64,000 nucleotides of DNA, taken from assembly GCF_000800015.1 (NCBI RefSeq), contig NZ_JUGR01000001.1, forward strand, positions 2,976,001-3,040,000, read 5' to 3'. This DNA is from Terriglobus sp. TAA 43 (GTDB lineage: Bacteria; Acidobacteriota; Terriglobia; Terriglobales; Acidobacteriaceae). Positions 1 to 64,000 of this stretch are shown here, in pieces (the first letter of the stretch is position 1; the number at the start of each line of letters is the position of its first letter). A model generated the notes under the pieces. It was not told where the DNA came from and did not search any database. It saw only the letters and a program-made list of their open reading frames with translations. Both the position numbers and the translations under genes were made by a program.

Positions 1-1299
1 GATGTCTTCGGTGAAGAAGGCCATCCGCTGCGCACCACCGTCAGCGAGATCGGCCCGCTGCTTTTCGCACGCATTCTTAACCTGAACGATACGCAGACCG
101 CTGTCCTCACGCTGGTCTTCAAAATTGCCGACGATCAGGGCCTTCTGTTGCTGGACCTGAAAGACCTGAAGGCCATGCTGAACGCTGTGGGCGAAAACGC
201 GAAGACGTACCAGACTGAATACGGCAATATTTCAGCGGCCTCCATTGGGGCCATTCAGCGCGGACTCGTCTCGTTGGAGCAGCAGGGAGGCGATAAGTTC
301 CTGGGCGAACCCGCACTCAATATCGACGACCTGTTGCAGACCGTCGACGGCAAAGGCGTGGTGAACATTTTGGCGGCAGACAAATTGATGCAGTCGCCGC
401 AACTCTACGCCACCTTCCTGTTATGGCTGCTGAGCGAGCTTTACGAACACCTGCCTGAAGTCGGAGACATGGATAAGCCGAAGCTGGTCTTCTTCTTCGA
501 TGAAGCGCACCTGCTGTTCAACGACCTTCCCGCGCAACTCTCACAGAAGATCGAACAGGTAGTACGACTGATTCGCAGCAAAGGCGTGGGCATTTATTTC
601 GTTACGCAGAACCCGGCGGACATTCCTCCAGTGGTGCTGTCGCAGCTTGGCAATCGCGTACAACATGCACTGCGTGCGTTCACACCGCAGGAACAGAAGG
701 CCGTGAAAACGGCCGCACAAACCTTCCGCGTGAACCCTGCACTCAATACAGAAGAGGCCATCAGCCAGCTTGGCGTGGGCGAAGCATTAGTTAGTTTTCT
801 TGATGAACAGGGAACACCCACCATCGTCGAACGCGCATGGGTCATCCCGCCGCACGCACACATCGGCCCGGTAACACCCGACGAACGCAAATCCCTCATG
901 CAAACGTCAGTAGTAGCTGGTGTGTACGAACAAGCCGTGGACCGCGAAAGCGCCTACGAACGCCTGACGCAACGCGCGAACACATCGTCCTCAGCAAACA
1001 ACGCACCCGCAGCGGGCACACCATCGCCCATGCCACGCGACATGCCGGTGCCACAGGACGTGCCGCAACAACAGAGCGGCGGATGGCTCTCCAGCGTAAC
1101 GGAAGTGCTGACACAGCGCGGACCAACCGGCCCTCGCGGTGGACGCGGCGCAGACTCTATCATCGAGACCGCCGCAAAATCCGCAGCACGCGCCATGGCG
1201 AGCCAGGCAGGAAGACAGATCGTGCGCGGCGTACTCGGCTCCATCATGGGCAGCATGATGGGCGGCTCCACCAAGTCACGCGGCAGAAACAGCTACTAG
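1..1299 (+). CDS. HerA/YjgR-like ATPase (DUF853), 5'-truncated by the window edge
   Basis: The frame is open from base 1, so the start codon and the Walker A region lie outside the window; about 432 residues are visible. The visible part carries a Walker B-like strand ending in [10 protein letters not shown], followed by [17 protein letters not shown] and a stretch on channel-like ATPase closure. These are features of the DUF853 family (E. coli YjgR), relatives of the HerA DNA-translocating ATPase. The C-terminal 120 residues are rich in Pro, Ser and Ala and end in a Gly/Met-rich tail ([10 protein letters not shown]), as in YjgR. The cellular role of the family is not established. Its stop codon overlaps the stop of the convergent gene downstream. 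Confidence 0.85.
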
Positions 1300-1742
1300 T
1301 TCGGCATATCCGATGGCGGTGGTCCCTGCATGGGACCATCGACACGGCGACCATGCTGCGTCGCCATCGCACCGAATACTTTCTGCTGCGGCTCTGTCAG
1401 CAACGCACGCACTTCCTTGCGCACGCTGGTCTGCAACGCCTCCATCTGCTGGCGACGCGTGAACTCATCTGTGCTGTTACTGGAAGACGATTGCGCCGCC
1501 GTCTGCGCGTCCACATAAACACTGAAGATCTGTTTCTTCTGATCGGTAGTAAGTGCCACCTATGCCCGTGACATGGCTCGCGCAATGTGATCGATCTCCA
1601 TCGCAGCCGATGGCGGCTCCGGTCGCTGCTGCGTGATGCCACTCTGCACCACCAGCAACACCGTAAGCAGAAATACACCAAACGAGGGCACGGCCTCAAC
1701 CGCGCCACGAAAAATCCGATGGTGAAAAGAGTGCCTGTTCAT
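1296..1742 (-). pseudogene. Small exported protein interrupted by an in-frame amber codon
   Basis: Two open stretches in the same frame are separated only by TAG at 1562-1560. The upstream stretch (60 codons from ATG 1742) has one hydrophobic helix (FGVFLLTVLLVVQSGI), a signal peptide or signal anchor. The downstream stretch (87 codons) contains TTDQKKQIFSVYVDA and RALLTEPQQKVFG, resembling the helical LTxxQ repeats of small periplasmic Spy/CpxP-like proteins, although the match is only at motif level. Together they would form a normal 148-codon exported protein. A single CAG to TAG transition would explain the break. A GTG directly after the TAG could restart translation, but would give a product without export signal. 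Sequencing error cannot be excluded. The stop overlaps that of the convergent ATPase gene. Confidence 0.6.
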
Positions 1743-1855
1743 GCTCTATGGGACGAGCATCCGCGCACCAATGAGTACCGCTTTCCCTGTTAGAACAAAC
1801 ACGTGGTGGAATGCACGCTCTACACTTGAGGCAAAGATTCCTGAAGGGGAACCTC

Positions 1856-2230
1856 ATGGGCCGCGAATACTTCACACAGAATCCCCAATACCCGTTTGCC
1901 GATGCCGTCCTGGTGGACGGCCGCACGCTGTATCTCTCGGGCCGCATCGGGCTTCTACCTGGCACCACGCAGACTCCGTCCACCGCCGAAGAAGAAGCGC
2001 GCCTGGTTCTGGACGACATACAAAAGGTGCTCGCCCTTGCTGGCATGAAGATGGATCATCTGGTTCAACTGCAGGTCTTCTGCAGCGATGTCAGCCTATG
2101 GGAGACATTCAACGCGGTGTATCGGACTTACTTCACAGGACCACTTCCGCCGCGCGCTTTTCTCGGTTCTGGCACACTGCTTTTCAACGCCCGTTTTGAA
2201 CTGATCGGCATTGCTGTAAAAGATAACTAG
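1856..2230 (+). CDS. RidA/YjgF-family protein
   Basis: A 124-residue protein of the RidA (YER057c/YjgF/UK114) family, trimeric cytosolic proteins that hydrolyse reactive enamine/imine intermediates released by PLP enzymes. The C-terminal signature is present as PPRAFLGSGTLLFNARFELI, including the conserved Arg that binds the substrate carboxylate. The ATG at 1856 is chosen because AAGGGGA at 1844-1850 gives good ribosome-binding spacing; an upstream in-frame ATG at 1811 lacks one. It lies 28 bp before a PLP-dependent aminotransferase gene on the same strand, an association that suits an imine deaminase, although that aminotransferase seems exported. Confidence 0.85.
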   Translation: MGREYFTQNPQYPFADAVLVDGRTLYLSGRIGLLPGTTQTPSTAEEEARLVLDDIQKVLALAGMKMDHLVQLQVFCSDVSLWETFNAVYRTYFTGPLPPRAFLGSGTLLFNARFELIGIAVKDN

Positions 2231-2258
2231 GCTAATCATCCTCTCTCCGAGGTGACGT

Positions 2259-3524
2259 GTGTTCTCCAGACGATCCTTGATGAAGAATGCAGGCGCGGCA
2301 TTGCTGACCATCCGCGCAACGTCTGCCAGTGCGGCCATCTCCGTGACGCTATCTACGGTTCTGCCAGCACGCGATGCCTTCGTCACACCGCAATACGGCG
2401 TGTACATCAACAACGCACGCATCCATCCCATGAGCATCAGTAGCCGTGCTGCGGTCGATGCCTATCTCGATAGCAAGGGCACCATGGCCGTAAAGCAGGC
2501 CAGCACTACCAGTCCCATCTCGGTTGTTGCAAAGGAAAGCTTTGCAAAGCTCATCAACGCCAAGCCGGATGAAATTGCCTACGTCAACAGCACCAGCACA
2601 GGCGAAAACCTTGTTGTCAGCGCGTTGGGTCTCATGCATCCCGCCACAGGTGGACCACAACCAAACATCGTCACAGACGCGCTTCACTTTGAAGGCTCGC
2701 TCTACCTCTACACCGAACTGCAAAAGCGAGGTGTGGACGTACGCATCGTGAAGGCAACAACAAATGATGCAGGGGCATGGGTCGTAGACAACGCCGAGTT
2801 CGAAAAAGCAGTCGACAAGAACACGCGACTCATCGCTGTCTCGCTGGTCTCATGGATCAATGGCTTCACACATAATCCAAAGTGGCTTGCCGATCTCGCC
2901 CACTCACACGGCGCAAAGCTGTTTCTTGACGCCGTACAAGGGGCAGGCTGCATGCCGATTGATGTGAAAGCAAGCGGCGTCGACTTCCTTGCCTCCGCCA
3001 GCTACAAATGGCTCATGGGCGACTTCGGCATCGGCTTCCTCTACGCCCGCGCCGATGTACTGCCCGCACTACAACGCCCGCTGATGAGCTTTCGCCAGTT
3101 CGGCGACATGGAATACCACGCACTGCCAGGCGACAAGCCCGGCCCCTACCCAGCCACCTTCGACCAGTTGCAGAACGCTGCAGGCTACTTCGAAATCGGC
3201 ACCTATGCCAATCCAGTTATTGCCGCACTCAGCGTGTCACTGCCATGGATACTGCAACTCGGCGTGCCCAACATCCAGCAGCACGCCCACACATTGAACA
3301 GCATCCTGCGCGCGGAACTGCCGAAGCTGGGCTACGCCTGCATCACGCCGGAAGACGCGGGGGCCTCTATCATCGCTTTCCACGTAAAGAACGATGCCAC
3401 TACCGAGGCAAAGTTAAAAGCCGCCAAGGTCGACATCTCGGTCTACCCCGGCCGCATGCGAATCGCTCCATCCGTCTACAACAACGAAGCAGACATCCAC
3501 ACGCTCCTCAATGCACTGGCATGA
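2259..3524 (+). CDS. Exported class V aminotransferase-fold protein
   Basis: A 421-residue PLP-dependent enzyme of the class V aminotransferase/cysteine desulfurase fold. The N-terminus (SRRSLMKNAGAALL) is a probable Tat signal, so the folded PLP enzyme would be moved to the periplasm. The internal aldimine lysine is K250 in ASASYKWLMG, and the cofactor-binding aspartate is in LFLDAVQGAG (D224). No desulfurase-type active-site Cys loop is evident, so an epimerase or lyase role (as in isopenicillin N epimerase-like members) is as likely as desulfuration; substrate unknown. GTG at 2259 is preceded by GAGGT. It follows the RidA gene and ends before a strong terminator. Confidence 0.75.
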   Translation: MFSRRSLMKNAGAALLTIRATSASAAISVTLSTVLPARDAFVTPQYGVYINNARIHPMSISSRAAVDAYLDSKGTMAVKQASTTSPISVVAKESFAKLINAKPDEIAYVNSTSTGENLVVSALGLMHPATGGPQPNIVTDALHFEGSLYLYTELQKRGVDVRIVKATTNDAGAWVVDNAEFEKAVDKNTRLIAVSLVSWINGFTHNPKWLADLAHSHGAKLFLDAVQGAGCMPIDVKASGVDFLASASYKWLMGDFGIGFLYARADVLPALQRPLMSFRQFGDMEYHALPGDKPGPYPATFDQLQNAAGYFEIGTYANPVIAALSVSLPWILQLGVPNIQQHAHTLNSILRAELPKLGYACITPEDAGASIIAFHVKNDATTEAKLKAAKVDISVYPGRMRIAPSVYNNEADIHTLLNALA

Positions 3525-3543
3525 AGTGAACAACGGGCAACAG

Positions 3544-3575
3544 AAAGGCCGCCCTCACGGGCGGCCTTTCTTATT
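3544..3575 (+). terminator. Rho-independent terminator of the ridA-aminotransferase unit
   Basis: An 11-bp perfect stem (AAAGGCCGCCC at 3544-3554 with GGGCGGCCTTT at 3559-3569) closes a TCAC loop and is followed by a T-rich stretch on the plus strand. It lies 20 bases after the aminotransferase stop and just before the end of the convergent radical SAM gene. Confidence 0.85.
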
Positions 3576-3592
3576 TCGTTTGAGTGAAGCGA

Positions 3593-5722
3593 TTAGTCGC
3601 CTGCAACCAGTTCGTCGTTCTTGATCTCAGCAACAACTTCTACTGCCGGAGCTGCGGGCTTGATGCCACCCAGGCCACCGATTTCGCCGAGAGCGACGAA
3701 TCCGGGCTGTTCCTGCTCCTTCAGGATTTCCTTGCGGTAGAGCTTCGCCATACGGGCGTTCTCTGCATCCTGCTTCAGCTTCGCGTCACGTGCACGGATC
3801 TTCTCTTCGCGTGCGTTCTTGGCGATACCGCTCTTGTCGAAGGTATCGTTCGCAGCGGAGTTTACGTGCGCTTCGTTCAGAACCAGGTCATACTTCTCCT
3901 GCTTCTCGATCGCAACCTTCTTACCACCTGCGAAGATTTCGTGACGGCCGTGCTCCTCGTACCACTTGGTGAGGGTCGACGTCATGTGCATCTTCTCGAT
4001 GATGTTGCGCCAGCCGATACCCGTGTTGTACGCGCAGAAGCTGATTTCGCCTTCCTGCGTTGCGTACGGGATGATGCACTGCTCGGTGCGGCGGAAGTCG
4101 TAGTTGAACAGATCCTGGAACCACATGCCGGCGATGAAGAGGAAGTTCCAGCGGTCAGCGCGGCGCTTCTCAATGTCGGCCATGGTGCGGTCGCCAGTTA
4201 CCTTGCCGTAATTGCGGCCGGTAGCGCCGAAGCACTTGTCGAACTTCTGCAGCAAATCCATGATGCGGAAGTGCGTGGGTGACTTGGTCGGGTCGTAGTT
4301 GCGCAGCAGGGCAAGCGACACACCGACGATGGACAGGAACTTGCCACGTGCCGCATCGTTGACGCGAGCCACGTCCTTCGCAAGCTGTACAGCGTTCAGG
4401 AACGCCGTTACCGGCACAGCTTCCTTCGTTTCCTTATCGATCATCAGCGCCATACCGATACCGCAGTTCGGGTGGCAACCGCAGGAGAGCTGGCCCCACT
4501 CATGCTCCGGTCCGTGAACCAGATCGGCCCAGTCAGAGAAGGTGGACATGAACGAGATGGGGAACCAATCGCGGGTGGACTCGCCCAGGCCCGTCTGGTT
4601 GCGGATGTCGTGTGCGAGGTGCGACAGCGTGTAACGCTGTGCCTGACGGCGCTCGTCCGAAACTGCTTCGTCACGACCGGTAAATGAAACCGGCTGGAAC
4701 GAGAGGAAGTTGATCTTCTTCGGGTTGTCGAGAGCGAACTCGATGATGCGGCCAACCTGCTCGTTGTTGATGCCGTTGATGATGCAGGTGACGGGAACGA
4801 TGTCCACGCCTGCCTCATGCAGATTGTGGATCGCCTGCAGCTTCACATCGAACGAGTTGCCAACCTTACGGTGGCTGTTGGCAGCGTTGCCGATACCGTC
4901 GAACTGGAGGTATGCGTAGCGCAGACCGGCTTCCGCCGCGGCCTTCGCAAATTCCTTCGACTTCGCAAACTCAATACCGTTGGTAGCAGCCTGCACCGAG
5001 TTGTAACCAACCTTACGGGCATAAGCGACAGCGTCCAGGAAGTACGGGCTCAGGGTCGGCTCGCCGCCCGAGAACTGTACCGACATCTGGCGACGCGGCT
5101 TGATCTGGATTGCGTTGTCCAGCATGGTCTTGATCTCGTCCCACGTCAGTTCGTGAACGAAGCCAACCTGGTTCGCGTCCATGAAGCAGGGGTCGCACAT
5201 CATGTTGCAACGGTTGGTCAGATCGATCGTCAGAACCGAACCACGTCCGTGCGTCACGGTGCTGGTGCCGTGGTTGTGCAGCTTCTCATCGTTGTGGGCG
5301 CGGATATCGCGGCCCGGGAAAACGTCTTCCAGGTGCTTCATCATCGGCGGATCGATGGACATCACGTCTTCGAAGTGGCCGTGGATCGGGCAATCCTTCA
5401 CCATCAGGATCTGGCCATCGCGCTCGATGATCTGAGCCTTGATTTCGCCGACCTTCTCGTTGAGGAGGATTTCGTGGGGCAGCTTGCCATCCACAATCTG
5501 CTGACGGATCTCCGGCACGCAGCGGGGGCAGAGCGAATCGGTCGTACGGGGCCAGCCGAGGGGCGGCTTTTCTTTCTGATAGCTCTTCAGCAGAGGCTTG
5601 TCGCTCCACTTCGGCGTGAACGACGGGTTCGGGCTGATGTTATTCAGCTTGTCAAACACTACCCATGCTCCCTGCGCTGCCAGCGTAAGGGCTTTTTCTG
5701 CGAGCTTCGATGCCTTGGCCAT
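3593..5722 (-). CDS. Radical SAM protein resembling tetraether / membrane-spanning lipid synthase (Tes/GDGT-MAS-like)
   Basis: A 709-residue protein with ATG at 5722 preceded by AGGAGAAGG. Domain order: Cys-rich N-terminal module (C65-x2-C68; C111-P-I-H114), then a radical SAM core with the cluster motif C172-x3-C176-x2-C179 and GGEP (219-222), then a second Cys-rich region (LSCGCHPNCG), and later WFQDLFNYDFRR and CIIPYATQEGEISFCAYN. From memory this order and these motifs match archaeal Tes, which couples two phytanyl chain ends to make tetraether lipids using auxiliary iron-sulfur clusters and a rubredoxin-like iron. Subdivision 1 acidobacteria contain membrane-spanning iso-diabolic acid, so joining two acyl termini at the membrane is the likely role. 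The last 110 residues or so are a charged Lys/Glu/Ala-rich extension that I do not associate with archaeal Tes. No lipid gene is adjacent. Confidence 0.7.
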   Translation of the reverse strand: MAKASKLAEKALTLAAQGAWVVFDKLNNISPNPSFTPKWSDKPLLKSYQKEKPPLGWPRTTDSLCPRCVPEIRQQIVDGKLPHEILLNEKVGEIKAQIIERDGQILMVKDCPIHGHFEDVMSIDPPMMKHLEDVFPGRDIRAHNDEKLHNHGTSTVTHGRGSVLTIDLTNRCNMMCDPCFMDANQVGFVHELTWDEIKTMLDNAIQIKPRRQMSVQFSGGEPTLSPYFLDAVAYARKVGYNSVQAATNGIEFAKSKEFAKAAAEAGLRYAYLQFDGIGNAANSHRKVGNSFDVKLQAIHNLHEAGVDIVPVTCIINGINNEQVGRIIEFALDNPKKINFLSFQPVSFTGRDEAVSDERRQAQRYTLSHLAHDIRNQTGLGESTRDWFPISFMSTFSDWADLVHGPEHEWGQLSCGCHPNCGIGMALMIDKETKEAVPVTAFLNAVQLAKDVARVNDAARGKFLSIVGVSLALLRNYDPTKSPTHFRIMDLLQKFDKCFGATGRNYGKVTGDRTMADIEKRRADRWNFLFIAGMWFQDLFNYDFRRTEQCIIPYATQEGEISFCAYNTGIGWRNIIEKMHMTSTLTKWYEEHGRHEIFAGGKKVAIEKQEKYDLVLNEAHVNSAANDTFDKSGIAKNAREEKIRARDAKLKQDAENARMAKLYRKEILKEQEQPGFVALGEIGGLGGIKPAAPAVEVVAEIKNDELVAGD

Positions 5723-5980
5723 ACCTTCTCCTGAACGAATGCCTCACCCCGTGGGGATCACGTGGACGGGCTTAATGAATCTATGCGACGAGCTTAAAGA
5801 TGTTTGAACTCCATCCCAAGCTCCAAACTTTCGGCACGAACCCACAAAGACACAGGGACTTGCGCCTCAAAAAGCGTACCGGAAGCGTCAGAGGGGCACA
5901 TCTGTGATTTATGGAACAGCGACATCAAGCAGCGAACGGCGATCTCTTGCAGTGAACGGAAGGCTTACTTTTACGCATGA
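5723..5980. other. Non-coding stretch upstream of the radical SAM gene
   Basis: No convincing gene on either strand. It must hold the promoter of the leftward radical SAM gene, whose Shine-Dalgarno lies at about 5724-5732; I could not pick out a clear -10/-35 pair. The next feature is a terminator. Confidence 0.5.
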
Positions 5981-6007
5981 AAAAGCCGACTCAATCAGTC
6001 GGCTTTT
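5981..6007 (-). terminator. Bidirectional-looking terminator after the 6045-6827 gene
   Basis: Perfect 10-bp stem, AAAAGCCGAC with GTCGGCTTTT, with a 7-base loop. The A and T ends of the stem give a U-run in both directions. It lies 38 bases past the stop of the leftward gene. Confidence 0.75.
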
Positions 6008-6044
6008 ATTCATGACGCAAAATGGCGTTTCGCCTGATAACACG

Positions 6045-6827
6045 CTATTTCCGCAAATGAACGATACGCAGAGCGTCATCAAGAAACTCATTCGCCAGCA
6101 TACCGACGGCAGCGCCGCCCAGCGAAGTGCCGTAGTTTTCGAACGTGGCCCTCGCGCCAGTGTCCTGATCGGGGTAGATGAAATTGCTGATCCCGGCTGC
6201 GGTTCCGTAACCAAGCAGCAGTGGCGCATTCAATCTCTGGTGTCCGCTATCGGACCGTGTCACCACAACGCGCGAAGCGGCATAAAAGCCGCGCTTGAAG
6301 AAGCCGTGGTCCCGCCCCATCTGGTAGTAGCGAGGATCATCGTGGAAAATCGGCGCAAAAACCGCATCGGTGGTCAGGCTCTGTGTCACGTTACGCAATG
6401 CCGCAGCACCCACGCGTTTGCCGAAGGCTTCGCTGTTGTGACCATAGTGCGGCGATGAGTCAATCAAATGCGACCATCCCGCTGAAGACATGATGCTGAC
6501 GAGATTCATCAGGCCAAAAGCGTCAGGGAGCGCATAGACCATTTTGTCTGTGGCGCTGAGCGGAAGCGCCTGCTGGCCGGGATAGATCAGGCTCGCGTAT
6601 TTCTTCGCCACCGGGCGCCCGTAGTTTCCCGCGTTGGCGCGTATGGGCGAATTCGCGTTCTTCTGGTCTGCCTGGTCTTCAAGCGAATCGCGTACTGTTG
6701 AGGGCGCATCCGGCAGAAACGCCGGCTGTTCAAGGCGCGCCTCCGCCATGTGCTGCACATTCGGTTCCTGCCCGAACAGCAACGGCGAGATTAAGAGAGA
6801 GGCAGACGCAATGAGATATCGCTTCAA
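6045..6827 (-). CDS. Exported protein of unknown function
   Basis: A 260-residue protein that I cannot assign to a named family. The TTG at 6827 is chosen because AAGGAA sits eight bases upstream and the product then begins with a clean Sec signal peptide (MKRYLIASASLLISPLLFGQ). The mature part has a disordered start (LPDAPSTVRD), then a segment with IFHDDPRYYQMG and several Gly-rich amphipathic stretches (GYGTAAGISNFIYP, SLGGAAVGMLANEF), suggesting an outer-membrane or membrane-associated protein. The DDPRYY motif recurs, to my recollection, in conserved acidobacterial proteins of unknown role. It ends at a terminator and has no obvious operon partner. Confidence 0.65.
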   Translation of the reverse strand: MKRYLIASASLLISPLLFGQEPNVQHMAEARLEQPAFLPDAPSTVRDSLEDQADQKNANSPIRANAGNYGRPVAKKYASLIYPGQQALPLSATDKMVYALPDAFGLMNLVSIMSSAGWSHLIDSSPHYGHNSEAFGKRVGAAALRNVTQSLTTDAVFAPIFHDDPRYYQMGRDHGFFKRGFYAASRVVVTRSDSGHQRLNAPLLLGYGTAAGISNFIYPDQDTGARATFENYGTSLGGAAVGMLANEFLDDALRIVHLRK

Positions 6828-7029
6828 CTTGGCGTTCCTTTTCGGGGCTGTATTACAGAGTGCTCCGGTGTATCGCAAATTGGAAGCTTGTTATTTCGTT
6901 TGAGTTGCACCGGGGTCCGGGGTTAACTCAAGCGGCAACTCCCGAGAATTCTCGCAGAACCCTCGCTGTGGATACGGTTCTAATTGCATGTGGATGTGTG
7001 CGCCCATCGGCGCGGGAAGGAATCGGGAG

Positions 7030-7215
7030 ATGGCCGACTGGAATCGTGAAGTACAGGATGCAACCGACCGTGCCGAGGCCGAACTGCAGCGCCTGATCCG
7101 CTACCTGAACGACGAAGTGGTGCCAGAAGTGCGCCAACAGGGCTCATCTGCGCTGAAAAAAGCTGCGGATGGACTGCACAAACTTGCGGAGAAGATGGAT
7201 GACCGCAGCCGCTAG
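7030..7215 (+). CDS. Small helical protein, unknown function
   Basis: A 61-residue, strongly charged, probably all-helical protein (Ala/Glu/Lys/Asp heptad-like pattern) without a signal peptide or membrane segment. ATG at 7030 follows AAGGAATCGGGAG. It overlaps the start of the rlpA gene by 17 bases, so the two are probably translationally coupled; a role tied to RlpA is possible but unproven. No family is recognised. Confidence 0.6.
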   Translation: MADWNREVQDATDRAEAELQRLIRYLNDEVVPEVRQQGSSALKKAADGLHKLAEKMDDRSR

Positions 7216-7987
7216 CCGCAGGAAATGGCAGCGAGCAGGGCTGGTATTTGCCAGCCTTCTGGTGGTGTTGTTGACCACCGGATGCCATCACAAGGCAAAG
7301 GTGTCGCGGAATTATCCGCCACCACCGCCGGTGCGCAGCGGCGCTTCGTCCTCCAATTCCGCAACTGCGAAACGGCCATTGCCGTCGTACGCAACGCCAC
7401 CACCCAACTGGAACGACAACGCTCTGGCCCCCGGCGACTCCAGCGTGGAAACAGGCCTTGCAAGCTGGTATGGCCCGCCGTATCACAATCGACAGGCCGC
7501 CAACGGCCAGCCATACGACCAGAATGCCATGACGGCAGCGCACCGGACGCTCCCCATGGGAACGACCGTTCGCGTAACAAATACAGCTACGAACCAATCC
7601 GTGGTGGTGGTCATTACTGACCGCGGCCCCTTCGTGCACGGTCGGGTGCTGGACCTGTCGCTGGCCGCAGCCAAAGCCACCGGCGTGTATCGCGCAGGCG
7701 TGACACAGGTGCGGATTGAAGTTTTGCAGCAGCGTGCCGGGGTCTCGCCAACCGGTAAGTGGTGCGTACAGATTGGCGCGTTTCAAGACTCTCGCAATGC
7801 GCTCCGCCTGCAGAACGACTTGCAGCGACGCTACAGCACCGCGAAAGTGCTTGAATTTCAGGGCCCTACGGGCCACTGGGTACGCATTAATCCTGTCGGA
7901 TACGATAAGCGGCAAGCAGTAGCGATTGCGGATACTCTGCGCACGGCAGAACCGGACGCCTTGCCGTATCTCGTAAGGCTGGATTGA
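7199..7987 (+). CDS. rlpA: RlpA-like lipoprotein with DPBB and SPOR domains
   Basis: A 262-residue septal ring lytic transglycosylase RlpA homologue. The N-terminus has a lipoprotein signal ending in the lipobox LLTTGC (Cys29). A proline-rich linker follows, then the double-psi beta-barrel domain (about 80-165) with GLASWYGPPYH, MTAAHRTLPMGT and VVITDRGPF, which retains the Asp expected for catalysis. A C-terminal SPOR domain (about 185-262, WCVQIGAFQDSRNA) should bind denuded septal glycan strands. Family members cleave glycan strands lacking stem peptides at the division site. The ATG at 7199 overlaps the small gene upstream. The 296 bases after it contain no gene and must hold the rpoD promoter. 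Confidence 0.92.
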   Translation: MTAAASRRKWQRAGLVFASLLVVLLTTGCHHKAKVSRNYPPPPPVRSGASSSNSATAKRPLPSYATPPPNWNDNALAPGDSSVETGLASWYGPPYHNRQAANGQPYDQNAMTAAHRTLPMGTTVRVTNTATNQSVVVVITDRGPFVHGRVLDLSLAAAKATGVYRAGVTQVRIEVLQQRAGVSPTGKWCVQIGAFQDSRNALRLQNDLQRRYSTAKVLEFQGPTGHWVRINPVGYDKRQAVAIADTLRTAEPDALPYLVRLD

Positions 7988-8283
7988 CCCGTCACTCGAA
8001 TTTCACAGCGGTAAAGGCAGGGGAAATCTACAGGGCGTATACTTCTGCGTCTTTTTTCTCTTGGTAACGTCTAAAAGAATGTGCTACTCTGTGCTTCGCT
8101 GGAGAAGTGCGCCTTTGTGGTCCAGTCCTCACACGACTGTCAACCTTGCGCCTGCGGTCTTTGATACCGCGCCCTATGCTTCCCCGCTCATGCACATCGC
8201 ATCCATAAAGGGAGTCGTGTCTGCGCCTGCAACCTGGCGCGTCGGCTCCTGCGCATAATTTTCGGGACTGGACGGAAAACACC

Positions 8284-9978
8284 GTGGCTGAAGAGATCGA
8301 CAACTATCAAGAAGACGTAGACCGGATGATCGACACCGGGAAGGAAAAGGGCTATCTCACATACGGTGAGGTCAATGACCTGATTCCCGAAGGCATCACC
8401 TCTGCCGATGATCTGGATGACCTGCTGACCACCATCAACACGCAGGGTATTGACGTCCTCAATGGCGAGGACAAGTACGAAAACCGTGACAAGTACGGCG
8501 AAGAATCAGAAGAGAACGACGACGTTGAACTGGACCTGACCCCGGGTCAACTGGAAAAGACGAACGACCCCGTGCGCATGTACCTGCGCGAAATGGGCAC
8601 TGTACCGCTGCTGACGCGCGAAGGCGAAGTCGAAATCGCCAAACGCATTGAGCGCGGACAGCTTCGCGTGATGAAGGCTATCTCGCGTTCGTCGATCGTC
8701 ATTCGCGAAATCATCGCGCTCGGCGAAGATCTGAAGCGTGGCGTCCGTAACGTGAAGGAAGTTGTCACGTTTGATGAAGACGAGCTGACGGAAGACGTTC
8801 TGGCCGCACGCGTGAAGGCGACCGCCAAGCGCATCGACAACCTGGTGAAGCACCAGAACGCCGCCGAAGAAGCCCTTGCCACCCTGGAATCCGGCAAGGC
8901 CAAGAGCCAGAAGGAACAGCGCAAACTGCGTTGGGCTGCTGGCCGCGAGCGCGTGAAGGTCAGCCGCATTGTCCGCGAGCTGAAGTACACGAATGGCGAA
9001 AAGAAGCGCCTGCTCGACAAGGTAAATAAGACCGTCGACGGCATGCGGACGCTGGAGCGCCAGATCAAGAATCTGGACACCAAGTTCGACGCCAGCAAGT
9101 CTGAAGAGCTGAAGAAGGAATACCGTCGCCAGCAGAAGAACTGCCGCCACGATCTTGACCGCCTGGAAGCTGAAGCGGGCATCACCGTGGACAGCCTCAA
9201 GCGCACACAGCGCGAGATGGTGCAGGGCGACATGGACGCGGAACGCGCGAAGCGCGAGCTCATCGAGGCGAACCTTCGTCTCGTGGTCTCCATCGCGAAG
9301 AAGTACACGAACCGTGGCCTGCAGTTCCTTGATCTGATCCAGGAAGGCAACATCGGTCTGATGAAGGCAGTGGACAAGTTCGAGTACCGCCGTGGCTACA
9401 AGTTCTCCACGTACGCAACGTGGTGGATCCGTCAGGCGATTACGCGCGCCATCGCCGATCAGGCCCGCACCATCCGTATTCCGGTGCACATGATCGAAAC
9501 GATCAACAAGCTCATCCGCACCAGCCGTCAGCTTGTGCAGGAGCTTGGTCGCGAACCTTCCTCGGAAGAGATTGCAAAGCGTATGGATATCCCTGTTGCA
9601 AAGGTCCGCAAGGTCCTGAAGATTGCACAGGAGCCCATCTCGCTGGAAACGCCCATCGGTGAAGAAGAAGATTCTCACCTTGGCGACTTCATTGAAGACC
9701 GTATGGCCGTATCGCCTTCCGACGCTGTCATCAGCGTCAACCTGAAGGAGTACACCAGCCAGGTCCTCCGCACCCTGACGCCGCGCGAAGAGCGCGTCAT
9801 CAAGATGCGCTTCGGACTGGAAGACGGCAGCGAACACACGCTGGAAGAAGTAGGTCAGAGCTTCCAGGTAACGCGCGAGCGCATCCGCCAGATAGAGGCA
9901 AAGGCACTCCGCAAGCTCCGCCACCCAAGCCGCAGCCGCAAGCTGAAGGCGTTTGTGGATGGTGTGAAGGAATACTAA
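8284..9978 (+). CDS. rpoD: RNA polymerase primary sigma factor (sigma-70)
   Basis: A 564-residue RpoD homologue. Region 1.1 is recognisable ([15 protein letters not shown]), region 1.2 begins at [11 protein letters not shown], and a long charged non-conserved region (about 150-320) separates it from region 2 ([18 protein letters not shown], then [11 protein letters not shown] for -10 recognition and melting). Region 3 and region 4 ([15 protein letters not shown], ending in the helix-turn-helix [16 protein letters not shown]) complete the protein, so promoters of the usual TTGACA/TATAAT type are expected. The GTG at 8284 is the first start compatible with region 1.1. A strong terminator follows directly, so it is monocistronic at its 3' end. 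Confidence 0.97.
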
Positions 9979-9994
9979 GCAAACAGAAGCAAGA

Positions 9995-10025
9995 CAAAGG
10001 CCCCGCGAAAGCGGGGCCTTTGCTT
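9995..10025 (+). terminator. rpoD terminator
   Basis: A 12-bp perfect stem (CAAAGGCCCCGC with GCGGGGCCTTTG) closed by a GAAA tetraloop, 16 bases after the rpoD stop. The tail is only moderately T-rich. Confidence 0.85.
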
Positions 10026-10184
10026 GTTACCCAGTTTGCCGGGTCTGGTTAGAGGAGGAATATTCATGAACCGGCGATGCAAGCGTGAGGAACTTGCCAA
10101 TGTAAACGTCACATCGAGCAATAGCCTCATAATGCGACTACCTGCAATCAGGCGCTCCCTGAGAACCTCTACAGATTGGCGAAA

Positions 10185-10847
10185 ATGAAACGAGTCTATA
10201 AGTACTTATCTTCAATTTACGGTGTTAGTAACTTGCAGACTGGGCGACTAAAAGTCTCCACTGTCCAAGACTTGAATGATCCATTCGACCTTTCACCGCT
10301 CGACACTCGAGACCCAGCAGTAGCGGAGGCGGTATCTGAGCTAAATCGCGAAATCTGGAGCAGGCGAGGGATTCTATGTTTCAGCCGAAATTGGGACAAC
10401 CTCTTACTCTGGAGCCATTATGGTGCAGCTCATACCGGAATATGTCTTGGTTTCGACATTTCCGAGTCAGACTATGGAACTGACGTCCAATATCAACCCA
10501 ATCTCATGCAAATCCGCAGTTTGAAAGACGTGAATTTGAATCTCGCAAATCGATTGATTCGTACCAAGCATGAATGTTGGAGCTACGAACAAGAAGTGCG
10601 GCTGTTTGTGGATTTGCATGATCCACCGGACGAAAAAGGGCTCCATTGGATGGAGTTCGGATCATCCTTTGTGCTCAAAGAAGTAATTGTGGGCGCACAG
10701 TGCCATCCTGACGACAGCAAGAAAGTTCAAGAAGCAACGAAACCCTATGGAGATGCAGTGGAGTTCTGGTGGGCAGGTATGCGACCAGACGCCTTTCTCA
10801 TAGTCAAACAAAACCAGCCACCATGGTGGCATTCTGCAATCTCTTAG
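10185..10847 (+). CDS. DUF2971 family protein in AT-richer DNA
   Basis: A 220-residue protein with hallmarks of DUF2971: an early YKYLSSIY segment, LNDPFD (residues about 30-35), ILCFSRNWDNLLLWSHYG and ICLGFDI, then WSYEQEVRLFV. Family members have no established biochemical function and are scattered in accessory genomes. The ATG at 10185 is taken although no clear Shine-Dalgarno is seen; TTG at 10176 is an alternative. The gene and its flanks (about 10030-10930) are visibly AT-richer, with codons such as AGA, TTG and CTA that neighbours rarely use, suggesting recent acquisition between rpoD and the next gene. Confidence 0.75.
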   Translation: MKRVYKYLSSIYGVSNLQTGRLKVSTVQDLNDPFDLSPLDTRDPAVAEAVSELNREIWSRRGILCFSRNWDNLLLWSHYGAAHTGICLGFDISESDYGTDVQYQPNLMQIRSLKDVNLNLANRLIRTKHECWSYEQEVRLFVDLHDPPDEKGLHWMEFGSSFVLKEVIVGAQCHPDDSKKVQEATKPYGDAVEFWWAGMRPDAFLIVKQNQPPWWHSAIS

Positions 10848-10966
10848 TCCAGACGTAGTAATTCGCATTCGCTCCATCACGGAAGAAATTAAATAGAGAA
10901 CTTTCCTAAAAAATCCGAACCGCCAACCAATTTCCTGCGTATTGTCTGGCAGAGGATTTCCCGGCC

Positions 10967-11767
10967 ATGCGCATTTCTACGTTCGCGGTTCTTACCGTCG
11001 CCCTCGTCACTTCCGTTGCCACACACGCCCAGTCCGGCAAAACGTGGGATAAATCGTATCCGGTGAGCGGCCGCGTCTCCCTGGACGTAAACACGGGTGA
11101 GGCAAGCATTCATACCACTTCCTGCGGCACTTGCCGTTCGGTCACCATCCACGTGGACGCTCACGACCAGGACCTGAAGGACTACAAGCTGGAAGAGAGC
11201 GGAAGCGGCAACCAGATTTTCTTCTCGCTCAAGCGGCGCGAGGAGTATGGCTGGCATAGCAGCCACGGCCGTTCGCCCGAGGTGATCATTCAAACGCCGG
11301 CCACCAGCGACGTCTCGCTGAAGTCCGGCAGCGGCGGCACCGAACTCACGGGTGTGAATGGCAACATCAACATCAGCGCCGGAAGCGGCGGCGTTCACGT
11401 AATGGATAGCGCAGGCCGTCTACGCGGCAGCGTAGGCAGTGGCGGTTTCAATGCCGACGGTGGCTTCAGCCAGTTCCACGTTCATTCGGGTAGCGGCGGC
11501 GTCTCTGTCCGTCTGCGTCCGGGGCAGCAGATGGAGGGCGATTCAACCATTGAGGTTGGCAGCGGTGGCGTACACCTCGCGTTCCCGCGTGATCTCCGCG
11601 CAACCGTGGACGCGACCGCTGGCAGTGGCGGCTTCCACAGCGACATCCCCATGATGACCACGGGCGACATGGGCAATCGCCACTCGGTACACGGCACCCT
11701 GAACGGCGGCGGACCGGAGCTTCGCATCCGCACAGGCAGTGGCAGCACCCGCATCGACGCGCTCTAA
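10967..11767 (+). CDS. Exported DUF4097-type beta-solenoid protein with GSGG turns
   Basis: A 266-residue exported protein; ATG at 10967 follows AGAGGA. After a Sec signal (cleavage near THAQ-SG) comes a domain with SCGTCRSVTIHVD, then a repeat region in which a GSGG turn recurs at intervals of roughly 20 residues (KSGSGGTEL, AGSGGVHV, VGSGGFNA, SGSGGVSV, VGSGGVHL, AGSGGFHS, and finally TGSGSTRI). This is the DUF4097 pattern of short alternating strands, a predicted beta-solenoid or stacked sheet. A paralogue with GDG turns lies at 21035-21889. Function is unknown; family members are often linked to envelope surveillance or anti-sigma-type genes, but none is adjacent here. Confidence 0.75.
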   Translation: MRISTFAVLTVALVTSVATHAQSGKTWDKSYPVSGRVSLDVNTGEASIHTTSCGTCRSVTIHVDAHDQDLKDYKLEESGSGNQIFFSLKRREEYGWHSSHGRSPEVIIQTPATSDVSLKSGSGGTELTGVNGNINISAGSGGVHVMDSAGRLRGSVGSGGFNADGGFSQFHVHSGSGGVSVRLRPGQQMEGDSTIEVGSGGVHLAFPRDLRATVDATAGSGGFHSDIPMMTTGDMGNRHSVHGTLNGGGPELRIRTGSGSTRIDAL

Positions 11768-11834
11768 CCAACTCAAACGAAGCAATCATTATGCGCGTCC
11801 GATTCCACAGAGTCGGGCGCGCATCTGAGTTTCT

Positions 11835-12817
11835 ATGAAGATCATCGCGCTCGAAGAACATTTCCTTACCGCAGACATCCGCGCTGCGTGGGCTGCTTCG
11901 GTTATCGGAACGGAAGGGACATCCGTCTTCGACCGTGGTGAAATCGAAGCGCGTCTCGATGATCTTGGCGAAGGCCGCATCGCTTTAATGGATGAGAGCG
12001 GCGTTGACGTTCAGGTGCTCTCCGTGACCACACCGGCTCTGCACAACCTGGAACCAGCAGAAAGCGTCACGCTGGCGCGCAACACAAACGACCTACTCGC
12101 TGCGGCGATTGCAAAACATCCCGATCGCTTTCAGGGATTCGCAACGCTTCCCACAGCCGCGCCGCAGGAAGCAGCGCTTGAGCTGGAACGCGCCGTGAAA
12201 GAGCACGGCTTTCACGGCGCAATGCTCTGCGGCCGCACGCGCGATAAGAACCTCGATCATCCCGACTTCCTGCCCATGTTTGCCATGGCAGAAAAGCTGG
12301 GTGTGCCATGTACATTCATCCGCAGATACCGCAGAAGGCTGTGCGCGACACGCTCTACGGCGGTTTCGGCGACATGACCGGCACGGCCTTTGCTACTTTT
12401 GGCCTCGGCTGGCATTACGAAGCGGGCATTCAGTTTGTACGCATGATTCTGGCGGGCATCTTTGATAAATATCCGCAGTTGCAGATGATCCTTGGCCATT
12501 GGGGCGAAGTGGTCCTCTTCTACACAGAGCGCCTGAAGAACCTGAGTCACATACAAACGCTGCAGCGGCCTGTGTTGGACGTGATGCGCGAGAACCTCTA
12601 CGTAACGCCGAGCGGCATGTGGAACGAGCTGTATTTTCGACACGCAGTCGACGTCGTCGGCATTGACCGTGTTTTGTTCTCCGCAGACTATCCCTACCAG
12701 TACCGTCCCGGCGGAGCACCCAGACAGTTTCTGGAACAGTTATCCATCAGCGCGGAAGACAAAGAGAAGATTGCGTGCGGCAACTGGGAACGCCTGACGC
12801 AGTCATCCGTTCGTTAG
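11835..12817 (+). pseudogene. Amidohydrolase_2 / aromatic-acid decarboxylase-like gene with a one-base frameshift
   Basis: Two overlapping frames together encode one metal-dependent amidohydrolase (PF04909; gamma-resorcylate/ACMS decarboxylase-like). Frame one (from ATG 11835) holds the first metal motif in IIALEEHF and continues to about KLGVPC; the continuation HPQIPQKAVRD, with the metal-ligand His, is in a second frame that reads to 12817 and holds ILGHWGE and the catalytic Asp in FSADYPYQYRP. Losing one base in GTGCCATGTAC near 12306 accounts for the shift, since GTG CCN ATG TAC ATT CAT would restore the frame. As read, neither half has all ligands. It is a recent pseudogene or a sequencing error. 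It follows the DUF4097 gene by 67 bases. Confidence 0.75.
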
Positions 12818-12823
12818 CAAAAC

Positions 12824-14548
12824 TTACTGTCGGTCGTCTTCCAGGTATTTCGGAAGCGGCAGGCCGCTGCGATCGCCGCCGGGCGTCTGCGGCATGGGCC
12901 ACGGCTGCGCTCCCACACGCTTGGCCCACGCACGATAGGCGTCCGCCATGCGATGCACTTGCGCAGGATTCGCTTCCGCAAGGTTGTGCAGCTCTGTGCG
13001 GTCCGCATCCATGTCGTACAGCTCCCACGTGTCTGGAAAGGCTGCCACAAGTTTCCATTTGCCATCGCGCACCGCACAGTTGCCTTCGTGCTCCCAGAAC
13101 AACATGCCGCGATCCGCAATCGAGCCACCGCGCAACACCGGCATCAGGTTCTTGCCTTCCAGTGATGCGGGTGCAGTACCAGCCTTGCTCTTCACAGGCA
13201 TCGTTACACCTGCGGCAGCAAGGCATGTAGGCATCACGTCAATCTCATGCCCCACCTGATGCGTGATGTGTCCCTGCGTCTTGAAGCCTTCAGGCCAGTG
13301 GGCAAGAAACGGCGTGGAGATGCCGCCCTCATGCGCGAAGTGTTTGTACAAACGAAACGGCGTGTTCGACACATTGCCCCAAGGGCCGCCATAACTCTGG
13401 ATGGTGTTTGCAGGTCCTGGCATCACATTCGGATCGTTGCCAAACTGCAGCTCGCCTCCATCGGGCGCTGCATCAGGAACCCATATCGCACGCTTCGATC
13501 CTGCGGGCATCTTCTGGATGTTGAACTCTTCATAATTACCACCGTTGTCTGCCATGAAGAAGATCAGCGTGTTCTCAAGCTGGTGCGTCGCTTCGAGATG
13601 CGCAATGACCTTACCCACATTGCGATCCAGTATCTCCACCTGCGCCGCGTACACGGCCATGCGTTCGGCTTCCCATTTCTTGTACGAAGCGCGTTCCCAT
13701 GCAGGCACACGCGGATCGCGAGGCGTCATTTGCCACTCTGCCTTCAATAAACCGGAAGCAAGCTGCTTCGCGTGGCGACGCTCGCGCATCGTGTCCCAGC
13801 CTGCGAGATAGCGCTCACGATACTTTGCCGTGACCTCTTCCGGCGCATGTAGCGGCCAGTGTGGAGCGTTGAATGCGCAATAGAGAAAGAACGGCTGCTC
13901 CTGCGACACGTTGCCCATCATCTTCACGGCCTCATCGCCAATGGCATCGGTGAAGTAGAAGTCTTTGTCGAAGTGGTTGATGGGTTCGTTGTCGCGCGTG
14001 AGGCAATTCGGCGTGTAGTAGCTTCCCGCGCCTGTAATCATGCTGTAGCCATGATCAAAGCCGCGCTGCAGAGGCCAGTTATGCCTGTCAGGATTTCCTT
14101 CAGTCTTCTGCTGCGACGACAGATGCCACTTACCCGAATGCAGCGTGGCATAACCTGCAGGCTTCAACGCCTCTGCGATGGTCACGCAGTTCTCGTTCAG
14201 GTCTCCATCGTATGCAGGAAAAGGGTAGCGACCATGATCGTCCACCATCATGCCCATATGCGCCTGGTGCGAATACATCCCCGTAAGCAACGACGCACGC
14301 GACGGGCAGCAGCGCGGCGAGTTGTAAAACGAGCTGAACTGCACACCGTTCTTCGCCAACCGATCAAGATGCGGTGTATCAATCTCGCCGCCGTAGCAAC
14401 CAATGTCGGAATACCCCATGTCGTCCGCGAGGAAGATGACGATGTTTGGCTTACGCGTCGCAGGCAGTGCTGCCGCGGTCTTCGCGGAAGCGGTGGCAGC
14501 GCACGCGGCCAGGGTGGATGTTCGCAGGAACTCGCGGCGGTTCAGCAT
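12824..14548 (-). CDS. Tat-exported arylsulfatase-type sulfatase
   Basis: A 574-residue sulfatase of the formylglycine-dependent type. ATG at 14548 begins a twin-arginine signal (NRREFLRTSTLAA). The mature part has the metal-binding FLADDMGYSD, the formylglycine motif C80-C-P-S-R at the start of RCCPSRASLLTG, the active-site GKWHLS, and MADNGGN. Cys80 should be oxidised by a formylglycine-generating enzyme or anaerobic maturase, neither of which is in this window. Substrate is unknown; such enzymes release sulfate from sulfated polysaccharides or glycosides in the periplasm. It is convergent with the broken amidohydrolase gene (6-base gap) and divergent from the 2-oxoglutarate oxygenase gene (61-base gap). 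Confidence 0.88.
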   Translation of the reverse strand: MLNRREFLRTSTLAACAATASAKTAAALPATRKPNIVIFLADDMGYSDIGCYGGEIDTPHLDRLAKNGVQFSSFYNSPRCCPSRASLLTGMYSHQAHMGMMVDDHGRYPFPAYDGDLNENCVTIAEALKPAGYATLHSGKWHLSSQQKTEGNPDRHNWPLQRGFDHGYSMITGAGSYYTPNCLTRDNEPINHFDKDFYFTDAIGDEAVKMMGNVSQEQPFFLYCAFNAPHWPLHAPEEVTAKYRERYLAGWDTMRERRHAKQLASGLLKAEWQMTPRDPRVPAWERASYKKWEAERMAVYAAQVEILDRNVGKVIAHLEATHQLENTLIFFMADNGGNYEEFNIQKMPAGSKRAIWVPDAAPDGGELQFGNDPNVMPGPANTIQSYGGPWGNVSNTPFRLYKHFAHEGGISTPFLAHWPEGFKTQGHITHQVGHEIDVMPTCLAAAGVTMPVKSKAGTAPASLEGKNLMPVLRGGSIADRGMLFWEHEGNCAVRDGKWKLVAAFPDTWELYDMDADRTELHNLAEANPAQVHRMADAYRAWAKRVGAQPWPMPQTPGGDRSGLPLPKYLEDDRQ

Positions 14549-14609
14549 AAGTGTTCCGAGTGTAATTCCGAACCTGCACGCGCTTCTTCCGGTGCGCGAT
14601 AATGTCGCC

Positions 14610-15200
14610 ATGCCGCAAGCGCCTCACCTCATCGTGCAGAACTTCCTCTCTGCGGAAGACCACAGCAACCTGTTGCGCTGGACCCTGGAGAATCAAAACG
14701 GGTTTGTGCCAGCGCGCGTGCACACCGGCGTGGACGACAAGCTGCGGCGCGCATTGGTGATGCAGGATATTGGTCCCTTCAAGATGCCGTTGGCCAAAGC
14801 CGCAAGCAGCCAATACCGTGGCTGGCTGACGCAGATGGGCTTGCCGCCCTTTGATGTTTCTGGAATGGAATTGGAACTCGCCGCGCACAACGACGGCGCG
14901 CACTTCACGCGCCACACCGATACGCAAACAGCCATGGGACAGGGATCGCATCGCGCGCTGAGCGCCGTGTACTACTTTCATCGTGAACCTAAGAGTTTTA
15001 CCGGCGGCCAACTGCGTCTGTTCTCTGCAAACGATGACACCTACACGGATATTGAACCCGCCCAAAACACGCTGGCCATCTTTCCGTCGTTCGTACCGCA
15101 TCAGGTCATGCCGATCGCGTGCTCATCGCAGAACTTTGCTGATTCTCGTTTTGCCATCAACTGCTGGCTACACGTTCACACGCGTGTTGCAACAACGTAG
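14610..15200 (+). CDS. 2-oxoglutarate/Fe(II) oxygenase, prolyl-4-hydroxylase-like
   Basis: A 196-residue cytosolic protein with the facial triad of the 2OG-Fe(II) dioxygenase family: HFTRHTDTQ (H102, D104), FVPHQVMPI (H164) and the 2-oxoglutarate-binding Arg in FADSRFAINCWL (R180). The fold is that of the P4Hc group, which hydroxylates peptidyl proline or other side chains; the substrate is unknown. The ATG at 14610 starts the family-length protein. It has no signal peptide. Its upstream region is shared with the divergent sulfatase gene. The DyP peroxidase gene begins 26 bases downstream, so both may be cotranscribed. Confidence 0.85.
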   Translation: MPQAPHLIVQNFLSAEDHSNLLRWTLENQNGFVPARVHTGVDDKLRRALVMQDIGPFKMPLAKAASSQYRGWLTQMGLPPFDVSGMELELAAHNDGAHFTRHTDTQTAMGQGSHRALSAVYYFHREPKSFTGGQLRLFSANDDTYTDIEPAQNTLAIFPSFVPHQVMPIACSSQNFADSRFAINCWLHVHTRVATT

Positions 15201-15226
15201 ACGCGTCGACAACCTATAATCCCCGC

Positions 15227-16111
15227 ATGTACACACCACAGGCAGGTATCTTTGCCCTTGGCACCTCTTCGCACGCGTATCTGGAATTTGACCTGCTGGA
15301 TGCGCAGCACCACGCTGCATTTGCATCGAAGATCGCAGCCATTCGCGAACCACGCACCACCACCGGTGGCGTGAACTTTGTCATCGGCGTCCGTCCGGAA
15401 CTGTGGCGCACGCTGATGCCCGGGGACATGCCCGCAGACATTCACGGCTTCAATGAAGACCTGCGTGGAGTAGAGAACTTCACGATGCCTGCGACGCAGC
15501 ATGATGCACTGGTGTGGCTCTCCGGCAGCGCGTACGACGTCCTGTTCGATATGGCGCGCGCTGTGGTCAAGGACTTCGCCGATGTTGCCACGCTCTCTGA
15601 CGAAACCACAAGCTGGCCTTATCAACACGATCGCGACCTCACCGGATTCATCGACGGATCAGAAAATCCTTCGCTGCTGGAAGCACCCGGCGATGCATTG
15701 ATTCCAGAGAACCAGCCTGGCGCGGCAGGCTCTGTGTTGTTGTTACAGAAATGGCAGCACAACACCAGCGCCTGGGAAGCGCTGCCCGTGCACCAGCAGG
15801 AACTGACCATGGGCCGCACTAAGGCCGACAGCACCGAGCTGGAAGACAAGCCGGAATACTCGCACGTGGCGCGCACCGATCAGGACACCTTTGGCAACAT
15901 CTTCCGCCGCAACATGCCGTACGGAGACGTGCAGGACCACGGCACCATGTTCGTTGGCTTCAGCGCCGAGCAGCAACGCCTGCAGAAGATGCTGGACAGC
16001 ATGGCAGGCCTCGTCAACGGCACACGCGACGCGCTCACGCGTTATACAGCGCCCATCACGGGCTCGTATTACTTCGTGCCGTCCGTGGAGAGCCTCGCAA
16101 ATTTGCGTTAA
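15227..16111 (+). CDS. Dye-decolorizing (DyP-type) haem peroxidase
   Basis: A 294-residue DyP-type peroxidase of the short class (YfeX/DypB-like). The family motif is GFIDG (140-144), with the catalytic distal Asp at 143; the proximal haem ligand is H213 in YSHVARTDQD; the distal Arg is R228 in NIFRRNMPYGD. The C-terminus has DHGTMFVGFSAEQ, typical of the family. No Tat or Sec signal is present, so it is cytosolic unless loaded into an encapsulin; no encapsulin cargo tail or shell gene is seen here. It oxidises a broad range of phenolics and dyes with hydrogen peroxide; the physiological substrate is open. Confidence 0.92.
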   Translation: MYTPQAGIFALGTSSHAYLEFDLLDAQHHAAFASKIAAIREPRTTTGGVNFVIGVRPELWRTLMPGDMPADIHGFNEDLRGVENFTMPATQHDALVWLSGSAYDVLFDMARAVVKDFADVATLSDETTSWPYQHDRDLTGFIDGSENPSLLEAPGDALIPENQPGAAGSVLLLQKWQHNTSAWEALPVHQQELTMGRTKADSTELEDKPEYSHVARTDQDTFGNIFRRNMPYGDVQDHGTMFVGFSAEQQRLQKMLDSMAGLVNGTRDALTRYTAPITGSYYFVPSVESLANLR

Positions 16112-16179
16112 CACCGTCCTAGCGCTCAACATGGTTGAGTTCGATGTTGTCTGCAATTTCTCAGTGGAGATGTAAGCCC

Positions 16180-17046
16180 ATGGCCATGACACGACGCACC
16201 TTCCTCCAGCTTGCCGCAGCCGCCACCGCCGTGGCCGCCTCACCGGCAAGCTTTGCAAACCCCCTGGGCCTGCCCATTGGTTTCCAGAGCTACGTCTTCC
16301 GCAAGAGCGTTGCCACGGACTTTGAAGGCACCATGAAGGGCCTTGTTGCAGCGGGTTTCTCCACGGTGGAACTCTGTTCGCCATACGGCTACAGTGACTT
16401 CGCTTCGCTGCAGAAGTACAAGCCGCGCGAACTGCATGACCTGCTCAAGGGCTGGGGTCTCGACTGCTTCTCGGCTCACTGGGGCGGCAAGGAACTGTTC
16501 CAAGAAACAGACAAGAGCATCGCCTATGCAAAAGAGTTCGGCATGACGCAGATGGCCATCGCCGCTCTTGGCCCCTTCAACGCCAAAGGAAATGAAACGC
16601 TCGACGACGTGAAGCGCTACGTCGATGAGTTCAATACCTTCGCAGAAAAGGCCAACGCTGCAGGCATCATTCCCATGCTGCATAACGAAGGCTTCGTCTC
16701 CAAGACCATCGAAGGTAAGAAGGTCTACGACGTGATGATCACCGAGCTTCATCCCGCCGTGAAGCTGCAATTCCAGGTCTCCACGATGCAGGACGGTTTC
16801 GACCCCGTCACCTACCTTACGAAGTACGCCGGTCGCTTTCAATCCATGCACTGTCAGGACTGGGTGAAGGACGCTTCCACCAAGAGCGGATTCCGCCAGG
16901 TCTCCATTGGCAAGGGTGTTGTGGATTGGAAGGCTGTATTCGCGGCTGCCGGCAAGGCAGGCGTGAAGAATTACTTTGTTGAACTCGAGGAAGATCCGGC
17001 ACTCATGGCGCCAAGCGTTCCTTACCTGAAGAAGCTCAAGGTATAA
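16180..17046 (+). CDS. Tat-exported sugar phosphate isomerase/epimerase-like TIM-barrel protein
   Basis: A 288-residue protein of the AP endonuclease 2/xylose isomerase-like TIM-barrel superfamily. ATG at 16180 follows GGAG at 16166 and begins a Tat signal (TRRTFLQLAAAATAV), so the enzyme acts in the periplasm. Metal-ligand candidates are Glu in MLHNEGF, Asp/His around MHCQDWV and the C-terminal Glu in NYFVELEED. The substrate cannot be read from sequence; such exported members often accompany sugar or cyclitol catabolism genes. It ends at a terminator 31 bases downstream. An ATG at 16135 exists, but would place 15 extra residues before the Tat motif. Confidence 0.8.
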   Translation: MAMTRRTFLQLAAAATAVAASPASFANPLGLPIGFQSYVFRKSVATDFEGTMKGLVAAGFSTVELCSPYGYSDFASLQKYKPRELHDLLKGWGLDCFSAHWGGKELFQETDKSIAYAKEFGMTQMAIAALGPFNAKGNETLDDVKRYVDEFNTFAEKANAAGIIPMLHNEGFVSKTIEGKKVYDVMITELHPAVKLQFQVSTMQDGFDPVTYLTKYAGRFQSMHCQDWVKDASTKSGFRQVSIGKGVVDWKAVFAAAGKAGVKNYFVELEEDPALMAPSVPYLKKLKV

Positions 17047-17077
17047 AGTAGCCTTCCAAAACTTCGATTCAAGAAGA

Positions 17078-17106
17078 ACGCAGCCTCTGGGCTGCGTCTT
17101 TTTGTT
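17078..17106 (+). terminator. Terminator after the exported TIM-barrel gene
   Basis: An 8-bp stem, ACGCAGCC with GGCTGCGT, a 4-base loop and CTTTTTGTT tail, 31 bases after the stop. Confidence 0.8.
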
Positions 17107-17393
17107 GCTCTTCTAAATACCTGCTTCGTCGAGCGAGCGATCTTTTGAGACGTATTTCTTCCATATCTCATAGGTCCTTGGGGCACGATGTACAACACAA
17201 CGGAGAACGAAACGTTTCGACGCACCTCCGCCGATTCTTCCTCAAAAAATCACAGGCTCATTTGAAATTTCATGCTTGCTCAATGGTCTGACCAATGCCT
17301 AGAATTGGCCGCTTCAAAAAAGTGGTCCTACCTCGCGGTGAATGCAGAGGCCACATGCAACGCACAGATGTTAGCCCTTTCGGAGGAAATATC
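17107..17393 (+). promoter_or_regulatory. Upstream region of the first receptor gene with a LacI-family-like palindrome
   Basis: No gene is seen in this stretch. At 17208-17219 there is a perfect 12-bp palindrome, CGAAACGTTTCG, with the central CpG typical of LacI/PurR-family operators. A second notable element is the strong ribosome-binding site GGAGGAA at 17382-17388 six bases before the GTG start. The likely transcription start lies between them, so the palindrome could be an operator, but I cannot identify the promoter boxes with confidence and no lacI-type gene is in the window. Confidence 0.45.
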
Positions 17394-20300
17394 GTGACAC
17401 CTATCCAATTCCCTTCGCGCATGCGAAAAGGTCTGGCGCAGAATGCAGTGCGCCTGATGCTGCTGGCAGGCGCAACCGCTCCCGTAATGCTCCCAGGCAT
17501 GATGATGGCGCAGGCAGTGAACGGATCGCTGCTGGGCACCGTACAGGACAAGACCGGCGCAGCCGTTCCCAACGCCAAGGTCACCATCACCGAAAAAGCC
17601 ACCAACATCACCCACGAAGCCACAACCAACGCCAGTGGCAACTACAGCTTCCAGAACCTTTCGCAGGGCGCATACTCCGTGAACGTGCAGATGCAGGGTT
17701 TCCAGAGCGAAACGCATCCCAGCGTTGACGTGCTCGTGAACAACACCACGCGTTCTGACTTCGACCTGAACCCCGGCAACGTGACGGAAACCATCGAAGT
17801 CACCGACTCCGCACCAATGATGCAGTCCGATCGCGCTGATGTCTCAACGAAGATTGAGCAGCAGAGCGTCGAAACGCTGCCCATGGGCGTGAACCGCAAC
17901 TTCCAGTCGCTGTTGAACCTGGTTCCCGGCACCACACCTGCAACCTTCCAGCATTCGCAATTCTTCAATGCCGGTTCCACTCTGCAGACCGAAGTCAACG
18001 GCCTTCCGCGTATGGGCAATGCCTACAACATCGAAGGCATCGACGATGACATGCGTACGGGCCTGCTCCAGATCCTCATCCCGCCTGCCGACGCAATCGG
18101 CTCCGTTGAAGCATCGACCAACAACTTCCAGGTGGAGCTTGGTCGCGCCATCGGCGCTGTCACCAACGTCACTCTGAAGTCCGGTACCAATCGGTTCCAC
18201 GGTTCTGCGTCTGAGTATCTGCAGAACAGCTACTTCAACGCGCGTTCGTATTTCGCCGCTGCCGCAGGCAAGGTCACCTACAACTACTTCGGTGGCAACA
18301 TCAGCGGTCCCATCATCAAGGACAAGCTCTTCTTCTACGGTGATTATTTCCGTACCGCCGACCATGAGCGCACATCAAACACGCTGACAATCCCGTTCGC
18401 CAAGTACTACACAGATAACGGCAGCGGCTTCATTGACCTGAGTGACCTGCCAACACAGGTATACGATCCTGCAACGGGCGATCCGACCACTGGTGCTGGT
18501 CGTACACCTTTCGCTGGCAACAAGATTCCTATTGCCCGCGTAAACGCCGTGTCATTGGGCTTGTTGCAGAAGCTTCCGAAGCCGAATCAGAATCTGAATA
18601 CGCTTTCGGCCCCCAGCAACAATTACTTCGTTAATTCGCCCTTCTTCAAGGACGCCAATACCTACGACGTTAAGGTCGATTACCAGATCACTCCGAAGGA
18701 CCACCTTAGCGGACGTTTCAGCCAGCAGATCTATTCGTTGTTCCAGGCGCCATCCTTCTCCAGTTTCCTTGGCGGTCCTGGTAACGGCGGTGGTTTTGCC
18801 GGTACAGGCCATCAGAACGCCTTCTCAACCGGTCTGAACTACGATCATGCCTTCTCGTCCACCTTGCTCACCGAAGTTCGGTTGGGCGTGGCACATTACC
18901 GCAACACGTCGCAGCCGGCTGACTACGGCTCCAACGACGCCACTACCGCCGGCGCGCCTGGTGTCAACGTCGACCAGTTGACCAGCGGCCAGCTTGGCAT
19001 CAACATCGGTACCTTCTCCTCGGGGCCGTTCATCGGCTACTCGCCTTCCATGCCTTGGATTCGTGCGGAAGCCAACATCGACTTCGTGAACAACTGGACG
19101 AAGATTGTGGGCAACCACACCTTCCGTTGGGGCGTGGATATCCGCCGTGTTCGTGACGGACTGCTGCAGGGTCAAACCTATAGCCCCCGTGGCGTCACCA
19201 CGTTCGGTCAGAACCAGACCAGCATTCCTGGCGGCAAAACCGGCGCTGCAAACGATATCGCATCATTGCTGCTGGACGTCCCCAGCGGCGTTGGACGCGA
19301 TCTGTTTACTTACTTCCCTGATTATCGTCAGTGGTGGTACTTCGGCTTCGCTGGCGACAAGTGGCAGGTCAATAACAAGCTAACGGTCGATCTTGGTGTT
19401 CGTTGGGAGTACTACCAGCCCGCCACACCAGCGAAGACCGGAGGTTTCTCGGCCTATGACCCGAACACCAACCAGCTTCGTATTGCTGGCGTGGGTGCCA
19501 ACGCGATGGATCTGGGCTACAAGAAGCAGCTCAACTACTGGGCGCCTCGCACTGGCTTTGCCTACCGCGTAAGCGACAACACTGTGGTTCGAGGTGGTAT
19601 CGGTATGGCCTATATGCCATATGCCGATAACACGTGGCTCTACAACTATCCCGTGCGCGCCAACAATGCGTACACTTCCTGCGGCTCTGGTAGCAGCTAT
19701 CTCTCGGCGCAGTACACCTGCTCCGGCAATACCTTCTCGCAGCCTGTAACGTTCCAGAGCGGCTTCCCGGCTCCTGTACCGATCGTTGTTCCCACCTCGG
19801 GTGTCTACCAGATCGACCCGTCGAACAGCCTGCTGAATAACCAGACCTACATCTACATCCCGCAGGACTACCACAACCCGTACGTGTATTCGTACAACTT
19901 CGCCGTGCAGCAAGCCCTGCCTGCCAACTTCTCGCTGTCTGTTGCGTACGTCGGCAATCACGGTGTCCGCATCGGCGCGGCGAACAACATCAATCTACCC
20001 GACCGCCTGAACTGCGGCACGGCATGCCAACCGCTGCAGATCAAGTTCCAGCACTCGGCCGGCGTAACGCAGCAGTTCATCGGTTTCTCCAGCAACTACA
20101 GCTCGCTGCAGACCACGTTGAGCCGTCGTTTCACCAACGGCCTGGCTTCAAGCTCGTCCTACACCTGGGGCAAGGGGCTTGGTTATCAGCAAGGCGACGA
20201 CGGTGCCATCACCTTCTTCCAGGACCTGCGCCGCAACTACGCTCGTAACGACTTCGACCGCACCAACAGCTTCTCGCAGTCTGTCACCTACGAGTTGCCG

Positions 20301-20882
20301 CTGGGTAAGGGCAAGAAGTGGGCAAACACGGGCTTCCTTGCTCAGTCGATTGGTGGTTGGAAGGTATCGGGTATCGTCCTGCTCTACAGCGGTACACCGT
20401 TCAACGTCACGGCGAACGGCGGCACCATCAACACCAGCGGCTGGCAGCAGAATGCAAACCTGGTCGCTCCTTTCAAGAAGCTGAAGGGCATTGGCAATAA
20501 CGCCTACTGGTTCGATCCCGCATCGTTCGCACAGCCAAACGGATGCACAGGCTATGCGACAGCGACACCGACCACAGTCACCTGCCCAATCATCAATGGC
20601 ACCACAGTGGGCAACACGGGCCGCAATGCGTTCACTGGCCCTGGCCTCTTCCAGAACAACGCGTCCATCTTCAAGACGTTTGGTCTGCCAATGGAAGGAA
20701 CCACGCTGGACATTCGTATGGACGTCTTCCAGCTCACCAACACGCCGCAATTCTCCAACCCGTCTAACTCCATCACCAGCGCCACCTTCGGCCGCGTAAC
20801 CGGTACCACTGGTTCCGGTTCGGGTGTGAACGGCACGGGTGGCGGACGTTCACTCCAACTGGCCGCGATCTTCAAGTTCTAA
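17394..20882 (+). CDS. TonB-dependent receptor-like outer-membrane protein with carboxypeptidase regulatory-like domain (first of three)
   Basis: A 1162-residue Oar-like receptor. GTG at 17394 follows a GGAGGAA ribosome-binding site; the signal peptide ends near MMMAQA. The N-terminal domain (NGSLLGTVQDKTGAAVPNAK) is a CarboxypepD_reg-like beta sandwich, then a plug-like region with VETLPMGVNRNFQSLLNLVPG-type sequence, followed by a large 22-strand-type barrel ending in AAIFKF, where the final Phe suits BAM-dependent assembly. Such proteins are abundant in acidobacteria and are thought to import or bind oligosaccharides or other large nutrients; the ligand is unknown. A strong terminator follows. 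Upstream is a LacI-type palindrome. Confidence 0.88.
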   Translation: MTPIQFPSRMRKGLAQNAVRLMLLAGATAPVMLPGMMMAQAVNGSLLGTVQDKTGAAVPNAKVTITEKATNITHEATTNASGNYSFQNLSQGAYSVNVQMQGFQSETHPSVDVLVNNTTRSDFDLNPGNVTETIEVTDSAPMMQSDRADVSTKIEQQSVETLPMGVNRNFQSLLNLVPGTTPATFQHSQFFNAGSTLQTEVNGLPRMGNAYNIEGIDDDMRTGLLQILIPPADAIGSVEASTNNFQVELGRAIGAVTNVTLKSGTNRFHGSASEYLQNSYFNARSYFAAAAGKVTYNYFGGNISGPIIKDKLFFYGDYFRTADHERTSNTLTIPFAKYYTDNGSGFIDLSDLPTQVYDPATGDPTTGAGRTPFAGNKIPIARVNAVSLGLLQKLPKPNQNLNTLSAPSNNYFVNSPFFKDANTYDVKVDYQITPKDHLSGRFSQQIYSLFQAPSFSSFLGGPGNGGGFAGTGHQNAFSTGLNYDHAFSSTLLTEVRLGVAHYRNTSQPADYGSNDATTAGAPGVNVDQLTSGQLGINIGTFSSGPFIGYSPSMPWIRAEANIDFVNNWTKIVGNHTFRWGVDIRRVRDGLLQGQTYSPRGVTTFGQNQTSIPGGKTGAANDIASLLLDVPSGVGRDLFTYFPDYRQWWYFGFAGDKWQVNNKLTVDLGVRWEYYQPATPAKTGGFSAYDPNTNQLRIAGVGANAMDLGYKKQLNYWAPRTGFAYRVSDNTVVRGGIGMAYMPYADNTWLYNYPVRANNAYTSCGSGSSYLSAQYTCSGNTFSQPVTFQSGFPAPVPIVVPTSGVYQIDPSNSLLNNQTYIYIPQDYHNPYVYSYNFAVQQALPANFSLSVAYVGNHGVRIGAANNINLPDRLNCGTACQPLQIKFQHSAGVTQQFIGFSSNYSSLQTTLSRRFTNGLASSSSYTWGKGLGYQQGDDGAITFFQDLRRNYARNDFDRTNSFSQSVTYELPLGKGKKWANTGFLAQSIGGWKVSGIVLLYSGTPFNVTANGGTINTSGWQQNANLVAPFKKLKGIGNNAYWFDPASFAQPNGCTGYATATPTTVTCPIINGTTVGNTGRNAFTGPGLFQNNASIFKTFGLPMEGTTLDIRMDVFQLTNTPQFSNPSNSITSATFGRVTGTTGSGSGVNGTGGGRSLQLAAIFKF

Positions 20883-20910
20883 CGAAGTCGCACAAAACAA
20901 ATCGCCTCAG

Positions 20911-20939
20911 CGGCCATCCTTCGGGATGGCCGTTTTTTT
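20911..20939 (+). terminator. Terminator of the first receptor gene
   Basis: Perfect 9-bp stem, CGGCCATCC with GGATGGCCG, a TTCG tetraloop and a run of seven T, 28 bases after the stop. A textbook intrinsic terminator. Confidence 0.93.
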
Positions 20940-21034
20940 ATTGGCCAGAACTATCGAAAATCCCCACGAATGGTGCAGAATCTGTGAACGGAATGCTGGT
21001 TTGAAACGTATCAGCGTGTGTAAGGAGAATTTTT

Positions 21035-21889
21035 ATGCGATCGATCACTCTGGCGCTGCTTCTATCGGGATCGTTCCTGGTCACGGCCTCTGCCCAATCG
21101 ACCTGGGACAAGAGTTACAACGTGAATGGAAAGCCCATGTTGCAGGTGCAGGTGGACGACGCAGCTGTGCGTGTGCGGTCCTGCGGTGGTTGCCGCACGG
21201 TCAGTGTCCGTGTGGACTATCGCAACGGCGATCCTTCCATGTGGTCCGTCGCCGAGCTGCAAGGTGGCAACGGCATCCACTTCGCGCTGAAGCATAAGGA
21301 GATGTCGCGCGGGTTCTTCGGTGGCTGGCATGGCAACTCACCCGAAGTGACCATCATGACGCCCACGGAAACAGATCTGGATCTGCGGAGTGGTGACGGT
21401 GCGCTTACCCTTGCCGGCCTTCATGGAAGCGTCTCCGCCCACACAGGTGACGGTGCAATCTCTGCCGAAGAGCTTGTGGGGACGTTGCGACTGACTACCG
21501 GTGACGGCAGCATCACGTTGCGCCGCGCCGAAGGCTCACTCTACGCCACCACCGGCGATGGCAGCATGAACCTGGAAGGCCGCCTCAACCAGTTTGAGGC
21601 TCGTAGTGGCGACGGTGCGGTTTCGTTGCACCTCATGCCTGGTTCCACGCTGGCGTCTTCATCGTCTGTGACCACCGGCGACGGCAGCATCAACATCAAC
21701 CTGCCGCGTGATCTGCGCGCTGAGGTGGATGTCACGACAGGCGATGGCCGCATCAATTCTTCGCTTCCGTTCTTCACCAATACGAACGGTGACCGTGGAC
21801 ACTCGCATGTACGCGGCACGATGAACGGTGGAGGTCCCTCTTTGCGGATCCATTCCGGCGATGGCAATATCTCGCTGTCCGGCTCTTAA
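21035..21889 (+). CDS. Exported DUF4097-type protein with GDG turns, paralogue of 10967-11767
   Basis: A 284-residue exported protein; ATG at 21035 follows AAGGAG. The layout copies the paralogue: signal peptide, TWDKSYNVNGK, the Cys pair in SCGGCRTVSVRVD, SPEVTIMTP, then the repeat region and a C-terminal GTMNGGGPSLRI. Here eight repeats carry GDG turns (SGDGALTL, TGDGAISA, TGDGSITL, TGDGSMNL, SGDGAVSL, TGDGSINI, TGDGRINS, SGDGNISL) where the paralogue has GSGG. A stacked beta structure with Asp-lined turns could bind a divalent metal, but that is speculation. Function unknown. The TAA stop overlaps that of the convergent methyltransferase gene. Confidence 0.75.
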   Translation: MRSITLALLLSGSFLVTASAQSTWDKSYNVNGKPMLQVQVDDAAVRVRSCGGCRTVSVRVDYRNGDPSMWSVAELQGGNGIHFALKHKEMSRGFFGGWHGNSPEVTIMTPTETDLDLRSGDGALTLAGLHGSVSAHTGDGAISAEELVGTLRLTTGDGSITLRRAEGSLYATTGDGSMNLEGRLNQFEARSGDGAVSLHLMPGSTLASSSSVTTGDGSININLPRDLRAEVDVTTGDGRINSSLPFFTNTNGDRGHSHVRGTMNGGGPSLRIHSGDGNISLSGS

Positions 21890-22707
21890 GCGCGACGGGC
21901 TGTTACCTTTCGATACTCGTTGCGCACCAGCGTGTGCGATGCCGGGTCGTCGGCAACGTTATGTTCTGACCAGAGCGCGACCATATCCGCGGCCAAGGCT
22001 GCTTGTCCTGCTTCGTCCAACCGTCCGAACGCCATATACGTCGGCCCGTAATAGGTGCGAAACAGTTGAACCGCAGCCTCTGGTCCGCCGGGTAAATCGA
22101 AGGCAATCGGGGCCAGTTCCGTATGGATTTCGGTGAATCCGTCAGCAAGGCGCTGCTGCACGATTGCGTCATCACCCCACTGGACCGGCGGTGCGATACC
22201 CGGTGGAGGAGGAACGTGCTTCGATCCTGCGCGGAGCATCTTGCCGGTAAAGCTTTCAGGATTCCAGTTCGCCATCGCCAGCAGACCACCGGGCCTCAGA
22301 ACGCGTGCAAATTCCTTCGCCACCAGCTCTGGCCGAGGCGCGAACATGGCGCCGAACATCGTAACGACTACGTCAAAGCTCGCGTCAGGGTAGGGAAGTG
22401 CTTCGGCATCGCCTTCGTCGAAGGTCACGGTCAAGCCTTCCGCTGCTGCGCGTTCGCGTGCCTGCACCAGCAGGTTTGGCGCAATGTCCACGCCGGTAAC
22501 AATGCATCCCGAGCGTGCAAGCGGAATAGCAACGTTGCCTGTTCCCGTCGCTACATCCAGCACCTTTGCGCCCGCAGGAATGTTCAGGCTGTGCGCAAAC
22601 TCCTCAGCACCGGCAGAGATTGTTTTCGCAATGACGCCGAAGTCGCCGGCCATCCACGTATTGCGCATGCCCTGCTTCAGTTGGTCGATGTTGGGTGTTG
22701 TCGCCAT
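21886..22707 (-). CDS. Class I SAM-dependent methyltransferase (UbiE/COQ5-like)
   Basis: A 273-residue Rossmann-fold methyltransferase. ATG at 22707 is preceded by GGAGG; a longer reading from 22764 lacks this. Motif I is VLDVATGTGNVAIPLA, the acidic ribose-binding loop is VTGVDIAPN, and motif IV region is DVVVTMFGAMFAPRP. The C-terminal third (PPPPGIAPPVQWGD onward) resembles small-molecule methyltransferases that follow a UbiE-type domain. The methyl acceptor is unknown. It lies upstream of, and divergent in function from, the lepB-rnc pair; all three are on the minus strand, but the gene lies downstream of lepB by 66 bases, so cotranscription is possible. Confidence 0.85.
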   Translation of the reverse strand: MATTPNIDQLKQGMRNTWMAGDFGVIAKTISAGAEEFAHSLNIPAGAKVLDVATGTGNVAIPLARSGCIVTGVDIAPNLLVQARERAAAEGLTVTFDEGDAEALPYPDASFDVVVTMFGAMFAPRPELVAKEFARVLRPGGLLAMANWNPESFTGKMLRAGSKHVPPPPGIAPPVQWGDDAIVQQRLADGFTEIHTELAPIAFDLPGGPEAAVQLFRTYYGPTYMAFGRLDEAGQAALAADMVALWSEHNVADDPASHTLVRNEYRKVTARRA

Positions 22708-22773
22708 GGAAATGCCTCCGTGACTGCTGCAGACCATTCCATTCACGTGACGAGAGCACGTCAAGGAAGATTT

Positions 22774-23466
22774 TTAATGCACAATCCTGCCGATGCGATC
22801 GAAGCGCAGATGGCCTCGCGGATGTTCCGGCGTGGGCGCGGTGCTCAGGTAGACGAGGAACGGATCACCCACCAATGAACGTCTCGGCACAAGTCCCCAG
22901 AAGCGGCTGTCCTGGCTGTTGTTGCGGTTATCACCCATCGCGAAGTAGCGTCCCGGCGGTATAGGCAGGTCGCCCGCGCGAATGCGCTGCCGAAGTTCAA
23001 TCCACCACGTAGCTTCTGCGGCCGGATCAGCGCGCTGCAGATTCGGGAACTCATCGCGATACGGCGAACGACCCGACGGCGTGTAGAGAGCAAACGGTTC
23101 CTTCAAGGGCTCGCCGTTCAGCACCACCTGCCCCTCGTGAAGATGGACATGATCTCCCGGCACGGCAATCACACGCTTCACCAACAGTTGCGCCGGATCA
23201 ATGGGGTAGTGAAAGACAATTATGTCGTCGCGGCGCGGATCACGGTACGGCATGAGCCAGCGGAAGTGACCAGGGTCGGCGTAGACCTGCTTGTTGACCA
23301 GTACGAAATCGCCCACGAGCAGCGTAGGAATCATCGATCCCGTAGGAATCTGCGATGGCTGCACGATGAATGTGATGACGAACAGCGCTACAACCGTAAG
23401 CCGTGCCAACGACGAGGCCATCTGGCCCATTGCATCGGCAACGAAGCTGGCCGCGCGTCGCATCAT
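22774..23466 (-). CDS. lepB: Signal peptidase I
   Basis: A 230-residue type I leader peptidase with one N-terminal transmembrane segment (about 22-36, LTVVALFVITFIV). The catalytic dyad is Ser44 in PTGSMIPTL and Lys97 in LLVKRVIAVPGD; box E is MGDNRNNSQDSRFWG. It cleaves Sec and Tat signal peptides at the periplasmic face, which matters for the many exported proteins of this window. The start ATG overlaps the stop of rnc (ATGA), a sign of translational coupling in an rnc-lepB operon. Confidence 0.95.
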   Translation of the reverse strand: MMRRAASFVADAMGQMASSLARLTVVALFVITFIVQPSQIPTGSMIPTLLVGDFVLVNKQVYADPGHFRWLMPYRDPRRDDIIVFHYPIDPAQLLVKRVIAVPGDHVHLHEGQVVLNGEPLKEPFALYTPSGRSPYRDEFPNLQRADPAAEATWWIELRQRIRAGDLPIPPGRYFAMGDNRNNSQDSRFWGLVPRRSLVGDPFLVYLSTAPTPEHPRGHLRFDRIGRIVH

Positions 23467-24287
23467 GCGGTGGCGATCACTCCGTCCGCAATCTCCGGAT
23501 TCAGCAGGTCATAGGCGATGTGGGCCGCAGCCTGCTGCGCGGCTTTCTTGCTACCGCCCTCACCCTCGCCCATCACGCGGTCGCCCAACAGCACTTCCAC
23601 ACGGAACCGCTTGTTGTGGGCATCCCCAGTCTCTTCCAGGGTGCGATACGTGGGCTGCCCTTCGCCGCGCGCCTGCAACAGTTCCTGCAGGGCCGATTTC
23701 CAGTCGCCCACAATGCCGCCAAAACGCGCACCCTGCGACGCAGCCATCTTCAGATCCGCCAGCCGTGGCTTGAAGATTTCCCGCTCTACAAAAGACTTCG
23801 CCGCGCGCAACCCGCTTCCGGGAGCAGAACCGGCGTTTCCGGCATCACGAAAGATTGCCGCAACAATGGCTTCCACCGCATCCGCCAGAACGCTGGATCG
23901 CGTCCGTCCGCCGGTGGATTCCTCGCCGCGTCCCAGGAACAGGTCGCGCCCGATGCCCATACGCACGGCTGCCTCGCTCATGCTTTTGCCGCTGACCAGC
24001 ATGGCGCGCATGCGGGTCAGGTCGCCTTCACGGCGGTCAGGGAAGTGTTGAATCAACAGTTCCGTAACGATGAGGCCAACCACGGCATCGCCCAGAAACT
24101 CAAGCTGCTCATTGTCTTCCGTGGTGCGGTTGGGTGTGCCGTCGCCTTTTTCAAAGGCCAGCGAACTATGCGTCAGCGCCAGTCGCAGCAGCTCCGGATT
24201 ACGAAACTGATAGCGCAGGCGGTCTTCCAGCGATTCCGCCGGTTCCGCTGACTGCACCTGTTCCGCTGCTTTCGAACGCTTCGCCAT
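23463..24287 (-). CDS. rnc: Ribonuclease III
   Basis: A 274-residue double-strand-specific endoribonuclease that processes rRNA precursors. The RNase III signature is NEQLEFLGDAVVG (59-71), with metal-ligand Glu63 and Asp67, and the second acidic cluster is in SSVLADAVEAIVAAIF. A dsRNA-binding domain occupies the C-terminus (DWKSALQELLQARGEGQP, then GGSKKAAQQAAA). The protein is longer than E. coli Rnc (226 residues) through an N-terminal Lys/Glu/Ala-rich extension of about 20 residues and an insertion (about 150-165, rich in Gly/Ser). It overlaps lepB by four bases. Confidence 0.95.
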   Translation of the reverse strand: MAKRSKAAEQVQSAEPAESLEDRLRYQFRNPELLRLALTHSSLAFEKGDGTPNRTTEDNEQLEFLGDAVVGLIVTELLIQHFPDRREGDLTRMRAMLVSGKSMSEAAVRMGIGRDLFLGRGEESTGGRTRSSVLADAVEAIVAAIFRDAGNAGSAPGSGLRAAKSFVEREIFKPRLADLKMAASQGARFGGIVGDWKSALQELLQARGEGQPTYRTLEETGDAHNKRFRVEVLLGDRVMGEGEGGSKKAAQQAAAHIAYDLLNPEIADGVIATA

Positions 24288-24341
24288 TACCTGCTATGGT
24301 AGCCGCTTCTTCGGGGTTTTCGCGTTTGCAGAGCAGGTGCT

Positions 24342-25496
24342 TTAAGGCGGGCAAACTTGAAAAAGCCTATGTGTCGATACCCCAGGAAGTAATGACCACG
24401 ACGGAATACGCAACGGCAGGTCCAGCCACGCCAATCCGATATCGCGCTTCATGTGCCCTGGATTCAGCGCCGGAGCATCGTAAAAGATCGCAAGCTTCTT
24501 ACCCACCTGCACCACCGACGGCATCCCGATGCACTTCACCGCCCACGGGCAGTTCGTGCGATCCAACACCGTCGCACGGTTCTCCGCATCCCACCTCGTC
24601 AGGTCTTTCGACCAGTACACCCAGATGCTGTCCGTATACTCGCCACTTGCATCCAGCCCAATGTGGTTTGCAAACAAGAACCACGTCTTGATCGTAGGTT
24701 CGTAATACAGCGCGGAATTCTCAAGCTGCTGCTCCGGCGGCAGAATCGGTTTTGCATCCACCGTCCACGTACCATTCAGATCCTTCGTTCGTGCTATCGC
24801 CAGCGTCCGCCTCAGCACCTTCTTCGGCGAAGCGGTCTGATGAAATGCCGCAGCGCTGAAGAACATCAGGTACTCATCCCCCTGCTTCACAATCTGCCCG
24901 GGACTGGCCGTATCCGCGTAATACGTGCCGGGCTGCGTGTGAAAAGGAACAACCTCCGTCTGCTTCTCCCACGGCCCGTATGGATGCCTGCTGCGCGCCG
25001 TCAGCGTGAAGTACGGTACTGCAGGAATCCTGTTCGGCGGAGGAGTCGTTGTCCGGCAGCCCACGTAATACATGTGCCACCATTGCCCATCGAAGACCGT
25101 CCATGGCGATGTCGCCGTGCCGCTGTCATCTGTTCCCGGAGCGCCAAGGTCCAGCACTGGCCCATGCAGTTTCCACTTCTTCAAATCCGTGCTTGTTGCC
25201 AGGCACGCCAGCCAACCCTTCGGCCCAGCGCCGTCATAGTGCAGGTAATACGTACCACCGTCGCGGAAACAGATCGCCTCGCGCGCTCCGAGGTAGTCAC
25301 ATTGGTTGGGCCCCAGTCCGTGCTTCAGAATTGGCCCGGCATCCGTGGCGTTCAACCGCAGCAGCGCGACCGGCCGCCCATCCGGATAGGAAGTCACCGG
25401 CTTCGCATCCATCTCCGCCTGCCCCAGCAACTGCGTCGTAGCGGAGGCCGCCGCCAATCCAGCCATTCCCTGAACAAATTCCCGCCGAGAAACCAA
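24342..25496 (-). CDS. Exported five-bladed beta-propeller glycoside hydrolase-like protein (GH43/GH32/GH117-type)
   Basis: A 384-residue protein. TTG at 25496 is preferred because GGGAGAT lies just upstream and the product starts with a twin-arginine signal (VSRREFVQGMAGLAAAS); a GTG at 25565 lacks a ribosome-binding site. Segments such as YYLHYDGAGPKG, ATSTDLKKWKLHG, TSPWTVFDGQWWHMYYVG and FYDAPALNPG show the repeating blade strands and aspartates of glycosidase families with five-bladed propellers. I cannot place it in one family by eye; arabinosidase, galactosidase or fructosidase activity is possible. It acts in the periplasm and stands alone between rnc and a plus-strand gene. Confidence 0.65.
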   Translation of the reverse strand: MVSRREFVQGMAGLAAASATTQLLGQAEMDAKPVTSYPDGRPVALLRLNATDAGPILKHGLGPNQCDYLGAREAICFRDGGTYYLHYDGAGPKGWLACLATSTDLKKWKLHGPVLDLGAPGTDDSGTATSPWTVFDGQWWHMYYVGCRTTTPPPNRIPAVPYFTLTARSRHPYGPWEKQTEVVPFHTQPGTYYADTASPGQIVKQGDEYLMFFSAAAFHQTASPKKVLRRTLAIARTKDLNGTWTVDAKPILPPEQQLENSALYYEPTIKTWFLFANHIGLDASGEYTDSIWVYWSKDLTRWDAENRATVLDRTNCPWAVKCIGMPSVVQVGKKLAIFYDAPALNPGHMKRDIGLAWLDLPLRIPSWSLLPGVSTHRLFQVCPP

Positions 25497-25756
25497 AGCT
25501 ATCTCCCGAAAATCCTTACTGTTACATGGCTCCGTAAGTTCCGCCAGCGTCGTGTTGTCCTTCACGGCGACCAGCGCGATTTCACTTTAATCGCCAATAT
25601 ATCCGTCATGGGCGAGGCGGAGGCCCAAATGGCAGACGAGACAGATTCGCAAGCCATCCTTCCGGCCCATTCGCGTTACCATAAAGTGTCAGGCAAAATT
25701 TGGAAATTCGCGGCGAACCGGATGGTCCGCGCCGCACAGAAAACACAGGAACGGAA

Positions 25757-26704
25757 ATGGCAATCGCTTTGAACACGAAGTTGGCAGAAGGTGTGCAGAA
25801 GGCCGCGGCGGAAGCTGGCCTGGTAGTGGTGAACGGGCAGGAATCCGCCGGATTCAACGGCATTCCCACGGAAAAGTACACGCTGGCATTGGTTTCCGCG
25901 CCCGAAGGCCACACCTTCACGCTGGAACTGAGCGCCGGCTTTGACATTACAGCGGCGAACATCGCACCTGTAGTGCATGCCTATCTGGCGGAGTCAGCCA
26001 AGCGACTCACCAACCCGCGTCCGGATGTTTTCGTCACGTTGGGTGGCCTACCTGTCTCCCTTACGAACTGGCAGTGGCCCTTCCATCTTTCCACCACCGG
26101 CGCGGATACCTACGTGGTGCACGGCGGCGCAACGCTGGAGGACGGCAAGACGGCCGCAGAACAGCATTTGAAGGCCAAGATCAGCGCCAGCATGACCGTG
26201 ACCTTTGCGGAAGTGGTTGCCGCGCCGGAACAGCCCTTCGCGGAAGGCTTCATCTACAACGCTGTGCGCAAAATTCTGGACCAGGGCCAGATGGAACTGA
26301 CCAAGAGCGGCGGCAATCGCCAGGTCGTGCCGGTGACCACGCGCTACTACTCGTCCAAGCAGGGCAAGTTCATCTTCAACGACACCACCGCACAGCAGCG
26401 CGCAGACTACCTGCTGAGCAAGATCTACTGGCTGAGCGGCGTGCTCGGTGGCGGCGCACCGGTCTGGATCGCCGATCCGCGCGATGCCCAGTACTTGAAC
26501 ACCACCATCGAAGAGCTGAAGAAGACCGCCGAGTCGCTCGCGGGCGAGGGCATCCTGAAGCTGGACCCCAAGTTTGAATACGCCTCCAGCACCGAACCGC
26601 TGATGGCGCACCACGCGGAATACGAGCACCACCTGCAGGACGCGCTGGAATTCACACGCCCCACCTTTAACGAAGAGATGCGCTCCGGCCATACCAACAT
26701 GTAA
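25757..26704 (+). CDS. Conserved-looking cytosolic protein of unknown function
   Basis: A 315-residue protein without signal peptide or membrane segments; ATG at 25757 follows CAGGAACGG. It looks like a compact globular alpha/beta protein (LSAGFDITAANIAPVVHAYLA; GGLPVSLTNWQWPFHL; LAEGFIYNAVRKILDQG; FEYASSTEPLMAHHAEYEHH). I recognise no catalytic motif or family. The C-terminus is His/Glu-rich (MAHHAEYEHHLQ), which could bind a metal, but this is only a composition remark. A strong terminator follows, so it is probably monocistronic. Codon use matches neighbours. Confidence 0.7.
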   Translation: MAIALNTKLAEGVQKAAAEAGLVVVNGQESAGFNGIPTEKYTLALVSAPEGHTFTLELSAGFDITAANIAPVVHAYLAESAKRLTNPRPDVFVTLGGLPVSLTNWQWPFHLSTTGADTYVVHGGATLEDGKTAAEQHLKAKISASMTVTFAEVVAAPEQPFAEGFIYNAVRKILDQGQMELTKSGGNRQVVPVTTRYYSSKQGKFIFNDTTAQQRADYLLSKIYWLSGVLGGGAPVWIADPRDAQYLNTTIEELKKTAESLAGEGILKLDPKFEYASSTEPLMAHHAEYEHHLQDALEFTRPTFNEEMRSGHTNM

Positions 26705-26727
26705 GGCCACACCGCACGAACGAAATC

Positions 26728-26766
26728 ATGCCGGATGCAGAAAATCACTCTGCATCCGGCATTTTC
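26728..26766 (+). terminator. Terminator after the 25757-26704 gene
   Basis: A perfect 14-bp stem (ATGCCGGATGCAGA with TCTGCATCCGGCAT), 7-base loop, then TTTTC, 24 bases after the stop. Confidence 0.85.
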
Positions 26767-26809
26767 ATGGGTACTCCTCACGTATTCATAAAGGCGTACC
26801 CTATATCCA

Positions 26810-27649
26810 ATGCCTTTGAACGCAGTCATTGTGGACGATGAAGCGCTGGCGCGGCGCGAACTCCGTTACCTGCTGGAACGCGCTGGCGAGGTCGATGTGG
26901 TGGCTGAAGCCTCCAACGGATTGGAAGCAGTATCCACCGTGCTGGACCACGCGCCGGACGTCCTCTTCATGGATGTGCAGATGCCGGGGCTGGACGGCTT
27001 CGGCGTGCTGAAACGGCTCATGGAAGACCGCTCGCTGCGCATGCCTGAGGTGATCTTTGCCACGGCGTTCGATCAGTACGCGGTGCGCGCGTTTGAAGTA
27101 AACGCCATTGACTATCTGCTGAAGCCATTTGAAGAAAAGCGCGTTGCGCTTGCAGTCGAAAAGGCGCGATTGCGTCGTACAGGACAATCTTCCGCAGCAG
27201 CCGAAACACAACTGGAACCCGTAGCGCAGGCAAGCGCCGAGGAGCGTCTGGAAAGCCTTCTGAAGCTGCTGGAAGTACAGGCGCAGCAAGCAGTAACGGC
27301 CCCCAAACAGCGTTCCGGCAAGGTAGTGGTTCGTTCCGCCCAACGCCTGTTGTTGGTGGATCAGCGGGAGATCTGCTTCGCTTCCATTGAAGAAGGCGCC
27401 ATCTCCGTGGTGACGCCAACGCTGGAAGGCATGAGTAATGTCCGCACGCTGGAAGAGTTGTTGGACCAACTTGATCCTGAAACGTTCTGGCGCGCGCACC
27501 GTAGCTTCGTGGTGAATATTCAGCACATCCGCGAAGTGGTGCCATGGTTCAAATCCAGCTACCTGCTGCGCATGGACGACCGCAAGCACACAGAGATTCC
27601 CGTGGCTCGCGCGCAGGTAAAACGCCTGCGTGAACTCTTCAACCTTTAA
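26810..27649 (+). CDS. LytTR-family response regulator
   Basis: A 279-residue two-domain regulator. The receiver domain (1-120) has the acidic pair VDDE (9-11), the phosphoacceptor D55 in VLFMDVQMPG, and the conserved Lys in YLLKPFEEKR. A linker of about 50 residues leads to a LytTR DNA-binding domain (about 165-279: FWRAHRSFVVNIQHI, with the usual RxHRSFxVN motif). LytTR regulators bind direct repeats and control adhesion, exopolysaccharide or quorum functions. No histidine kinase gene is adjacent, so it is an orphan here. It converges on the acylase gene with a 6-base gap. Confidence 0.92.
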   Translation: MPLNAVIVDDEALARRELRYLLERAGEVDVVAEASNGLEAVSTVLDHAPDVLFMDVQMPGLDGFGVLKRLMEDRSLRMPEVIFATAFDQYAVRAFEVNAIDYLLKPFEEKRVALAVEKARLRRTGQSSAAAETQLEPVAQASAEERLESLLKLLEVQAQQAVTAPKQRSGKVVVRSAQRLLLVDQREICFASIEEGAISVVTPTLEGMSNVRTLEELLDQLDPETFWRAHRSFVVNIQHIREVVPWFKSSYLLRMDDRKHTEIPVARAQVKRLRELFNL

Positions 27650-27655
27650 GTCACG

Positions 27656-29884
27656 CTATTCGCCAGGATGATAGGTGCGTTCCACGTGGCCGCGTAGCTG
27701 GTCGGGGTAGTACATGACCTCGCGGAAATCGCCGCTGGCGTAGCGGTCCTGCTGATCGTTGAAGTGCTTTGAGTCGGGATGGCCGCTTTCACCGCCGCAC
27801 GTGACAGCGCGTGCGTGGACGCGGTCCGGGCCGAATTCAACGACAGCAACAAAGCTGTTACCGCTGGTGCCGTAACGCTTCTTCGTGTTGGGATAGCTGC
27901 GCGCCGCGAACGCCGCTAGCGATCCCCATGTGGACGCAGTGAAGGGAATTGCGATGCTGGGCTGCGCGTCGTCAAAGTGCGGCACGATGCTGTCATCCAG
28001 CCGCTGATAACGATTCACTTCGCCCCACGGCTTCTGCCATGTACCGAAGTCTTCGGTTAGCTTGTCCGTAGCTTTTTGCAGACCGGCGAGCAGGTCGGCC
28101 GGTGACACGTTGGCTACGACGTACTCCTCCCACAACATACCGGCGCGGCGAGATGCCAGAGCTACGGGCATGCCGCTGGCTTCGCCCCAATAAACGGCGA
28201 GCGTGGTGGCGACGGAGTCGGCGGCCCACTTGTCATCCCACTTGCGTAGGACTTCGATCTGCGGTGCGAGCTTTGCGCGTTGTGGATTGTCCTGCGGCAG
28301 TGCGTCGTATGCCTTGAGCAATTCAGGAATCGTTGTTGCGAAGTAGGGAAGATACGGATCGAATGCGGTGGTCAGCAGCGAGTCCAGCGTGAAGTCTTTG
28401 CGATCGTTAAGCACCTTAACCATGTGAATGCCGCGTGCCGTTTCCGTGCCTTGCTCCACGTAGGGCGGGTAGTCCTTCTTCTTCAGTGAGCTTTCGCCGG
28501 AGCCGCTCCACGGTGCATTGTTCACGTTCTCAATCCAGCCACTGTGCGGATTGCGAAGCTGCGGAATCTGTTCAAGCCCAGTGAGCCCCTGCCAGTCAGT
28601 TGCGGGATTCGTTCCATCGACGGGCTTGGTGTAATCGAAGCGCGTGTCGCGCTCCGGGATGTAGTTGCCGTGCCAGTAGGCGATGTCGCCGTCGGCGCTG
28701 GCAAAGATGGTGTTATTCGATGAGTTCGCCATCAACTCCATCGTCTTCTTGTATTCGCCATAGCTGCGTGCCTTGGTGCGGAGGAAGCTTTGCTCCAGCG
28801 CTTTGATCGGAATGTTCATCAATCCGACTGAGACCCATTGATCACCTTCTTTGCGCACGATGGGGCCGCGATGATCAGAGATCCCTTCAAAGCTGCGCGA
28901 CTTCGTGGAGCCATCGGCGGCTTTGTATTTCAGCGTGATGGTGCGGCGTGTGAAGGGCTTTGTCTCTGCGCCGTACTTGTAGCCGATAACGTTATCGCCG
29001 ATCTTCACGATGGTGTTCTTGAATTCGTCTACGGCGTCCACGTTCGATGAGGTGTGCATCCATCCCACGCGGTCATTGAAGCCCTGATAGATGAAGATCT
29101 GTCCCCATGTAACAGCGCCGTACGCGTTCAGGCCCTCTTCGCTTTGCATCTGCAATTCGCTGCGGAAGAAGAATGATGTGTGCGGATTGATGAGCAGGAG
29201 CGCGTGATGGTTCGCAGTGTTCGCGGGGGCAATGGCTGCGCCGTTTGATCCGCCAGGCTCCACATCGCGATTCACTTGTGCAAGCTGTGCGACAACAGCA
29301 TTATGCGTATCGATGCGGCCTTGTTTCGTCGCAGAGGAAGCCCCGTAGAAGTCTTCCAGCGATTTCAGGTTCACACGCTCAATGTCGCCGCCGATAGAGC
29401 CTTCGGTGAAGCTGAGGGCCATCCACGGTTCGAAGTGTGTCAGCGCACGTGGCTTTATGTTGGGATGTTTTGCCAAGTAGAAGTTTGCGCCGTCAGCCCA
29501 CGCTTCCATCAATGCTTTCAGCCAGTCAGGACTTTCGTTGAAGTCGCGCTTGAGAACGGCGGGATCAATGAAGAGTTGCTGACGAAGGTCTTGCCATAAC
29601 TTCGATTCGCCGTCGGCTTCGCTCACGCGGCCGAGCGAGACGAGATAGTTCGTCTCAACGCGATTGAAGTCGTCTTCACACTGGGTGTAGATCATGCCGA
29701 ATACGGCATCGGCATCGGTCTTGCCTTTGACGTGTGCAATGCCCCAGGTGTCGCGTGTGATGGTGATCGCGTGTGAGTGCGCGGCCCAGCGCTGCTGTTC
29801 CGAGAGGCGGTAGTCTACGGCTCCCTTTTGCGCAAAGGCGAACGATGCGGTGAGGGCAAAGGCGGCAAGAATGAGACGCTTCAC
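27656..29884 (-). CDS. Penicillin-acylase-family N-terminal nucleophile hydrolase
   Basis: A 742-residue exported Ntn hydrolase. GTG at 29884 follows GAGGT and gives a Sec signal (MKRLILAAFALTASFAFAQ); a TTG four codons upstream is less favoured. The nucleophile after autocatalytic cleavage is Ser213 in EPGGSNGAAIAP, which separates an alpha chain (about 190 residues after signal removal) from a beta chain of about 530. NPHTSFFFRSELQM and GWMHTSSNVDAVDEF fit the acylase fold. The family includes penicillin acylases and acyl-homoserine-lactone acylases; substrate here is unknown, and quorum quenching is only one option. It acts in the periplasm. Confidence 0.85.
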   Translation of the reverse strand: MKRLILAAFALTASFAFAQKGAVDYRLSEQQRWAAHSHAITITRDTWGIAHVKGKTDADAVFGMIYTQCEDDFNRVETNYLVSLGRVSEADGESKLWQDLRQQLFIDPAVLKRDFNESPDWLKALMEAWADGANFYLAKHPNIKPRALTHFEPWMALSFTEGSIGGDIERVNLKSLEDFYGASSATKQGRIDTHNAVVAQLAQVNRDVEPGGSNGAAIAPANTANHHALLLINPHTSFFFRSELQMQSEEGLNAYGAVTWGQIFIYQGFNDRVGWMHTSSNVDAVDEFKNTIVKIGDNVIGYKYGAETKPFTRRTITLKYKAADGSTKSRSFEGISDHRGPIVRKEGDQWVSVGLMNIPIKALEQSFLRTKARSYGEYKKTMELMANSSNNTIFASADGDIAYWHGNYIPERDTRFDYTKPVDGTNPATDWQGLTGLEQIPQLRNPHSGWIENVNNAPWSGSGESSLKKKDYPPYVEQGTETARGIHMVKVLNDRKDFTLDSLLTTAFDPYLPYFATTIPELLKAYDALPQDNPQRAKLAPQIEVLRKWDDKWAADSVATTLAVYWGEASGMPVALASRRAGMLWEEYVVANVSPADLLAGLQKATDKLTEDFGTWQKPWGEVNRYQRLDDSIVPHFDDAQPSIAIPFTASTWGSLAAFAARSYPNTKKRYGTSGNSFVAVVEFGPDRVHARAVTCGGESGHPDSKHFNDQQDRYASGDFREVMYYPDQLRGHVERTYHPGE

Positions 29885-29941
29885 GACGGACCTCAAAGGT
29901 TATGACTGTGCTTTGACGATAGCACCGTGGAATCCGCTCCT

Positions 29942-31192
29942 TCAGGAGGTGTACGGACCAAAGCTTGCGGCTACGGTGTCACTTTCGTCCATGTTGGAAA
30001 CGATGTGCACTGCGAAGGTGTCTCCGCCGGGTTCCACGCGGATCACGATGTGACCGGTCCGCGATTTGAGGTCTTCTGTCTTCTTGTTGGCGATACGGTT
30101 TTCCTGTTTGACGACGGTTGCGAAGACGTCTCGATTCTTGGGATAGATGGCCTTGGAGTAGAGCGTGTTCAGCACGTTGACGGTGGGATGTGCGGAGTCC
30201 CACGAGGGGATGACAAACACTTGCGGTTGCAGCGCTCGAACATAGCGGTCGCCGTTGGCGTTGAAATAGCCGTGATGATTGGTGACGGCGACACTCACCG
30301 GGCCGCACGCCTCTGCCGTAGGAGACTCCGTGTCACGCCATGGATCGCGGCCATAGTTGGTGTCGTTGGTCAGGTCGCCACCCGTGTAGTAACCGAACTT
30401 GCCATAACGCAGACGAATGGCGCAGGAGCAGGGATTTTCTGCGGGATAGTCTGCAGGTTTCAGCGTCGATAGTTCGGGGGAGAGCTTTCTTGTCTGATCG
30501 GCTTTGCCGGTCCAAACTTCGCCGTTGGCAATGAGATTCCGAATCTCAAATGCGGGATAGTCGGATGCTCTGTGCTGCAAGGTGAACTGGTCACTCACGC
30601 CGGAGCGAAAACGCTCGACTTTCTTGCCGGCTTTGCTTTGCGTTTGAAGGAAGGCTCGGTAGTTCTTCTGGAAGTCCGCTTCAGCAGGCACGGGATAGGT
30701 GTAGTCAGGCCATGCGCGATCTACGAAACGCTGGATGGGAACGATGGCGGCAACGTCGGAGACACCGGTGAGGCGATAGGTTCCGTCGGGTGAAAGCGGG
30801 CCGTCCGGAGGAAGATAACCGACATGGTCGCCGTGCAGATGCGTGAGCAGAAAGGTGTCAATGGTGCTTAGGTCAGCGGCTTGAAGTCGCCGTTTTGCGT
30901 AGTGGCCAATCCATTCGCCGGGGCGATGTTGGCTAGAGGGCATTGGATCGCTGAGGTATGGCGTGGAACCGTAAATGGCTCCAGCGTCAATCATCATGGT
31001 GGTGCCGTCGGGCAGGATCAACAACGCGCTATTGCCACGATTGGTGGCGATGTGATGAATCTCAAGCATGCCCGGCTTCCATGCGGGCAACGTTTGAAAC
31101 GCAGGTGTTGCGGCGCGAAGGAGATTTGCGGGGATGCTTTCAAGTATGGCAAAGCCAAGTGAGCTGAGCAGAAACTGGCGGCGTGGAAGCAT
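29942..31192 (-). CDS. Exported metallo-beta-lactamase-fold hydrolase
   Basis: A 416-residue protein with a Tat-type N-terminus (LPRRQFLLSSLGFAIL). The HxHxDH motif is THLHGDH (H118, H120, D122, H123), preceded by the strand MMIDAGA. Later candidate ligands are YTGGD (Asp) and TNHHGY (His). The arrangement resembles ComEC-like or exported MBL-fold proteins. The reaction cannot be predicted; lactonase, phosphodiesterase or nuclease activity are all found in the fold. It lies 57 bases upstream of the acylase start on the same strand and could be cotranscribed with it. Confidence 0.8.
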   Translation of the reverse strand: MLPRRQFLLSSLGFAILESIPANLLRAATPAFQTLPAWKPGMLEIHHIATNRGNSALLILPDGTTMMIDAGAIYGSTPYLSDPMPSSQHRPGEWIGHYAKRRLQAADLSTIDTFLLTHLHGDHVGYLPPDGPLSPDGTYRLTGVSDVAAIVPIQRFVDRAWPDYTYPVPAEADFQKNYRAFLQTQSKAGKKVERFRSGVSDQFTLQHRASDYPAFEIRNLIANGEVWTGKADQTRKLSPELSTLKPADYPAENPCSCAIRLRYGKFGYYTGGDLTNDTNYGRDPWRDTESPTAEACGPVSVAVTNHHGYFNANGDRYVRALQPQVFVIPSWDSAHPTVNVLNTLYSKAIYPKNRDVFATVVKQENRIANKKTEDLKSRTGHIVIRVEPGGDTFAVHIVSNMDESDTVAASFGPYTS

Positions 31193-31248
31193 GGGACTAG
31201 CATGACGCCTTTTTCGATTCTTTCCTACGGAAGAATTCCCATATGCTG

Positions 31249-32544
31249 CTAGATTCCCCGTTGCGACAGGATCTTTGCGGGGTCGAGTTGAACGTTGAAA
31301 CCGGGGCCAGTGGGTAATGCGATGTGTGCGTTTTCAACCGTCATGGGGTTCTTCTCGAAGTGGTAGTAGTGCTGCATCTTGATGGCGAGGTATTCGCCCA
31401 GCGGGAAGGTCATAGGGCTCTGGCTGAAGATAGTGTGTGCTGCGGCGCGCAGGCTGTGGCCGTGCGGGATGCAGGGCACATCGTAGAGCGAGCAGACGGT
31501 GCCAATCTTGATGAGTTCGGTGATGCCGCCGCACCATTCGGGGTCAGCCTGCACGACAGAGAGCGCATTCTCCTTGAGATAGCGCTGGACCTCCCAACGA
31601 CCGTAGAAGTGTTCGCCTGCTGCAATTGGGATGGTGGTGCTGCGATGCATCTCTGCGAAGCTGCCAATCTTTTCCGGGTGCGTGACCTCTTCCATCCAAC
31701 GCACGCGGTAAGGCTCCACGCGGTGCGCCCATTCGAGCGCGTAGGTCTGGTCCCATCCGCTGTAAGTGTCGAACATAAGCTCGGTGTCTTCACCGAGAGT
31801 TTCGCGGAGCGTCTTCACCAGTTCGACATTTTTGCGCATGCCTTCCGGCCCTGAGCCGGGGCCATAGGCAATGAACCACTTCTGATAGCGGAAGCCCTGT
31901 TTCTGCAGCTCCAGAGCGCGCGTGCGCACTTTGTCGAGTTCCAGGGAACTACCGAGGGCGCTGACGTACATTTCGAGCTTGTCGCGCGAAGGGCCGCCGA
32001 GAAGACGGTAGACGGGCACACCATAGACTTTGCCGCGCAGGTCCCACAGCGTGTTGTCGACGGCGGAGATGGCCATCATGTAATAGCCGTCGCGGCTGTG
32101 GCGGTCGCTGCGATAGAGCTGATCCCACATGACTTCGCCTGCGAGCGCGTCCTTGCCGATGAGGAAGGGGCGAAGGCGTTCCTGCACCACCATCGCCGGT
32201 TCTTTCTCGATGGGGCCGTAGAGTCCTTCGAGTCCGCCAGTCGCGCGGATGCGAAGGTAGATCGCCTCGTACTTCACGGTGGTTTCGCCGCCGGGGTGGT
32301 CAACGTAAACGGGTGGGCGCAGGGTCTCGTAGATGTCTTCGGGGTTTACCTGAGCCTGTTTGTTAATGCCCGCCCGCTGCTGGTACTGGCCGTGGAATTC
32401 GAGCACGTCGACAGCTTCAATCTTCAGCGGAGCGATGCCCGTGGGACGGTCCGGCTGCATGGCTGCCGCAGCATTGCTCCACGGGGAAGAAGAAATAGCC
32501 GCAGCGGCGGACAGGAAGTTGCGACGGTTTAAGAGGACAGGCAT
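31249..32544 (-). CDS. Exported mandelate racemase/muconate-lactonizing (enolase superfamily) enzyme
   Basis: A 431-residue enolase-superfamily protein. ATG at 32544 starts a Tat-type signal (LLNRRNFLSAAAAI), unusual since most sugar-acid dehydratases are cytosolic. Mg ligands are D259 (LMFDTYSG), E285 (RWMEEVT) and E311 (AAGEHF); K222 (YQKWF) and H361/H363 (IPHGHS) are candidate bases. The arrangement suits the mandelate racemase subgroup, whose members dehydrate aldonic or uronic acids such as rhamnonate or gluconate. Neighbouring genes (quinoprotein, hydroxypyruvate-isomerase-like proteins) are compatible with sugar-acid catabolism, but the substrate is not established. Confidence 0.82.
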   Translation of the reverse strand: MPVLLNRRNFLSAAAAISSSPWSNAAAAMQPDRPTGIAPLKIEAVDVLEFHGQYQQRAGINKQAQVNPEDIYETLRPPVYVDHPGGETTVKYEAIYLRIRATGGLEGLYGPIEKEPAMVVQERLRPFLIGKDALAGEVMWDQLYRSDRHSRDGYYMMAISAVDNTLWDLRGKVYGVPVYRLLGGPSRDKLEMYVSALGSSLELDKVRTRALELQKQGFRYQKWFIAYGPGSGPEGMRKNVELVKTLRETLGEDTELMFDTYSGWDQTYALEWAHRVEPYRVRWMEEVTHPEKIGSFAEMHRSTTIPIAAGEHFYGRWEVQRYLKENALSVVQADPEWCGGITELIKIGTVCSLYDVPCIPHGHSLRAAAHTIFSQSPMTFPLGEYLAIKMQHYYHFEKNPMTVENAHIALPTGPGFNVQLDPAKILSQRGI

Positions 32545-32649
32545 GGATTGCGGCTCCGCGGAAGTTTCGCTGCGACGAGAGGTGGCTCGATGTCGGCGTG
32601 CGAAGCATATCATTCGCGATGCGAACTAAATCAAGTGATTGTTCGGAGA

Positions 32650-32690
32650 AAAGAGAAAGGCCCGCATCTCCGGTTGGAGACGCGGGCCTT
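32650..32690 (-). terminator. Terminator of the cytochrome-quinoprotein operon
   Basis: A 15-bp stem with one mismatch (AAGGCCCGCATCTCC with GGAGACGCGGGCCTT at 32657-32671 and 32676-32690, loop GGTT). Read on the minus strand, it follows the quinoprotein stop by 17 bases and ends in TTTCTCTTTT. Confidence 0.8.
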
Positions 32691-32707
32691 GTTTTAGAGT
32701 GCCTGGT

Positions 32708-34321
32708 TTAGCGCAGGACGAAGCTGTACATGGTGTCACCTGCTGCGATTACGACGTATTGCAATCCATCCAGTTCGAAGGTGATGGGGCCGTTGGTGGC
32801 GGGGCCGCCGAGACCTGCGTGCCACAGGATGGTTCCGTTTGCGGCGTTGAAGGCGACCAGGTTCGATGTGGTGTCTCCTGCGAAGAGCAGGTTGGTGGCT
32901 GTCGTCAGGATGCCGGAGCGCGCGCCGGAAGATGGGAAGAGATGCTCCCACTTCGTTTTGCCGGTGCGATAGTCCAGCGCGCGGAGGTAGTTCTTCTGCA
33001 TGCCGAAGCGGTCGTTACCGGCCCAGCCCTCAGGCTTATCGCTGGTGTCGAAAAGGTAATAGATGCTGGCAGAGTCCGACGCCAGTACGTAGAAGAGGCC
33101 GGTCTTCGGGCTGTAGCTGGGCGGGAACCAGTTGGCCGCGCCACCCTGTGCGGGCATCACGATCACGCCGTTGGGCTGGGCCACTTTTTCCGGATTGACG
33201 ATGGGCTGGCCGTTTTCCTTCACACCGGAGGTCCAGTTCTGCCAGGACCAGGGCGTGGACTTCAGCACTTTGCCGTTGGTGCGGTCGATTAGGAAGTACC
33301 AGCCATTGCGGCTGGCCTGTGCCAGGAGCTTGCGCGGCTTGCCATCGACAATACCGTCGATCAGGATGGGCGTCTGCACCGCGTCCCAGTCGTGCGTATC
33401 GTGCGGGTTCGGCTGGAAATACCAGACAAGCTTGCCGGTATCCGGGTTCAGCGCGCAGATGGTGCCGGTGTACAGGTTGTCGCCGGGGCGTTTGTTGCCT
33501 GCAATGACGGGCTGCGCGTTGCCTGTGCCGAAGTAGTAGAGGTTCAGTTCCGGGTCGTAGGTTCCGGCAACCCACGTCATGCCGCCGCCGTGTGTCATGG
33601 CTTCGTCATTGGGCCAGGTTTTGGCTTCGGGCGTGCCGGGCTCGGGATGGGTATAGAAGCGCCACTGGCGTTCGCCGGTGGTGGCATCGTGCGCTTCAAT
33701 GTAACCGGGAACGTCAAAATCGTCGCCACTGATGCCCACCATCACGTGGTTGCCCACGATCACTGGCGCGACGGAACCGAAGTTGAACTTATCGGGATCG
33801 CCAATCGAGGAGTGCCACTTCTCCTTGCCGGTCTTGATGTCGAGTGCGACGAGATTGCAGTCTTCTGTCTCGAAGTAGAAGGTGTCACCCTTCACGGCGC
33901 CACCGCGGTTGCCGATGGTTTCGCCGCCCTTGCTGGGCCAGTCGAATTGCCACAGCTGCTTGCCGGTGCGCGCGTCCACGGCCCATGCGTGGCTGGGCAC
34001 GGTGAAGTACAGCACGCCGTTGATGGACAGTGGTGTGGCACTGATACGGCGTCCGCCGCCGGTGGTGGTGGTGATACGCATGGTCCACGCAAGCTGCAGG
34101 TTCTTCACGTTAAGCGGTGTGAGCTTGGTCAACGGGCTGTAGCGGCGGCCGGTGTAGTCGCCGTTGTAGGTGGTCCATTCGCCGCCGTCGAGTGTGCCAA
34201 CGGTGCCAGAGGGTACGGCCGTCTTTACAGCAGCGTGCACAGGCTTGGTGGCGGCGGGCGTCTGCGCGTGCAACAGCGACGCGGAGGCAAGGAGCATGCT
34301 GGTCAGGCAGAGACGCTTCAT
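32708..34321 (-). CDS. PQQ-dependent dehydrogenase-type quinoprotein (beta-propeller)
   Basis: A 537-residue exported quinoprotein with a Sec signal (MKRLCLTSMLLASASLLHAQ). The mature protein is an eight-bladed PQQ propeller: WTTYNGDYTGRRYSPL is the typical opening of alcohol/sugar dehydrogenases, with repeated blade motifs (VDARTGKQLWQF, LDIKTGKEKWH, LNPDTGKLVWYF) and active-site region FQPNPHDTHDWDAV. No vicinal Cys-Cys ring like that of methanol dehydrogenase is evident. It would oxidise an alcohol or sugar in the periplasm and pass electrons to the cytochrome encoded just upstream, whose stop overlaps its start (ATGA). No pqq biosynthesis gene is in the window. Confidence 0.85.
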   Translation of the reverse strand: MKRLCLTSMLLASASLLHAQTPAATKPVHAAVKTAVPSGTVGTLDGGEWTTYNGDYTGRRYSPLTKLTPLNVKNLQLAWTMRITTTTGGGRRISATPLSINGVLYFTVPSHAWAVDARTGKQLWQFDWPSKGGETIGNRGGAVKGDTFYFETEDCNLVALDIKTGKEKWHSSIGDPDKFNFGSVAPVIVGNHVMVGISGDDFDVPGYIEAHDATTGERQWRFYTHPEPGTPEAKTWPNDEAMTHGGGMTWVAGTYDPELNLYYFGTGNAQPVIAGNKRPGDNLYTGTICALNPDTGKLVWYFQPNPHDTHDWDAVQTPILIDGIVDGKPRKLLAQASRNGWYFLIDRTNGKVLKSTPWSWQNWTSGVKENGQPIVNPEKVAQPNGVIVMPAQGGAANWFPPSYSPKTGLFYVLASDSASIYYLFDTSDKPEGWAGNDRFGMQKNYLRALDYRTGKTKWEHLFPSSGARSGILTTATNLLFAGDTTSNLVAFNAANGTILWHAGLGGPATNGPITFELDGLQYVVIAAGDTMYSFVLR

Positions 34322-35109
34322 TGCAGTGTGTCCAGATAGGTGGTCAGGTTGTGCATGTCCGCGTCAGTCAGGCGGTGGACGAGGGCTTCATGTTCCGCGT
34401 AAGGATTTTTCACGCTGACTTTGCTGCCAGCGACGATGTTCACGGATTCCACGCTGCCGTCCTGATGCTTCACGGTGGCGGTGAAGTCGTCCATGCTGAC
34501 GAGCGTGCCGGAGACGTTCTTGCCTGTGGGCGTCTTCACGGTCACTTCCACAGGCGCCTTCTTACCCAGGCCGCCCTGCGGGAAGACGATCTTCTGCTGC
34601 AGCGTGGCGGTGCTGTAGCGCTTGCCCACACCTGCAAGATCGCCTGTGACGGAGTGGCACTTCACGCAGCCGCCCTGGCCGTTGAAGTAGGCCTTGCCCG
34701 CTTCCAGGTTGCCAGAGGTCAGGCCCTGCGGCTTGTCGTTGTAGCCACTGCGCAGAATCTTGTTGATCTGCGCGGACAGGAACTGCGAAATGTCGCTGGC
34801 TTCCTTGTCGCTGTAGTTGAAATTATGCGGTGCGGAGGTCTTCAGAAACGGCGCGAGTTCTTTGCCGCGGAGGTTCTCACGACGATCATGCAGAATCAGG
34901 GCGCTGCGGAACATATCTGGCGCTGCATTGGTGCCTTTGGCATCTGCACCGTGGCAACGAGCACAATCTTTGGCCCAGATCTTCGAGCCGCGATCTACGG
35001 CGGTGGGTTCCGTGATCGATCGGGGGAACTGTGCTGCGGCCGTCAGCATCACGCCGAGCGGAAGCAATCCCATGCTCCATTGCAAAGCTTTTCTATATGC
35101 GTTTTTCAC
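34318..35109 (-). CDS. Exported c-type cytochrome partner of the quinoprotein
   Basis: A 263-residue protein with two haem-binding CxxCH motifs (C49-ARC-H53 in DCARCHGADAKGT and C148-VKC-H152 in GGCVKCHSVTGD). GTG at 35109 is chosen because it gives a proper signal peptide (KNAYRKALQWSMGLLPLGV, then LTAAAQ). Residues about 195-240 between the second haem motif and the C-terminus look like a small beta domain (VEVTVKTPTGKNVSGTLVS, TVKHQDGSVESVN), which is not part of a simple cytochrome c. Gene order cytochrome then dehydrogenase with four-base overlap implies one operon and an electron-transfer pair. Confidence 0.82.
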   Translation of the reverse strand: MKNAYRKALQWSMGLLPLGVMLTAAAQFPRSITEPTAVDRGSKIWAKDCARCHGADAKGTNAAPDMFRSALILHDRRENLRGKELAPFLKTSAPHNFNYSDKEASDISQFLSAQINKILRSGYNDKPQGLTSGNLEAGKAYFNGQGGCVKCHSVTGDLAGVGKRYSTATLQQKIVFPQGGLGKKAPVEVTVKTPTGKNVSGTLVSMDDFTATVKHQDGSVESVNIVAGSKVSVKNPYAEHEALVHRLTDADMHNLTTYLDTLQ

Positions 35110-35203
35110 GCCGGGTAGGACACTCCATTTCGCAGGCAACAGCAAGAAGCCGATATTTCCTGTGCTCTCCTTTATACTTGCTCCCCGTGCAGGGAGGCCA
35201 AGT

Positions 35204-36040
35204 ATGAATCGTCGCGAACCAATGAGGGCCGGTAATTTCGCGCCCGGTGCGCCATCGTGGCGTTTTTCTTCCATGCTCTGGAATCTGAACCGCAAGGTTC
35301 CCATGGAACAACGGTTGGAGATGCTGGCCGCTGCTGGATACACGGGCGCGGAACTGGTGGATGAGTGGCGTAGCTGGTCGCCGCAGGAGATGCGCAGCAT
35401 TGTGGCCAAGCGCCATGCTGTTGGTATCGACTTTGACCTGATCTTTCCGGCAAAGGTGAGTCTTACCGAAACCGACAAGCGCGATCTGCTGCGCGCGCAG
35501 GTGAAGGAAGCAATTCCAGTGGCGCAGGAACTGGGAACGTCGCATTTTTCGTTCAGCTCCGGACCACATATTCCAGGGGCAACGCGTGAGCAGGAGTGGG
35601 CTGCGATTTCCGATGGATTGAAGATTGCTGCGGACGCGTTGGGCGATGCGAAGGTTACGATTCTGCTGGAACCGATTGATGTGTTGGAAAACGCAAAGCT
35701 GGCGATCAACTCGGCGTTCGACGGGTTTGCGCTTGTGCGCGCGTTGAATGATCCACGGATCAAAGTGTTGTACGACCTGTACCATGAGCAGCGCGGCACC
35801 GGAAACGTGATTGAGACGCTGCGGAAGAACATTGACCTCACAGCGACGGTGCATATTGCCGATGTTCCGGGGCGGCATCGTCCAGGGACTGGGGAGATGA
35901 ACTACGCCAATATCTACCGTGAGCTTGCGCGTTTGAACTACAGCGGTTACATCTGCATGGAGTTCTATCCGCTGAGCGACACCACGGCTGAACTGAAGGC
36001 TGCACGCGAGGAAGCGCTCGCGGCCGCACGAACCGCATAA
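35204..36040 (+). CDS. Hydroxypyruvate isomerase-like TIM-barrel protein (first of a tandem pair)
   Basis: A 278-residue member of the xylose isomerase-like TIM-barrel family. ATG at 35204 follows AGGGAGG; a longer reading to 34817 runs antisense over the cytochrome gene and is rejected. Motifs VTILLEPIDVLEN, VLYDLYHEQRGTGN and HIADVPGRHRPGTGEMNY are those of the hydroxypyruvate isomerase (Hyi) group, with metal ligands expected at the Glu in LEPID, Asp in YDLYH, His in HIAD and the last Glu in CMEFYP. No export signal is seen (the N-terminus is short and charged), unlike its neighbour. It diverges from the cytochrome operon by about 94 bases. Confidence 0.8.
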   Translation: MNRREPMRAGNFAPGAPSWRFSSMLWNLNRKVPMEQRLEMLAAAGYTGAELVDEWRSWSPQEMRSIVAKRHAVGIDFDLIFPAKVSLTETDKRDLLRAQVKEAIPVAQELGTSHFSFSSGPHIPGATREQEWAAISDGLKIAADALGDAKVTILLEPIDVLENAKLAINSAFDGFALVRALNDPRIKVLYDLYHEQRGTGNVIETLRKNIDLTATVHIADVPGRHRPGTGEMNYANIYRELARLNYSGYICMEFYPLSDTTAELKAAREEALAAARTA

Positions 36041-36072
36041 GCACCACACACGTACCGAATGACGGAGACACG

Positions 36073-36972
36073 ATGAACCGCCGCGATTTTCATAAGCTTT
36101 CTTTTGGCGCTGCTGCCGCAACCATGTTGCCTTCTGCCAACCTGTTTGCGGAGCCAGCCAACACCGTTGCCGCCAATGGTGGTCACAAATTCTCCGTAAT
36201 GCTGTGGACGATGGACAAGACTCTATCGTTTGAACAGAAGCTGCAGCGCGTGGCGGAAGCTGGCTATACCGGCGCGGAAGTGGGTAACGAATACGAGAAG
36301 TGGACCCCTGAAGAGTGGAAGACGGCTCTTGCTGCCAAGGAAAAGTACGGCATCACGATTGACTCGGCTGTGCCGGGGCGCAATGCGCTGTCCGATTCCT
36401 CGAAGCGTGATGCGTTGACAGAGGACATTAAGAAGGCCATTCCTGGCGCAAAGCAGTTGGGCTGCAACCAGTTCATCTACACGGCATACACGCGCGTGCC
36501 ATCGCAGACTCCGGAACAGCGCCGCGATGCGATTGTGGACACGTTGAAGTATGCCGCGGATCTATGCGCGAAGGACGATATCGAGATCGTCCTGGAGCCG
36601 ATCGATCTGCTGGAATACAAGATGGAAGCGGTGCCCAGCGTGGCAGATGCGTTTGAGATCACGCGTCTTGTCGGCAGCCCCAAGGTGAAGGTGTTGTACG
36701 ACTTCTACCATGAACAGAAACAGGCCGGAAACCTGATTGAGAAGCTGACCAAGAATGTGGATCAGGTGGGTCTGGTTCACATTGCCGATGTGCCGGGACG
36801 CCATGAGCCGGGTACTGGCGAAGTCTTCTACACGAACATTTACAAGGAACTGGCGCGGTTGAAGTATGACCGTTACATTTGCATGGAGTTCACGCCGTCC
36901 GCTGGCCATGAGTGGGTGCCGACGCTGCGCAAGGCACGCGAAGAGGCGATTGCGGCGATGAAGCAGGCGTGA
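36073..36972 (+). CDS. Hydroxypyruvate isomerase-like protein, exported paralogue (second of the pair)
   Basis: A 299-residue protein, clearly paralogous to the preceding one over nearly its whole length (e.g. HIADVPGRHEPGTGEVFY and YICMEFTP). ATG at 36073 follows GGAG. A Tat-type signal (MNRRDFHKLSFGAAAATML) makes it periplasmic whereas the first copy appears cytosolic. The 32-base gap between the genes suggests one transcript. Tandem duplication followed by acquisition or loss of the signal fits. Reaction presumably aldose-ketose isomerisation of a small hydroxy-oxo acid or sugar; unproven. A terminator follows. Confidence 0.8.
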   Translation: MNRRDFHKLSFGAAAATMLPSANLFAEPANTVAANGGHKFSVMLWTMDKTLSFEQKLQRVAEAGYTGAEVGNEYEKWTPEEWKTALAAKEKYGITIDSAVPGRNALSDSSKRDALTEDIKKAIPGAKQLGCNQFIYTAYTRVPSQTPEQRRDAIVDTLKYAADLCAKDDIEIVLEPIDLLEYKMEAVPSVADAFEITRLVGSPKVKVLYDFYHEQKQAGNLIEKLTKNVDQVGLVHIADVPGRHEPGTGEVFYTNIYKELARLKYDRYICMEFTPSAGHEWVPTLRKAREEAIAAMKQA

Positions 36973-36990
36973 TTCTTTTCCAGTGAAATG

Positions 36991-37022
36991 AGGGCACAGC
37001 TTCTGCTGTGCCCTTTGTATTT
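36991..37022 (+). terminator. Terminator of the isomerase pair
   Basis: Perfect 10-bp stem AGGGCACAGC with GCTGTGCCCT, loop TTCT, then TTTGTATTTT, 19 bases after the stop. Confidence 0.9.
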
Positions 37023-37033
37023 TCTGCGAATGC

Positions 37034-37441
37034 TTAAGCGACGTCTTCGCGAGAAGAATTGGCCGTTCCTGAAGAGGCGCTGGAAGCCTTCGTGATGGGG
37101 GTGGGGCGATCGGTCCAGGCCTTCCACGATGTATCGCCCTGCGCTACGCTGCCGCCGTGGAATTTCGCCGGATACGACATCATGGCGATGTAAATGTCTG
37201 TGAACTGACGCTTGGCGCAACGGGTGCAACGCACTGGATAGCGAAGCATCAGCACCTCAAACAAATCCACGAAACGCAGGCGCGAACGCCGAAACTGCGA
37301 ATTGCCGCAGAATGGGCAGGCCACCTCGCCCTGCTTCAGCTCTACGGTCGGGCGGTCGTTGTAGGGCTGCACCAGGTGACGGTAATTGTTGGGTTCAACC
37401 GTCGTGACTCCGATATCTTCCTGCTTTTGCGGAATTCCCAT
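37034..37441 (-). CDS. Small zinc-ribbon-like protein, unknown function
   Basis: A 135-residue protein with two CxxC pairs, CPFC (in VACPFCGNSQFRR) and CTRC (in PVRCTRCAKRQF), spaced about 26 residues apart, a zinc-ribbon-like arrangement. ATG at 37441 follows AAGGAA; an earlier TTG at 37480 lacks a ribosome-binding site. The C-terminal third is Ser/Thr-rich and low in complexity. I cannot name the family; a nucleic-acid- or protein-binding role is common for such ribbons. It is convergent with the isomerase pair terminator and divergent from the alpha-galactosidase gene. Confidence 0.65.
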   Translation of the reverse strand: MGIPQKQEDIGVTTVEPNNYRHLVQPYNDRPTVELKQGEVACPFCGNSQFRRSRLRFVDLFEVLMLRYPVRCTRCAKRQFTDIYIAMMSYPAKFHGGSVAQGDTSWKAWTDRPTPITKASSASSGTANSSREDVA

Positions 37442-37540
37442 GCGTTCCTTCACGGTAAGGGCAGTCAGGCCGATCCGCAATGAAAATACAGAAAAGCTTT
37501 CATGTGGGGGAAAGATGTGTAGCCATGTAGCATTTTCCCT

Positions 37541-39220
37541 ATGCTCAATCGACGTCGTTTTCTGCAGGCTGGATCATTGGTTGCTGTCACAGGTGGTGCT
37601 TGTGTTTCATTCGCCGCTGCCGCGAAAGTCTCTTCGCCCTTGCAACAAGTGCTGCGCCAACCGGACATGGTTCGCGCGCAAGTCAAAGATGAGAAGACGT
37701 TTGTCGATCTGCAAAAGAGCGGGAATCGTTGGACAACAGCGGGCCTTGAGCTTGAGGTAGCGGATCACGCGGAAGCGTTGGACATCACGCTGCATGCGCC
37801 GCAGATGCCGGTGCAGCGGATTCATCTGCGTTGGCAGGGAAAGATATCAGAAGAAGTAAAGGTACTGGGCGACGCGTGGGAACGTTCTTACGGCGACCTA
37901 GCGTGGCTGCCGCTGCAACCCGAGCGAGTTCTGCCGTGGTATCTGCTGGCTTCACATGCTGGAGTGACGGCCGGTGTAGGTGTGAAGACCGGGTGTTCCG
38001 CACTCGCTTTCTGGCAGGTGGACAGCGAAGGTATTTCGCTGTGGCTTGATGTGCGTAATGGCGGTAATGGTGTGGTGTTGGCCGATCGCGTAGTTGCATT
38101 GGCGTCTGTGGTTGCCCTTGCACCAACGCAGCAGAGTCCATGGCTTGCAACGAAAAGCTTATGCCGAAAGATGGCCGCAGGGGTCACGATCCCGAACCAG
38201 CGAGGCCACTATGCGCTGGATGTTATGTACGGCTCCAACGACTGGTACTACGCCTATGGCAAGAACACTGCAGAGGGAATTCTGCGCGACGCTGACCTGA
38301 TGCGAGAGATCGCGCCTGTGCATGGAGCCACGCCCTTCTGCATCATTGACGACGGCTATCAGGATGCGGCGCGCTTCCCATCGCTGCAACAGTTGGCAGA
38401 GGATATCCATCAACGCGGCGTAGCTCCCGGCATCTGGATTCGCCCGTTGCAGGCGAAGAGTGGCACACGCGAAGAATGGCTGTTGCCCGCGAAGCACTGG
38501 CGTCAGTCAACACGCGATCTTGCGTACGACCCAACCGTTCCTGAAGCGCGTGAACAGGTGCTGCATGTGGTGAAGCAGGCACGCGACTGGGGCTTCGACT
38601 TCCTGAAACACGACTTCACCACGTATGAGCTGTTGGGTGGATGGGGCAAGGATTTTGGTGCGTCACCAACACGCGAAGGATGGAGCTTCCACGATCGCAG
38701 TCGTACGAACGCGGAGATCATTCGCGAACTCTACCAGGACATTCGCAAGACCGCAGACGATGAACGCATCATCCTTGGCTGCAACACCATCGGGCATCTG
38801 TCGGTGGGCATCTTTGACGCGTCCCGCACCGGTGATGATACGAGCGGACGCGATTGGGAACGCACGCGTCGCATGGGTGTGAACACGCTCGCGTTCCGTT
38901 TGCCACAGGACCGCGTCTTCTATCGAACGGATGCCGATTGCGTGCCGTTTACGCCGGACATCCCATGGCAGCAGACAGAGGCATGGCTACATGCTGTGGC
39001 GGCCAGCGGGTCGATTCTTCTGGTGTCGCCTGATCCGCGCAGCATCGACGCGCGCGCAAAAACGGCGATACGCGAGGCCTTCGCACTGGCCGGACAGAGA
39101 CCACAAGCAGAACCCACGGACTGGACGGATTCGCGCACGCCATTTCATTGGAAGAACAATGGAACGGCAACGATGTATCCCTGGCTGGAGAAGGCAGGAG
39201 CATCGCCCTTTCAGGCGTAA
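37541..39220 (+). CDS. Exported GH36-like alpha-galactosidase (clan GH-D)
   Basis: A 559-residue enzyme with a Tat-like signal (LNRRRFLQAGSLVAVTGG). The catalytic barrel begins near residue 215. The nucleophile is Asp358 in GFDFLKHDFTTYEL (KxD motif), and the acid/base is Asp432 or Asp433 in FDASRTGDDTSG. DDGYQDAARFP and MGVNTLAFRLPQDR match other family loops. Clan GH-D members of this layout release alpha-linked galactose or N-acetylgalactosamine from plant or microbial oligosaccharides. The 321-residue signal-plus-N-domain region is shorter than in large GH36 proteins. Periplasmic action is expected. It has no immediate operon partner. Confidence 0.83.
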   Translation: MLNRRRFLQAGSLVAVTGGACVSFAAAAKVSSPLQQVLRQPDMVRAQVKDEKTFVDLQKSGNRWTTAGLELEVADHAEALDITLHAPQMPVQRIHLRWQGKISEEVKVLGDAWERSYGDLAWLPLQPERVLPWYLLASHAGVTAGVGVKTGCSALAFWQVDSEGISLWLDVRNGGNGVVLADRVVALASVVALAPTQQSPWLATKSLCRKMAAGVTIPNQRGHYALDVMYGSNDWYYAYGKNTAEGILRDADLMREIAPVHGATPFCIIDDGYQDAARFPSLQQLAEDIHQRGVAPGIWIRPLQAKSGTREEWLLPAKHWRQSTRDLAYDPTVPEAREQVLHVVKQARDWGFDFLKHDFTTYELLGGWGKDFGASPTREGWSFHDRSRTNAEIIRELYQDIRKTADDERIILGCNTIGHLSVGIFDASRTGDDTSGRDWERTRRMGVNTLAFRLPQDRVFYRTDADCVPFTPDIPWQQTEAWLHAVAASGSILLVSPDPRSIDARAKTAIREAFALAGQRPQAEPTDWTDSRTPFHWKNNGTATMYPWLEKAGASPFQA

Positions 39221-39238
39221 TGGCTTTGCGGAGATACG

Positions 39239-41728
39239 CTATTCAGCGTTTGCCTCTGCGGCGCGTCGCTCGCCGGAGAGGCGCGCTTTGGGCGAGTCCT
39301 GGAATGGGGTTGCCAAGGCATCGCGGCGCGCCTTCTCCACTAACGCTTCAGGTGACAGTGGCCTGCTGAGATAGAAGCCCTGGAAGAGATCACAACCCAG
39401 TTCTCGCAGAATGCGGACGTGGTCCGCATTTTCCACGCCTTCTGCCACAATCTCAAGATTCAGATGGCGTGACATGTGCACGATAGCGCGAACAATGCCG
39501 ACAGCGGGCGCGTTATCGTGCAGTTTCAACACGAACGAACGATCGATCTTCACTGCGGAGATGGGAAGTTCGCTGAGTCGCGCCAGTGACGAATAGCCAG
39601 TGCCGAAGTCGTCGATCGAGAACAGGACGCCTGCTTCCGCCAGTCGCTTCATGCTGTGGATCATGCTGCTGAAGTCGTTCATCAGTGTGGTTTCCGTTAA
39701 CTCCAGGTGCAGCATCTGGGGCGGCAACTTGTGCCGTTGCAGCGTCTGCAACACCTTCTCTGCAAAGCTCGGCTGCACAAGCTGGCGCGCCGAAACATTG
39801 ACAGCCAGTTGGAAGGACGGAAGCCCCATGGTTCGCCATTCCGCCATCTGACGGCAGGATTCGTTCAGCACCCAATGGCCCAACGGCAGGATCAGACCAC
39901 TCTCTTCGGCCACGGGAATGAATACGGCGGGTCCGGTCTTGCGAAGGAACTCGTCTACGCCCCGTATCAGCGCTTCCACACGCGACAGGTGCCCAATGTT
40001 GTTGTAGATGGGCTGGTAATAGACCTCGAGCTGATTGGTTGAGAGCGCGTTCCGCAGCGCGACTTCAACCTCCGTGGCGGAGTGGGACTCCACCTCGTTT
40101 TGTTCATTTGCCATCACGGCGCATCCGCCGCCCATGCGCTTCGCTTTATAGAGCGCACTGTCAGATCGCTTACGGATGGTGTCCAGTTCCAGGCCATCGT
40201 CGGGATACAGTGCGATGCCAATGCTCATGGAGACGGCGATCTCATTGTCGCTGAGCTTCAGTGGCTGCGTGAGCGAACTCAGCAATGCATTTGCGGCTCC
40301 CGTAGCACCCCGAGCTGAGGGCAGGCCACCGATCATTACGGTGAATTCTTCGCCGCCGGTACGGGCCAGTGTGTCCGCGTCACGCACGCGTGATTGCAGG
40401 CGGCTGGCGATTTCTTTTAGGCATTCATCGCCAACCAGATGGCCATAGGTGTCGTTGATCTGCTTGAAGCGATCGATGTCCAGAGTGAGCAGCGCCACCT
40501 TATTGCCGTCGCGTGCGGAACGGGCAATCGCCTGTTGTGCGCGGTCCTCCAGCAACATACGGTTCGCAAGACCTGTGAGCGGATCGTGTTGCGCGCGATA
40601 CACCAGTTCGCGATTGGTGCGCTCCTGCTCGGTGATGTCCATGGCCATGATGAAGCGTGCTTTGCGCCCCTGGAACACAACATCATGTCCGGAAATGTCC
40701 ACATCAAAGATGGTTCCGTCCCTGCGCTGGTGACGCCAGTATTGCCGTGCGTCCGGAAGAGGGACGGCCTCCGCGTCGCGAAGGCGGGTACGCTCATCCT
40801 CAGGCATGATGTCGTACAGAGTCTTGTCCAGGAATTCTTCCCGCGGATAGCCGTACACCTGCACGGCGGCATCGTTCACAGAAAGGAATTTCGCGCTCTC
40901 GGGATCGTAAATCCACATGGGCTGCGGATTGCTCTCATAGAGAAGGCGATACTCTTCGCTGAGGATCCTGATCTTGGAAGTGTCGAGTTCCAGCACCAGC
41001 AGGATCATCCCGATCCCAGCAATGTATTTGGGAAGGTTCCAGATCTGACTCAGCGAATGCACCCACTCCGGATGTATATCGATGAACTCGTAGACCACAT
41101 ACATCGTGGCCCATCCCAGGAAGCCCAGCGCGCAGATCCACGCACCAATATGTTTGCCAAGAGGGCCAGCCAGCAGAAGGATGACACAGGCGAGAAATAT
41201 CTGGATGAGGATGGCGGCGAGAATGGCACTGATATTACCCGCGGCCAGCAACACAGTCTTCACGGCGATGGAGACGACGCAGAGCAGAAGAATCCACGGT
41301 AGTGCGGGCGATTTCCTGCCGAGAACACACCACGCGACATAGATTCCAATCGCTTCGCCAGCAAGGATGCAGGCGAATATGTAACCGGGTTGCTGAAACC
41401 CATAGGTCGTTCCCACGGCGACGATTGCCGCGGGCAGCGTAACCATGGCAAGTTTCAAAGTAAGAGAACGGGGAGAGAGACCGTCCGCGGCAAAAGAGAA
41501 AACAAACAGTAGGCCGCCAACAAACAGAAGTACAAGGCGAAGGGATTCTAGAGACGGGCTGACAATCAGCCCATGACTCTGTGGCAACCAGACGAGGAAA
41601 CTGGCTAGAATGCAAATCCAGCCAGCGAGCCATAACCTGAAACGTCTCTGCGGTCGACTGGCCTGAAGTACGCCAAAGAAGATGACGAGGACGGGCAGCA
41701 GCAGCAGATCAAAAAGATTGCCTCGCAC
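39239..41728 (-). CDS. Membrane-bound PAS-GGDEF-EAL protein (cyclic-di-GMP turnover)
   Basis: An 829-residue bifunctional signalling protein. GTG at 41728 follows GAGGGG by about ten bases. Residues 5-245 carry seven or eight hydrophobic helices. A PAS domain (about 260-370) precedes the GGDEF domain with GGEEF at 458-462, and an EAL domain begins at VEALIRG (585-587) and contains DDFGTGYSS. Both catalytic motifs look intact, so cyclic-di-GMP synthesis and hydrolysis are both possible, with the membrane region sensing an unknown signal. It is monocistronic. Confidence 0.92.
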   Translation of the reverse strand: MRGNLFDLLLLPVLVIFFGVLQASRPQRRFRLWLAGWICILASFLVWLPQSHGLIVSPSLESLRLVLLFVGGLLFVFSFAADGLSPRSLTLKLAMVTLPAAIVAVGTTYGFQQPGYIFACILAGEAIGIYVAWCVLGRKSPALPWILLLCVVSIAVKTVLLAAGNISAILAAILIQIFLACVILLLAGPLGKHIGAWICALGFLGWATMYVVYEFIDIHPEWVHSLSQIWNLPKYIAGIGMILLVLELDTSKIRILSEEYRLLYESNPQPMWIYDPESAKFLSVNDAAVQVYGYPREEFLDKTLYDIMPEDERTRLRDAEAVPLPDARQYWRHQRRDGTIFDVDISGHDVVFQGRKARFIMAMDITEQERTNRELVYRAQHDPLTGLANRMLLEDRAQQAIARSARDGNKVALLTLDIDRFKQINDTYGHLVGDECLKEIASRLQSRVRDADTLARTGGEEFTVMIGGLPSARGATGAANALLSSLTQPLKLSDNEIAVSMSIGIALYPDDGLELDTIRKRSDSALYKAKRMGGGCAVMANEQNEVESHSATEVEVALRNALSTNQLEVYYQPIYNNIGHLSRVEALIRGVDEFLRKTGPAVFIPVAEESGLILPLGHWVLNESCRQMAEWRTMGLPSFQLAVNVSARQLVQPSFAEKVLQTLQRHKLPPQMLHLELTETTLMNDFSSMIHSMKRLAEAGVLFSIDDFGTGYSSLARLSELPISAVKIDRSFVLKLHDNAPAVGIVRAIVHMSRHLNLEIVAEGVENADHVRILRELGCDLFQGFYLSRPLSPEALVEKARRDALATPFQDSPKARLSGERRAAEANAE

Positions 41729-41913
41729 TTGCTACATCCCCTCTCTCACGTTTGCGTGAGAAGACTGTTCATCCTTTGTACAGTGTTCGGAAACCATGTC
41801 GTGGGGTAGCGTCTCGTAACCAACCTAAAATACGTGCACCCCTGAGCGTAAGTTCCAGATTCAATGCATTCCCATCCCCCATAGGGGGTATCGGTCGCGG
41901 CTGTCGTCTTCTT

Positions 41914-42903
41914 TCAGCGCAATCGCTGAGATGCCTCTTTCGCAAAATAGGTGACTATGAAGTCCGCCCCGGCCCTGCGAATGGCAAGCAGACTCTCCAT
42001 CATGGCGCGGTCCCTATCGAGCCAGCCACGCTCAAATGCAGCGTGCAACATACTGTATTCGCCGCTGACCTGATATGCACCCAGCGGCAGGTCAAAGCGT
42101 TCGCGCGTGGCCCGGATTATGTCCAGGTAAGGGCCTGCGGGCTTCGCCAGCAGCATGTCCGCACCTTCCGCCACATCGAGTTCAATTTCACGCATCGCTT
42201 CGCGCACATTGCCGCCTGCCATCTGGTAACCACGGCGGTCGCCCATCTGCGGTGTGGAATCGGCGGCTTCGCGGAATGGACCGTAAAACGCTGAGGCAAA
42301 TTTTGCGGCGTAGCTCATGATCGGCGTTTCCGCTAATCCGGCTTCATCCAGCGCATCGCGGATGGCACCCACACGGCCGTCCATCATGTCGCTGGGGGCA
42401 ATGATGTCTGCACCCGCACGCGCCTGCGAGACCGCCGTCTTCGCCAGCAGCGGCAGCGTGGCATCGTTATCCACGGTGCAATCACTGCCTTCGCCGGTCA
42501 ATGGACCACAGTGGCCGTGGCTGGTGTATTCACACAGGCAGGTGTCGGCGATCATCACCAGCGACCGCAACGAGGAGTCAGCCTTCAGGGCACGCAGCGC
42601 GCGCTGCACAATGCCGTCATCCGCATAAGCTCCGCTGCCTTCAGTGTCCTTGCTCTCGGGAAGGCCAAACAGGAGTAAACCGCCAATGCCAAGGCTGGCG
42701 CATTCAGCAGCTTCTTTCAGTGCTTCGTCGACGGATAGGTTGAAGACACCCGGCATGCTGCTGATCGGCTTTCGAACACCTTCACCCGGACAGATAAACA
42801 ATGGGTAGATGAACTGTGAAGGCTGCAGGAAGGTCTCACGCGTCAACGAACGCATCGCTTCGGTGCGGCGTAGGCGTCGCATGCGGGTCACGGGAAACTG
42901 CAT
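41914..42903 (-). CDS. hemB: Porphobilinogen synthase (delta-aminolevulinate dehydratase)
   Basis: A 329-residue HemB, condensing two 5-aminolevulinate molecules to porphobilinogen in haem, sirohaem and B12 synthesis. The zinc site is [14 protein letters not shown] (C122, C124, C132), the active-site lysines are K201 ([14 protein letters not shown]) and K254 (LLAKPAG), and the [11 protein letters not shown] motif is present. The ATG at 42903 lacks a Shine-Dalgarno but is preceded by a -10-like TACAAT, so translation may be leaderless. A longer reading from GTG 42963 would add 20 residues and is rejected. Haem demand fits the cytochromes and peroxidases encoded nearby. Confidence 0.93.
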
Positions 42904-42908
42904 TTTGA

Positions 42909-42928
42909 TATTGTACGTTTTCGTACAA
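42909..42928 (-). promoter_or_regulatory. hemB promoter with inverted-repeat operator
   Basis: On the minus strand TACAAT lies 6 bases before the hemB ATG, exactly where the -10 element of a leaderless transcript would fall; no ribosome-binding site exists. Overlapping it is a perfect 7-bp inverted repeat, TTGTACG and CGTACAA, spaced by four bases (42911-42928), of the size bound by TetR-family dimers. A repressor bound here would block the -10. No regulator gene lies nearby. Promoter and operator are inferred from motif only; a -35 box is not evident. Confidence 0.45.
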
Positions 42929-42999
42929 ACGCTACAGAAAACGAAGGACTTCAGCCAGTCCACAGTTTGTCTACATTTCTTTCGGCGCTAAACGGCAAA

Positions 43000-43028
43000 G
43001 AAATCGGGCCCCGCCGAAGCGGAGCCCG
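43000..43028 (-). terminator. Terminator of the second receptor gene
   Basis: A 10-bp stem with one wobble (CGGGCCCCGC with GCGGAGCCCG, 43005-43014 and 43019-43028); read on the minus strand it ends in ATTTCTTTGCC. It lies 25 bases past the receptor stop. Confidence 0.75.
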
Positions 43029-43052
43029 AAAGTGTTGCTTGTTTAGGTTGAG

Positions 43053-46000
43053 TTAGAACGCGAGACGCAGGCTGAACTGGAACTGACGATCCATGCTGTA
43101 CGTCTGTCCCTTGGTCTTGCTCTGGCCGAACGTAGCGGAGGTGTAACCGGTGTCCGGGTTGTCCGCAGTCGGATGGTTTGCAAGGTTGAACGCTTCGGCG
43201 CGGAACGTGAGCTGTGTTGCCTCGTGTCCCGGGACGAGAGTCCAGCTCTTGTTCAGAGCTGCGTTGTAGCTCTGGAAGCCAGGTCCGCTGATTACGTTAC
43301 GTGCGCCACGGGGCTGGAACTTACCAGCGTAGGTGGAGTTAAGTACCGTATCCGACGTGACGTAGGCCGTGGTGTCGAACCAGGTCTTCGTCGTGCCCTG
43401 TCCAGCGAAGGACTTGCTGCTTGTCGTGGCGTGGGGCATGATCACGTACTGGCTACCTGATCCCGAACCCACACCGGCGAAGTCAGTGCCGGTGGTTACA
43501 CCGAGTCCAGCGCCCGTCTGTGCCTGCAGCGTACCCGAGATCTGCCAGTGACCCAGCACAGCGCGGTTGATGAAGTAGGACGAGTGGTTGAACTGGTCGA
43601 TATTGTACACCACGTTGGCAATGAACACGTGACGGCGATCGAAGTCCGAACGACCGTACATGAGGTTCTTGTCAAACGTGTTGGGCAGCTTGGTGCCGTT
43701 GCTGGAACCAAAGTCAAGCGACTTGGACCAGGTGTAGGCGATACCGAACAGCAGACCGTTGGTCAGGCGGCGACGGAGGTTAACCTGCAGCGAGTTGTAG
43801 TTCGATGCACCACCGTTGGTTGCCTGGTTGATCGCGTTGTAACCCTGGTAGGGGCGCAACGAATCGGTGTTCTTCTTGGTCGTGGTGCTGCCGGGCAGAA
43901 GGCTCGAGGCCAGGAAGAGTGTTCCGGGCTGAAGCTGGTTGATATTCAGCAGTTCTTCCAGGTGAATACCCTTACGTCCACCGTACGAGAGCGTAAGAAC
44001 GCCAAGCTGCTTCAGCTCCTGCTCGATGGTGAAGTTCCAGTTGTAAGCTTCGGGGCTTGGATAGTTGAATGCCTGCGAAGAATACAGCTGTGGGTACTGG
44101 TTGGAGGTACCAGCGCCGCCCGGGTTGTCTGCAACGCCCAATGAGACGGCTGCTGCAGGCTGGAACGGTGCGTTACCACCGGTAAACACGTTATCCGTGA
44201 TACCGAGGCGCTGCACGTAACGTCCACCGCCGGCGCGGATTACCGTGCCAGGCTTTACCTGGTAGGTGATACCGAAACGCGGCTGGAAGTTCGTCTTGAT
44301 GGTAGGCGAGTACTGACGGTCGTACCCGCGGAACAGGAAGGAATACCCATTCGCCAGGATGTCCGCATTGACGTGGCCAGCTGCGATCGACGGGAAGCCG
44401 CTGCCGGGGATCACAACACCGTTGTAGATCTGCTGCTGCGTGCCGGTAACGAAGCCCGTGGTCTGGCTTACAGTCGCTGCGTTTGCAGGGTTGTAATCCT
44501 TCGGGCTGAATACGGACTGGTTGCCCCACTTCGCGTAGTACGGGTTGTAGAAGCTGTAATGGATACCGGCTTCTACGACCAGCTTCGGCGTCACGTGCCA
44601 GCTGTCCTGCGCGAAGGCGTCATATGCCCAGGCGCGGTACAGCGTGTACGAACGCTGACCGATTTCAGCATAGGTATCGAACAGACCCAATGCTGCATTC
44701 GAGAAGCCGATTCCTGTGGTGGTTCCACCTGTACGGGAATCCGTGAAGTTGAAGCGACCATTCTGGTTATTCGTGGAACCAGGCGTGTTGGAAACGGTGA
44801 TCTGGTCCTTGTTGTTTTCGCCAGCGTACTCGGCGGAAGCGCCGAACTTAGCGGTGTGGTTACCCCATACCTTGGTCAGGTTGTCGCCAACGGTGAACAC
44901 CGTGCCGCCAGACTTCGACGGATAGGGTGTGCCGTCCAGCAGGGTCGTGTTCGGGATGGAGATGGTCGGGTACTTCAGCGGCAGATCCTTGGTCGCAGCG
45001 CCAAACAGGTACGGATAGTTGATGCCGTACTTGGTACGGTCATACAGACCGCTGGAGGTATCAACGCCGATGGTGACGTGATCGGAAGCAACAGAGACGA
45101 TTGCTTCGTTCACGGTCGAGGGGTTGATGTTCCAGGAGTAGTGCAGCACAGCAACCTGGTTCGGACGGTTCCACTTCTGCGGCAGCTTGTTGTAACCACC
45201 GTTATGCGGAGAGGTCTGCTTGAAGGCGTAGTTCAGGATCGTCAAGCGGATGCGGTGAGCATCGGACGGAACGTAATCCACCACAAGGGTGTCCTTGCGC
45301 TGGTCCTGAATGTTAGGCGCCGAATCCACCCAGTTGTAAGTCGCGGCCGTTGCGTTGGGCAGCGGGAAGGCATTCATCAACGCAATGCCGTTCGGGCTTA
45401 GAGGGTCGGTGATGATGTTGTTCGCATAGGGAACCTTGGTCTGTCCCGCTGCATACGGATGATAGATCTGCTGCGATCCGCTGTAAAAGATGTTGTTCTG
45501 GTTCTGGGTCAGCAGTTCGCTGAAGTTACCGGTGCGCATCAGAGCGGTCGGAACCTTGTTGAACACTGTTTCCGCAACAACATACTTCACGTATTCCTGG
45601 CCGAACAGGAAGAACAGCTTTTCCTTGTTCTTGTTCCAGTGACCCGGAATGTAAACCGGTCCGTTCAGGTTGAAGCCGTACTGGTTGTAACGGAACGCCT
45701 GCGGATGCTGCTGAATCGCCAACGAGTTCGAAGGGAGCTTACGCTGCCAGGTGTTCGCGTTGAAGAAGTTGTTACGGAGATACTCGTATGCTGTGCCGTG
45801 GAAGCTGGACGTACCGCTCTTGGGAACGATGCGGACCTGGCCACCGTCTGAACGGCCATACTCAGCCGGATAAGCACTGGACAAAATCTGTACCTGTGCC
45901 GTTCCGTCCACGTCGGCAGTACCGACCGATGTACCGTTGGAACGGGTACGAACCATGGGTGCGCCGTCAAGCGTAATCAGTGCGCCCTGGTTACGACCGC

Positions 46001-46559
46001 CACCGATGTAGATGCTGTTATCCAGGCCGAACGAGAAGCTTGCCATCGGCGAGGTACGGATGACACCCGGTTCCATCTGAGCAAGGAACAGCGGATTACG
46101 GCCGTTGAGCTGAATGCTCTTGACCTGCTCCTGCGTTACCAACTGGCCCAGTACGGCAGACTCAGTCTGTACGGTGTTCGTGTTGGCTTCCACCACCACG
46201 CTGCTGCCGGCATCGCCGACCTTCATGGATGCATTGACCTGCTTCGGAATCGAAGCGTCGACCTGCACACCGGTGGTCTTGAATGTCTGGAATCCGTTCG
46301 CTTCGACTGTGACGGTATAGCTGCCCGGGCGAACGTTGGGAACGGTGTACTGTCCGCTTTCATTGCTGTTGATGGTCTGCTCAGTGCCCGTCGCCTCATT
46401 GCGAATGGTGACCTTTGCATTCGGCAGCAGAGCGCCGGTTGCGTCGGTCACAGCGCCTGAGACGGATGTGCTGTCGGATTGACCCACTGCGCTAAGCGCG
46501 AGTGGAATCGCGAGTGAGGTCGCAATCAGCGATCTCACAAGGTGGTGTCTTTGGTACAT
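43053..46559 (-). CDS. TonB-dependent receptor-like outer-membrane protein with carboxypeptidase regulatory-like domain (second of three)
   Basis: A 1168-residue Oar-like receptor; ATG at 46559 follows GGAGGCACT. The signal peptide ends near LSAVGQ, then STSVSGAVTDATGALLPNAK is the CarboxypepD_reg-like domain. The plug region has VKSIQLNGRNPLFLAQMEPGV and the barrel ends in FSLRLAF, so the C-terminal Phe is conserved. Relative to the other two receptors it shares order but little sequence beyond these motifs. It is transcribed away from mutS2, and a perfect 18-bp palindrome lies about 120 bases upstream of its start. Ligand is unknown. Confidence 0.88.
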   Translation of the reverse strand: MYQRHHLVRSLIATSLAIPLALSAVGQSDSTSVSGAVTDATGALLPNAKVTIRNEATGTEQTINSNESGQYTVPNVRPGSYTVTVEANGFQTFKTTGVQVDASIPKQVNASMKVGDAGSSVVVEANTNTVQTESAVLGQLVTQEQVKSIQLNGRNPLFLAQMEPGVIRTSPMASFSFGLDNSIYIGGGRNQGALITLDGAPMVRTRSNGTSVGTADVDGTAQVQILSSAYPAEYGRSDGGQVRIVPKSGTSSFHGTAYEYLRNNFFNANTWQRKLPSNSLAIQQHPQAFRYNQYGFNLNGPVYIPGHWNKNKEKLFFLFGQEYVKYVVAETVFNKVPTALMRTGNFSELLTQNQNNIFYSGSQQIYHPYAAGQTKVPYANNIITDPLSPNGIALMNAFPLPNATAATYNWVDSAPNIQDQRKDTLVVDYVPSDAHRIRLTILNYAFKQTSPHNGGYNKLPQKWNRPNQVAVLHYSWNINPSTVNEAIVSVASDHVTIGVDTSSGLYDRTKYGINYPYLFGAATKDLPLKYPTISIPNTTLLDGTPYPSKSGGTVFTVGDNLTKVWGNHTAKFGASAEYAGENNKDQITVSNTPGSTNNQNGRFNFTDSRTGGTTTGIGFSNAALGLFDTYAEIGQRSYTLYRAWAYDAFAQDSWHVTPKLVVEAGIHYSFYNPYYAKWGNQSVFSPKDYNPANAATVSQTTGFVTGTQQQIYNGVVIPGSGFPSIAAGHVNADILANGYSFLFRGYDRQYSPTIKTNFQPRFGITYQVKPGTVIRAGGGRYVQRLGITDNVFTGGNAPFQPAAAVSLGVADNPGGAGTSNQYPQLYSSQAFNYPSPEAYNWNFTIEQELKQLGVLTLSYGGRKGIHLEELLNINQLQPGTLFLASSLLPGSTTTKKNTDSLRPYQGYNAINQATNGGASNYNSLQVNLRRRLTNGLLFGIAYTWSKSLDFGSSNGTKLPNTFDKNLMYGRSDFDRRHVFIANVVYNIDQFNHSSYFINRAVLGHWQISGTLQAQTGAGLGVTTGTDFAGVGSGSGSQYVIMPHATTSSKSFAGQGTTKTWFDTTAYVTSDTVLNSTYAGKFQPRGARNVISGPGFQSYNAALNKSWTLVPGHEATQLTFRAEAFNLANHPTADNPDTGYTSATFGQSKTKGQTYSMDRQFQFSLRLAF

Positions 46560-46682
46560 AGTGCCTCCAAATGAAACAGAAGAGCTTATTCGCAACACAT
46601 ATCCCTGGCGAACTTAAGCCCTACGCGTTCTACGCGGCTGAATTATCAATAGTCAAGCATTCAAAACGCTTTTAACCGAAAA

Positions 46683-46700
46683 ATAGTTATCGATAACTAT
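46683..46700 (-). promoter_or_regulatory. 18-bp perfect palindrome between the second receptor gene and mutS2
   Basis: ATAGTTATC followed by its exact complement GATAACTAT, with a central CG. The core GTTATCGATAAC is like LacI-family operators that control sugar uptake. It lies 124 bases upstream of the receptor start and 105 bases upstream of mutS2. AT-rich promoter-like sequence surrounds it (46640-46760). The regulator is not in the window, and the assignment rests on symmetry alone. Confidence 0.45.
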
Positions 46701-46804
46701 CCCGATTTTCATAGATTTTTACTGATTGCGATAGAAGCGCTCAACCCCTATATCTACGGGCCTTCCATGCCTCCACATTTCAGTAGGCGAAATACAATGG
46801 ACAT

Positions 46805-49264
46805 GTGGCAGAACCTATTTTGATGCGTCAAACGAGCCCCGCCGCGCTGGAATGGCCGCGCTTGCGGGAGCATCTTGCAACCCGAACACAGTCTTCCCTG
46901 GGACGCGCCCGAGTGCTGGCGCTGGAGCCTACTCGCGATCTGCAACTGATCGAACGCGCGCAGACCGTCACTGCGGAGATCCGTCTTTTTCTGATTGCAG
47001 GCGGAGCATTCAGCTTTCACGGCCTCTTCGATGCGAACACGCTGCTGGACAAGTCGCGCATACCCAACGCATCGCTGGAGCCGCTGGAGCTTCGGCGTAT
47101 TGCAGAGCTTGCAGAACACATCGCCGACTGGCGCAGCCTCGTTGTCGAGCCGCCAGATGAGATTCGTGATCGCTGGCCGACGGTCACGGCTATCTCGCAG
47201 CCGGTGGTGCAGACCAACTTCTATCGCCTATTGCAACTGATCAGCGGCAAGATCGAGTCCGATGGTTCTCTCGCGGATTCGGCATCGCCAGAGCTCGCGC
47301 GTATTCGCAAGGCGATGGAACGCCAGCATAAGGCGATTGAAGAAAGCCTGCGTCGTCAGTTGTGCGCGGTAAGTGCCGAGGGCGGCGCGCAGGAAGATGT
47401 GATCACCATTCGTGGTGAGCGATTTGTGATTCCGGTGAAGACGGAGTTTCGTCGTCGCGTGCCGGGCGTTGTCCATGGTTCGTCTTCGTCGGGGCAGACG
47501 GTGTTCGTGGAGCCGATGGAAACCATCGAGCAGAACAATGAATTGGTGCGTCTGCTGGATGAGGAGCAGCAGGAGATTCATCGCATCCTCGTCGCGATGA
47601 CGCAAGCTGTGGGCGAGCAGGCGGGTTCCATCGCGCGTAGTACGGAAGTGCTTGCAGAGATGGAAGCGCATTTTGCCTATGCGAAGTTTGCACAGGAGTT
47701 GGATTGCGTTCGTCCAGTGTTCACTGACGGTAAACCACATGGCGATGATGCTGCGCTCAGCCTTGAGTCGGCGCGTCATCCACTGTTGCAACTTCGCATG
47801 CGCGAGGAACGCACGAAGATTGTGCCGTTAACGCTGAGCCTTCCCGGTGTAGGAAAGCAGCTCATCATCAGCGGCCCGAACACCGGCGGTAAGACGGTCG
47901 CGTTGAAGACGGTTGGTTTGCTGGCGCTGATGGCGCAGGCTGGATTGCCTGTTCCCGCATCGAATGCGCGATTGCCAATCTTCTCGGGCGTGTATGCGGA
48001 TATCGGTGATGCACAATCGATCGAACGCAACCTGTCTACGTTCTCCGCGCACATTTCGCATGTGAACGAGATCGCACGCGAGGCAGACAATCGCGCGTTG
48101 GTACTGCTGGATGAGCTTGGTTCGGCCACCGATCCAGAAGAAGGCGCAGCGTTGGCGGTTGCTATCAGCGAACGTTTCTTAACGCTGGGTGCATGGAGCA
48201 TCATCACAACGCATCTCACGTCGCTGAAGATTTATGCCGCGAAACATGCGGGTGTGGTGAATGCCGCGGTTGGTTTTGATGAACGCACACTCGCGCCCAC
48301 ATACGAATTGCGCATGGGCGTTCCGGGTGCGTCGAGCGGTATCAACATTGCCGAGCGGCTTGGGCTTGAGGCATCCATCATCAAGGCTGCGCGTGCGTCG
48401 GTGACAACACAGTCCGCGGACATCGCCCGCTTTCTCGATGAACTCCACACGCAACTTACGGCCGTTGCGAAAGAGCGCAATGACATACGCCTGCGCGAGA
48501 TGGAAGTGGAGCGCGAGAAGAGTCGCCTGGAAGCCGAAGGCAAGAACGAGCAACACAAACGCGCACGCGAACTGGAGGTCAAACTCGCATCTCTGATGAA
48601 GGAGTTTGAGTACCAGATGCGCGAGAGCGTGAAGTCCATTGAGGACAAGGGCGCGAAGGTTAAGGCTACTGCCGAGGCGGATCGCCGCGTTGCCCGCCTG
48701 AAGCGTGAGTTTCAGGAGAGCTTCAATCAAACGGTTGTGGCCCACGTTTCGGGTGCGGATAAGAAGGATCCCGCAGCGCAACCGCACGTTGTGAATGCCG
48801 TGAGCGCAGGCGACATGGTGCGGCTGAAGTCGATGGGACGCGATGCGAAGGTGGAACGCATCATCGACGATCGCACGTATGAAGTCTCCATTGGCCCAAT
48901 GAAGATGCGCGTGCCGAAGGATGACATTGCACACGTCACTGTCCCCGCACCGCGGCAGTCGCCCATTCAGCATGCGCAAAAACGCGGTATCAAGGTGGTG
49001 GCGCGTGAGCCGGACATGGTGCCGGGCGAGATCAACGTCATTGGTCGCACTGCGGATGAAGCTCGTGACGAAGTGGAACGCTTCCTCGATCAGGCGTTTC
49101 TTGCGGGACGTCCAACGGTGCGCGTCGTGCATGGAACGGGAATGGGAATTCTCCGTCGCAGCCTGCGCGATTATCTACGCAAACATCCGCATGTCGTCAG
49201 CATTGAAGAGCCTCCGTACAACGAAGGCGGCCAGGGCGCAACGCTGGTTCAGTTGCGCCAATAA
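46805..49264 (+). CDS. mutS2: Endonuclease MutS2
   Basis: An 819-residue MutS2 homologue. ATPase core: Walker A in ISGPNTGGKTVALKTVG, Walker B in ALVLLDELGSATDPEEG. A long coiled-coil (about 520-650, rich in Glu/Arg/Lys) follows, then a KOW-like segment (SAGDMVRLKSMGRDAKVERI) and a C-terminal Smr nuclease domain with VHGTGMGILRRSLRDYLRKHP. MutS2 suppresses homologous recombination and, in Bacillus, rescues collided ribosomes. GTG at 46805 is the first start of the frame; ATG at 46823 is equally possible and neither has a strong ribosome-binding site. The gene is convergent with the DUF2235 gene (6 bases apart). Confidence 0.92.
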   Translation: MAEPILMRQTSPAALEWPRLREHLATRTQSSLGRARVLALEPTRDLQLIERAQTVTAEIRLFLIAGGAFSFHGLFDANTLLDKSRIPNASLEPLELRRIAELAEHIADWRSLVVEPPDEIRDRWPTVTAISQPVVQTNFYRLLQLISGKIESDGSLADSASPELARIRKAMERQHKAIEESLRRQLCAVSAEGGAQEDVITIRGERFVIPVKTEFRRRVPGVVHGSSSSGQTVFVEPMETIEQNNELVRLLDEEQQEIHRILVAMTQAVGEQAGSIARSTEVLAEMEAHFAYAKFAQELDCVRPVFTDGKPHGDDAALSLESARHPLLQLRMREERTKIVPLTLSLPGVGKQLIISGPNTGGKTVALKTVGLLALMAQAGLPVPASNARLPIFSGVYADIGDAQSIERNLSTFSAHISHVNEIAREADNRALVLLDELGSATDPEEGAALAVAISERFLTLGAWSIITTHLTSLKIYAAKHAGVVNAAVGFDERTLAPTYELRMGVPGASSGINIAERLGLEASIIKAARASVTTQSADIARFLDELHTQLTAVAKERNDIRLREMEVEREKSRLEAEGKNEQHKRARELEVKLASLMKEFEYQMRESVKSIEDKGAKVKATAEADRRVARLKREFQESFNQTVVAHVSGADKKDPAAQPHVVNAVSAGDMVRLKSMGRDAKVERIIDDRTYEVSIGPMKMRVPKDDIAHVTVPAPRQSPIQHAQKRGIKVVAREPDMVPGEINVIGRTADEARDEVERFLDQAFLAGRPTVRVVHGTGMGILRRSLRDYLRKHPHVVSIEEPPYNEGGQGATLVQLRQ

Positions 49265-49270
49265 CGTTTA

Positions 49271-50362
49271 TCACTTCGGTGGCCATACCGGCTGCGCATA
49301 GGGCAGCACCTCTGTGCGTCCATACGGATTTGGCTTGTTCTTTTGTTGAGCATCCCACTTGAGATTTTCAGGCTGGTATCCCGGACTCAAGGCTGCCGCT
49401 GCGCATCGGTCGAAAACGCTGCTGGCCAGGTGCGACTGGTCTGGCACAGTGCGTCGTTTGGCGACGCCCCACTTCAGCAGACTCCATTCGTCATGTGCCG
49501 CTCCCTCTGCTGAAACTGGGTCAAGATTCTGTATGTACTTGGCTTCTGCGTCGGGAAGAAACTCTAATCCGCATTCCTTCGCCTTGTTCATCATCCATCC
49601 CAGTGTGATGTCTGCCAGATGTGAATCGGCATAGCTGCCGCCCACATCGCAGTGGACTCCGGCAAACCAAACCTGCTCAACGCGTCCATCGTTTGCGAGA
49701 TAGCTTCCGTCTTTCGCGGTCCACAGCGTTGGTTGGAAAGCTGCTCGCCGTTCATCAATGCTCACGGCATGAAAGGCACGGTCCACGCAGTCGCTCAGCG
49801 TGGTGTCCAGGAATCCGTATTCCTTGTCGTTCAGAAAATGGAACATGCCACCGGGAATGCCCAATGCGCCGACTGTATCCCACACGCCGATCATGGCGAT
49901 GTGCACATCCTGCAGATCGTAGGACTGTTTGAGTTGTGCCTTTAGGGCGGCGCGCTTGTCCTTATCGCTTTCACGGTATGCAGCGAAGATCTCGGCAGTG
50001 GTTGCGTTCGACAGGTTCTTTGTCGGAACTCCGAATGCCGCAATCATTCCGCCCACGCTGCGCGCCGTATAAGCTCCGCGACTAAAGCCGAACAGATAAA
50101 TGCTGTCACCCGGATCGTAGACATGCGACAGGAACGAGTAGCAATCCTGCACCTTCTCAAACAGCCCCTGCCCCATGGCACCGCCGGTCAAATGGTCCAC
50201 CGGATTGCCCTTCGTTCCAACGCCGCTGTCGTAGAACTTCAATTGCGTATCGGTGTCCGGTATGGCGCAGTAAATCTTCCAGACGTTGGTGCCCCCACCG
50301 TCATCCGTTACACCCGGCGGGCTGTTCCATGTTCCATCTGCACAAAGGATGATCTTCTTCAT
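49271..50362 (-). CDS. DUF2235 family alpha/beta hydrolase-like protein
   Basis: A 363-residue protein of the DUF2235 (T6SS phospholipase effector Tle1-like) family. ATG at 50362 follows GAGG and opens with MKKIILCADGTWNSPPG. The nucleophile elbow is IYLFGFSRGAYTARSVGGM (G-x-S-x-G variant F-S-R-G), followed by IGVWDTVGALGIPGG and a C-terminal VWFAGVHCDVGGSY with an Asp/His candidate. No signal peptide. Family members hydrolyse phospholipids or remain uncharacterised; some are T6SS effectors, but no VgrG, PAAR or immunity gene is adjacent, so a housekeeping or stress role is equally likely. It diverges from the UBP-type zinc finger gene. Confidence 0.82.
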   Translation of the reverse strand: MKKIILCADGTWNSPPGVTDDGGGTNVWKIYCAIPDTDTQLKFYDSGVGTKGNPVDHLTGGAMGQGLFEKVQDCYSFLSHVYDPGDSIYLFGFSRGAYTARSVGGMIAAFGVPTKNLSNATTAEIFAAYRESDKDKRAALKAQLKQSYDLQDVHIAMIGVWDTVGALGIPGGMFHFLNDKEYGFLDTTLSDCVDRAFHAVSIDERRAAFQPTLWTAKDGSYLANDGRVEQVWFAGVHCDVGGSYADSHLADITLGWMMNKAKECGLEFLPDAEAKYIQNLDPVSAEGAAHDEWSLLKWGVAKRRTVPDQSHLASSVFDRCAAAALSPGYQPENLKWDAQQKNKPNPYGRTEVLPYAQPVWPPK

Positions 50363-50528
50363 TCCGTGCCTCTTCACTGGGGAAAATCTGGTCGCGCACA
50401 TTATGGGTTTGCGAATAAAGCGAATGCAAGGGGAATTGCTACGGGAATTTCTGCACGCTTCGTCGCTCCCTTTGCGATTGCGCCCAAGCATGTGCGCTGC
50501 GGTGATACTGTGGGCGCAGGGAGTTGCT

Positions 50529-50792
50529 ATGCCGCATTGCACACACACGGATGAGATTCAGGATGTTTCACCAAACACCAACGGTTGCGAGGAGTGTTTG
50601 AAGACAGGTGGCCGATGGGTGCATCTTCGTCTATGCCTGACCTGCGGCCATGTAGGCTGCTGCGACCAATCGGTAGGGAAGCATGCCACCAAGCATTTTC
50701 ATGCAACGAACCACGCCATCATGCAATCCATTGAGCCCGGTGAGAGCTGGGGCTGGTGTTACATCGACCAGGTGATGCTCGAGTTCGAATAG
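50529..50792 (+). CDS. UBP-type zinc finger protein
   Basis: An 87-residue protein with the ZnF_UBP pattern: HCTHTD near the start, CEECLKTGGRWVHLRLCLTCGHVGCC, then HATKHFHATNHAIMQSI and WCYIDQVML. In eukaryotes this fold binds the C-terminus of ubiquitin; bacteria lack ubiquitin, and the bacterial members have no established role. ATG at 50529 follows GGAG. It is cytosolic. The next gene starts five bases after its stop, so the two are probably co-translated. Confidence 0.85.
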   Translation: MPHCTHTDEIQDVSPNTNGCEECLKTGGRWVHLRLCLTCGHVGCCDQSVGKHATKHFHATNHAIMQSIEPGESWGWCYIDQVMLEFE

Positions 50793-50797
50793 ACGCG

Positions 50798-51178
50798 ATG
50801 GAAGATCATTCGGATACAGCTTCTGTTCTGGAAGAAATACGCGCGTTGGAACCCATCTTTCATACGCAAGCATTCGGCACGTCGATGGATGATTTTGCGC
50901 GTCGCATGGTCGATGAATACTGGGAGATCGGTGCTTCCGGCGCGCGTTACGATCGCGCCTTCATCCTCAAGCATCTCGCTTCGACACCCCCGGTGGACGC
51001 AAAAGCTGCGGGTTGGATTACTTCACATCATGAGGTCCGGCGTCTTTCTGCTGACACCTTCCTGCTGACTTACAAACTGCAACAGGTGGAACGCGTTACA
51101 TGGCGTTCCACAGTCTGGCGACGCTCCGAACAGGGTTGGCAGATCGTCTTCCATCAGGGAACCGTCATTTCCTCATAG
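50798..51178 (+). CDS. NTF2/DUF4440-like small protein
   Basis: A 126-residue protein with an NTF2/SnoaL-like pattern typical of DUF4440 (LEPIFHTQAFGTSMDDFARRMVDEYWEIGASG, then SADTFLLTYKLQ and GWQIVFHQGTVI). Such cone-shaped folds bind small ligands or act as accessory domains; no catalytic residue can be assigned. ATG at 50798 has no clear ribosome-binding site and probably relies on coupling to the zinc finger gene just upstream. Confidence 0.7.
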   Translation: MEDHSDTASVLEEIRALEPIFHTQAFGTSMDDFARRMVDEYWEIGASGARYDRAFILKHLASTPPVDAKAAGWITSHHEVRRLSADTFLLTYKLQQVERVTWRSTVWRRSEQGWQIVFHQGTVISS

Positions 51179-51201
51179 TGGATCTCATTGCTTCAATTTT
51201 C

Positions 51202-51235
51202 TTGACGTCTCATATGGTTGTATATACAACCATAT
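51202..51235 (+). promoter_or_regulatory. Promoter and 24-bp palindromic operator of the marR operon
   Basis: TTGACG at 51202-51207 is a good -35. With a 17-base spacer the -10 would be TACAAC at 51225-51230. The interval 51212-51235 is a perfect palindrome: ATATGGTTGTAT and its exact complement ATACAACCATAT. Its core, TTGTATATACAA, resembles MarR-family sites. The operator spans the spacer and -10 and should block initiation when occupied. The MarR protein encoded downstream is the obvious binder. Confidence 0.7.
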
Positions 51236-51260
51236 TCAGAAAGCGATCGAAGAGGTGTGC

Positions 51261-51659
51261 ATGCGACTGCTCAAGAGTATTTTCGGATTTCTTTTTGTTC
51301 TAGGTGGACTTGTGTCTGCGCAGGCGCCAGCCAACCCTTCATCACTTCCAACCGTGCCGACAACGAAGGTCCTTGCGATTGGCAGTGTGACTGCTGCCGG
51401 GGCTGGTGCGAACCGCGTAAGTATCATGCCGCAGGAGGTCTCGGCTACGGTGCGGCTTTACCTTGGCGGCAAGATTGACCAGTGGTACGTGCGCAAGGAC
51501 AAGCCAGGAGTGGTGTTCCTGATGAATGTGTCCACTCCCGACGAGGCGCATGAACTGCTGGAGAAGCTGCCGTTGGGGGTGGCCGGCATGATGACATTTG
51601 ATCTGATCCCGGTGGGGCCACTGAGTCCGTTGAATTACCTTCTTCCTAAGGAGAAGTGA
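51261..51659 (+). CDS. Exported small dimeric alpha/beta-barrel-like protein
   Basis: A 132-residue protein with a Sec signal (RLLKSIFGFLFVLGGLVSAQ). The mature part (VRLYLGGKIDQWYVRKD, VVFLMNVSTPDEAHELLEKL, FDLIPVGPLSPL) looks like the dimeric alpha/beta barrel family of muconolactone-isomerase- or YciI-like proteins, which as a rule carry few fixed catalytic residues. ATG at 51261 follows AGAGGTG. It is the first gene of the MarR-controlled pair, so it may modify, bind or respond to the compound that relieves MarR repression. Assignment is moderate. Confidence 0.65.
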   Translation: MRLLKSIFGFLFVLGGLVSAQAPANPSSLPTVPTTKVLAIGSVTAAGAGANRVSIMPQEVSATVRLYLGGKIDQWYVRKDKPGVVFLMNVSTPDEAHELLEKLPLGVAGMMTFDLIPVGPLSPLNYLLPKEK

Positions 51660-51663
51660 AACG

Positions 51664-52068
51664 GTGTTCTGCTATTGCGCGGAAGCGCGCCGCGTTTCTC
51701 GCCTACTCACCGCGAAGTACGATGCGGCGCTGGCGCCGGTGGAACTTACGTCGGCTCAGTTTGAAACGCTCAGCGTGTTGCATGCCATGGAGCGTTGCAG
51801 TGGTCGCGTGCTCGCGCAGAAACTCATGGTCGATAAGACGACGCTATCGCGCAATCTGTGTGGCATGATCAAAGCCGGTCTTGTAGCCGCGAAGGGCTCC
51901 CCCGATGATGCGCGACAGGCGGCCTATTCATTGACACCGGCTGGTCGCCGAAAATTGGCGAAGGCGCAGCCACTTTGGCAGGCGGTCCACGAAGAAATTA
52001 GCCTCCAGCTTGGTTCGCATGCTGCATCCGCGGAGAAAGTGCTCCAGAGGATGGCCGCGGCACTGTAA
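51664..52068 (+). CDS. MarR-family transcriptional regulator
   Basis: A 134-residue winged helix-turn-helix protein. GTG at 51664 follows AGGAGAAG at 51649-51656. The recognition region is LAQKLMVDKTTLSRNLCGMIKAGLVAAKG, and the wing SPDDARQAAYSLTPAGRRKL includes the DxR motif. The N-terminus carries C3 and C5 (FCYCAEARR), a position where several MarR relatives sense oxidants or electrophiles; no experiment supports that here. It lies four bases after the exported protein gene, so both are under the palindromic operator at 51212-51235. Confidence 0.9.
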   Translation: MFCYCAEARRVSRLLTAKYDAALAPVELTSAQFETLSVLHAMERCSGRVLAQKLMVDKTTLSRNLCGMIKAGLVAAKGSPDDARQAAYSLTPAGRRKLAKAQPLWQAVHEEISLQLGSHAASAEKVLQRMAAAL

Positions 52069-52099
52069 CAACATCCCGCGAAACGCTAAGATTGGCTGC

Positions 52100-53266
52100 A
52101 TGAGTAAGCTGCGAACCAGCGCATCGGCGCCCATCACTGTGCAGAGCGAAATCCGCGCCATGAGCGTGTTATGCGAACAGGTGGGCGGCATCAACATGTC
52201 GCAGGGCATCTGCGATACGGATGTTCCTGCGGTTGTGATGGAAGGCGCGAAGGCCGCAATGGACGCGGGCTTCAACATCTACACGCGGCTGGATGGCATT
52301 GCACGTCTGCGTGATGCGGTGGCGGCCGACTGGTCGCGACGCAATGGTGTGCACGTCGATCCCGAACGTGAAGTGCTCATCACCAGCGGTGCTACTGGCG
52401 CGTTTTACTGCGCGGCACGTGGACTGATGGATCCCGGCGATGAAGTCATCCTGTTTGAACCGATGTACGGCTATCACATCTACACTCTGCGTGGCCTCGG
52501 GCTTGAGCCGGTGATTGCACCGCTGGAGTATGGCACCTGGGCCTTGGATGTGGATGCGTTGCGTGCGGTCATCACTCCGAAGACACGCGCGATTGTGTTG
52601 AATACACCTTCGAATCCCTGCGGTAAGGTCTTCACGCGAGAAGAACTGCAGGCGGTTGCAGACATTGCCATTGAGCAGGATCTGTTTGTGCTCTCCGACG
52701 AAATCTACGAGCACTTCATCTATCCCGGCCACACGCACATCAGCATCGCCACGTTGCCGGGAATGAAGGAACGCACGGTCACCATCTCCGGTTTTTCAAA
52801 GACGTACAGCGTAACGGGATGGCGTGTGGGTTATCTGATTGCCGATGCGAAGTGGATACCCGCCATCGGCTTCTTTGCCGACACGGTATACATCTGCGCT
52901 CCTGCGCCGTTCCAACATGGTTGCGCGGCAGGGCTTGAGTTTTTACCACCATCGTTCTACACGGAGCTTGCTGCGGAGCACGATCGCAAACGCGCGCAGA
53001 CCGTAGCTGCGTTGCAGGATGCGGGTCTTACGCCGCATATACCGGATGGCGCGTATTACATCGTTGCCGATGCAACTCCGCTTCATGGAACTACAGCAGC
53101 GGAGAAGGCGCGTGATCTGCTGGCGCGCACCGGTGTCGCTGCAGTTGCGGGTTCCGCGTTCTTTCGCAAGGGCGGTGGCGAGAATCTGTTGCGCTTCTGC
53201 TTTGGCAAACGCGATGCCGATCTGGATGAGGCATGCGAGCGTTTGCGGAGCCTATCAAGCAAATAG
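52100..53266 (+). CDS. Class I/II pyridoxal-phosphate aminotransferase
   Basis: A 388-residue fold type I aminotransferase. The PLP Schiff base is Lys234 in ISGFSKTYSVTGWRVGY, the ring-binding Asp is D200 and Tyr Y203 in LFVLSDEIYEHFIYPG, and SNPCGKVF supplies the Asn. The layout matches the aspartate/aromatic/methionine-type aminotransferases (PatA, MalY or DapL relatives); substrate is unknown. ATG at 52100 lacks a strong ribosome-binding site. It is 31 bases after marR and may be read from the same transcript. It converges on the dihaem cytochrome gene with no gap. Confidence 0.87.
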   Translation: MSKLRTSASAPITVQSEIRAMSVLCEQVGGINMSQGICDTDVPAVVMEGAKAAMDAGFNIYTRLDGIARLRDAVAADWSRRNGVHVDPEREVLITSGATGAFYCAARGLMDPGDEVILFEPMYGYHIYTLRGLGLEPVIAPLEYGTWALDVDALRAVITPKTRAIVLNTPSNPCGKVFTREELQAVADIAIEQDLFVLSDEIYEHFIYPGHTHISIATLPGMKERTVTISGFSKTYSVTGWRVGYLIADAKWIPAIGFFADTVYICAPAPFQHGCAAGLEFLPPSFYTELAAEHDRKRAQTVAALQDAGLTPHIPDGAYYIVADATPLHGTTAAEKARDLLARTGVAAVAGSAFFRKGGGENLLRFCFGKRDADLDEACERLRSLSSK

Positions 53267-54676
53267 CTAAAGCACGCTGAGGAAGTTCACCAGGTCCTGC
53301 TTCTCACGTTCGCTGTAATGCGCTTGATAACGACGATCGTAGAAGTCCACAACGGCACGTAGGTTCTTCGCAGAGCCAGCAGTGAAGTACGGCGCACGTG
53401 CAGGCAATGCACGCAGTTGCTGCATCACCAACGAACCTACGTCTGCGCATTTGCCTGTAATCAGTGCGCGTCCAGGATCGTTCGTATAAATCACGCGACC
53501 CAGGTAAGGATGCGGCGTCGCCTTCGCATTGCAGGTGATCTTGAATAGCGGAAGATCTTTCTGATCGCCTGCCCACGGCAGCGAGGATGTGCCAATGTCC
53601 ATCCACGCCTGTGTCGTAGCTGCGCCGGTGCGACGTTCACTGTGACACGTGGTGCATGTTCCTTGCGTAGTTTTTCCGTTCTTCAGATTCGCTGTCTGCG
53701 TAATCGCAAAGGTGCGTGACGAGAAGACAACGCTGCCGCGTTCTACAGAACGGCGGAACTCATTTTCGGGTGCGTTCGAAGTACCTGCCCAATTCGCAAG
53801 TGTCATACCGTTGCCGTCAGGAAGAGCGGCAGCGCGCGCCAGATTCCATGAGCCCAGCAGCGCAGGCGCGCCAAAGCTGGAGATGTCGCCGCCGGTGTCG
53901 TCGTGTCCCTGCGAAACGAAGACCTGACGCTCAAAGGCAACGATGCTTTGCATGTCGTCGGCAGAGATATTGCCGCTGCCCTGCATGTGTTTGTGAAAGG
54001 CATCCTGCGCCTGTGCTTCCAGCGTTGTTGCGCGGCTGTCCGCAGTGAACGCGTCGGCAGATTCCAGATAACGCAGGTTCGCCGCCATGCGCGGGCGGCG
54101 ATATACCGAGACGGAAGGACTCATAGCATGCAGTCCGTAGGTCTTGCCGCTATTGCAACCCGTGGGATCGCGCATGACTTCCATGCGGAACTCCGGCGTA
54201 ACGCCTTCGGCGGGCCACTGCTGTTGAATGCGGAAGAGACCTTTTTCCAGCAGCAACGAATGCGATGCGCGATCATTCTGAGGCAGGTCGGGGCAGTTTG
54301 ATCCATCCACAGCAGCGAAGACCGCATCGTGTCCTGTGGTTTGCAGCCAGCGTTCCTGTAGCTTCTCTGGCGTCACACTCATGCCGTTCGAAAGCTGATG
54401 GCATGTGACGCATCCGCGACCATTGGTGCCCAGCGGTCGGAAGAAAGGATGCTGACCGGAGGTGAGGTCGCCTGCGGTGTTGTAGATGAGCAGGTCGCCA
54501 CTGCTGTCCTTGAAGACTGAGGAGAAAGGCATGCGTTCATTGCTGCCAGCTTCCCACCACGCGGGTGCGCCACCGTATTGGCCCATGGTGCCAAGAACGA
54601 TCACGGCCACAGCCACCGCACCGCAGCCAACGGCGGCGATTCGCTTCAGACGCATTCGGACTGGAAGCTGCAACAA
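53267..54676 (-). CDS. Dihaem cytochrome c peroxidase/MauG-like protein
   Basis: A 469-residue exported protein with two CxxCH motifs: GRGCVTCHQLSNG near residue 88 and QGTCTTCHSERRTG near 344. The pair and the length fit the bacterial dihaem cytochrome c peroxidase/MauG superfamily, and an N-terminal hydrophobic segment (AAVGCGAVAVAVIVLG) serves as signal or anchor. TTG at 54676 has GAGGGG eight bases upstream; ATG at 54655 is an alternative that gives a shorter signal. It reduces peroxide or oxidises a periplasmic partner; no partner gene adjoins. Confidence 0.82.
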   Translation of the reverse strand: MLQLPVRMRLKRIAAVGCGAVAVAVIVLGTMGQYGGAPAWWEAGSNERMPFSSVFKDSSGDLLIYNTAGDLTSGQHPFFRPLGTNGRGCVTCHQLSNGMSVTPEKLQERWLQTTGHDAVFAAVDGSNCPDLPQNDRASHSLLLEKGLFRIQQQWPAEGVTPEFRMEVMRDPTGCNSGKTYGLHAMSPSVSVYRRPRMAANLRYLESADAFTADSRATTLEAQAQDAFHKHMQGSGNISADDMQSIVAFERQVFVSQGHDDTGGDISSFGAPALLGSWNLARAAALPDGNGMTLANWAGTSNAPENEFRRSVERGSVVFSSRTFAITQTANLKNGKTTQGTCTTCHSERRTGAATTQAWMDIGTSSLPWAGDQKDLPLFKITCNAKATPHPYLGRVIYTNDPGRALITGKCADVGSLVMQQLRALPARAPYFTAGSAKNLRAVVDFYDRRYQAHYSEREKQDLVNFLSVL

Positions 54677-54793
54677 GGGATTGACCCCTCACGCAAAAGC
54701 AGATTGAAACAGCGGTATTGCAAGATATACCACCGCGCCGCCAAAAATAGTTCGTTTTGTTACCAAATAATTAGCCGCCCGCTGAGGCAAAGA

Positions 54794-54823
54794 AAAACGG
54801 CGCAGCCGAAGCCGCGCCGTTTT
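54794..54823 (-). terminator. Terminator of the M28 peptidase operon
   Basis: A 10-bp stem AAAACGGCGC with GCGCCGTTTT around a 10-base loop, 15 bases past the peptidase stop on the minus strand, with a T-rich tail. Confidence 0.75.
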
Positions 54824-54837
54824 CGAGTTGGTGTTCT

Positions 54838-55905
54838 TTACTGCTGAGCAGGTGGGCGACGCGTCGTGTTTGCGTCGGGCTTGCCGCCGGGATTCCATGT
54901 CGGCTTCCAGTTGGTGTCTGCCAGCCAACGCACGGGGCCTTCCATGGAAGCAATCGCTGCGGTCATATGCGTGAAGTCGATCGTCTTCAACTCGTCAGAG
55001 ACCTGGTGATAATCCGTGTGCAGACCAAAGGACGAAACAGTCTGCGCAATGATGCCTTGGCGCGCCAGCGCAATGTTGTCGCTGCGCATGAAGAACTGTT
55101 CCTTGGGATGCGGATCAGCCACGATGTTTGCGCCATGCTTTGCCAGTTCAGGACCCAGGTTGCTGCGCTCGTAGCCGGTTAGCCACAGCGTGCCTTCCTT
55201 TACCGCGGCATCGGGGCGGCCAATCATCTCGAACTCCAGGTTCGCCACCAACGATTCCAGCGGCACCGGCGGATGCGCAAGGAAGCCGCGCGCTCCATAG
55301 CCACCCATCTCTTCGCTGCCAAAGAGCGCAAAGACGATGGTGCGCTTCGGAGCTTTGCCCGCTGCCAATACGCGCGCAAGATTCAGCACGGCTGTGGTGC
55401 CGCTGGCATCGTCGTCTGCGCCGTTGTAGATTGCGTCGCCGTTCTTCGGCTCTTTCAACACGCCCAGATGGTCAAGATGCGCAGTCAGCAGGATCACTTC
55501 GCTCTTCAGCTTCGGATCGCTGCCGGGCAGCATCGCGATGGCGTTCCACGTTTCGGTACGCGGCGTGTCTTCGAAGGTGGCTAACCGCTGCTTCATGCGG
55601 TCGTTCATGCGCGAGGTCAGATCGACAGGAATCTTCTGTAGGAAGGTGCCGTCGTCGCCAGCAGGTTTTAGGCCAAGTCCCTCGAACACAGTCGCGCAAT
55701 ATTGTGCTGCGAGATGTTCATCGCGCGTCAGGCTGCCGCGTCCGTGCAGCGTGTCGCTGGCCAGGAAATCCATGTCGGCATGCACATGCGCAGCAAGCGC
55801 CACGGTGTTCGTTTGGGCTGAGGTTTTTTTCGCCGGTCCGGCAGCGTAAGAGGGTACAGCGGCAAGCGCCGCGAGGGCAAAGGCAGTCAGAAATCTGGAA
55901 CGCAT
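54838..55905 (-). CDS. Exported M28-family zinc aminopeptidase
   Basis: A 355-residue exported peptidase. ATG at 55905 starts a Sec signal (MRSRFLTAFALAALAAVPSYA). Zinc-site motifs of M28 are all visible: LLTAHLDHLG (His and the Asp), YNGADDDASGTTA (the bridging Asp), FGSEEMGGYG (catalytic Glu followed by ligand Glu) and the last His in HTDYHQVSD. It should remove N-terminal residues from peptides in the periplasm. The Pro/Asn/Thr-rich C-terminus (TRRPPAQQ) is outside the domain. It lies downstream of rlmH and cobO on the same strand (46-base gap after cobO). Confidence 0.88.
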   Translation of the reverse strand: MRSRFLTAFALAALAAVPSYAAGPAKKTSAQTNTVALAAHVHADMDFLASDTLHGRGSLTRDEHLAAQYCATVFEGLGLKPAGDDGTFLQKIPVDLTSRMNDRMKQRLATFEDTPRTETWNAIAMLPGSDPKLKSEVILLTAHLDHLGVLKEPKNGDAIYNGADDDASGTTAVLNLARVLAAGKAPKRTIVFALFGSEEMGGYGARGFLAHPPVPLESLVANLEFEMIGRPDAAVKEGTLWLTGYERSNLGPELAKHGANIVADPHPKEQFFMRSDNIALARQGIIAQTVSSFGLHTDYHQVSDELKTIDFTHMTAAIASMEGPVRWLADTNWKPTWNPGGKPDANTTRRPPAQQ

Positions 55906-55951
55906 ACCGGAGACTGTACTGTTCCCGACACAGTAAGAGCAACTGTATCTA

Positions 55952-56497
55952 TCAGAATTCAATGCCCCGCTGCGCCAGGATGCCGCGTGTGTAGGCGTGC
56001 TTCACTTCGCGCATCTCTGTGACGGTATCAGCCAGTTCCACCAGCAGCGGATGTGCGTTGCGTCCTGTCAGGATCACGTGCAGCATCTGTGGCCTTTCTT
56101 TCAATGCGTCCGCCACTGCCTCAGCGTTAAGCATGTCGTACCCAATCACATAGTTGATCTCGTCGAGCACGATCAGATCCCACTCGCCAGAGTGCATCTC
56201 GCGAACCGCTTCCTGCCACGCTTCCTCTACCATGCGCAGATCTTCGGGATCTGTTTCTGCGCCGCCAACTTTTACAAAGCCGCGACCCATCTGTCGGATA
56301 ACGAGATCGCTACCAAAGCGTTCAGCAGCATCAAGTTCGCCGTAATGCCACGAGCCTTTTAAAAATTGCAGTACCAGAACCCGCAGGCCATTGCCTGCGG
56401 CGCGCATCGCAGTGCCCAGTGCAGCAGTAGTTTTGCCTTTGCCAGCGCCCGTGTGGATGATGAACAGCCCTTGCCGCTGTGTGCCTGCATCTGTCAT
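55952..56497 (-). CDS. cobO: Cob(I)yrinic acid a,c-diamide adenosyltransferase (CobO/BtuR)
   Basis: A 181-residue CobA-type ATP:corrinoid adenosyltransferase that puts the 5'-deoxyadenosyl group on cobalt(I). The P-loop is HTGAGKGKTTAALG (residues 15-28), the switch region LQFLKGSWHYGELDA, and a Walker B-like strand is DLIVLDEINYVIGY. ATG at 56497 fits the family N-terminus; a longer reading to 56599 is rejected. It is the only corrinoid gene here, so the cell presumably salvages corrinoids or holds other genes elsewhere. It lies 16 bases after rlmH. Confidence 0.9.
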   Translation of the reverse strand: MTDAGTQRQGLFIIHTGAGKGKTTAALGTAMRAAGNGLRVLVLQFLKGSWHYGELDAAERFGSDLVIRQMGRGFVKVGGAETDPEDLRMVEEAWQEAVREMHSGEWDLIVLDEINYVIGYDMLNAEAVADALKERPQMLHVILTGRNAHPLLVELADTVTEMREVKHAYTRGILAQRGIEF

Positions 56498-56513
56498 GAA
56501 ATTCAGTATGTCC

Positions 56514-56969
56514 TTAGTGGCCCAGGTGATACGGATGTCCTTGCAGAATGGTCGACGCGCGATAAATCTGTTCCGACAACACCAGCCACGCGAGTTCATG
56601 CGGCAAAGTCATTGCGCCCAATGAGATCCGCAGGTCCGCTAATTTTCGTGCTTCCTCTGACCAACCGTCTGCAGGGCCGATGGCCAACATCAAGCGCCGA
56701 ATGCCGTTGTCGCGCGCTTCACGAATGCGTTCTGCGAATGCAACTGAGTCCAGTGATTTGCCACCAAGATCAGCGATCCAGAAGAGCGCGGCACTAGCGC
56801 GTTTTTCATCTCCTACAAAATCCATCAACATTTTTTCCACGCGAAAAACACGCGCCGTTGATGGCAATGTTTTGCCGCAGCGTTGTAAATAGTCATGCGC
56901 AACAGACTCAAGCGCGGGCTGATGCGCAGCTCCGGGGCGCACAGAGAGCAACGTCACTTGAATCGCCAT
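56514..56969 (-). CDS. rlmH: 23S rRNA (pseudouridine1915-N3)-methyltransferase RlmH
   Basis: A 151-residue SPOUT-fold methyltransferase acting on position 1915 of helix 69 in mature 70S ribosomes. The SAM-binding knot shows as LMLAIGPADGWSEEA and the C-terminal signature is LVLSEQIYRASTILQGHPYHLGH-like (I note only the motif EQIYRA and HPYH). The length equals the usual 155 residues. In many bacteria it follows rsfS; here a receptor gene on the opposite strand separates them. Confidence 0.93.
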   Translation of the reverse strand: MAIQVTLLSVRPGAAHQPALESVAHDYLQRCGKTLPSTARVFRVEKMLMDFVGDEKRASAALFWIADLGGKSLDSVAFAERIREARDNGIRRLMLAIGPADGWSEEARKLADLRISLGAMTLPHELAWLVLSEQIYRASTILQGHPYHLGH

Positions 56970-57240
56970 CGGTGCACCTTTCTATCGCGATGATTTTGAG
57001 GATTGTGGTCTATGTAATTTGCAAGAAATTTATATGAAAAAGCAGATATATCAGGTACGTCTCGCAGCGCTGAAGCTGTCATAACACGTCATAAGTTGCC
57101 ATATCCCCGTGACATCACATTCCAGTCCCATATTGGTACTTCTCTTGCAATACACAACTGCGGAAGGCTGTCCCCCCTTTGGATTTTGGCCGCGAGGTCG
57201 AGTCTTGCTCATGACAGTTCTCTCTTGAGGATACGCATTA

Positions 57241-60200
57241 ATGAAGAAACAATTTGTCCGTCTCGCCTTGGCAGCGGTCACTCTCGCCGGTGCTCCGGTA
57301 CTCCTGTCTCCCTCAGTATTTGCGCAGGCTGTCTCAGTTAACGGTGGTGCTATCAGCGGTACCATCACTGATCCTTCTGGCGCGGTCGTCAGCGACGCTT
57401 CGATCTCCGTTTCGAACGCTGAAACCGGCTTTAAGCGTGATCTGACCACTGACAAGTCTGGCTTCTACCAAATTGGACCGCTGAATCCCGGCAAGTACGT
57501 TCTGACCGTGACAGCTTCCGGTTTTCAAACGACGACCGTTCAGACGGTTGTGCGTACCGGTACCGCCACGAACGGCAACTTCAAGCTGAACATCGGTCAG
57601 TCATCGACGGAAATCAGCGTCAGCACGAGTGACGTGCAGATCAACACCGATCAGGGCGGCGTTTCCGACGTGATCACGAAGCAGCAGATCGACACGCTGC
57701 CGATCAACGGCCGTAACTTCCTTGATCTTGCGCAGATCGAGCCGGGCGTCATTCTGCAGTCGGGCGAATCATTCGATCCCACCAAGGCTGGTTATTCGGC
57801 TATCTCCGTTGGCGGTGTTTCTGGCCGTACGACCCGCATCCTTCTGGATGGACAGGACATCACGGACGAGACCGTGGGCACCACGATCTTCAATGTGTCC
57901 GCTGGTGCGATCAACGAATTCCAGTTGAACCGTTCCACGCAGGACGTATCGGGTGAGTTGACGTCGACCGGCCAGGTGCTGGTTTCGACCAACAGTGGTA
58001 CGAACCAGTTCCACGGCCAGGCGTTCTATCAGTTCCAGGATCATCGCGCACTGTTTGCTCACGCACAGAATGGCTTTGACGCTCCGTTCCAGCGCAACCA
58101 GTTTGGTGGCAGCATCGGCGGACCGATCATCAAGGACAAGCTGTTCTTCTTCGCGAACGCTGAGCGCATCAAGCAGGATTCTTCGGCAGTAGCTTCGCTG
58201 GGAACGTTGTTTACCTCGATCTCTGCAACGCATCCGACGATCCCGACGCCGTACCGCGAGACCTATTCCACTGTTCGTCTGGACTACAACGGACCGTGGG
58301 GCGCTCACTTCTTCGTGCGTGCGAACTACAACGTAAACTCGGTCGCTTCCAACTACGGTGATGGCTACTGGCTCTATGCGAACCGTGACAACACGCCGGG
58401 CATTGCAGCCGGTGCGGATTTCACCAGCGGTGGCGGCAAGTTCACGCACTCCTTCCGTGGATCGTATGAGAAGTTCCATAACCTGATCTCGGACTCGAGC
58501 ACCAATCCGTCTCTGTACAACGGTATCCCCGGACTGAGCTTCTACTATTCGACTCAGCATCTGTACTCTGGCCCGAACTACCTTGCTCCGCAGGGCACGT
58601 TCCAGTCAGACAAGCAGCTGCGTTATGACGGATCGTGGACGAAGGCCTCGCATAACATCCGTTACGGCTACAGCCTGAACCGCATTCTCGGTGGTGGTTT
58701 CGCGTCGTTCTTTGGTCTCAGCCCGCGCGTTCGTATTGCTTCGTCCAGCCTGCTGGCGAACTGCAATGGCGTTGCTGGCGCTGCTGCTTGCCCCAGCGAT
58801 CCGTTGCACGGCTACTCCGCATCGGGCATCGTTCTGGGTAACGGCCAGGGCTACTTCACTGAGAAGGGTGGATTCGGTCTGCCTGGCGGTGGCGTATTCG
58901 ATTGGCGTAACGGCGCTTACGTGCAGGACAGCTGGAAGGTGACTCCGAACTTCACGCTGAACGCGGGTGTTCGTTGGACTCTGGATACGCAGCGTGCGAA
59001 CCAGGATCTGACTCTGCCCACCTGCGCGGACGTGGACACCAGCACATTCACGGGAGCTTTGAACCCGTGCAGCGGTCTCGCCGGAAGCACTCCTCTACCG
59101 CAGCTCTGGAACTCGAACTGGACGGCGAAGAACACACACCAGCCGTACGGAAACTTTGCTCCGCAGATCAGCATGGTGTACCAGCTTCCGGATAAGAAGA
59201 CGGTCCTCCGCGTTGGCTATGGCCTGTTCTATGAGGGCGACGTGATGAACAACACCACGAACGCTCGTACGACGTTGATCAAGCAAGGTGCATTCAACAA
59301 CACTGCCTCCATCTGCCCGTACTACGGTGGGAGCTCGGTGCAATTTCCTGATGGAACAACGGTGAGTTCGATCAACGGTGTTTCCATCACAAACCTGTGC
59401 AACCAGCCTTTGGCAACTGCGGCGCCGAATATTCAGGCTCTGCAGGCGGCGTACCAGGCAAACACAAAGCAGAACGCCACTTCGACCAATGGCACCTATC
59501 TGGGTGAAACTCTGACCGCCAATGGTGGTTCGGGAACCACTGGTGGTCCCTACGGCACTGCTTTCCGCAGCCCGTACTCGCAGCAGTGGAACGCTGGTGT
59601 TCAGCGTGAAATCGTCAAGGGTGGTGTTCTGAGCGCGGATTACATCCATAACTCGACCATCAAGATCGCCCAGTGGGTCGACCAGAACCACATCGGTGCT
59701 GCTCGTTACCTGAATGCAACCGCTGCTCGCAATGCAATTGCAGCGACTGCGGCAAACTACACAGCATGCGCTGCTGCGGCGACCACGTCCGCTCAGGCAG
59801 ACTGCGCAATCGCGAACGGTGCAACGCTGGATGACTTCGCTGGCAATGGTCTGGACTCGGGCTCGCAGTACCTCAGCGGTTATGCTGCTGCAGCAGCTGG
59901 CAAGACTCCGAACACGGGTGCAGCCTTCGCTGGTGCAAATGCTCTGCTTGGCAACGGTAACTTCCTGGTGCCGATTGGCCGCTCTGGCTATGACGCTCTG
60001 CAGGTGGTCTTCCGTCAGGTAGCTCAGCACCCGATGCCCGGCATCATGTCGTCGAACCTTCAGGTGTCGTACAACCTGTCCCGCATCGTTAGCTCCTACG
60101 GTGGCGCCACGAACTCTGACCAGTTCTTTGCAGCCGGCTCGTGGGACTATGACAACCCGAACCAGTACATGGGTCGCAACAGCCTCGATCGCAAGCACCA

Positions 60201-60888
60201 GGTCAACTTTGGTGGTTCGATGACGCTGAAGTATGGTCCGCGTATCGGTTTGATCGGCCACTTCTACTCGGCTGCTCCCACAACCCTGTCGCTTGACTCG
60301 TCGGATTCCACGGGTGGTATCTTCACCACGGATCTCACGGGTGACGGTAGCATTGCCGACCTGGCTCCAGGAACTCTGCCGGGCGACTACATGCGCCGCA
60401 TCGGACCGAAGGGCCTTGCAGGCTACGTCAACAACTTCAACAGCACCTATGCTGGCACGCTAACGCCAGCTGGTAAGGCTCTTGTAAACGCAGGCATCCT
60501 GACCCAGGGCCAGCTCAAGGCAATGGGCGCCACCATCCAGCCCCTTGCGGCAGCGGCATCTACGGTTGCTCTGCCTCAACCGACCACTCGTTCTCTGGAC
60601 GCCAGCTTCTCCTATCCGATTCGCCTCGCGAAGCTTCGTGAAGGAATCTCGCTGGAGCCGGAAATCGACTTTTATAACCTGGGCAACTTCGCAAACTTCA
60701 GCAGCACGGCTATGAGCGGCGTACTGCTCAACCAGACCTCTGCTGGCGCTGTGAACACCACCACGGGTTATCTGACCGGACCGAACAACTACGCCACGCT
60801 GAATGCAAATCGTATCCAGCGCGGTTCGGGAACCTACAACGTGGGCGCTGCCCGCACCACGGAGTTCAAGCTCAAGCTGAACTTCTAA
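57241..60888 (+). CDS. TonB-dependent receptor-like outer-membrane protein with carboxypeptidase regulatory-like domain (third of three)
   Basis: A 1215-residue Oar-like receptor, the largest gene of the window. ATG at 57241 follows TTGAGGAT. The signal peptide ends near SVFAQA, then AISGTITDPSGAVVSDAS is the CarboxypepD_reg-like domain and IDTLPINGRNFLDLAQIEPGV the plug motif. The barrel ends in FKLKLNF. It lacks Cys-rich inserts except near residues 720-735. A strong terminator follows. Immediately upstream are two GTCATAA repeats ten bases apart (57078-57084, 57088-57094), possibly regulatory. It splits the rsfS-rlmH neighbourhood. Confidence 0.88.
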   Translation: MKKQFVRLALAAVTLAGAPVLLSPSVFAQAVSVNGGAISGTITDPSGAVVSDASISVSNAETGFKRDLTTDKSGFYQIGPLNPGKYVLTVTASGFQTTTVQTVVRTGTATNGNFKLNIGQSSTEISVSTSDVQINTDQGGVSDVITKQQIDTLPINGRNFLDLAQIEPGVILQSGESFDPTKAGYSAISVGGVSGRTTRILLDGQDITDETVGTTIFNVSAGAINEFQLNRSTQDVSGELTSTGQVLVSTNSGTNQFHGQAFYQFQDHRALFAHAQNGFDAPFQRNQFGGSIGGPIIKDKLFFFANAERIKQDSSAVASLGTLFTSISATHPTIPTPYRETYSTVRLDYNGPWGAHFFVRANYNVNSVASNYGDGYWLYANRDNTPGIAAGADFTSGGGKFTHSFRGSYEKFHNLISDSSTNPSLYNGIPGLSFYYSTQHLYSGPNYLAPQGTFQSDKQLRYDGSWTKASHNIRYGYSLNRILGGGFASFFGLSPRVRIASSSLLANCNGVAGAAACPSDPLHGYSASGIVLGNGQGYFTEKGGFGLPGGGVFDWRNGAYVQDSWKVTPNFTLNAGVRWTLDTQRANQDLTLPTCADVDTSTFTGALNPCSGLAGSTPLPQLWNSNWTAKNTHQPYGNFAPQISMVYQLPDKKTVLRVGYGLFYEGDVMNNTTNARTTLIKQGAFNNTASICPYYGGSSVQFPDGTTVSSINGVSITNLCNQPLATAAPNIQALQAAYQANTKQNATSTNGTYLGETLTANGGSGTTGGPYGTAFRSPYSQQWNAGVQREIVKGGVLSADYIHNSTIKIAQWVDQNHIGAARYLNATAARNAIAATAANYTACAAAATTSAQADCAIANGATLDDFAGNGLDSGSQYLSGYAAAAAGKTPNTGAAFAGANALLGNGNFLVPIGRSGYDALQVVFRQVAQHPMPGIMSSNLQVSYNLSRIVSSYGGATNSDQFFAAGSWDYDNPNQYMGRNSLDRKHQVNFGGSMTLKYGPRIGLIGHFYSAAPTTLSLDSSDSTGGIFTTDLTGDGSIADLAPGTLPGDYMRRIGPKGLAGYVNNFNSTYAGTLTPAGKALVNAGILTQGQLKAMGATIQPLAAAASTVALPQPTTRSLDASFSYPIRLAKLREGISLEPEIDFYNLGNFANFSSTAMSGVLLNQTSAGAVNTTTGYLTGPNNYATLNANRIQRGSGTYNVGAARTTEFKLKLNF

Positions 60889-60910
60889 GCATCATCCCGG
60901 AGGGGAAGAG

Positions 60911-60948
60911 GAGATGCGGAGGGCTTCGGCTCTCCGCATCTCTTTTTG
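60911..60948 (+). terminator. Terminator of the third receptor gene
   Basis: GAGATGCGGAG pairs with CTCCGCATCTC; the loop GGCTTCGGCT itself extends the stem by three pairs and closes with TTCG. A run of five T follows. It lies 22 bases past the stop. Confidence 0.9.
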
Positions 60949-60980
60949 TTGCCGGCGGAAATGTAAGATTCCCACTATGC

Positions 60981-61022
60981 AAAAGAGAAAGGCCGCAGCA
61001 TCCGAAGATGCAGCGGCCCTTT
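60981..61022 (-). terminator. Terminator of the nadD-rsfS unit
   Basis: A 12-bp stem with one A-A mismatch (60991-61002 with 61007-61018) and CGAA loop; on the minus strand it is followed by TTTCTCTTTTGC. It lies 20 bases past the rsfS stop. Confidence 0.8.
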
Positions 61023-61041
61023 CTTTAATTCGTCCAAATGA

Positions 61042-61701
61042 TTATTTGCGCTTTGCGGCAGCTTTCTTTGCAGCGGCCTTCTTTGCAGTTGGGGCTTTCG
61101 CTGCGGGCTTTGCAGCCTTCTTCGCCACTGCTTTTTTCGCTACTGCTACTGCTACTGCCTTTTTCGGAGCGGTCTTCTTCGCTGCCGTTGTTTTCGTAGC
61201 AGCTTTCTTGGGTGCAGCTTTCTTTGCGGCAACCTTTACTGCTGCTTTCTTAGCTACGGCTTTCTTTGCAGCAGGTGCTTTGGCAGCGGCTGCGCCAGCC
61301 TTTGCACGAGTCTTGGCTACGGCCGCGTTAATCTCGCTGTTCAGATCGGCTGCGCTGATTGACTTTGCAGTCTTGCGCAGACGTTCCAAGCCGTAGAATT
61401 CGCGCTTTTCCGGCATGAACACGTGGACGACAAAGTCCACATAATCCATCAGGACCCATTCGCCCTGACGACGGCCTTCGACTGAGTTCGGCAGAACTCC
61501 AAAGTCCTTCTTCAGGCGGTATTCAATCTCGTCTGAGATAGCGACGTTCTGGCGTTCGTTCGTTCCGCTGCAGATCAGGAAGTAATCCGTCAGCGAGCTT
61601 TCCGATGGGTCCAGTGCCAGGATGCGGATATCTTCCGCCTTCTTACTGTCTGCCGCGTCCACTGCTGCGGCAAGCAAACGGTTCGCTTCCAATGTTGGCA
61701 T
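61042..61701 (-). CDS. rsfS: Ribosome silencing factor RsfS with a long lysine/alanine-rich tail
   Basis: A 219-residue protein. Residues 1-115 are a normal RsfS/Iojap domain (SSLTDYFLICSGTNERQN, GRRQGEWVLMDYVDFVVHVF, REFYGLERLW-like end), which binds ribosomal protein L14 and blocks 30S/50S joining in stationary phase. Residues about 125-219 are AKKA/PKKA-type repeats of Ala, Lys, Val and Thr, as in histone H1-like and AlgP-like tails, so the protein is about twice the usual length. ATG at 61701 follows AAGGAG. It is 82 bases downstream of nadD, a classic neighbour. The tail could bind rRNA or DNA. Confidence 0.92.
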   Translation of the reverse strand: MPTLEANRLLAAAVDAADSKKAEDIRILALDPSESSLTDYFLICSGTNERQNVAISDEIEYRLKKDFGVLPNSVEGRRQGEWVLMDYVDFVVHVFMPEKREFYGLERLRKTAKSISAADLNSEINAAVAKTRAKAGAAAAKAPAAKKAVAKKAAVKVAAKKAAPKKAATKTTAAKKTAPKKAVAVAVAKKAVAKKAAKPAAKAPTAKKAAAKKAAAKRK

Positions 61702-61783
61702 TGTTCTCCTTCTCTACAACATTCAGGATAGACGCGCGCAGGCCCATTCTGCCACTGTCAGAACGTAACAAGCGAGATGGAAT

Positions 61784-62389
61784 TTAACGGGCATGGTAAA
61801 GGTGCATACGCGCAATGTAGAGCGCCACCTTGGTGTTCAGCATGTCGCCGCAGGAGATTCCCAGTCGCAGACGCTCGCGAACGGAGCTGGCGGAGGTTTC
61901 TTCTTCCAGGTCAGTCAGCAGATGCACACGCTCGCGCTGTTGCGGCGAAAGCTGTAGCGATGTCAGGTCATCCAGATCAAACCCAGGACGCGATAGCACG
62001 ATCCACTCGGCTTCTTCCAGCAGGCGTTCCGGCTCATGCCAGCGGCGAAGCGTAAGAAAGCTGTCTGCTCCCACAATCACGAAGAGCGACGCCTCTGGAT
62101 GGAGCGTCCGTAGCGTGGCGAGTGCGTCCACAGTGTAGTTGGGCGAGCCATCGGCGCGCGGCGCATCCAGATCGGTAACTTCCAGCCTTGGGTCTTCCGC
62201 GCACAGGAGCCGAGTCATTGCCATGCGGTCTTCAAAGCCCGCGCCCGGCGTGTCCTTTTTCAGCGGCTGTACACCTGTGGGTGCCAGCAAGACGCGATCC
62301 AGCGCAAAGGCATCGGCAGCCTTGAGTGCAGCGTGAAGATGTGCGCGGTGGGGAGGATCGAATGTGCCGCCGAAGTAACCGATGCGCAT
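61784..62389 (-). CDS. nadD: Nicotinate-nucleotide adenylyltransferase
   Basis: A 201-residue NadD, forming deaminated NAD from nicotinate mononucleotide and ATP. The N-terminal motif is IGYFGGTFDPPHRAHLHAA, with the H-x-x-H nucleotidyltransferase signature in the PPHRAH segment. The C-terminal ISxxxxR motif is SASSVRERLRLGIS. ATG at 62389 is taken; a frame running further upstream overlaps the DoxX-like gene and is rejected. The gene lies 11 bases after the DoxX-like stop and precedes rsfS. Confidence 0.93.
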   Translation of the reverse strand: MRIGYFGGTFDPPHRAHLHAALKAADAFALDRVLLAPTGVQPLKKDTPGAGFEDRMAMTRLLCAEDPRLEVTDLDAPRADGSPNYTVDALATLRTLHPEASLFVIVGADSFLTLRRWHEPERLLEEAEWIVLSRPGFDLDDLTSLQLSPQQRERVHLLTDLEEETSASSVRERLRLGISCGDMLNTKVALYIARMHLYHAR

Positions 62390-62400
62390 GCTTGAGAAGC

Positions 62401-62787
62401 TTACCAGCCTAACATCACTTTGCGCAGACCCGGTCGACGCAGTAGAAGCCCGGTCCAAACAAGAAAACCGAAGACCACAGGCACAACCCACATCGGATCG
62501 CCCACGCGTGCGTGTGTCATCACAGCGCCGCCCATGTAGGCGGTCATCAGGATCGCTCCAATAGGAGCGGTGCGCGGAATCAGATACAACACGCTGCACA
62601 GCAGTTCGCACAGGCCAACCCACAGGATCAGGCTGGTGGGGATGCCAAACGGCGCCATGCCCTGCTTCACCATCTCTGCTCCGCTCAGTGCAGTGAAGGC
62701 CCCGGTGAAGAGCATTAACGCGGGTATCGCACTGAGCACCCAACCTGTCCAGAACTGTGCCCGGCTGGGCGTGCTTTCTTCCGGCAT
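62401..62787 (-). CDS. DoxX-like integral membrane protein
   Basis: A 128-residue protein with four hydrophobic segments (about 12-30, 48-68, 75-92 and 100-118), consistent with DoxX-like (PF13564) membrane proteins whose functions range from redox to sulfur metabolism but are mostly unproven. ATG at 62787 has GAGGG nine bases upstream, and this Shine-Dalgarno lies inside the terminator hairpin of the gene before it. It may be the first gene of a transcript continuing into nadD. Confidence 0.75.
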   Translation of the reverse strand: MPEESTPSRAQFWTGWVLSAIPALMLFTGAFTALSGAEMVKQGMAPFGIPTSLILWVGLCELLCSVLYLIPRTAPIGAILMTAYMGGAVMTHARVGDPMWVVPVVFGFLVWTGLLLRRPGLRKVMLGW

Positions 62788-62822
62788 AAGCAAAACCCTC
62801 GTGGAGAATCGTTCCACGAGGG
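62788..62822 (-). terminator. Terminator-like hairpin overlapping the DoxX gene's ribosome-binding site
   Basis: A perfect 10-bp stem (CCCTCGTGGA with TCCACGAGGG) with a 7-base loop at 62796-62822; on the minus strand it is followed by TTTTGCTT and then the DoxX-like ATG at 62787. The 3' arm contains GAGGG, the only Shine-Dalgarno of that gene. The hairpin may stop transcripts of the AIM24 gene while also hiding the ribosome-binding site. Confidence 0.6.
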
Positions 62823-62854
62823 TACATGCCATGTGCGCCTATGCCAAGTGAGGT

Positions 62855-63619
62855 CTAGCGGTCGTCGAACATGCCCGCGATCGCGCCGCCGATGAGACCT
62901 CCGCCAATACCGGCGCGCGTCTCCTGGCTTGGCCCCGGAAGATAGCCCTGCAGAGCGTGCGCGAGGCGTGCGATGGGCAGCGTCTGCAGCCATACACGGC
63001 CAGGGCCGGTCAACGCGGCCAGGAAGATGCCATCGCCGCCAAAGAACATGTTGCGGATGCCGGGAACACGTGTGATCTGAAATGAGACACCCGCGTGGAA
63101 CGCTCCCACGTGCCCTGGATGCACGCGCAGCGTCTCGCCCGGTGCCAGATCTCGTACAACGACTTCGCCGCTCAGCTCGAGCCACGCGGTGCCTTGCCCG
63201 TAGATCTTCTGCAACAGGAAACCGTCGCCGCCAAACAAGCCCGCGCCCAGAGACTGCTGAAAGCCCACGCCGAGACCAATGTTCTGCGTAGCGCACAGGA
63301 AGCCATGGCGATGAACCATGTACTCGTCGCCGTTGCCATGCAGCTCCACAGGAACGATATGGCCCGGTACTTTGGTGGCGAAGGCTACTTCGCCGGGGTA
63401 GCCCATAGCGGTGTACTCCGACATAAACAAAGTGCCGCCACCAGCCATGCGCTTGATGGCTCCCATAAAGCCGCCACCGCCACCAGCCTGTGTATGCGTG
63501 TGCATGTTGATGCTGGCGCTCATCCAGCTCAGTTCGCCGGCTTCAGAGATGATGGTTTCTCCGGGCTGCAGCAGAAATTCAATGGCGGGCATGGTGGTGC
63601 CGTGAATACGCGATTGCAT
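62855..63619 (-). CDS. AIM24/TIGR00266-family protein
   Basis: A 254-residue protein of the AIM24 family. ATG at 63619 follows GGAGGAA. The protein has the typical repeated beta strands and Gly-rich loop (AGGGGGFMGAIKRMAGGG), FMSEYTAMGYPGEVAFA, and the NMFFGGDGIFLAALTGPGRVWLQ segment, ending in a Gly-rich tail (GIGGGLIGGAIAGMFDD) as in many bacterial members. The family is cytosolic and its role is unknown; mitochondrial AIM24 is linked to cristae organisation in yeast. It is separated from the DoxX gene by the hairpin. Confidence 0.88.
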   Translation of the reverse strand: MQSRIHGTTMPAIEFLLQPGETIISEAGELSWMSASINMHTHTQAGGGGGFMGAIKRMAGGGTLFMSEYTAMGYPGEVAFATKVPGHIVPVELHGNGDEYMVHRHGFLCATQNIGLGVGFQQSLGAGLFGGDGFLLQKIYGQGTAWLELSGEVVVRDLAPGETLRVHPGHVGAFHAGVSFQITRVPGIRNMFFGGDGIFLAALTGPGRVWLQTLPIARLAHALQGYLPGPSQETRAGIGGGLIGGAIAGMFDDR

Positions 63620-63828
63620 GCGTTCCTCCAGCGCGCCGCTCACATCAGCGCGCTCCAGACTCAACATACGCCCATAGGACGTTCAAGGTTCCATGCAGCA
63701 ACGCGGAATCTGGCGCTTTTCCACGCCAAGGGAACGTCGGTGGTCGTTTGCCGACCTCTTCCCGCAAGCTGAATTTTTACGAGAAATCCCAGCAATGCAT
63801 TCAACTCCATGGGTGTATGCTTCTGGCC

Positions 63829-64000
63829 ATGCGCACACGTGTGGTTGTATTAGGAGCCGGATTCGGCGGCCTTGAATTGACGACTGCCCTTTCTGAAGCA
63901 TTGGGAGACAAAATCGACATCGTCTTGATCGACAAGAACGATGCCTTCGTATTCGGATTCTCAAAGCTCGACGTCATGTTTGGTCGACACCTGCCCTCAG
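63829..64000 (+). CDS. FAD/NAD(P)-dependent oxidoreductase, 3'-truncated by the window edge
   Basis: The frame from ATG 63829 to the window end gives 57 residues. It opens with the Rossmann dinucleotide fold motif VVVLGAGFGGLELTT (GxGxxG) and IDIVLIDKNDAFVFG, with the acidic residue (D) that binds the FAD ribose. The pattern matches NDH-2/sulfide:quinone-reductase-type pyridine nucleotide-disulfide oxidoreductases. The rest of the protein is out of view. An ATG at 63817 is an alternative start. Confidence 0.75.
   Translation, partial: MRTRVVVLGAGFGGLELTTALSEALGDKIDIVLIDKNDAFVFGFSKLDVMFGRHLPS

Follow-up and report, generated by a model that had tools for sequence, protein, structure and literature searches.

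The question raised by this locus is whether a radical SAM gene in the window (the whole stretch of DNA analysed, 64,000 nucleotides) encodes the enzyme that makes membrane-spanning iso-diabolic acid in the source acidobacterium. A sequence-only reading had proposed such a role for a 709-residue protein at 3593-5722, on the strength of its cysteine motifs and a Tes/GDGT-MAS order of modules, and had placed it in subdivision 1 of the acidobacteria. A 709-codon frame is open at this position, on the minus strand, which the reading had not stated, and the placement is reasonable, since the nearest relatives with names belong to the Acidobacteriaceae, among them Edaphobacter, Granulicella and Acidipila. 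Acidobacterial and other bacterial Tes homologues as possible makers of membrane-spanning lipids are already in print (PMC8941075, PMC10087280), and bacterial Tes function was called unconfirmed in 2025 (PMC11868695). The general proposal is that of Zeng et al. 2022; new here are a clade that we call type A and that includes the 709-residue protein, the loss of a metal cluster in this clade, and its separation from a second acidobacterial class, type B, which is closer to the archaeal enzyme. Searches of an open-access library turned up no account of this clade or of its lost cluster.

We consider it likely that the type A gene encodes a membrane-spanning lipid synthase making iso-diabolic acid in the source acidobacterium. 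The evidence for this reading consists of homology, fold, ligand conservation, the absence of the ligands of one cluster, the distribution of the gene and a genotype-phenotype match in Edaphobacter modestus; the substrate, reaction and product we infer by analogy with GDGT-MAS. Against the reading speak a score under the Tes equivalog cut-off, the missing ligands of the N-terminal cluster and the lack of a neighbour shared by more than a minority of type A loci. The features of the gene are given below, with residue numbers of the 709-residue protein.

3593..5722, minus strand: coding sequence of 709 amino acids, type A Tes-superfamily radical SAM protein, putative iso-diabolic acid or membrane-spanning lipid synthase (open frame, profile, homology, fold).
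5728..5732, minus strand: AGGAG ribosome-binding site, 5 nt upstream of the ATG (sequence).
5642..5719, minus strand: N-terminal helix, residues 2-27, beyond the coverage of GDGT-MAS (predicted helix; the fold match begins at residue 57).
5519..5530, minus strand: C65xxC68, first half of the rubredoxin-type metal site (142 of 142 type A rows; PF23545 zinc ribbon at residues 58-122).
5378..5392, minus strand: C111-PIHG, with C111 and H114, second half of the rubredoxin-type site, corresponding to C33 and H36 of MJ0619 (alignment).
5261..5278, minus strand: H149-N-H151-G-T-S154, at the place of the [4Fe-4S]N ligands of GDGT-MAS (alignment; without Cys, both His invariant in type A).
5186..5209, minus strand: C172xxxC176xxC179, radical SAM [4Fe-4S] cluster (motif and alignment).
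4673..4696, minus strand: QPVSFTGR, with Q343, S346 and R350, corresponding to the loop of MJ0619 with Q268, S271 and R275 (alignment).
4460..4483, minus strand: C414GC416HPNC420G; C420 corresponds to C338 of MJ0619 and is a predicted [4Fe-4S]C ligand (alignment).
4025..4126, minus strand: M533...C549...Y553...C563-AYN, putative [4Fe-4S]C region; M533 corresponds to the labile Met439 and Y553 to Tyr459 of GDGT-MAS (alignment).
3596..3922, minus strand: C-terminal extension, residues 601-709, less conserved, with a long helix at 637-665 and a low-confidence end at 680-709 (model and alignment).
3542..3571, plus strand: 13-bp GC-rich terminator-like hairpin between convergent genes, assigned by the scan to the plus strand (aminotransferase).

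The convergent neighbour of the type A gene is a class V aminotransferase gene, and the plus-strand hairpin between the two may also terminate the minus-strand gene. The promoter scan returned a single promoter-like site, which lies within the type A gene and scores at chance level. The N-terminal helix might have a membrane-facing role. All motifs claimed by the sequence-only reading (CxxC, CPxHG, CxxxCxxC, CGCHPNCG and the C-terminal region) were found in the protein, as C65-PR-C68, C111-PIHG, C172-NMM-C176-DP-C179, C414-G-C416-HPN-C420-G and W534-FQDLFNYDFRR...C549-IIPYATQEGEISF-C563-AYN.

The family assignment was examined by profile, sequence and fold. The best NCBIfam model was Tes (NF045702), matching residues 61-580, rather than any unrelated radical SAM family, so the assignment to this family survives; the score missed the equivalog cut-off (313.4 vs 450 bits). 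GDGT-MAS was the sole strong match in a sequence search of the PDB (E 1.4e-57; next match 3.1e-06). An AlphaFold model built from 44 homologues (mean pLDDT 87.0, pTM 0.86) placed GDGT-MAS far ahead of every other fold: the superposition on 7TOM gave Z 41.1 and an rmsd of 2.5 over 475 residues (model 57-594, chain 1-498), no other entry matched over the whole length, and the next non-GDGT-MAS entry reached Z 18.9. Foldseek gave E 4.8e-34 for GDGT-MAS vs 7.4e-08 for the best non-GDGT-MAS entry. The rows for MoaA, viperin, HydE and other non-GDGT-MAS folds are explained by the common radical SAM barrel. The 709-residue protein is a member of the Tes/GDGT-MAS superfamily in the broad sense; it is not an equivalog Tes sensu stricto, of the archaeal type. 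The frame is conserved far beyond chance, since homologues occur across the phylum at 62-100% identity among the matches listed, with more distant ones at 49-59%. In the source genome (4.95 Mb, 7 contigs) it is the only Tes-family gene, two other radical SAM matches spanning less than 40% of the model. A tblastn search of plasmids returned just six records, five haloarchaeal and one from Persicobacter, all partial matches of at most 30% identity.

The metal sites of the archaeal enzyme provide the frame for comparison. In the account of GDGT-MAS by Lloyd et al. 2022 (PMC9433317) the rubredoxin ligands are C9, C12, C33 and H36, the radical SAM motif is CX3CX2C, and the surface cluster [4Fe-4S]N is held by C73, C77, C80 and a conserved His of MJ0619; the C-terminal cluster, [4Fe-4S]C, has a labile Met439, and Tyr459 is fully conserved. 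An alignment of the 709-residue protein, the MJ0619 part and 158 rows of homologues gave 142 type A and 17 type B rows. The type A rows are the 709-residue protein and 141 loci, the window's own gene (L001, L004) having been removed and some genes entering twice by their coordinates (L021/L094); all are at least 48.9% identical to the 709-residue protein. In type A the rubredoxin site is kept (C65, C68 and C111 in 142/142 rows, H114 in 141/142), the radical SAM cysteines C172, C176 and C179 are present in every row, and C420, C549, C563, M533 and Y553 are invariant (142/142). From their position in the alignment and their conservation, C420, C549 and C563 are predicted to bind [4Fe-4S]C; for this region the passages of PMC9433317 name only Met439 and Tyr459.

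The N-terminal auxiliary cluster is where type A departs from this scheme. Residues 128-166 contain no Cys in any of the 142 type A rows, that is, none of the [4Fe-4S]N ligands, vs 3-5 Cys with all N-cluster ligands present in the same segment of 17/17 type B rows. At this place every type A row has H149, H151 and S154; C414 and C416, which do not occur in MJ0619, are invariant in type A too. The alignment indicates that the type A relative has lost the N-terminal auxiliary [4Fe-4S] cluster. The module order proposed from the sequence thus holds for the other modules and fails for this one; likewise the expected conservation of cysteines was found for the rubredoxin, radical SAM and C-cluster sites and not for the N-cluster, and likeness to Tes/GDGT-MAS holds along the core of a protein that lies below the equivalog cut-off and is without one of three [4Fe-4S] clusters. 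Type A shares with archaeal Tes/GDGT-MAS (MJ0619, 7TOL/7TOM) the whole-length fold, the rubredoxin site, the radical SAM cluster, the putative [4Fe-4S]C Cys set with its Met and Tyr, and the loop Q, S and R, but it lacks the [4Fe-4S]N ligands, has Cys414, Cys416 and His149/His151 in place of other residues, and carries N- and C-terminal extensions.

A maximum-likelihood tree was built from MJ0619, 34 of the 142 type A rows and 16 of the 17 type B rows (L056 omitted), 51 rows in all. In it a branch of length 2.95, with support 100/100, sets the type A rows apart from the others. Type A is a separate, well-supported acidobacterial clade. Type B is not a single clade: its rows L044 and L045 fall nearest type A, retain the N-cluster and already carry C414, the branch of L044 being long. 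Because these two rows combine the N-cluster with C414 and lie nearest type A, C414 was probably gained before the N-cluster was lost. The omitted row L056, a 498-aa frame, deviates at the C-cluster ligands. Identity to the MJ0619 part is 28.7-32.8% for type A and 36.9-47.6% for type B without L056, and 11 type B rows are 30-35% identical to the 709-residue protein. Type B homologues belong to the same superfamily and have the same catalytic ligands, most of them scoring above the NF045702 cut-off, but they differ from type A in retaining the N-cluster ligands, in being shorter (474-591 aa, starts estimated), in being closer to MJ0619 and in co-occurring with PF09989. In Zeng et al. 2022 (PMC8941075) identities to Methanosarcina Tes are given as 32% for a protein of Edaphobacter aggregans, 42% for Koribacter and 40% for Solibacter; judged by these identities, the Edaphobacter protein probably belongs to type A, and those of Koribacter and Solibacter to type B.

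Distribution was surveyed in 395 genomes of the phylum, requested at a completeness of at least 90%. A match to the 709-residue protein at E <= 1e-20 occurred in 208/395, and type A was assigned in 180/395 (best E <= 1e-190), the 28 weaker genomes having been excluded by hand. In the window's own family type A was found in 50/50 sampled genomes, a count based on the list of unmatched genomes, which, ordered nearest kin first, starts at the same-phylum level. Type B (Tes above the cut-off) was present in 34/395 genomes and both classes in 14/395. Among 14 control genomes, three, all archaeal, had a Tes match at E <= 1e-40 and Thermotoga maritima had none; at E <= 0.001 all 14 matched because of general radical SAM likeness.

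By analogy with GDGT-MAS, the type A enzyme would use two iso-C15 acyl chains on preformed glycerophospholipids. The 5'-deoxyadenosyl radical generated at the C172/C176/C179 cluster would remove a hydrogen close to the tip of one chain, and the resulting carbon radical would be stored on sulfur of the C-terminal [4Fe-4S] cluster (C420, C549, C563 and the labile M533). Once a second SAM has activated the partner chain, a bond would form between the two sp3 carbons, yielding 13,16-dimethyl octacosanedioic acid in ester linkage. The substrate, unlike that of GDGT-MAS, is likely to be bacterial ester lipids.

A link between the type A gene class and iso-diabolic acid is provided by one phenotyped strain, E. 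modestus DSM 18101. Its fatty acids contain 30.4% iso-diabolic acid and glycerol ethers are given as not detected in PMC11354219, where E. aggregans DSM 19364 likewise has 26.4% with no glycerol ethers detected. The E. modestus genome (L085) contains one Tes-family match at E <= 1e-40; it is type A and 93.7% identical to the 709-residue protein over aligned columns, and a profile search of that genome gave no PF09989 match. The 14 genomes from 80 loci that were inspected further had been chosen for holding type A, so that its presence in 14/14 is no test; 0/14 had a Tes above the cut-off, 1/14 had PF09989, and in Acidicapsa (L116) a second, weaker match accompanied type A.

In one alternative, type A would act on lipids as a Tes relative but with another C-H reaction or product, such as another acyl cross-link or a desaturation, and iso-diabolic acid would come from an unrelated enzyme of the Mss type. 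Mss, which makes membrane-spanning lipids in Thermotoga and Bacillota (Sahonero-Canavesi et al. 2022, via PMC13274423 and PMC11868695), is reported to couple acyl chains tail to tail to (iso-)diabolic acid and to have a Tes-like predicted architecture (PMC13274423), and coupling of fatty acids by Mss is thus on record for other bacteria. We compared Mss by description. Thermotoga maritima makes diabolic acid (PMC8788747) and is without a Tes-family match at E <= 1e-40, which means that coupling is possible without a Tes-family gene at that level and that Mss could form a family of its own or one related only very remotely. The loss of the auxiliary cluster together with the invariant C414 and C416, absent from MJ0619, may likewise point to a different chemistry. 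Against this, the ligands of the putative radical-parking cluster and its Met and Tyr are retained in type A, the gene is present in all 50 sampled genomes of the window's family, and the nearest named relatives include Edaphobacter, whose strains tabulated in PMC11354219 contain 11.8-30.4% iso-diabolic acid. We regard this alternative as unlikely, though as the most serious competitor of the synthase reading.

If type A is the iso-diabolic acid synthase, the kind of linkage in its product can be approached through PF09989 (DUF2229, part of PlsA/Ger), which occurs in 90/395 phylum genomes. PF09989 was enriched in genomes with type B (25/34 vs 65/361, Fisher p 4.6e-11; nine of the 34 are without it), was not enriched with type A (37/180 vs 53/215, p 0.40), and was depleted in type A-only genomes (24/166 vs 66/229 in the others, p 0.001); these Fisher values overstate independence because the sampled genomes are kin. 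Since PF09989 is found also in other enzyme activators and the genomes are related, the association counts as supporting evidence only.

Genomic context was compared as well. In two genomes (G164 and G218, loci L167 and L168) the type B gene adjoins a large frame on its own strand, 1031 or 1045 codons long, that carries DUF2229 and two BcrAD_BadFG stretches; these loci were chosen because PF09989 and type B lie on one contig, they make up two of the six type B stretches inspected, and only they, among the 25 genomes with type B and PF09989, have listed places on one contig. PlsA homologues with two activation domains are validated alkyl-ether-forming Ger (PMC13274423). For type A a conserved operon was not found by clustering of the frames flanking 83 loci of at least 9,000 bases (among L063-L162, the gene itself and overlapping frames set aside): no neighbour family occurred at more than 19 of the 83, the commonest being a 324-aa protein upstream (19/83), a 273-aa RlpA-like protein (17/83) and two more at 10/83 each. 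In the four genomes of the window's family that hold both classes (G065, G107, G243, G391), A and B share both contig and strand, with A upstream, and are separated by about 5.6, 3.4, 0.2 and 10.9 kb, respectively, which favours the synthase reading. Outside the family this clustering fails in the four of the ten other both-class genomes in which both places are known (G034, G286, G292, G363), where A and B are on different contigs.

These data speak to the possibility of a direct conversion of diethers into tetraether brGDGTs by type A, a route proposed for Solibacter. Synthesis of brGDGTs by Tes homologues has been proposed for Acidobacteria including E. aggregans (PMC8941075, PMC10087280). 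However, a profile search of the source genome, covering the Ger/PlsA-like ether route as distinct from the ElbD and Agps ones, found no DUF2229/PF09989 protein, and PF09989 accompanies type B rather than type A. A direct route from diethers is therefore very improbable for this gene. With no DUF2229 protein in the source genome a mainly ester-linked product is expected of the type A synthase, a tetraether being less likely.

Equally improbable is a radical SAM enzyme for peptides or pterins (TrsS-like or methanopterin-related) with no role in lipids, as the (seleno)protein TrsS (NF045646), the second NCBIfam match, shares the radical SAM core but lies far under its cut-off (206.7 vs 490 bits) and has its best stretch at residues 93-378 only, vs 61-580 for Tes, while the whole-length fold match goes to GDGT-MAS. 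On the low score and partial coverage we reject a TrsS maturase. In favour of a pterin role, the N-terminal ribbon is called HMPTM in Pfam; a methanopterin annotation was once given to MJ0619 itself, but Lloyd et al. (PMC9433317) were unable to corroborate it, and we reject it here.

For the family, the synthase reading of type A suggests a broader picture that we offer tentatively and with close to an even chance of being right: Acidobacteriota may have two separate membrane-welding enzymes from one superfamily. Type B, archaeal-like and Ger-associated, would make tetraethers, and type A, an ester-lipid coupler without the N-cluster and with a rebuilt metal environment (His149, His151, Cys414, Cys416), would account for most iso-diabolic acid in acidobacteria of aerobic soils. 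That a Tes relative in nature does without the N-terminal cluster raises the question of which clusters Csp3-Csp3 coupling needs. The lipid at issue is abundant, iso-diabolic acid forming 11.8-49.2% of the fatty acids in the acidobacterial strains compared from two papers (PMC11354219, PMC12935467) and 26.8-49.2% in five strain columns for Occallatibacter and near relatives (PMC12935467). It probably serves as a building block for the brGDGTs on which temperature proxies for soils and lakes are based (PMC13274423); how acidobacteria make brGDGTs was described as unclear in 2025 (PMC11868695). Because cultured producers such as E. modestus carry type A as a single copy, and 50/50 sampled genomes of the window's family have it, the question of its function is open to genetic test. 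The type A gene is a leading candidate for making the acidobacterial lipids behind a widely used climate thermometer.

The putative synthase gene of the window is adjoined on its upstream side by the following gene.

6045-6878, (-) strand, 277-aa protein

This protein had no Pfam match at E ≤ 0.001. A 324-aa protein was encoded upstream of the type A gene (the acidobacterial Tes-superfamily clade including P0001, the window's synthase) in 19 of the 83 clustered loci, in a position like that of the 277-aa protein.

Two type A paralogues occurred in some genomes, namely G055 (loci L008 and L057) and G024 (L038 and L058). The second copy of G024, from family f22, was just 52% identical to P0001 and may represent a separate subclass. 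Type A genes with 85-86% identity to P0001 were also found on contigs labelled Rhodanobacteraceae (L106 and L109), for which wrong labelling of bins from acidobacteria seems a more probable explanation than gene transfer.

At four loci (L163 to L166) type A and type B, the homologues retaining the N-terminal cluster, were located on one strand, 0.2-11 kb apart. Such clustering was observed in 4/4 sampled genomes of family f1, the window's own, that have both classes; in four other genomes the two types were on separate contigs. Contig C1 of G391 carried both types, and PF09989 was absent from it. This combination would agree with the iso-diabolic acid tetraesters that have reportedly been found in Koribacter versatilis Ellin345.

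In two acidobacteriotal loci, chosen because PF09989 and type B shared a contig, the type B Tes gene directly adjoined, on the same strand, a Ger-like gene encoding two BcrAD_BadFG domains and DUF2229 (L167, 5181-10204, and L168, 1298-6193). This pair is a candidate two-gene tetraether cassette.
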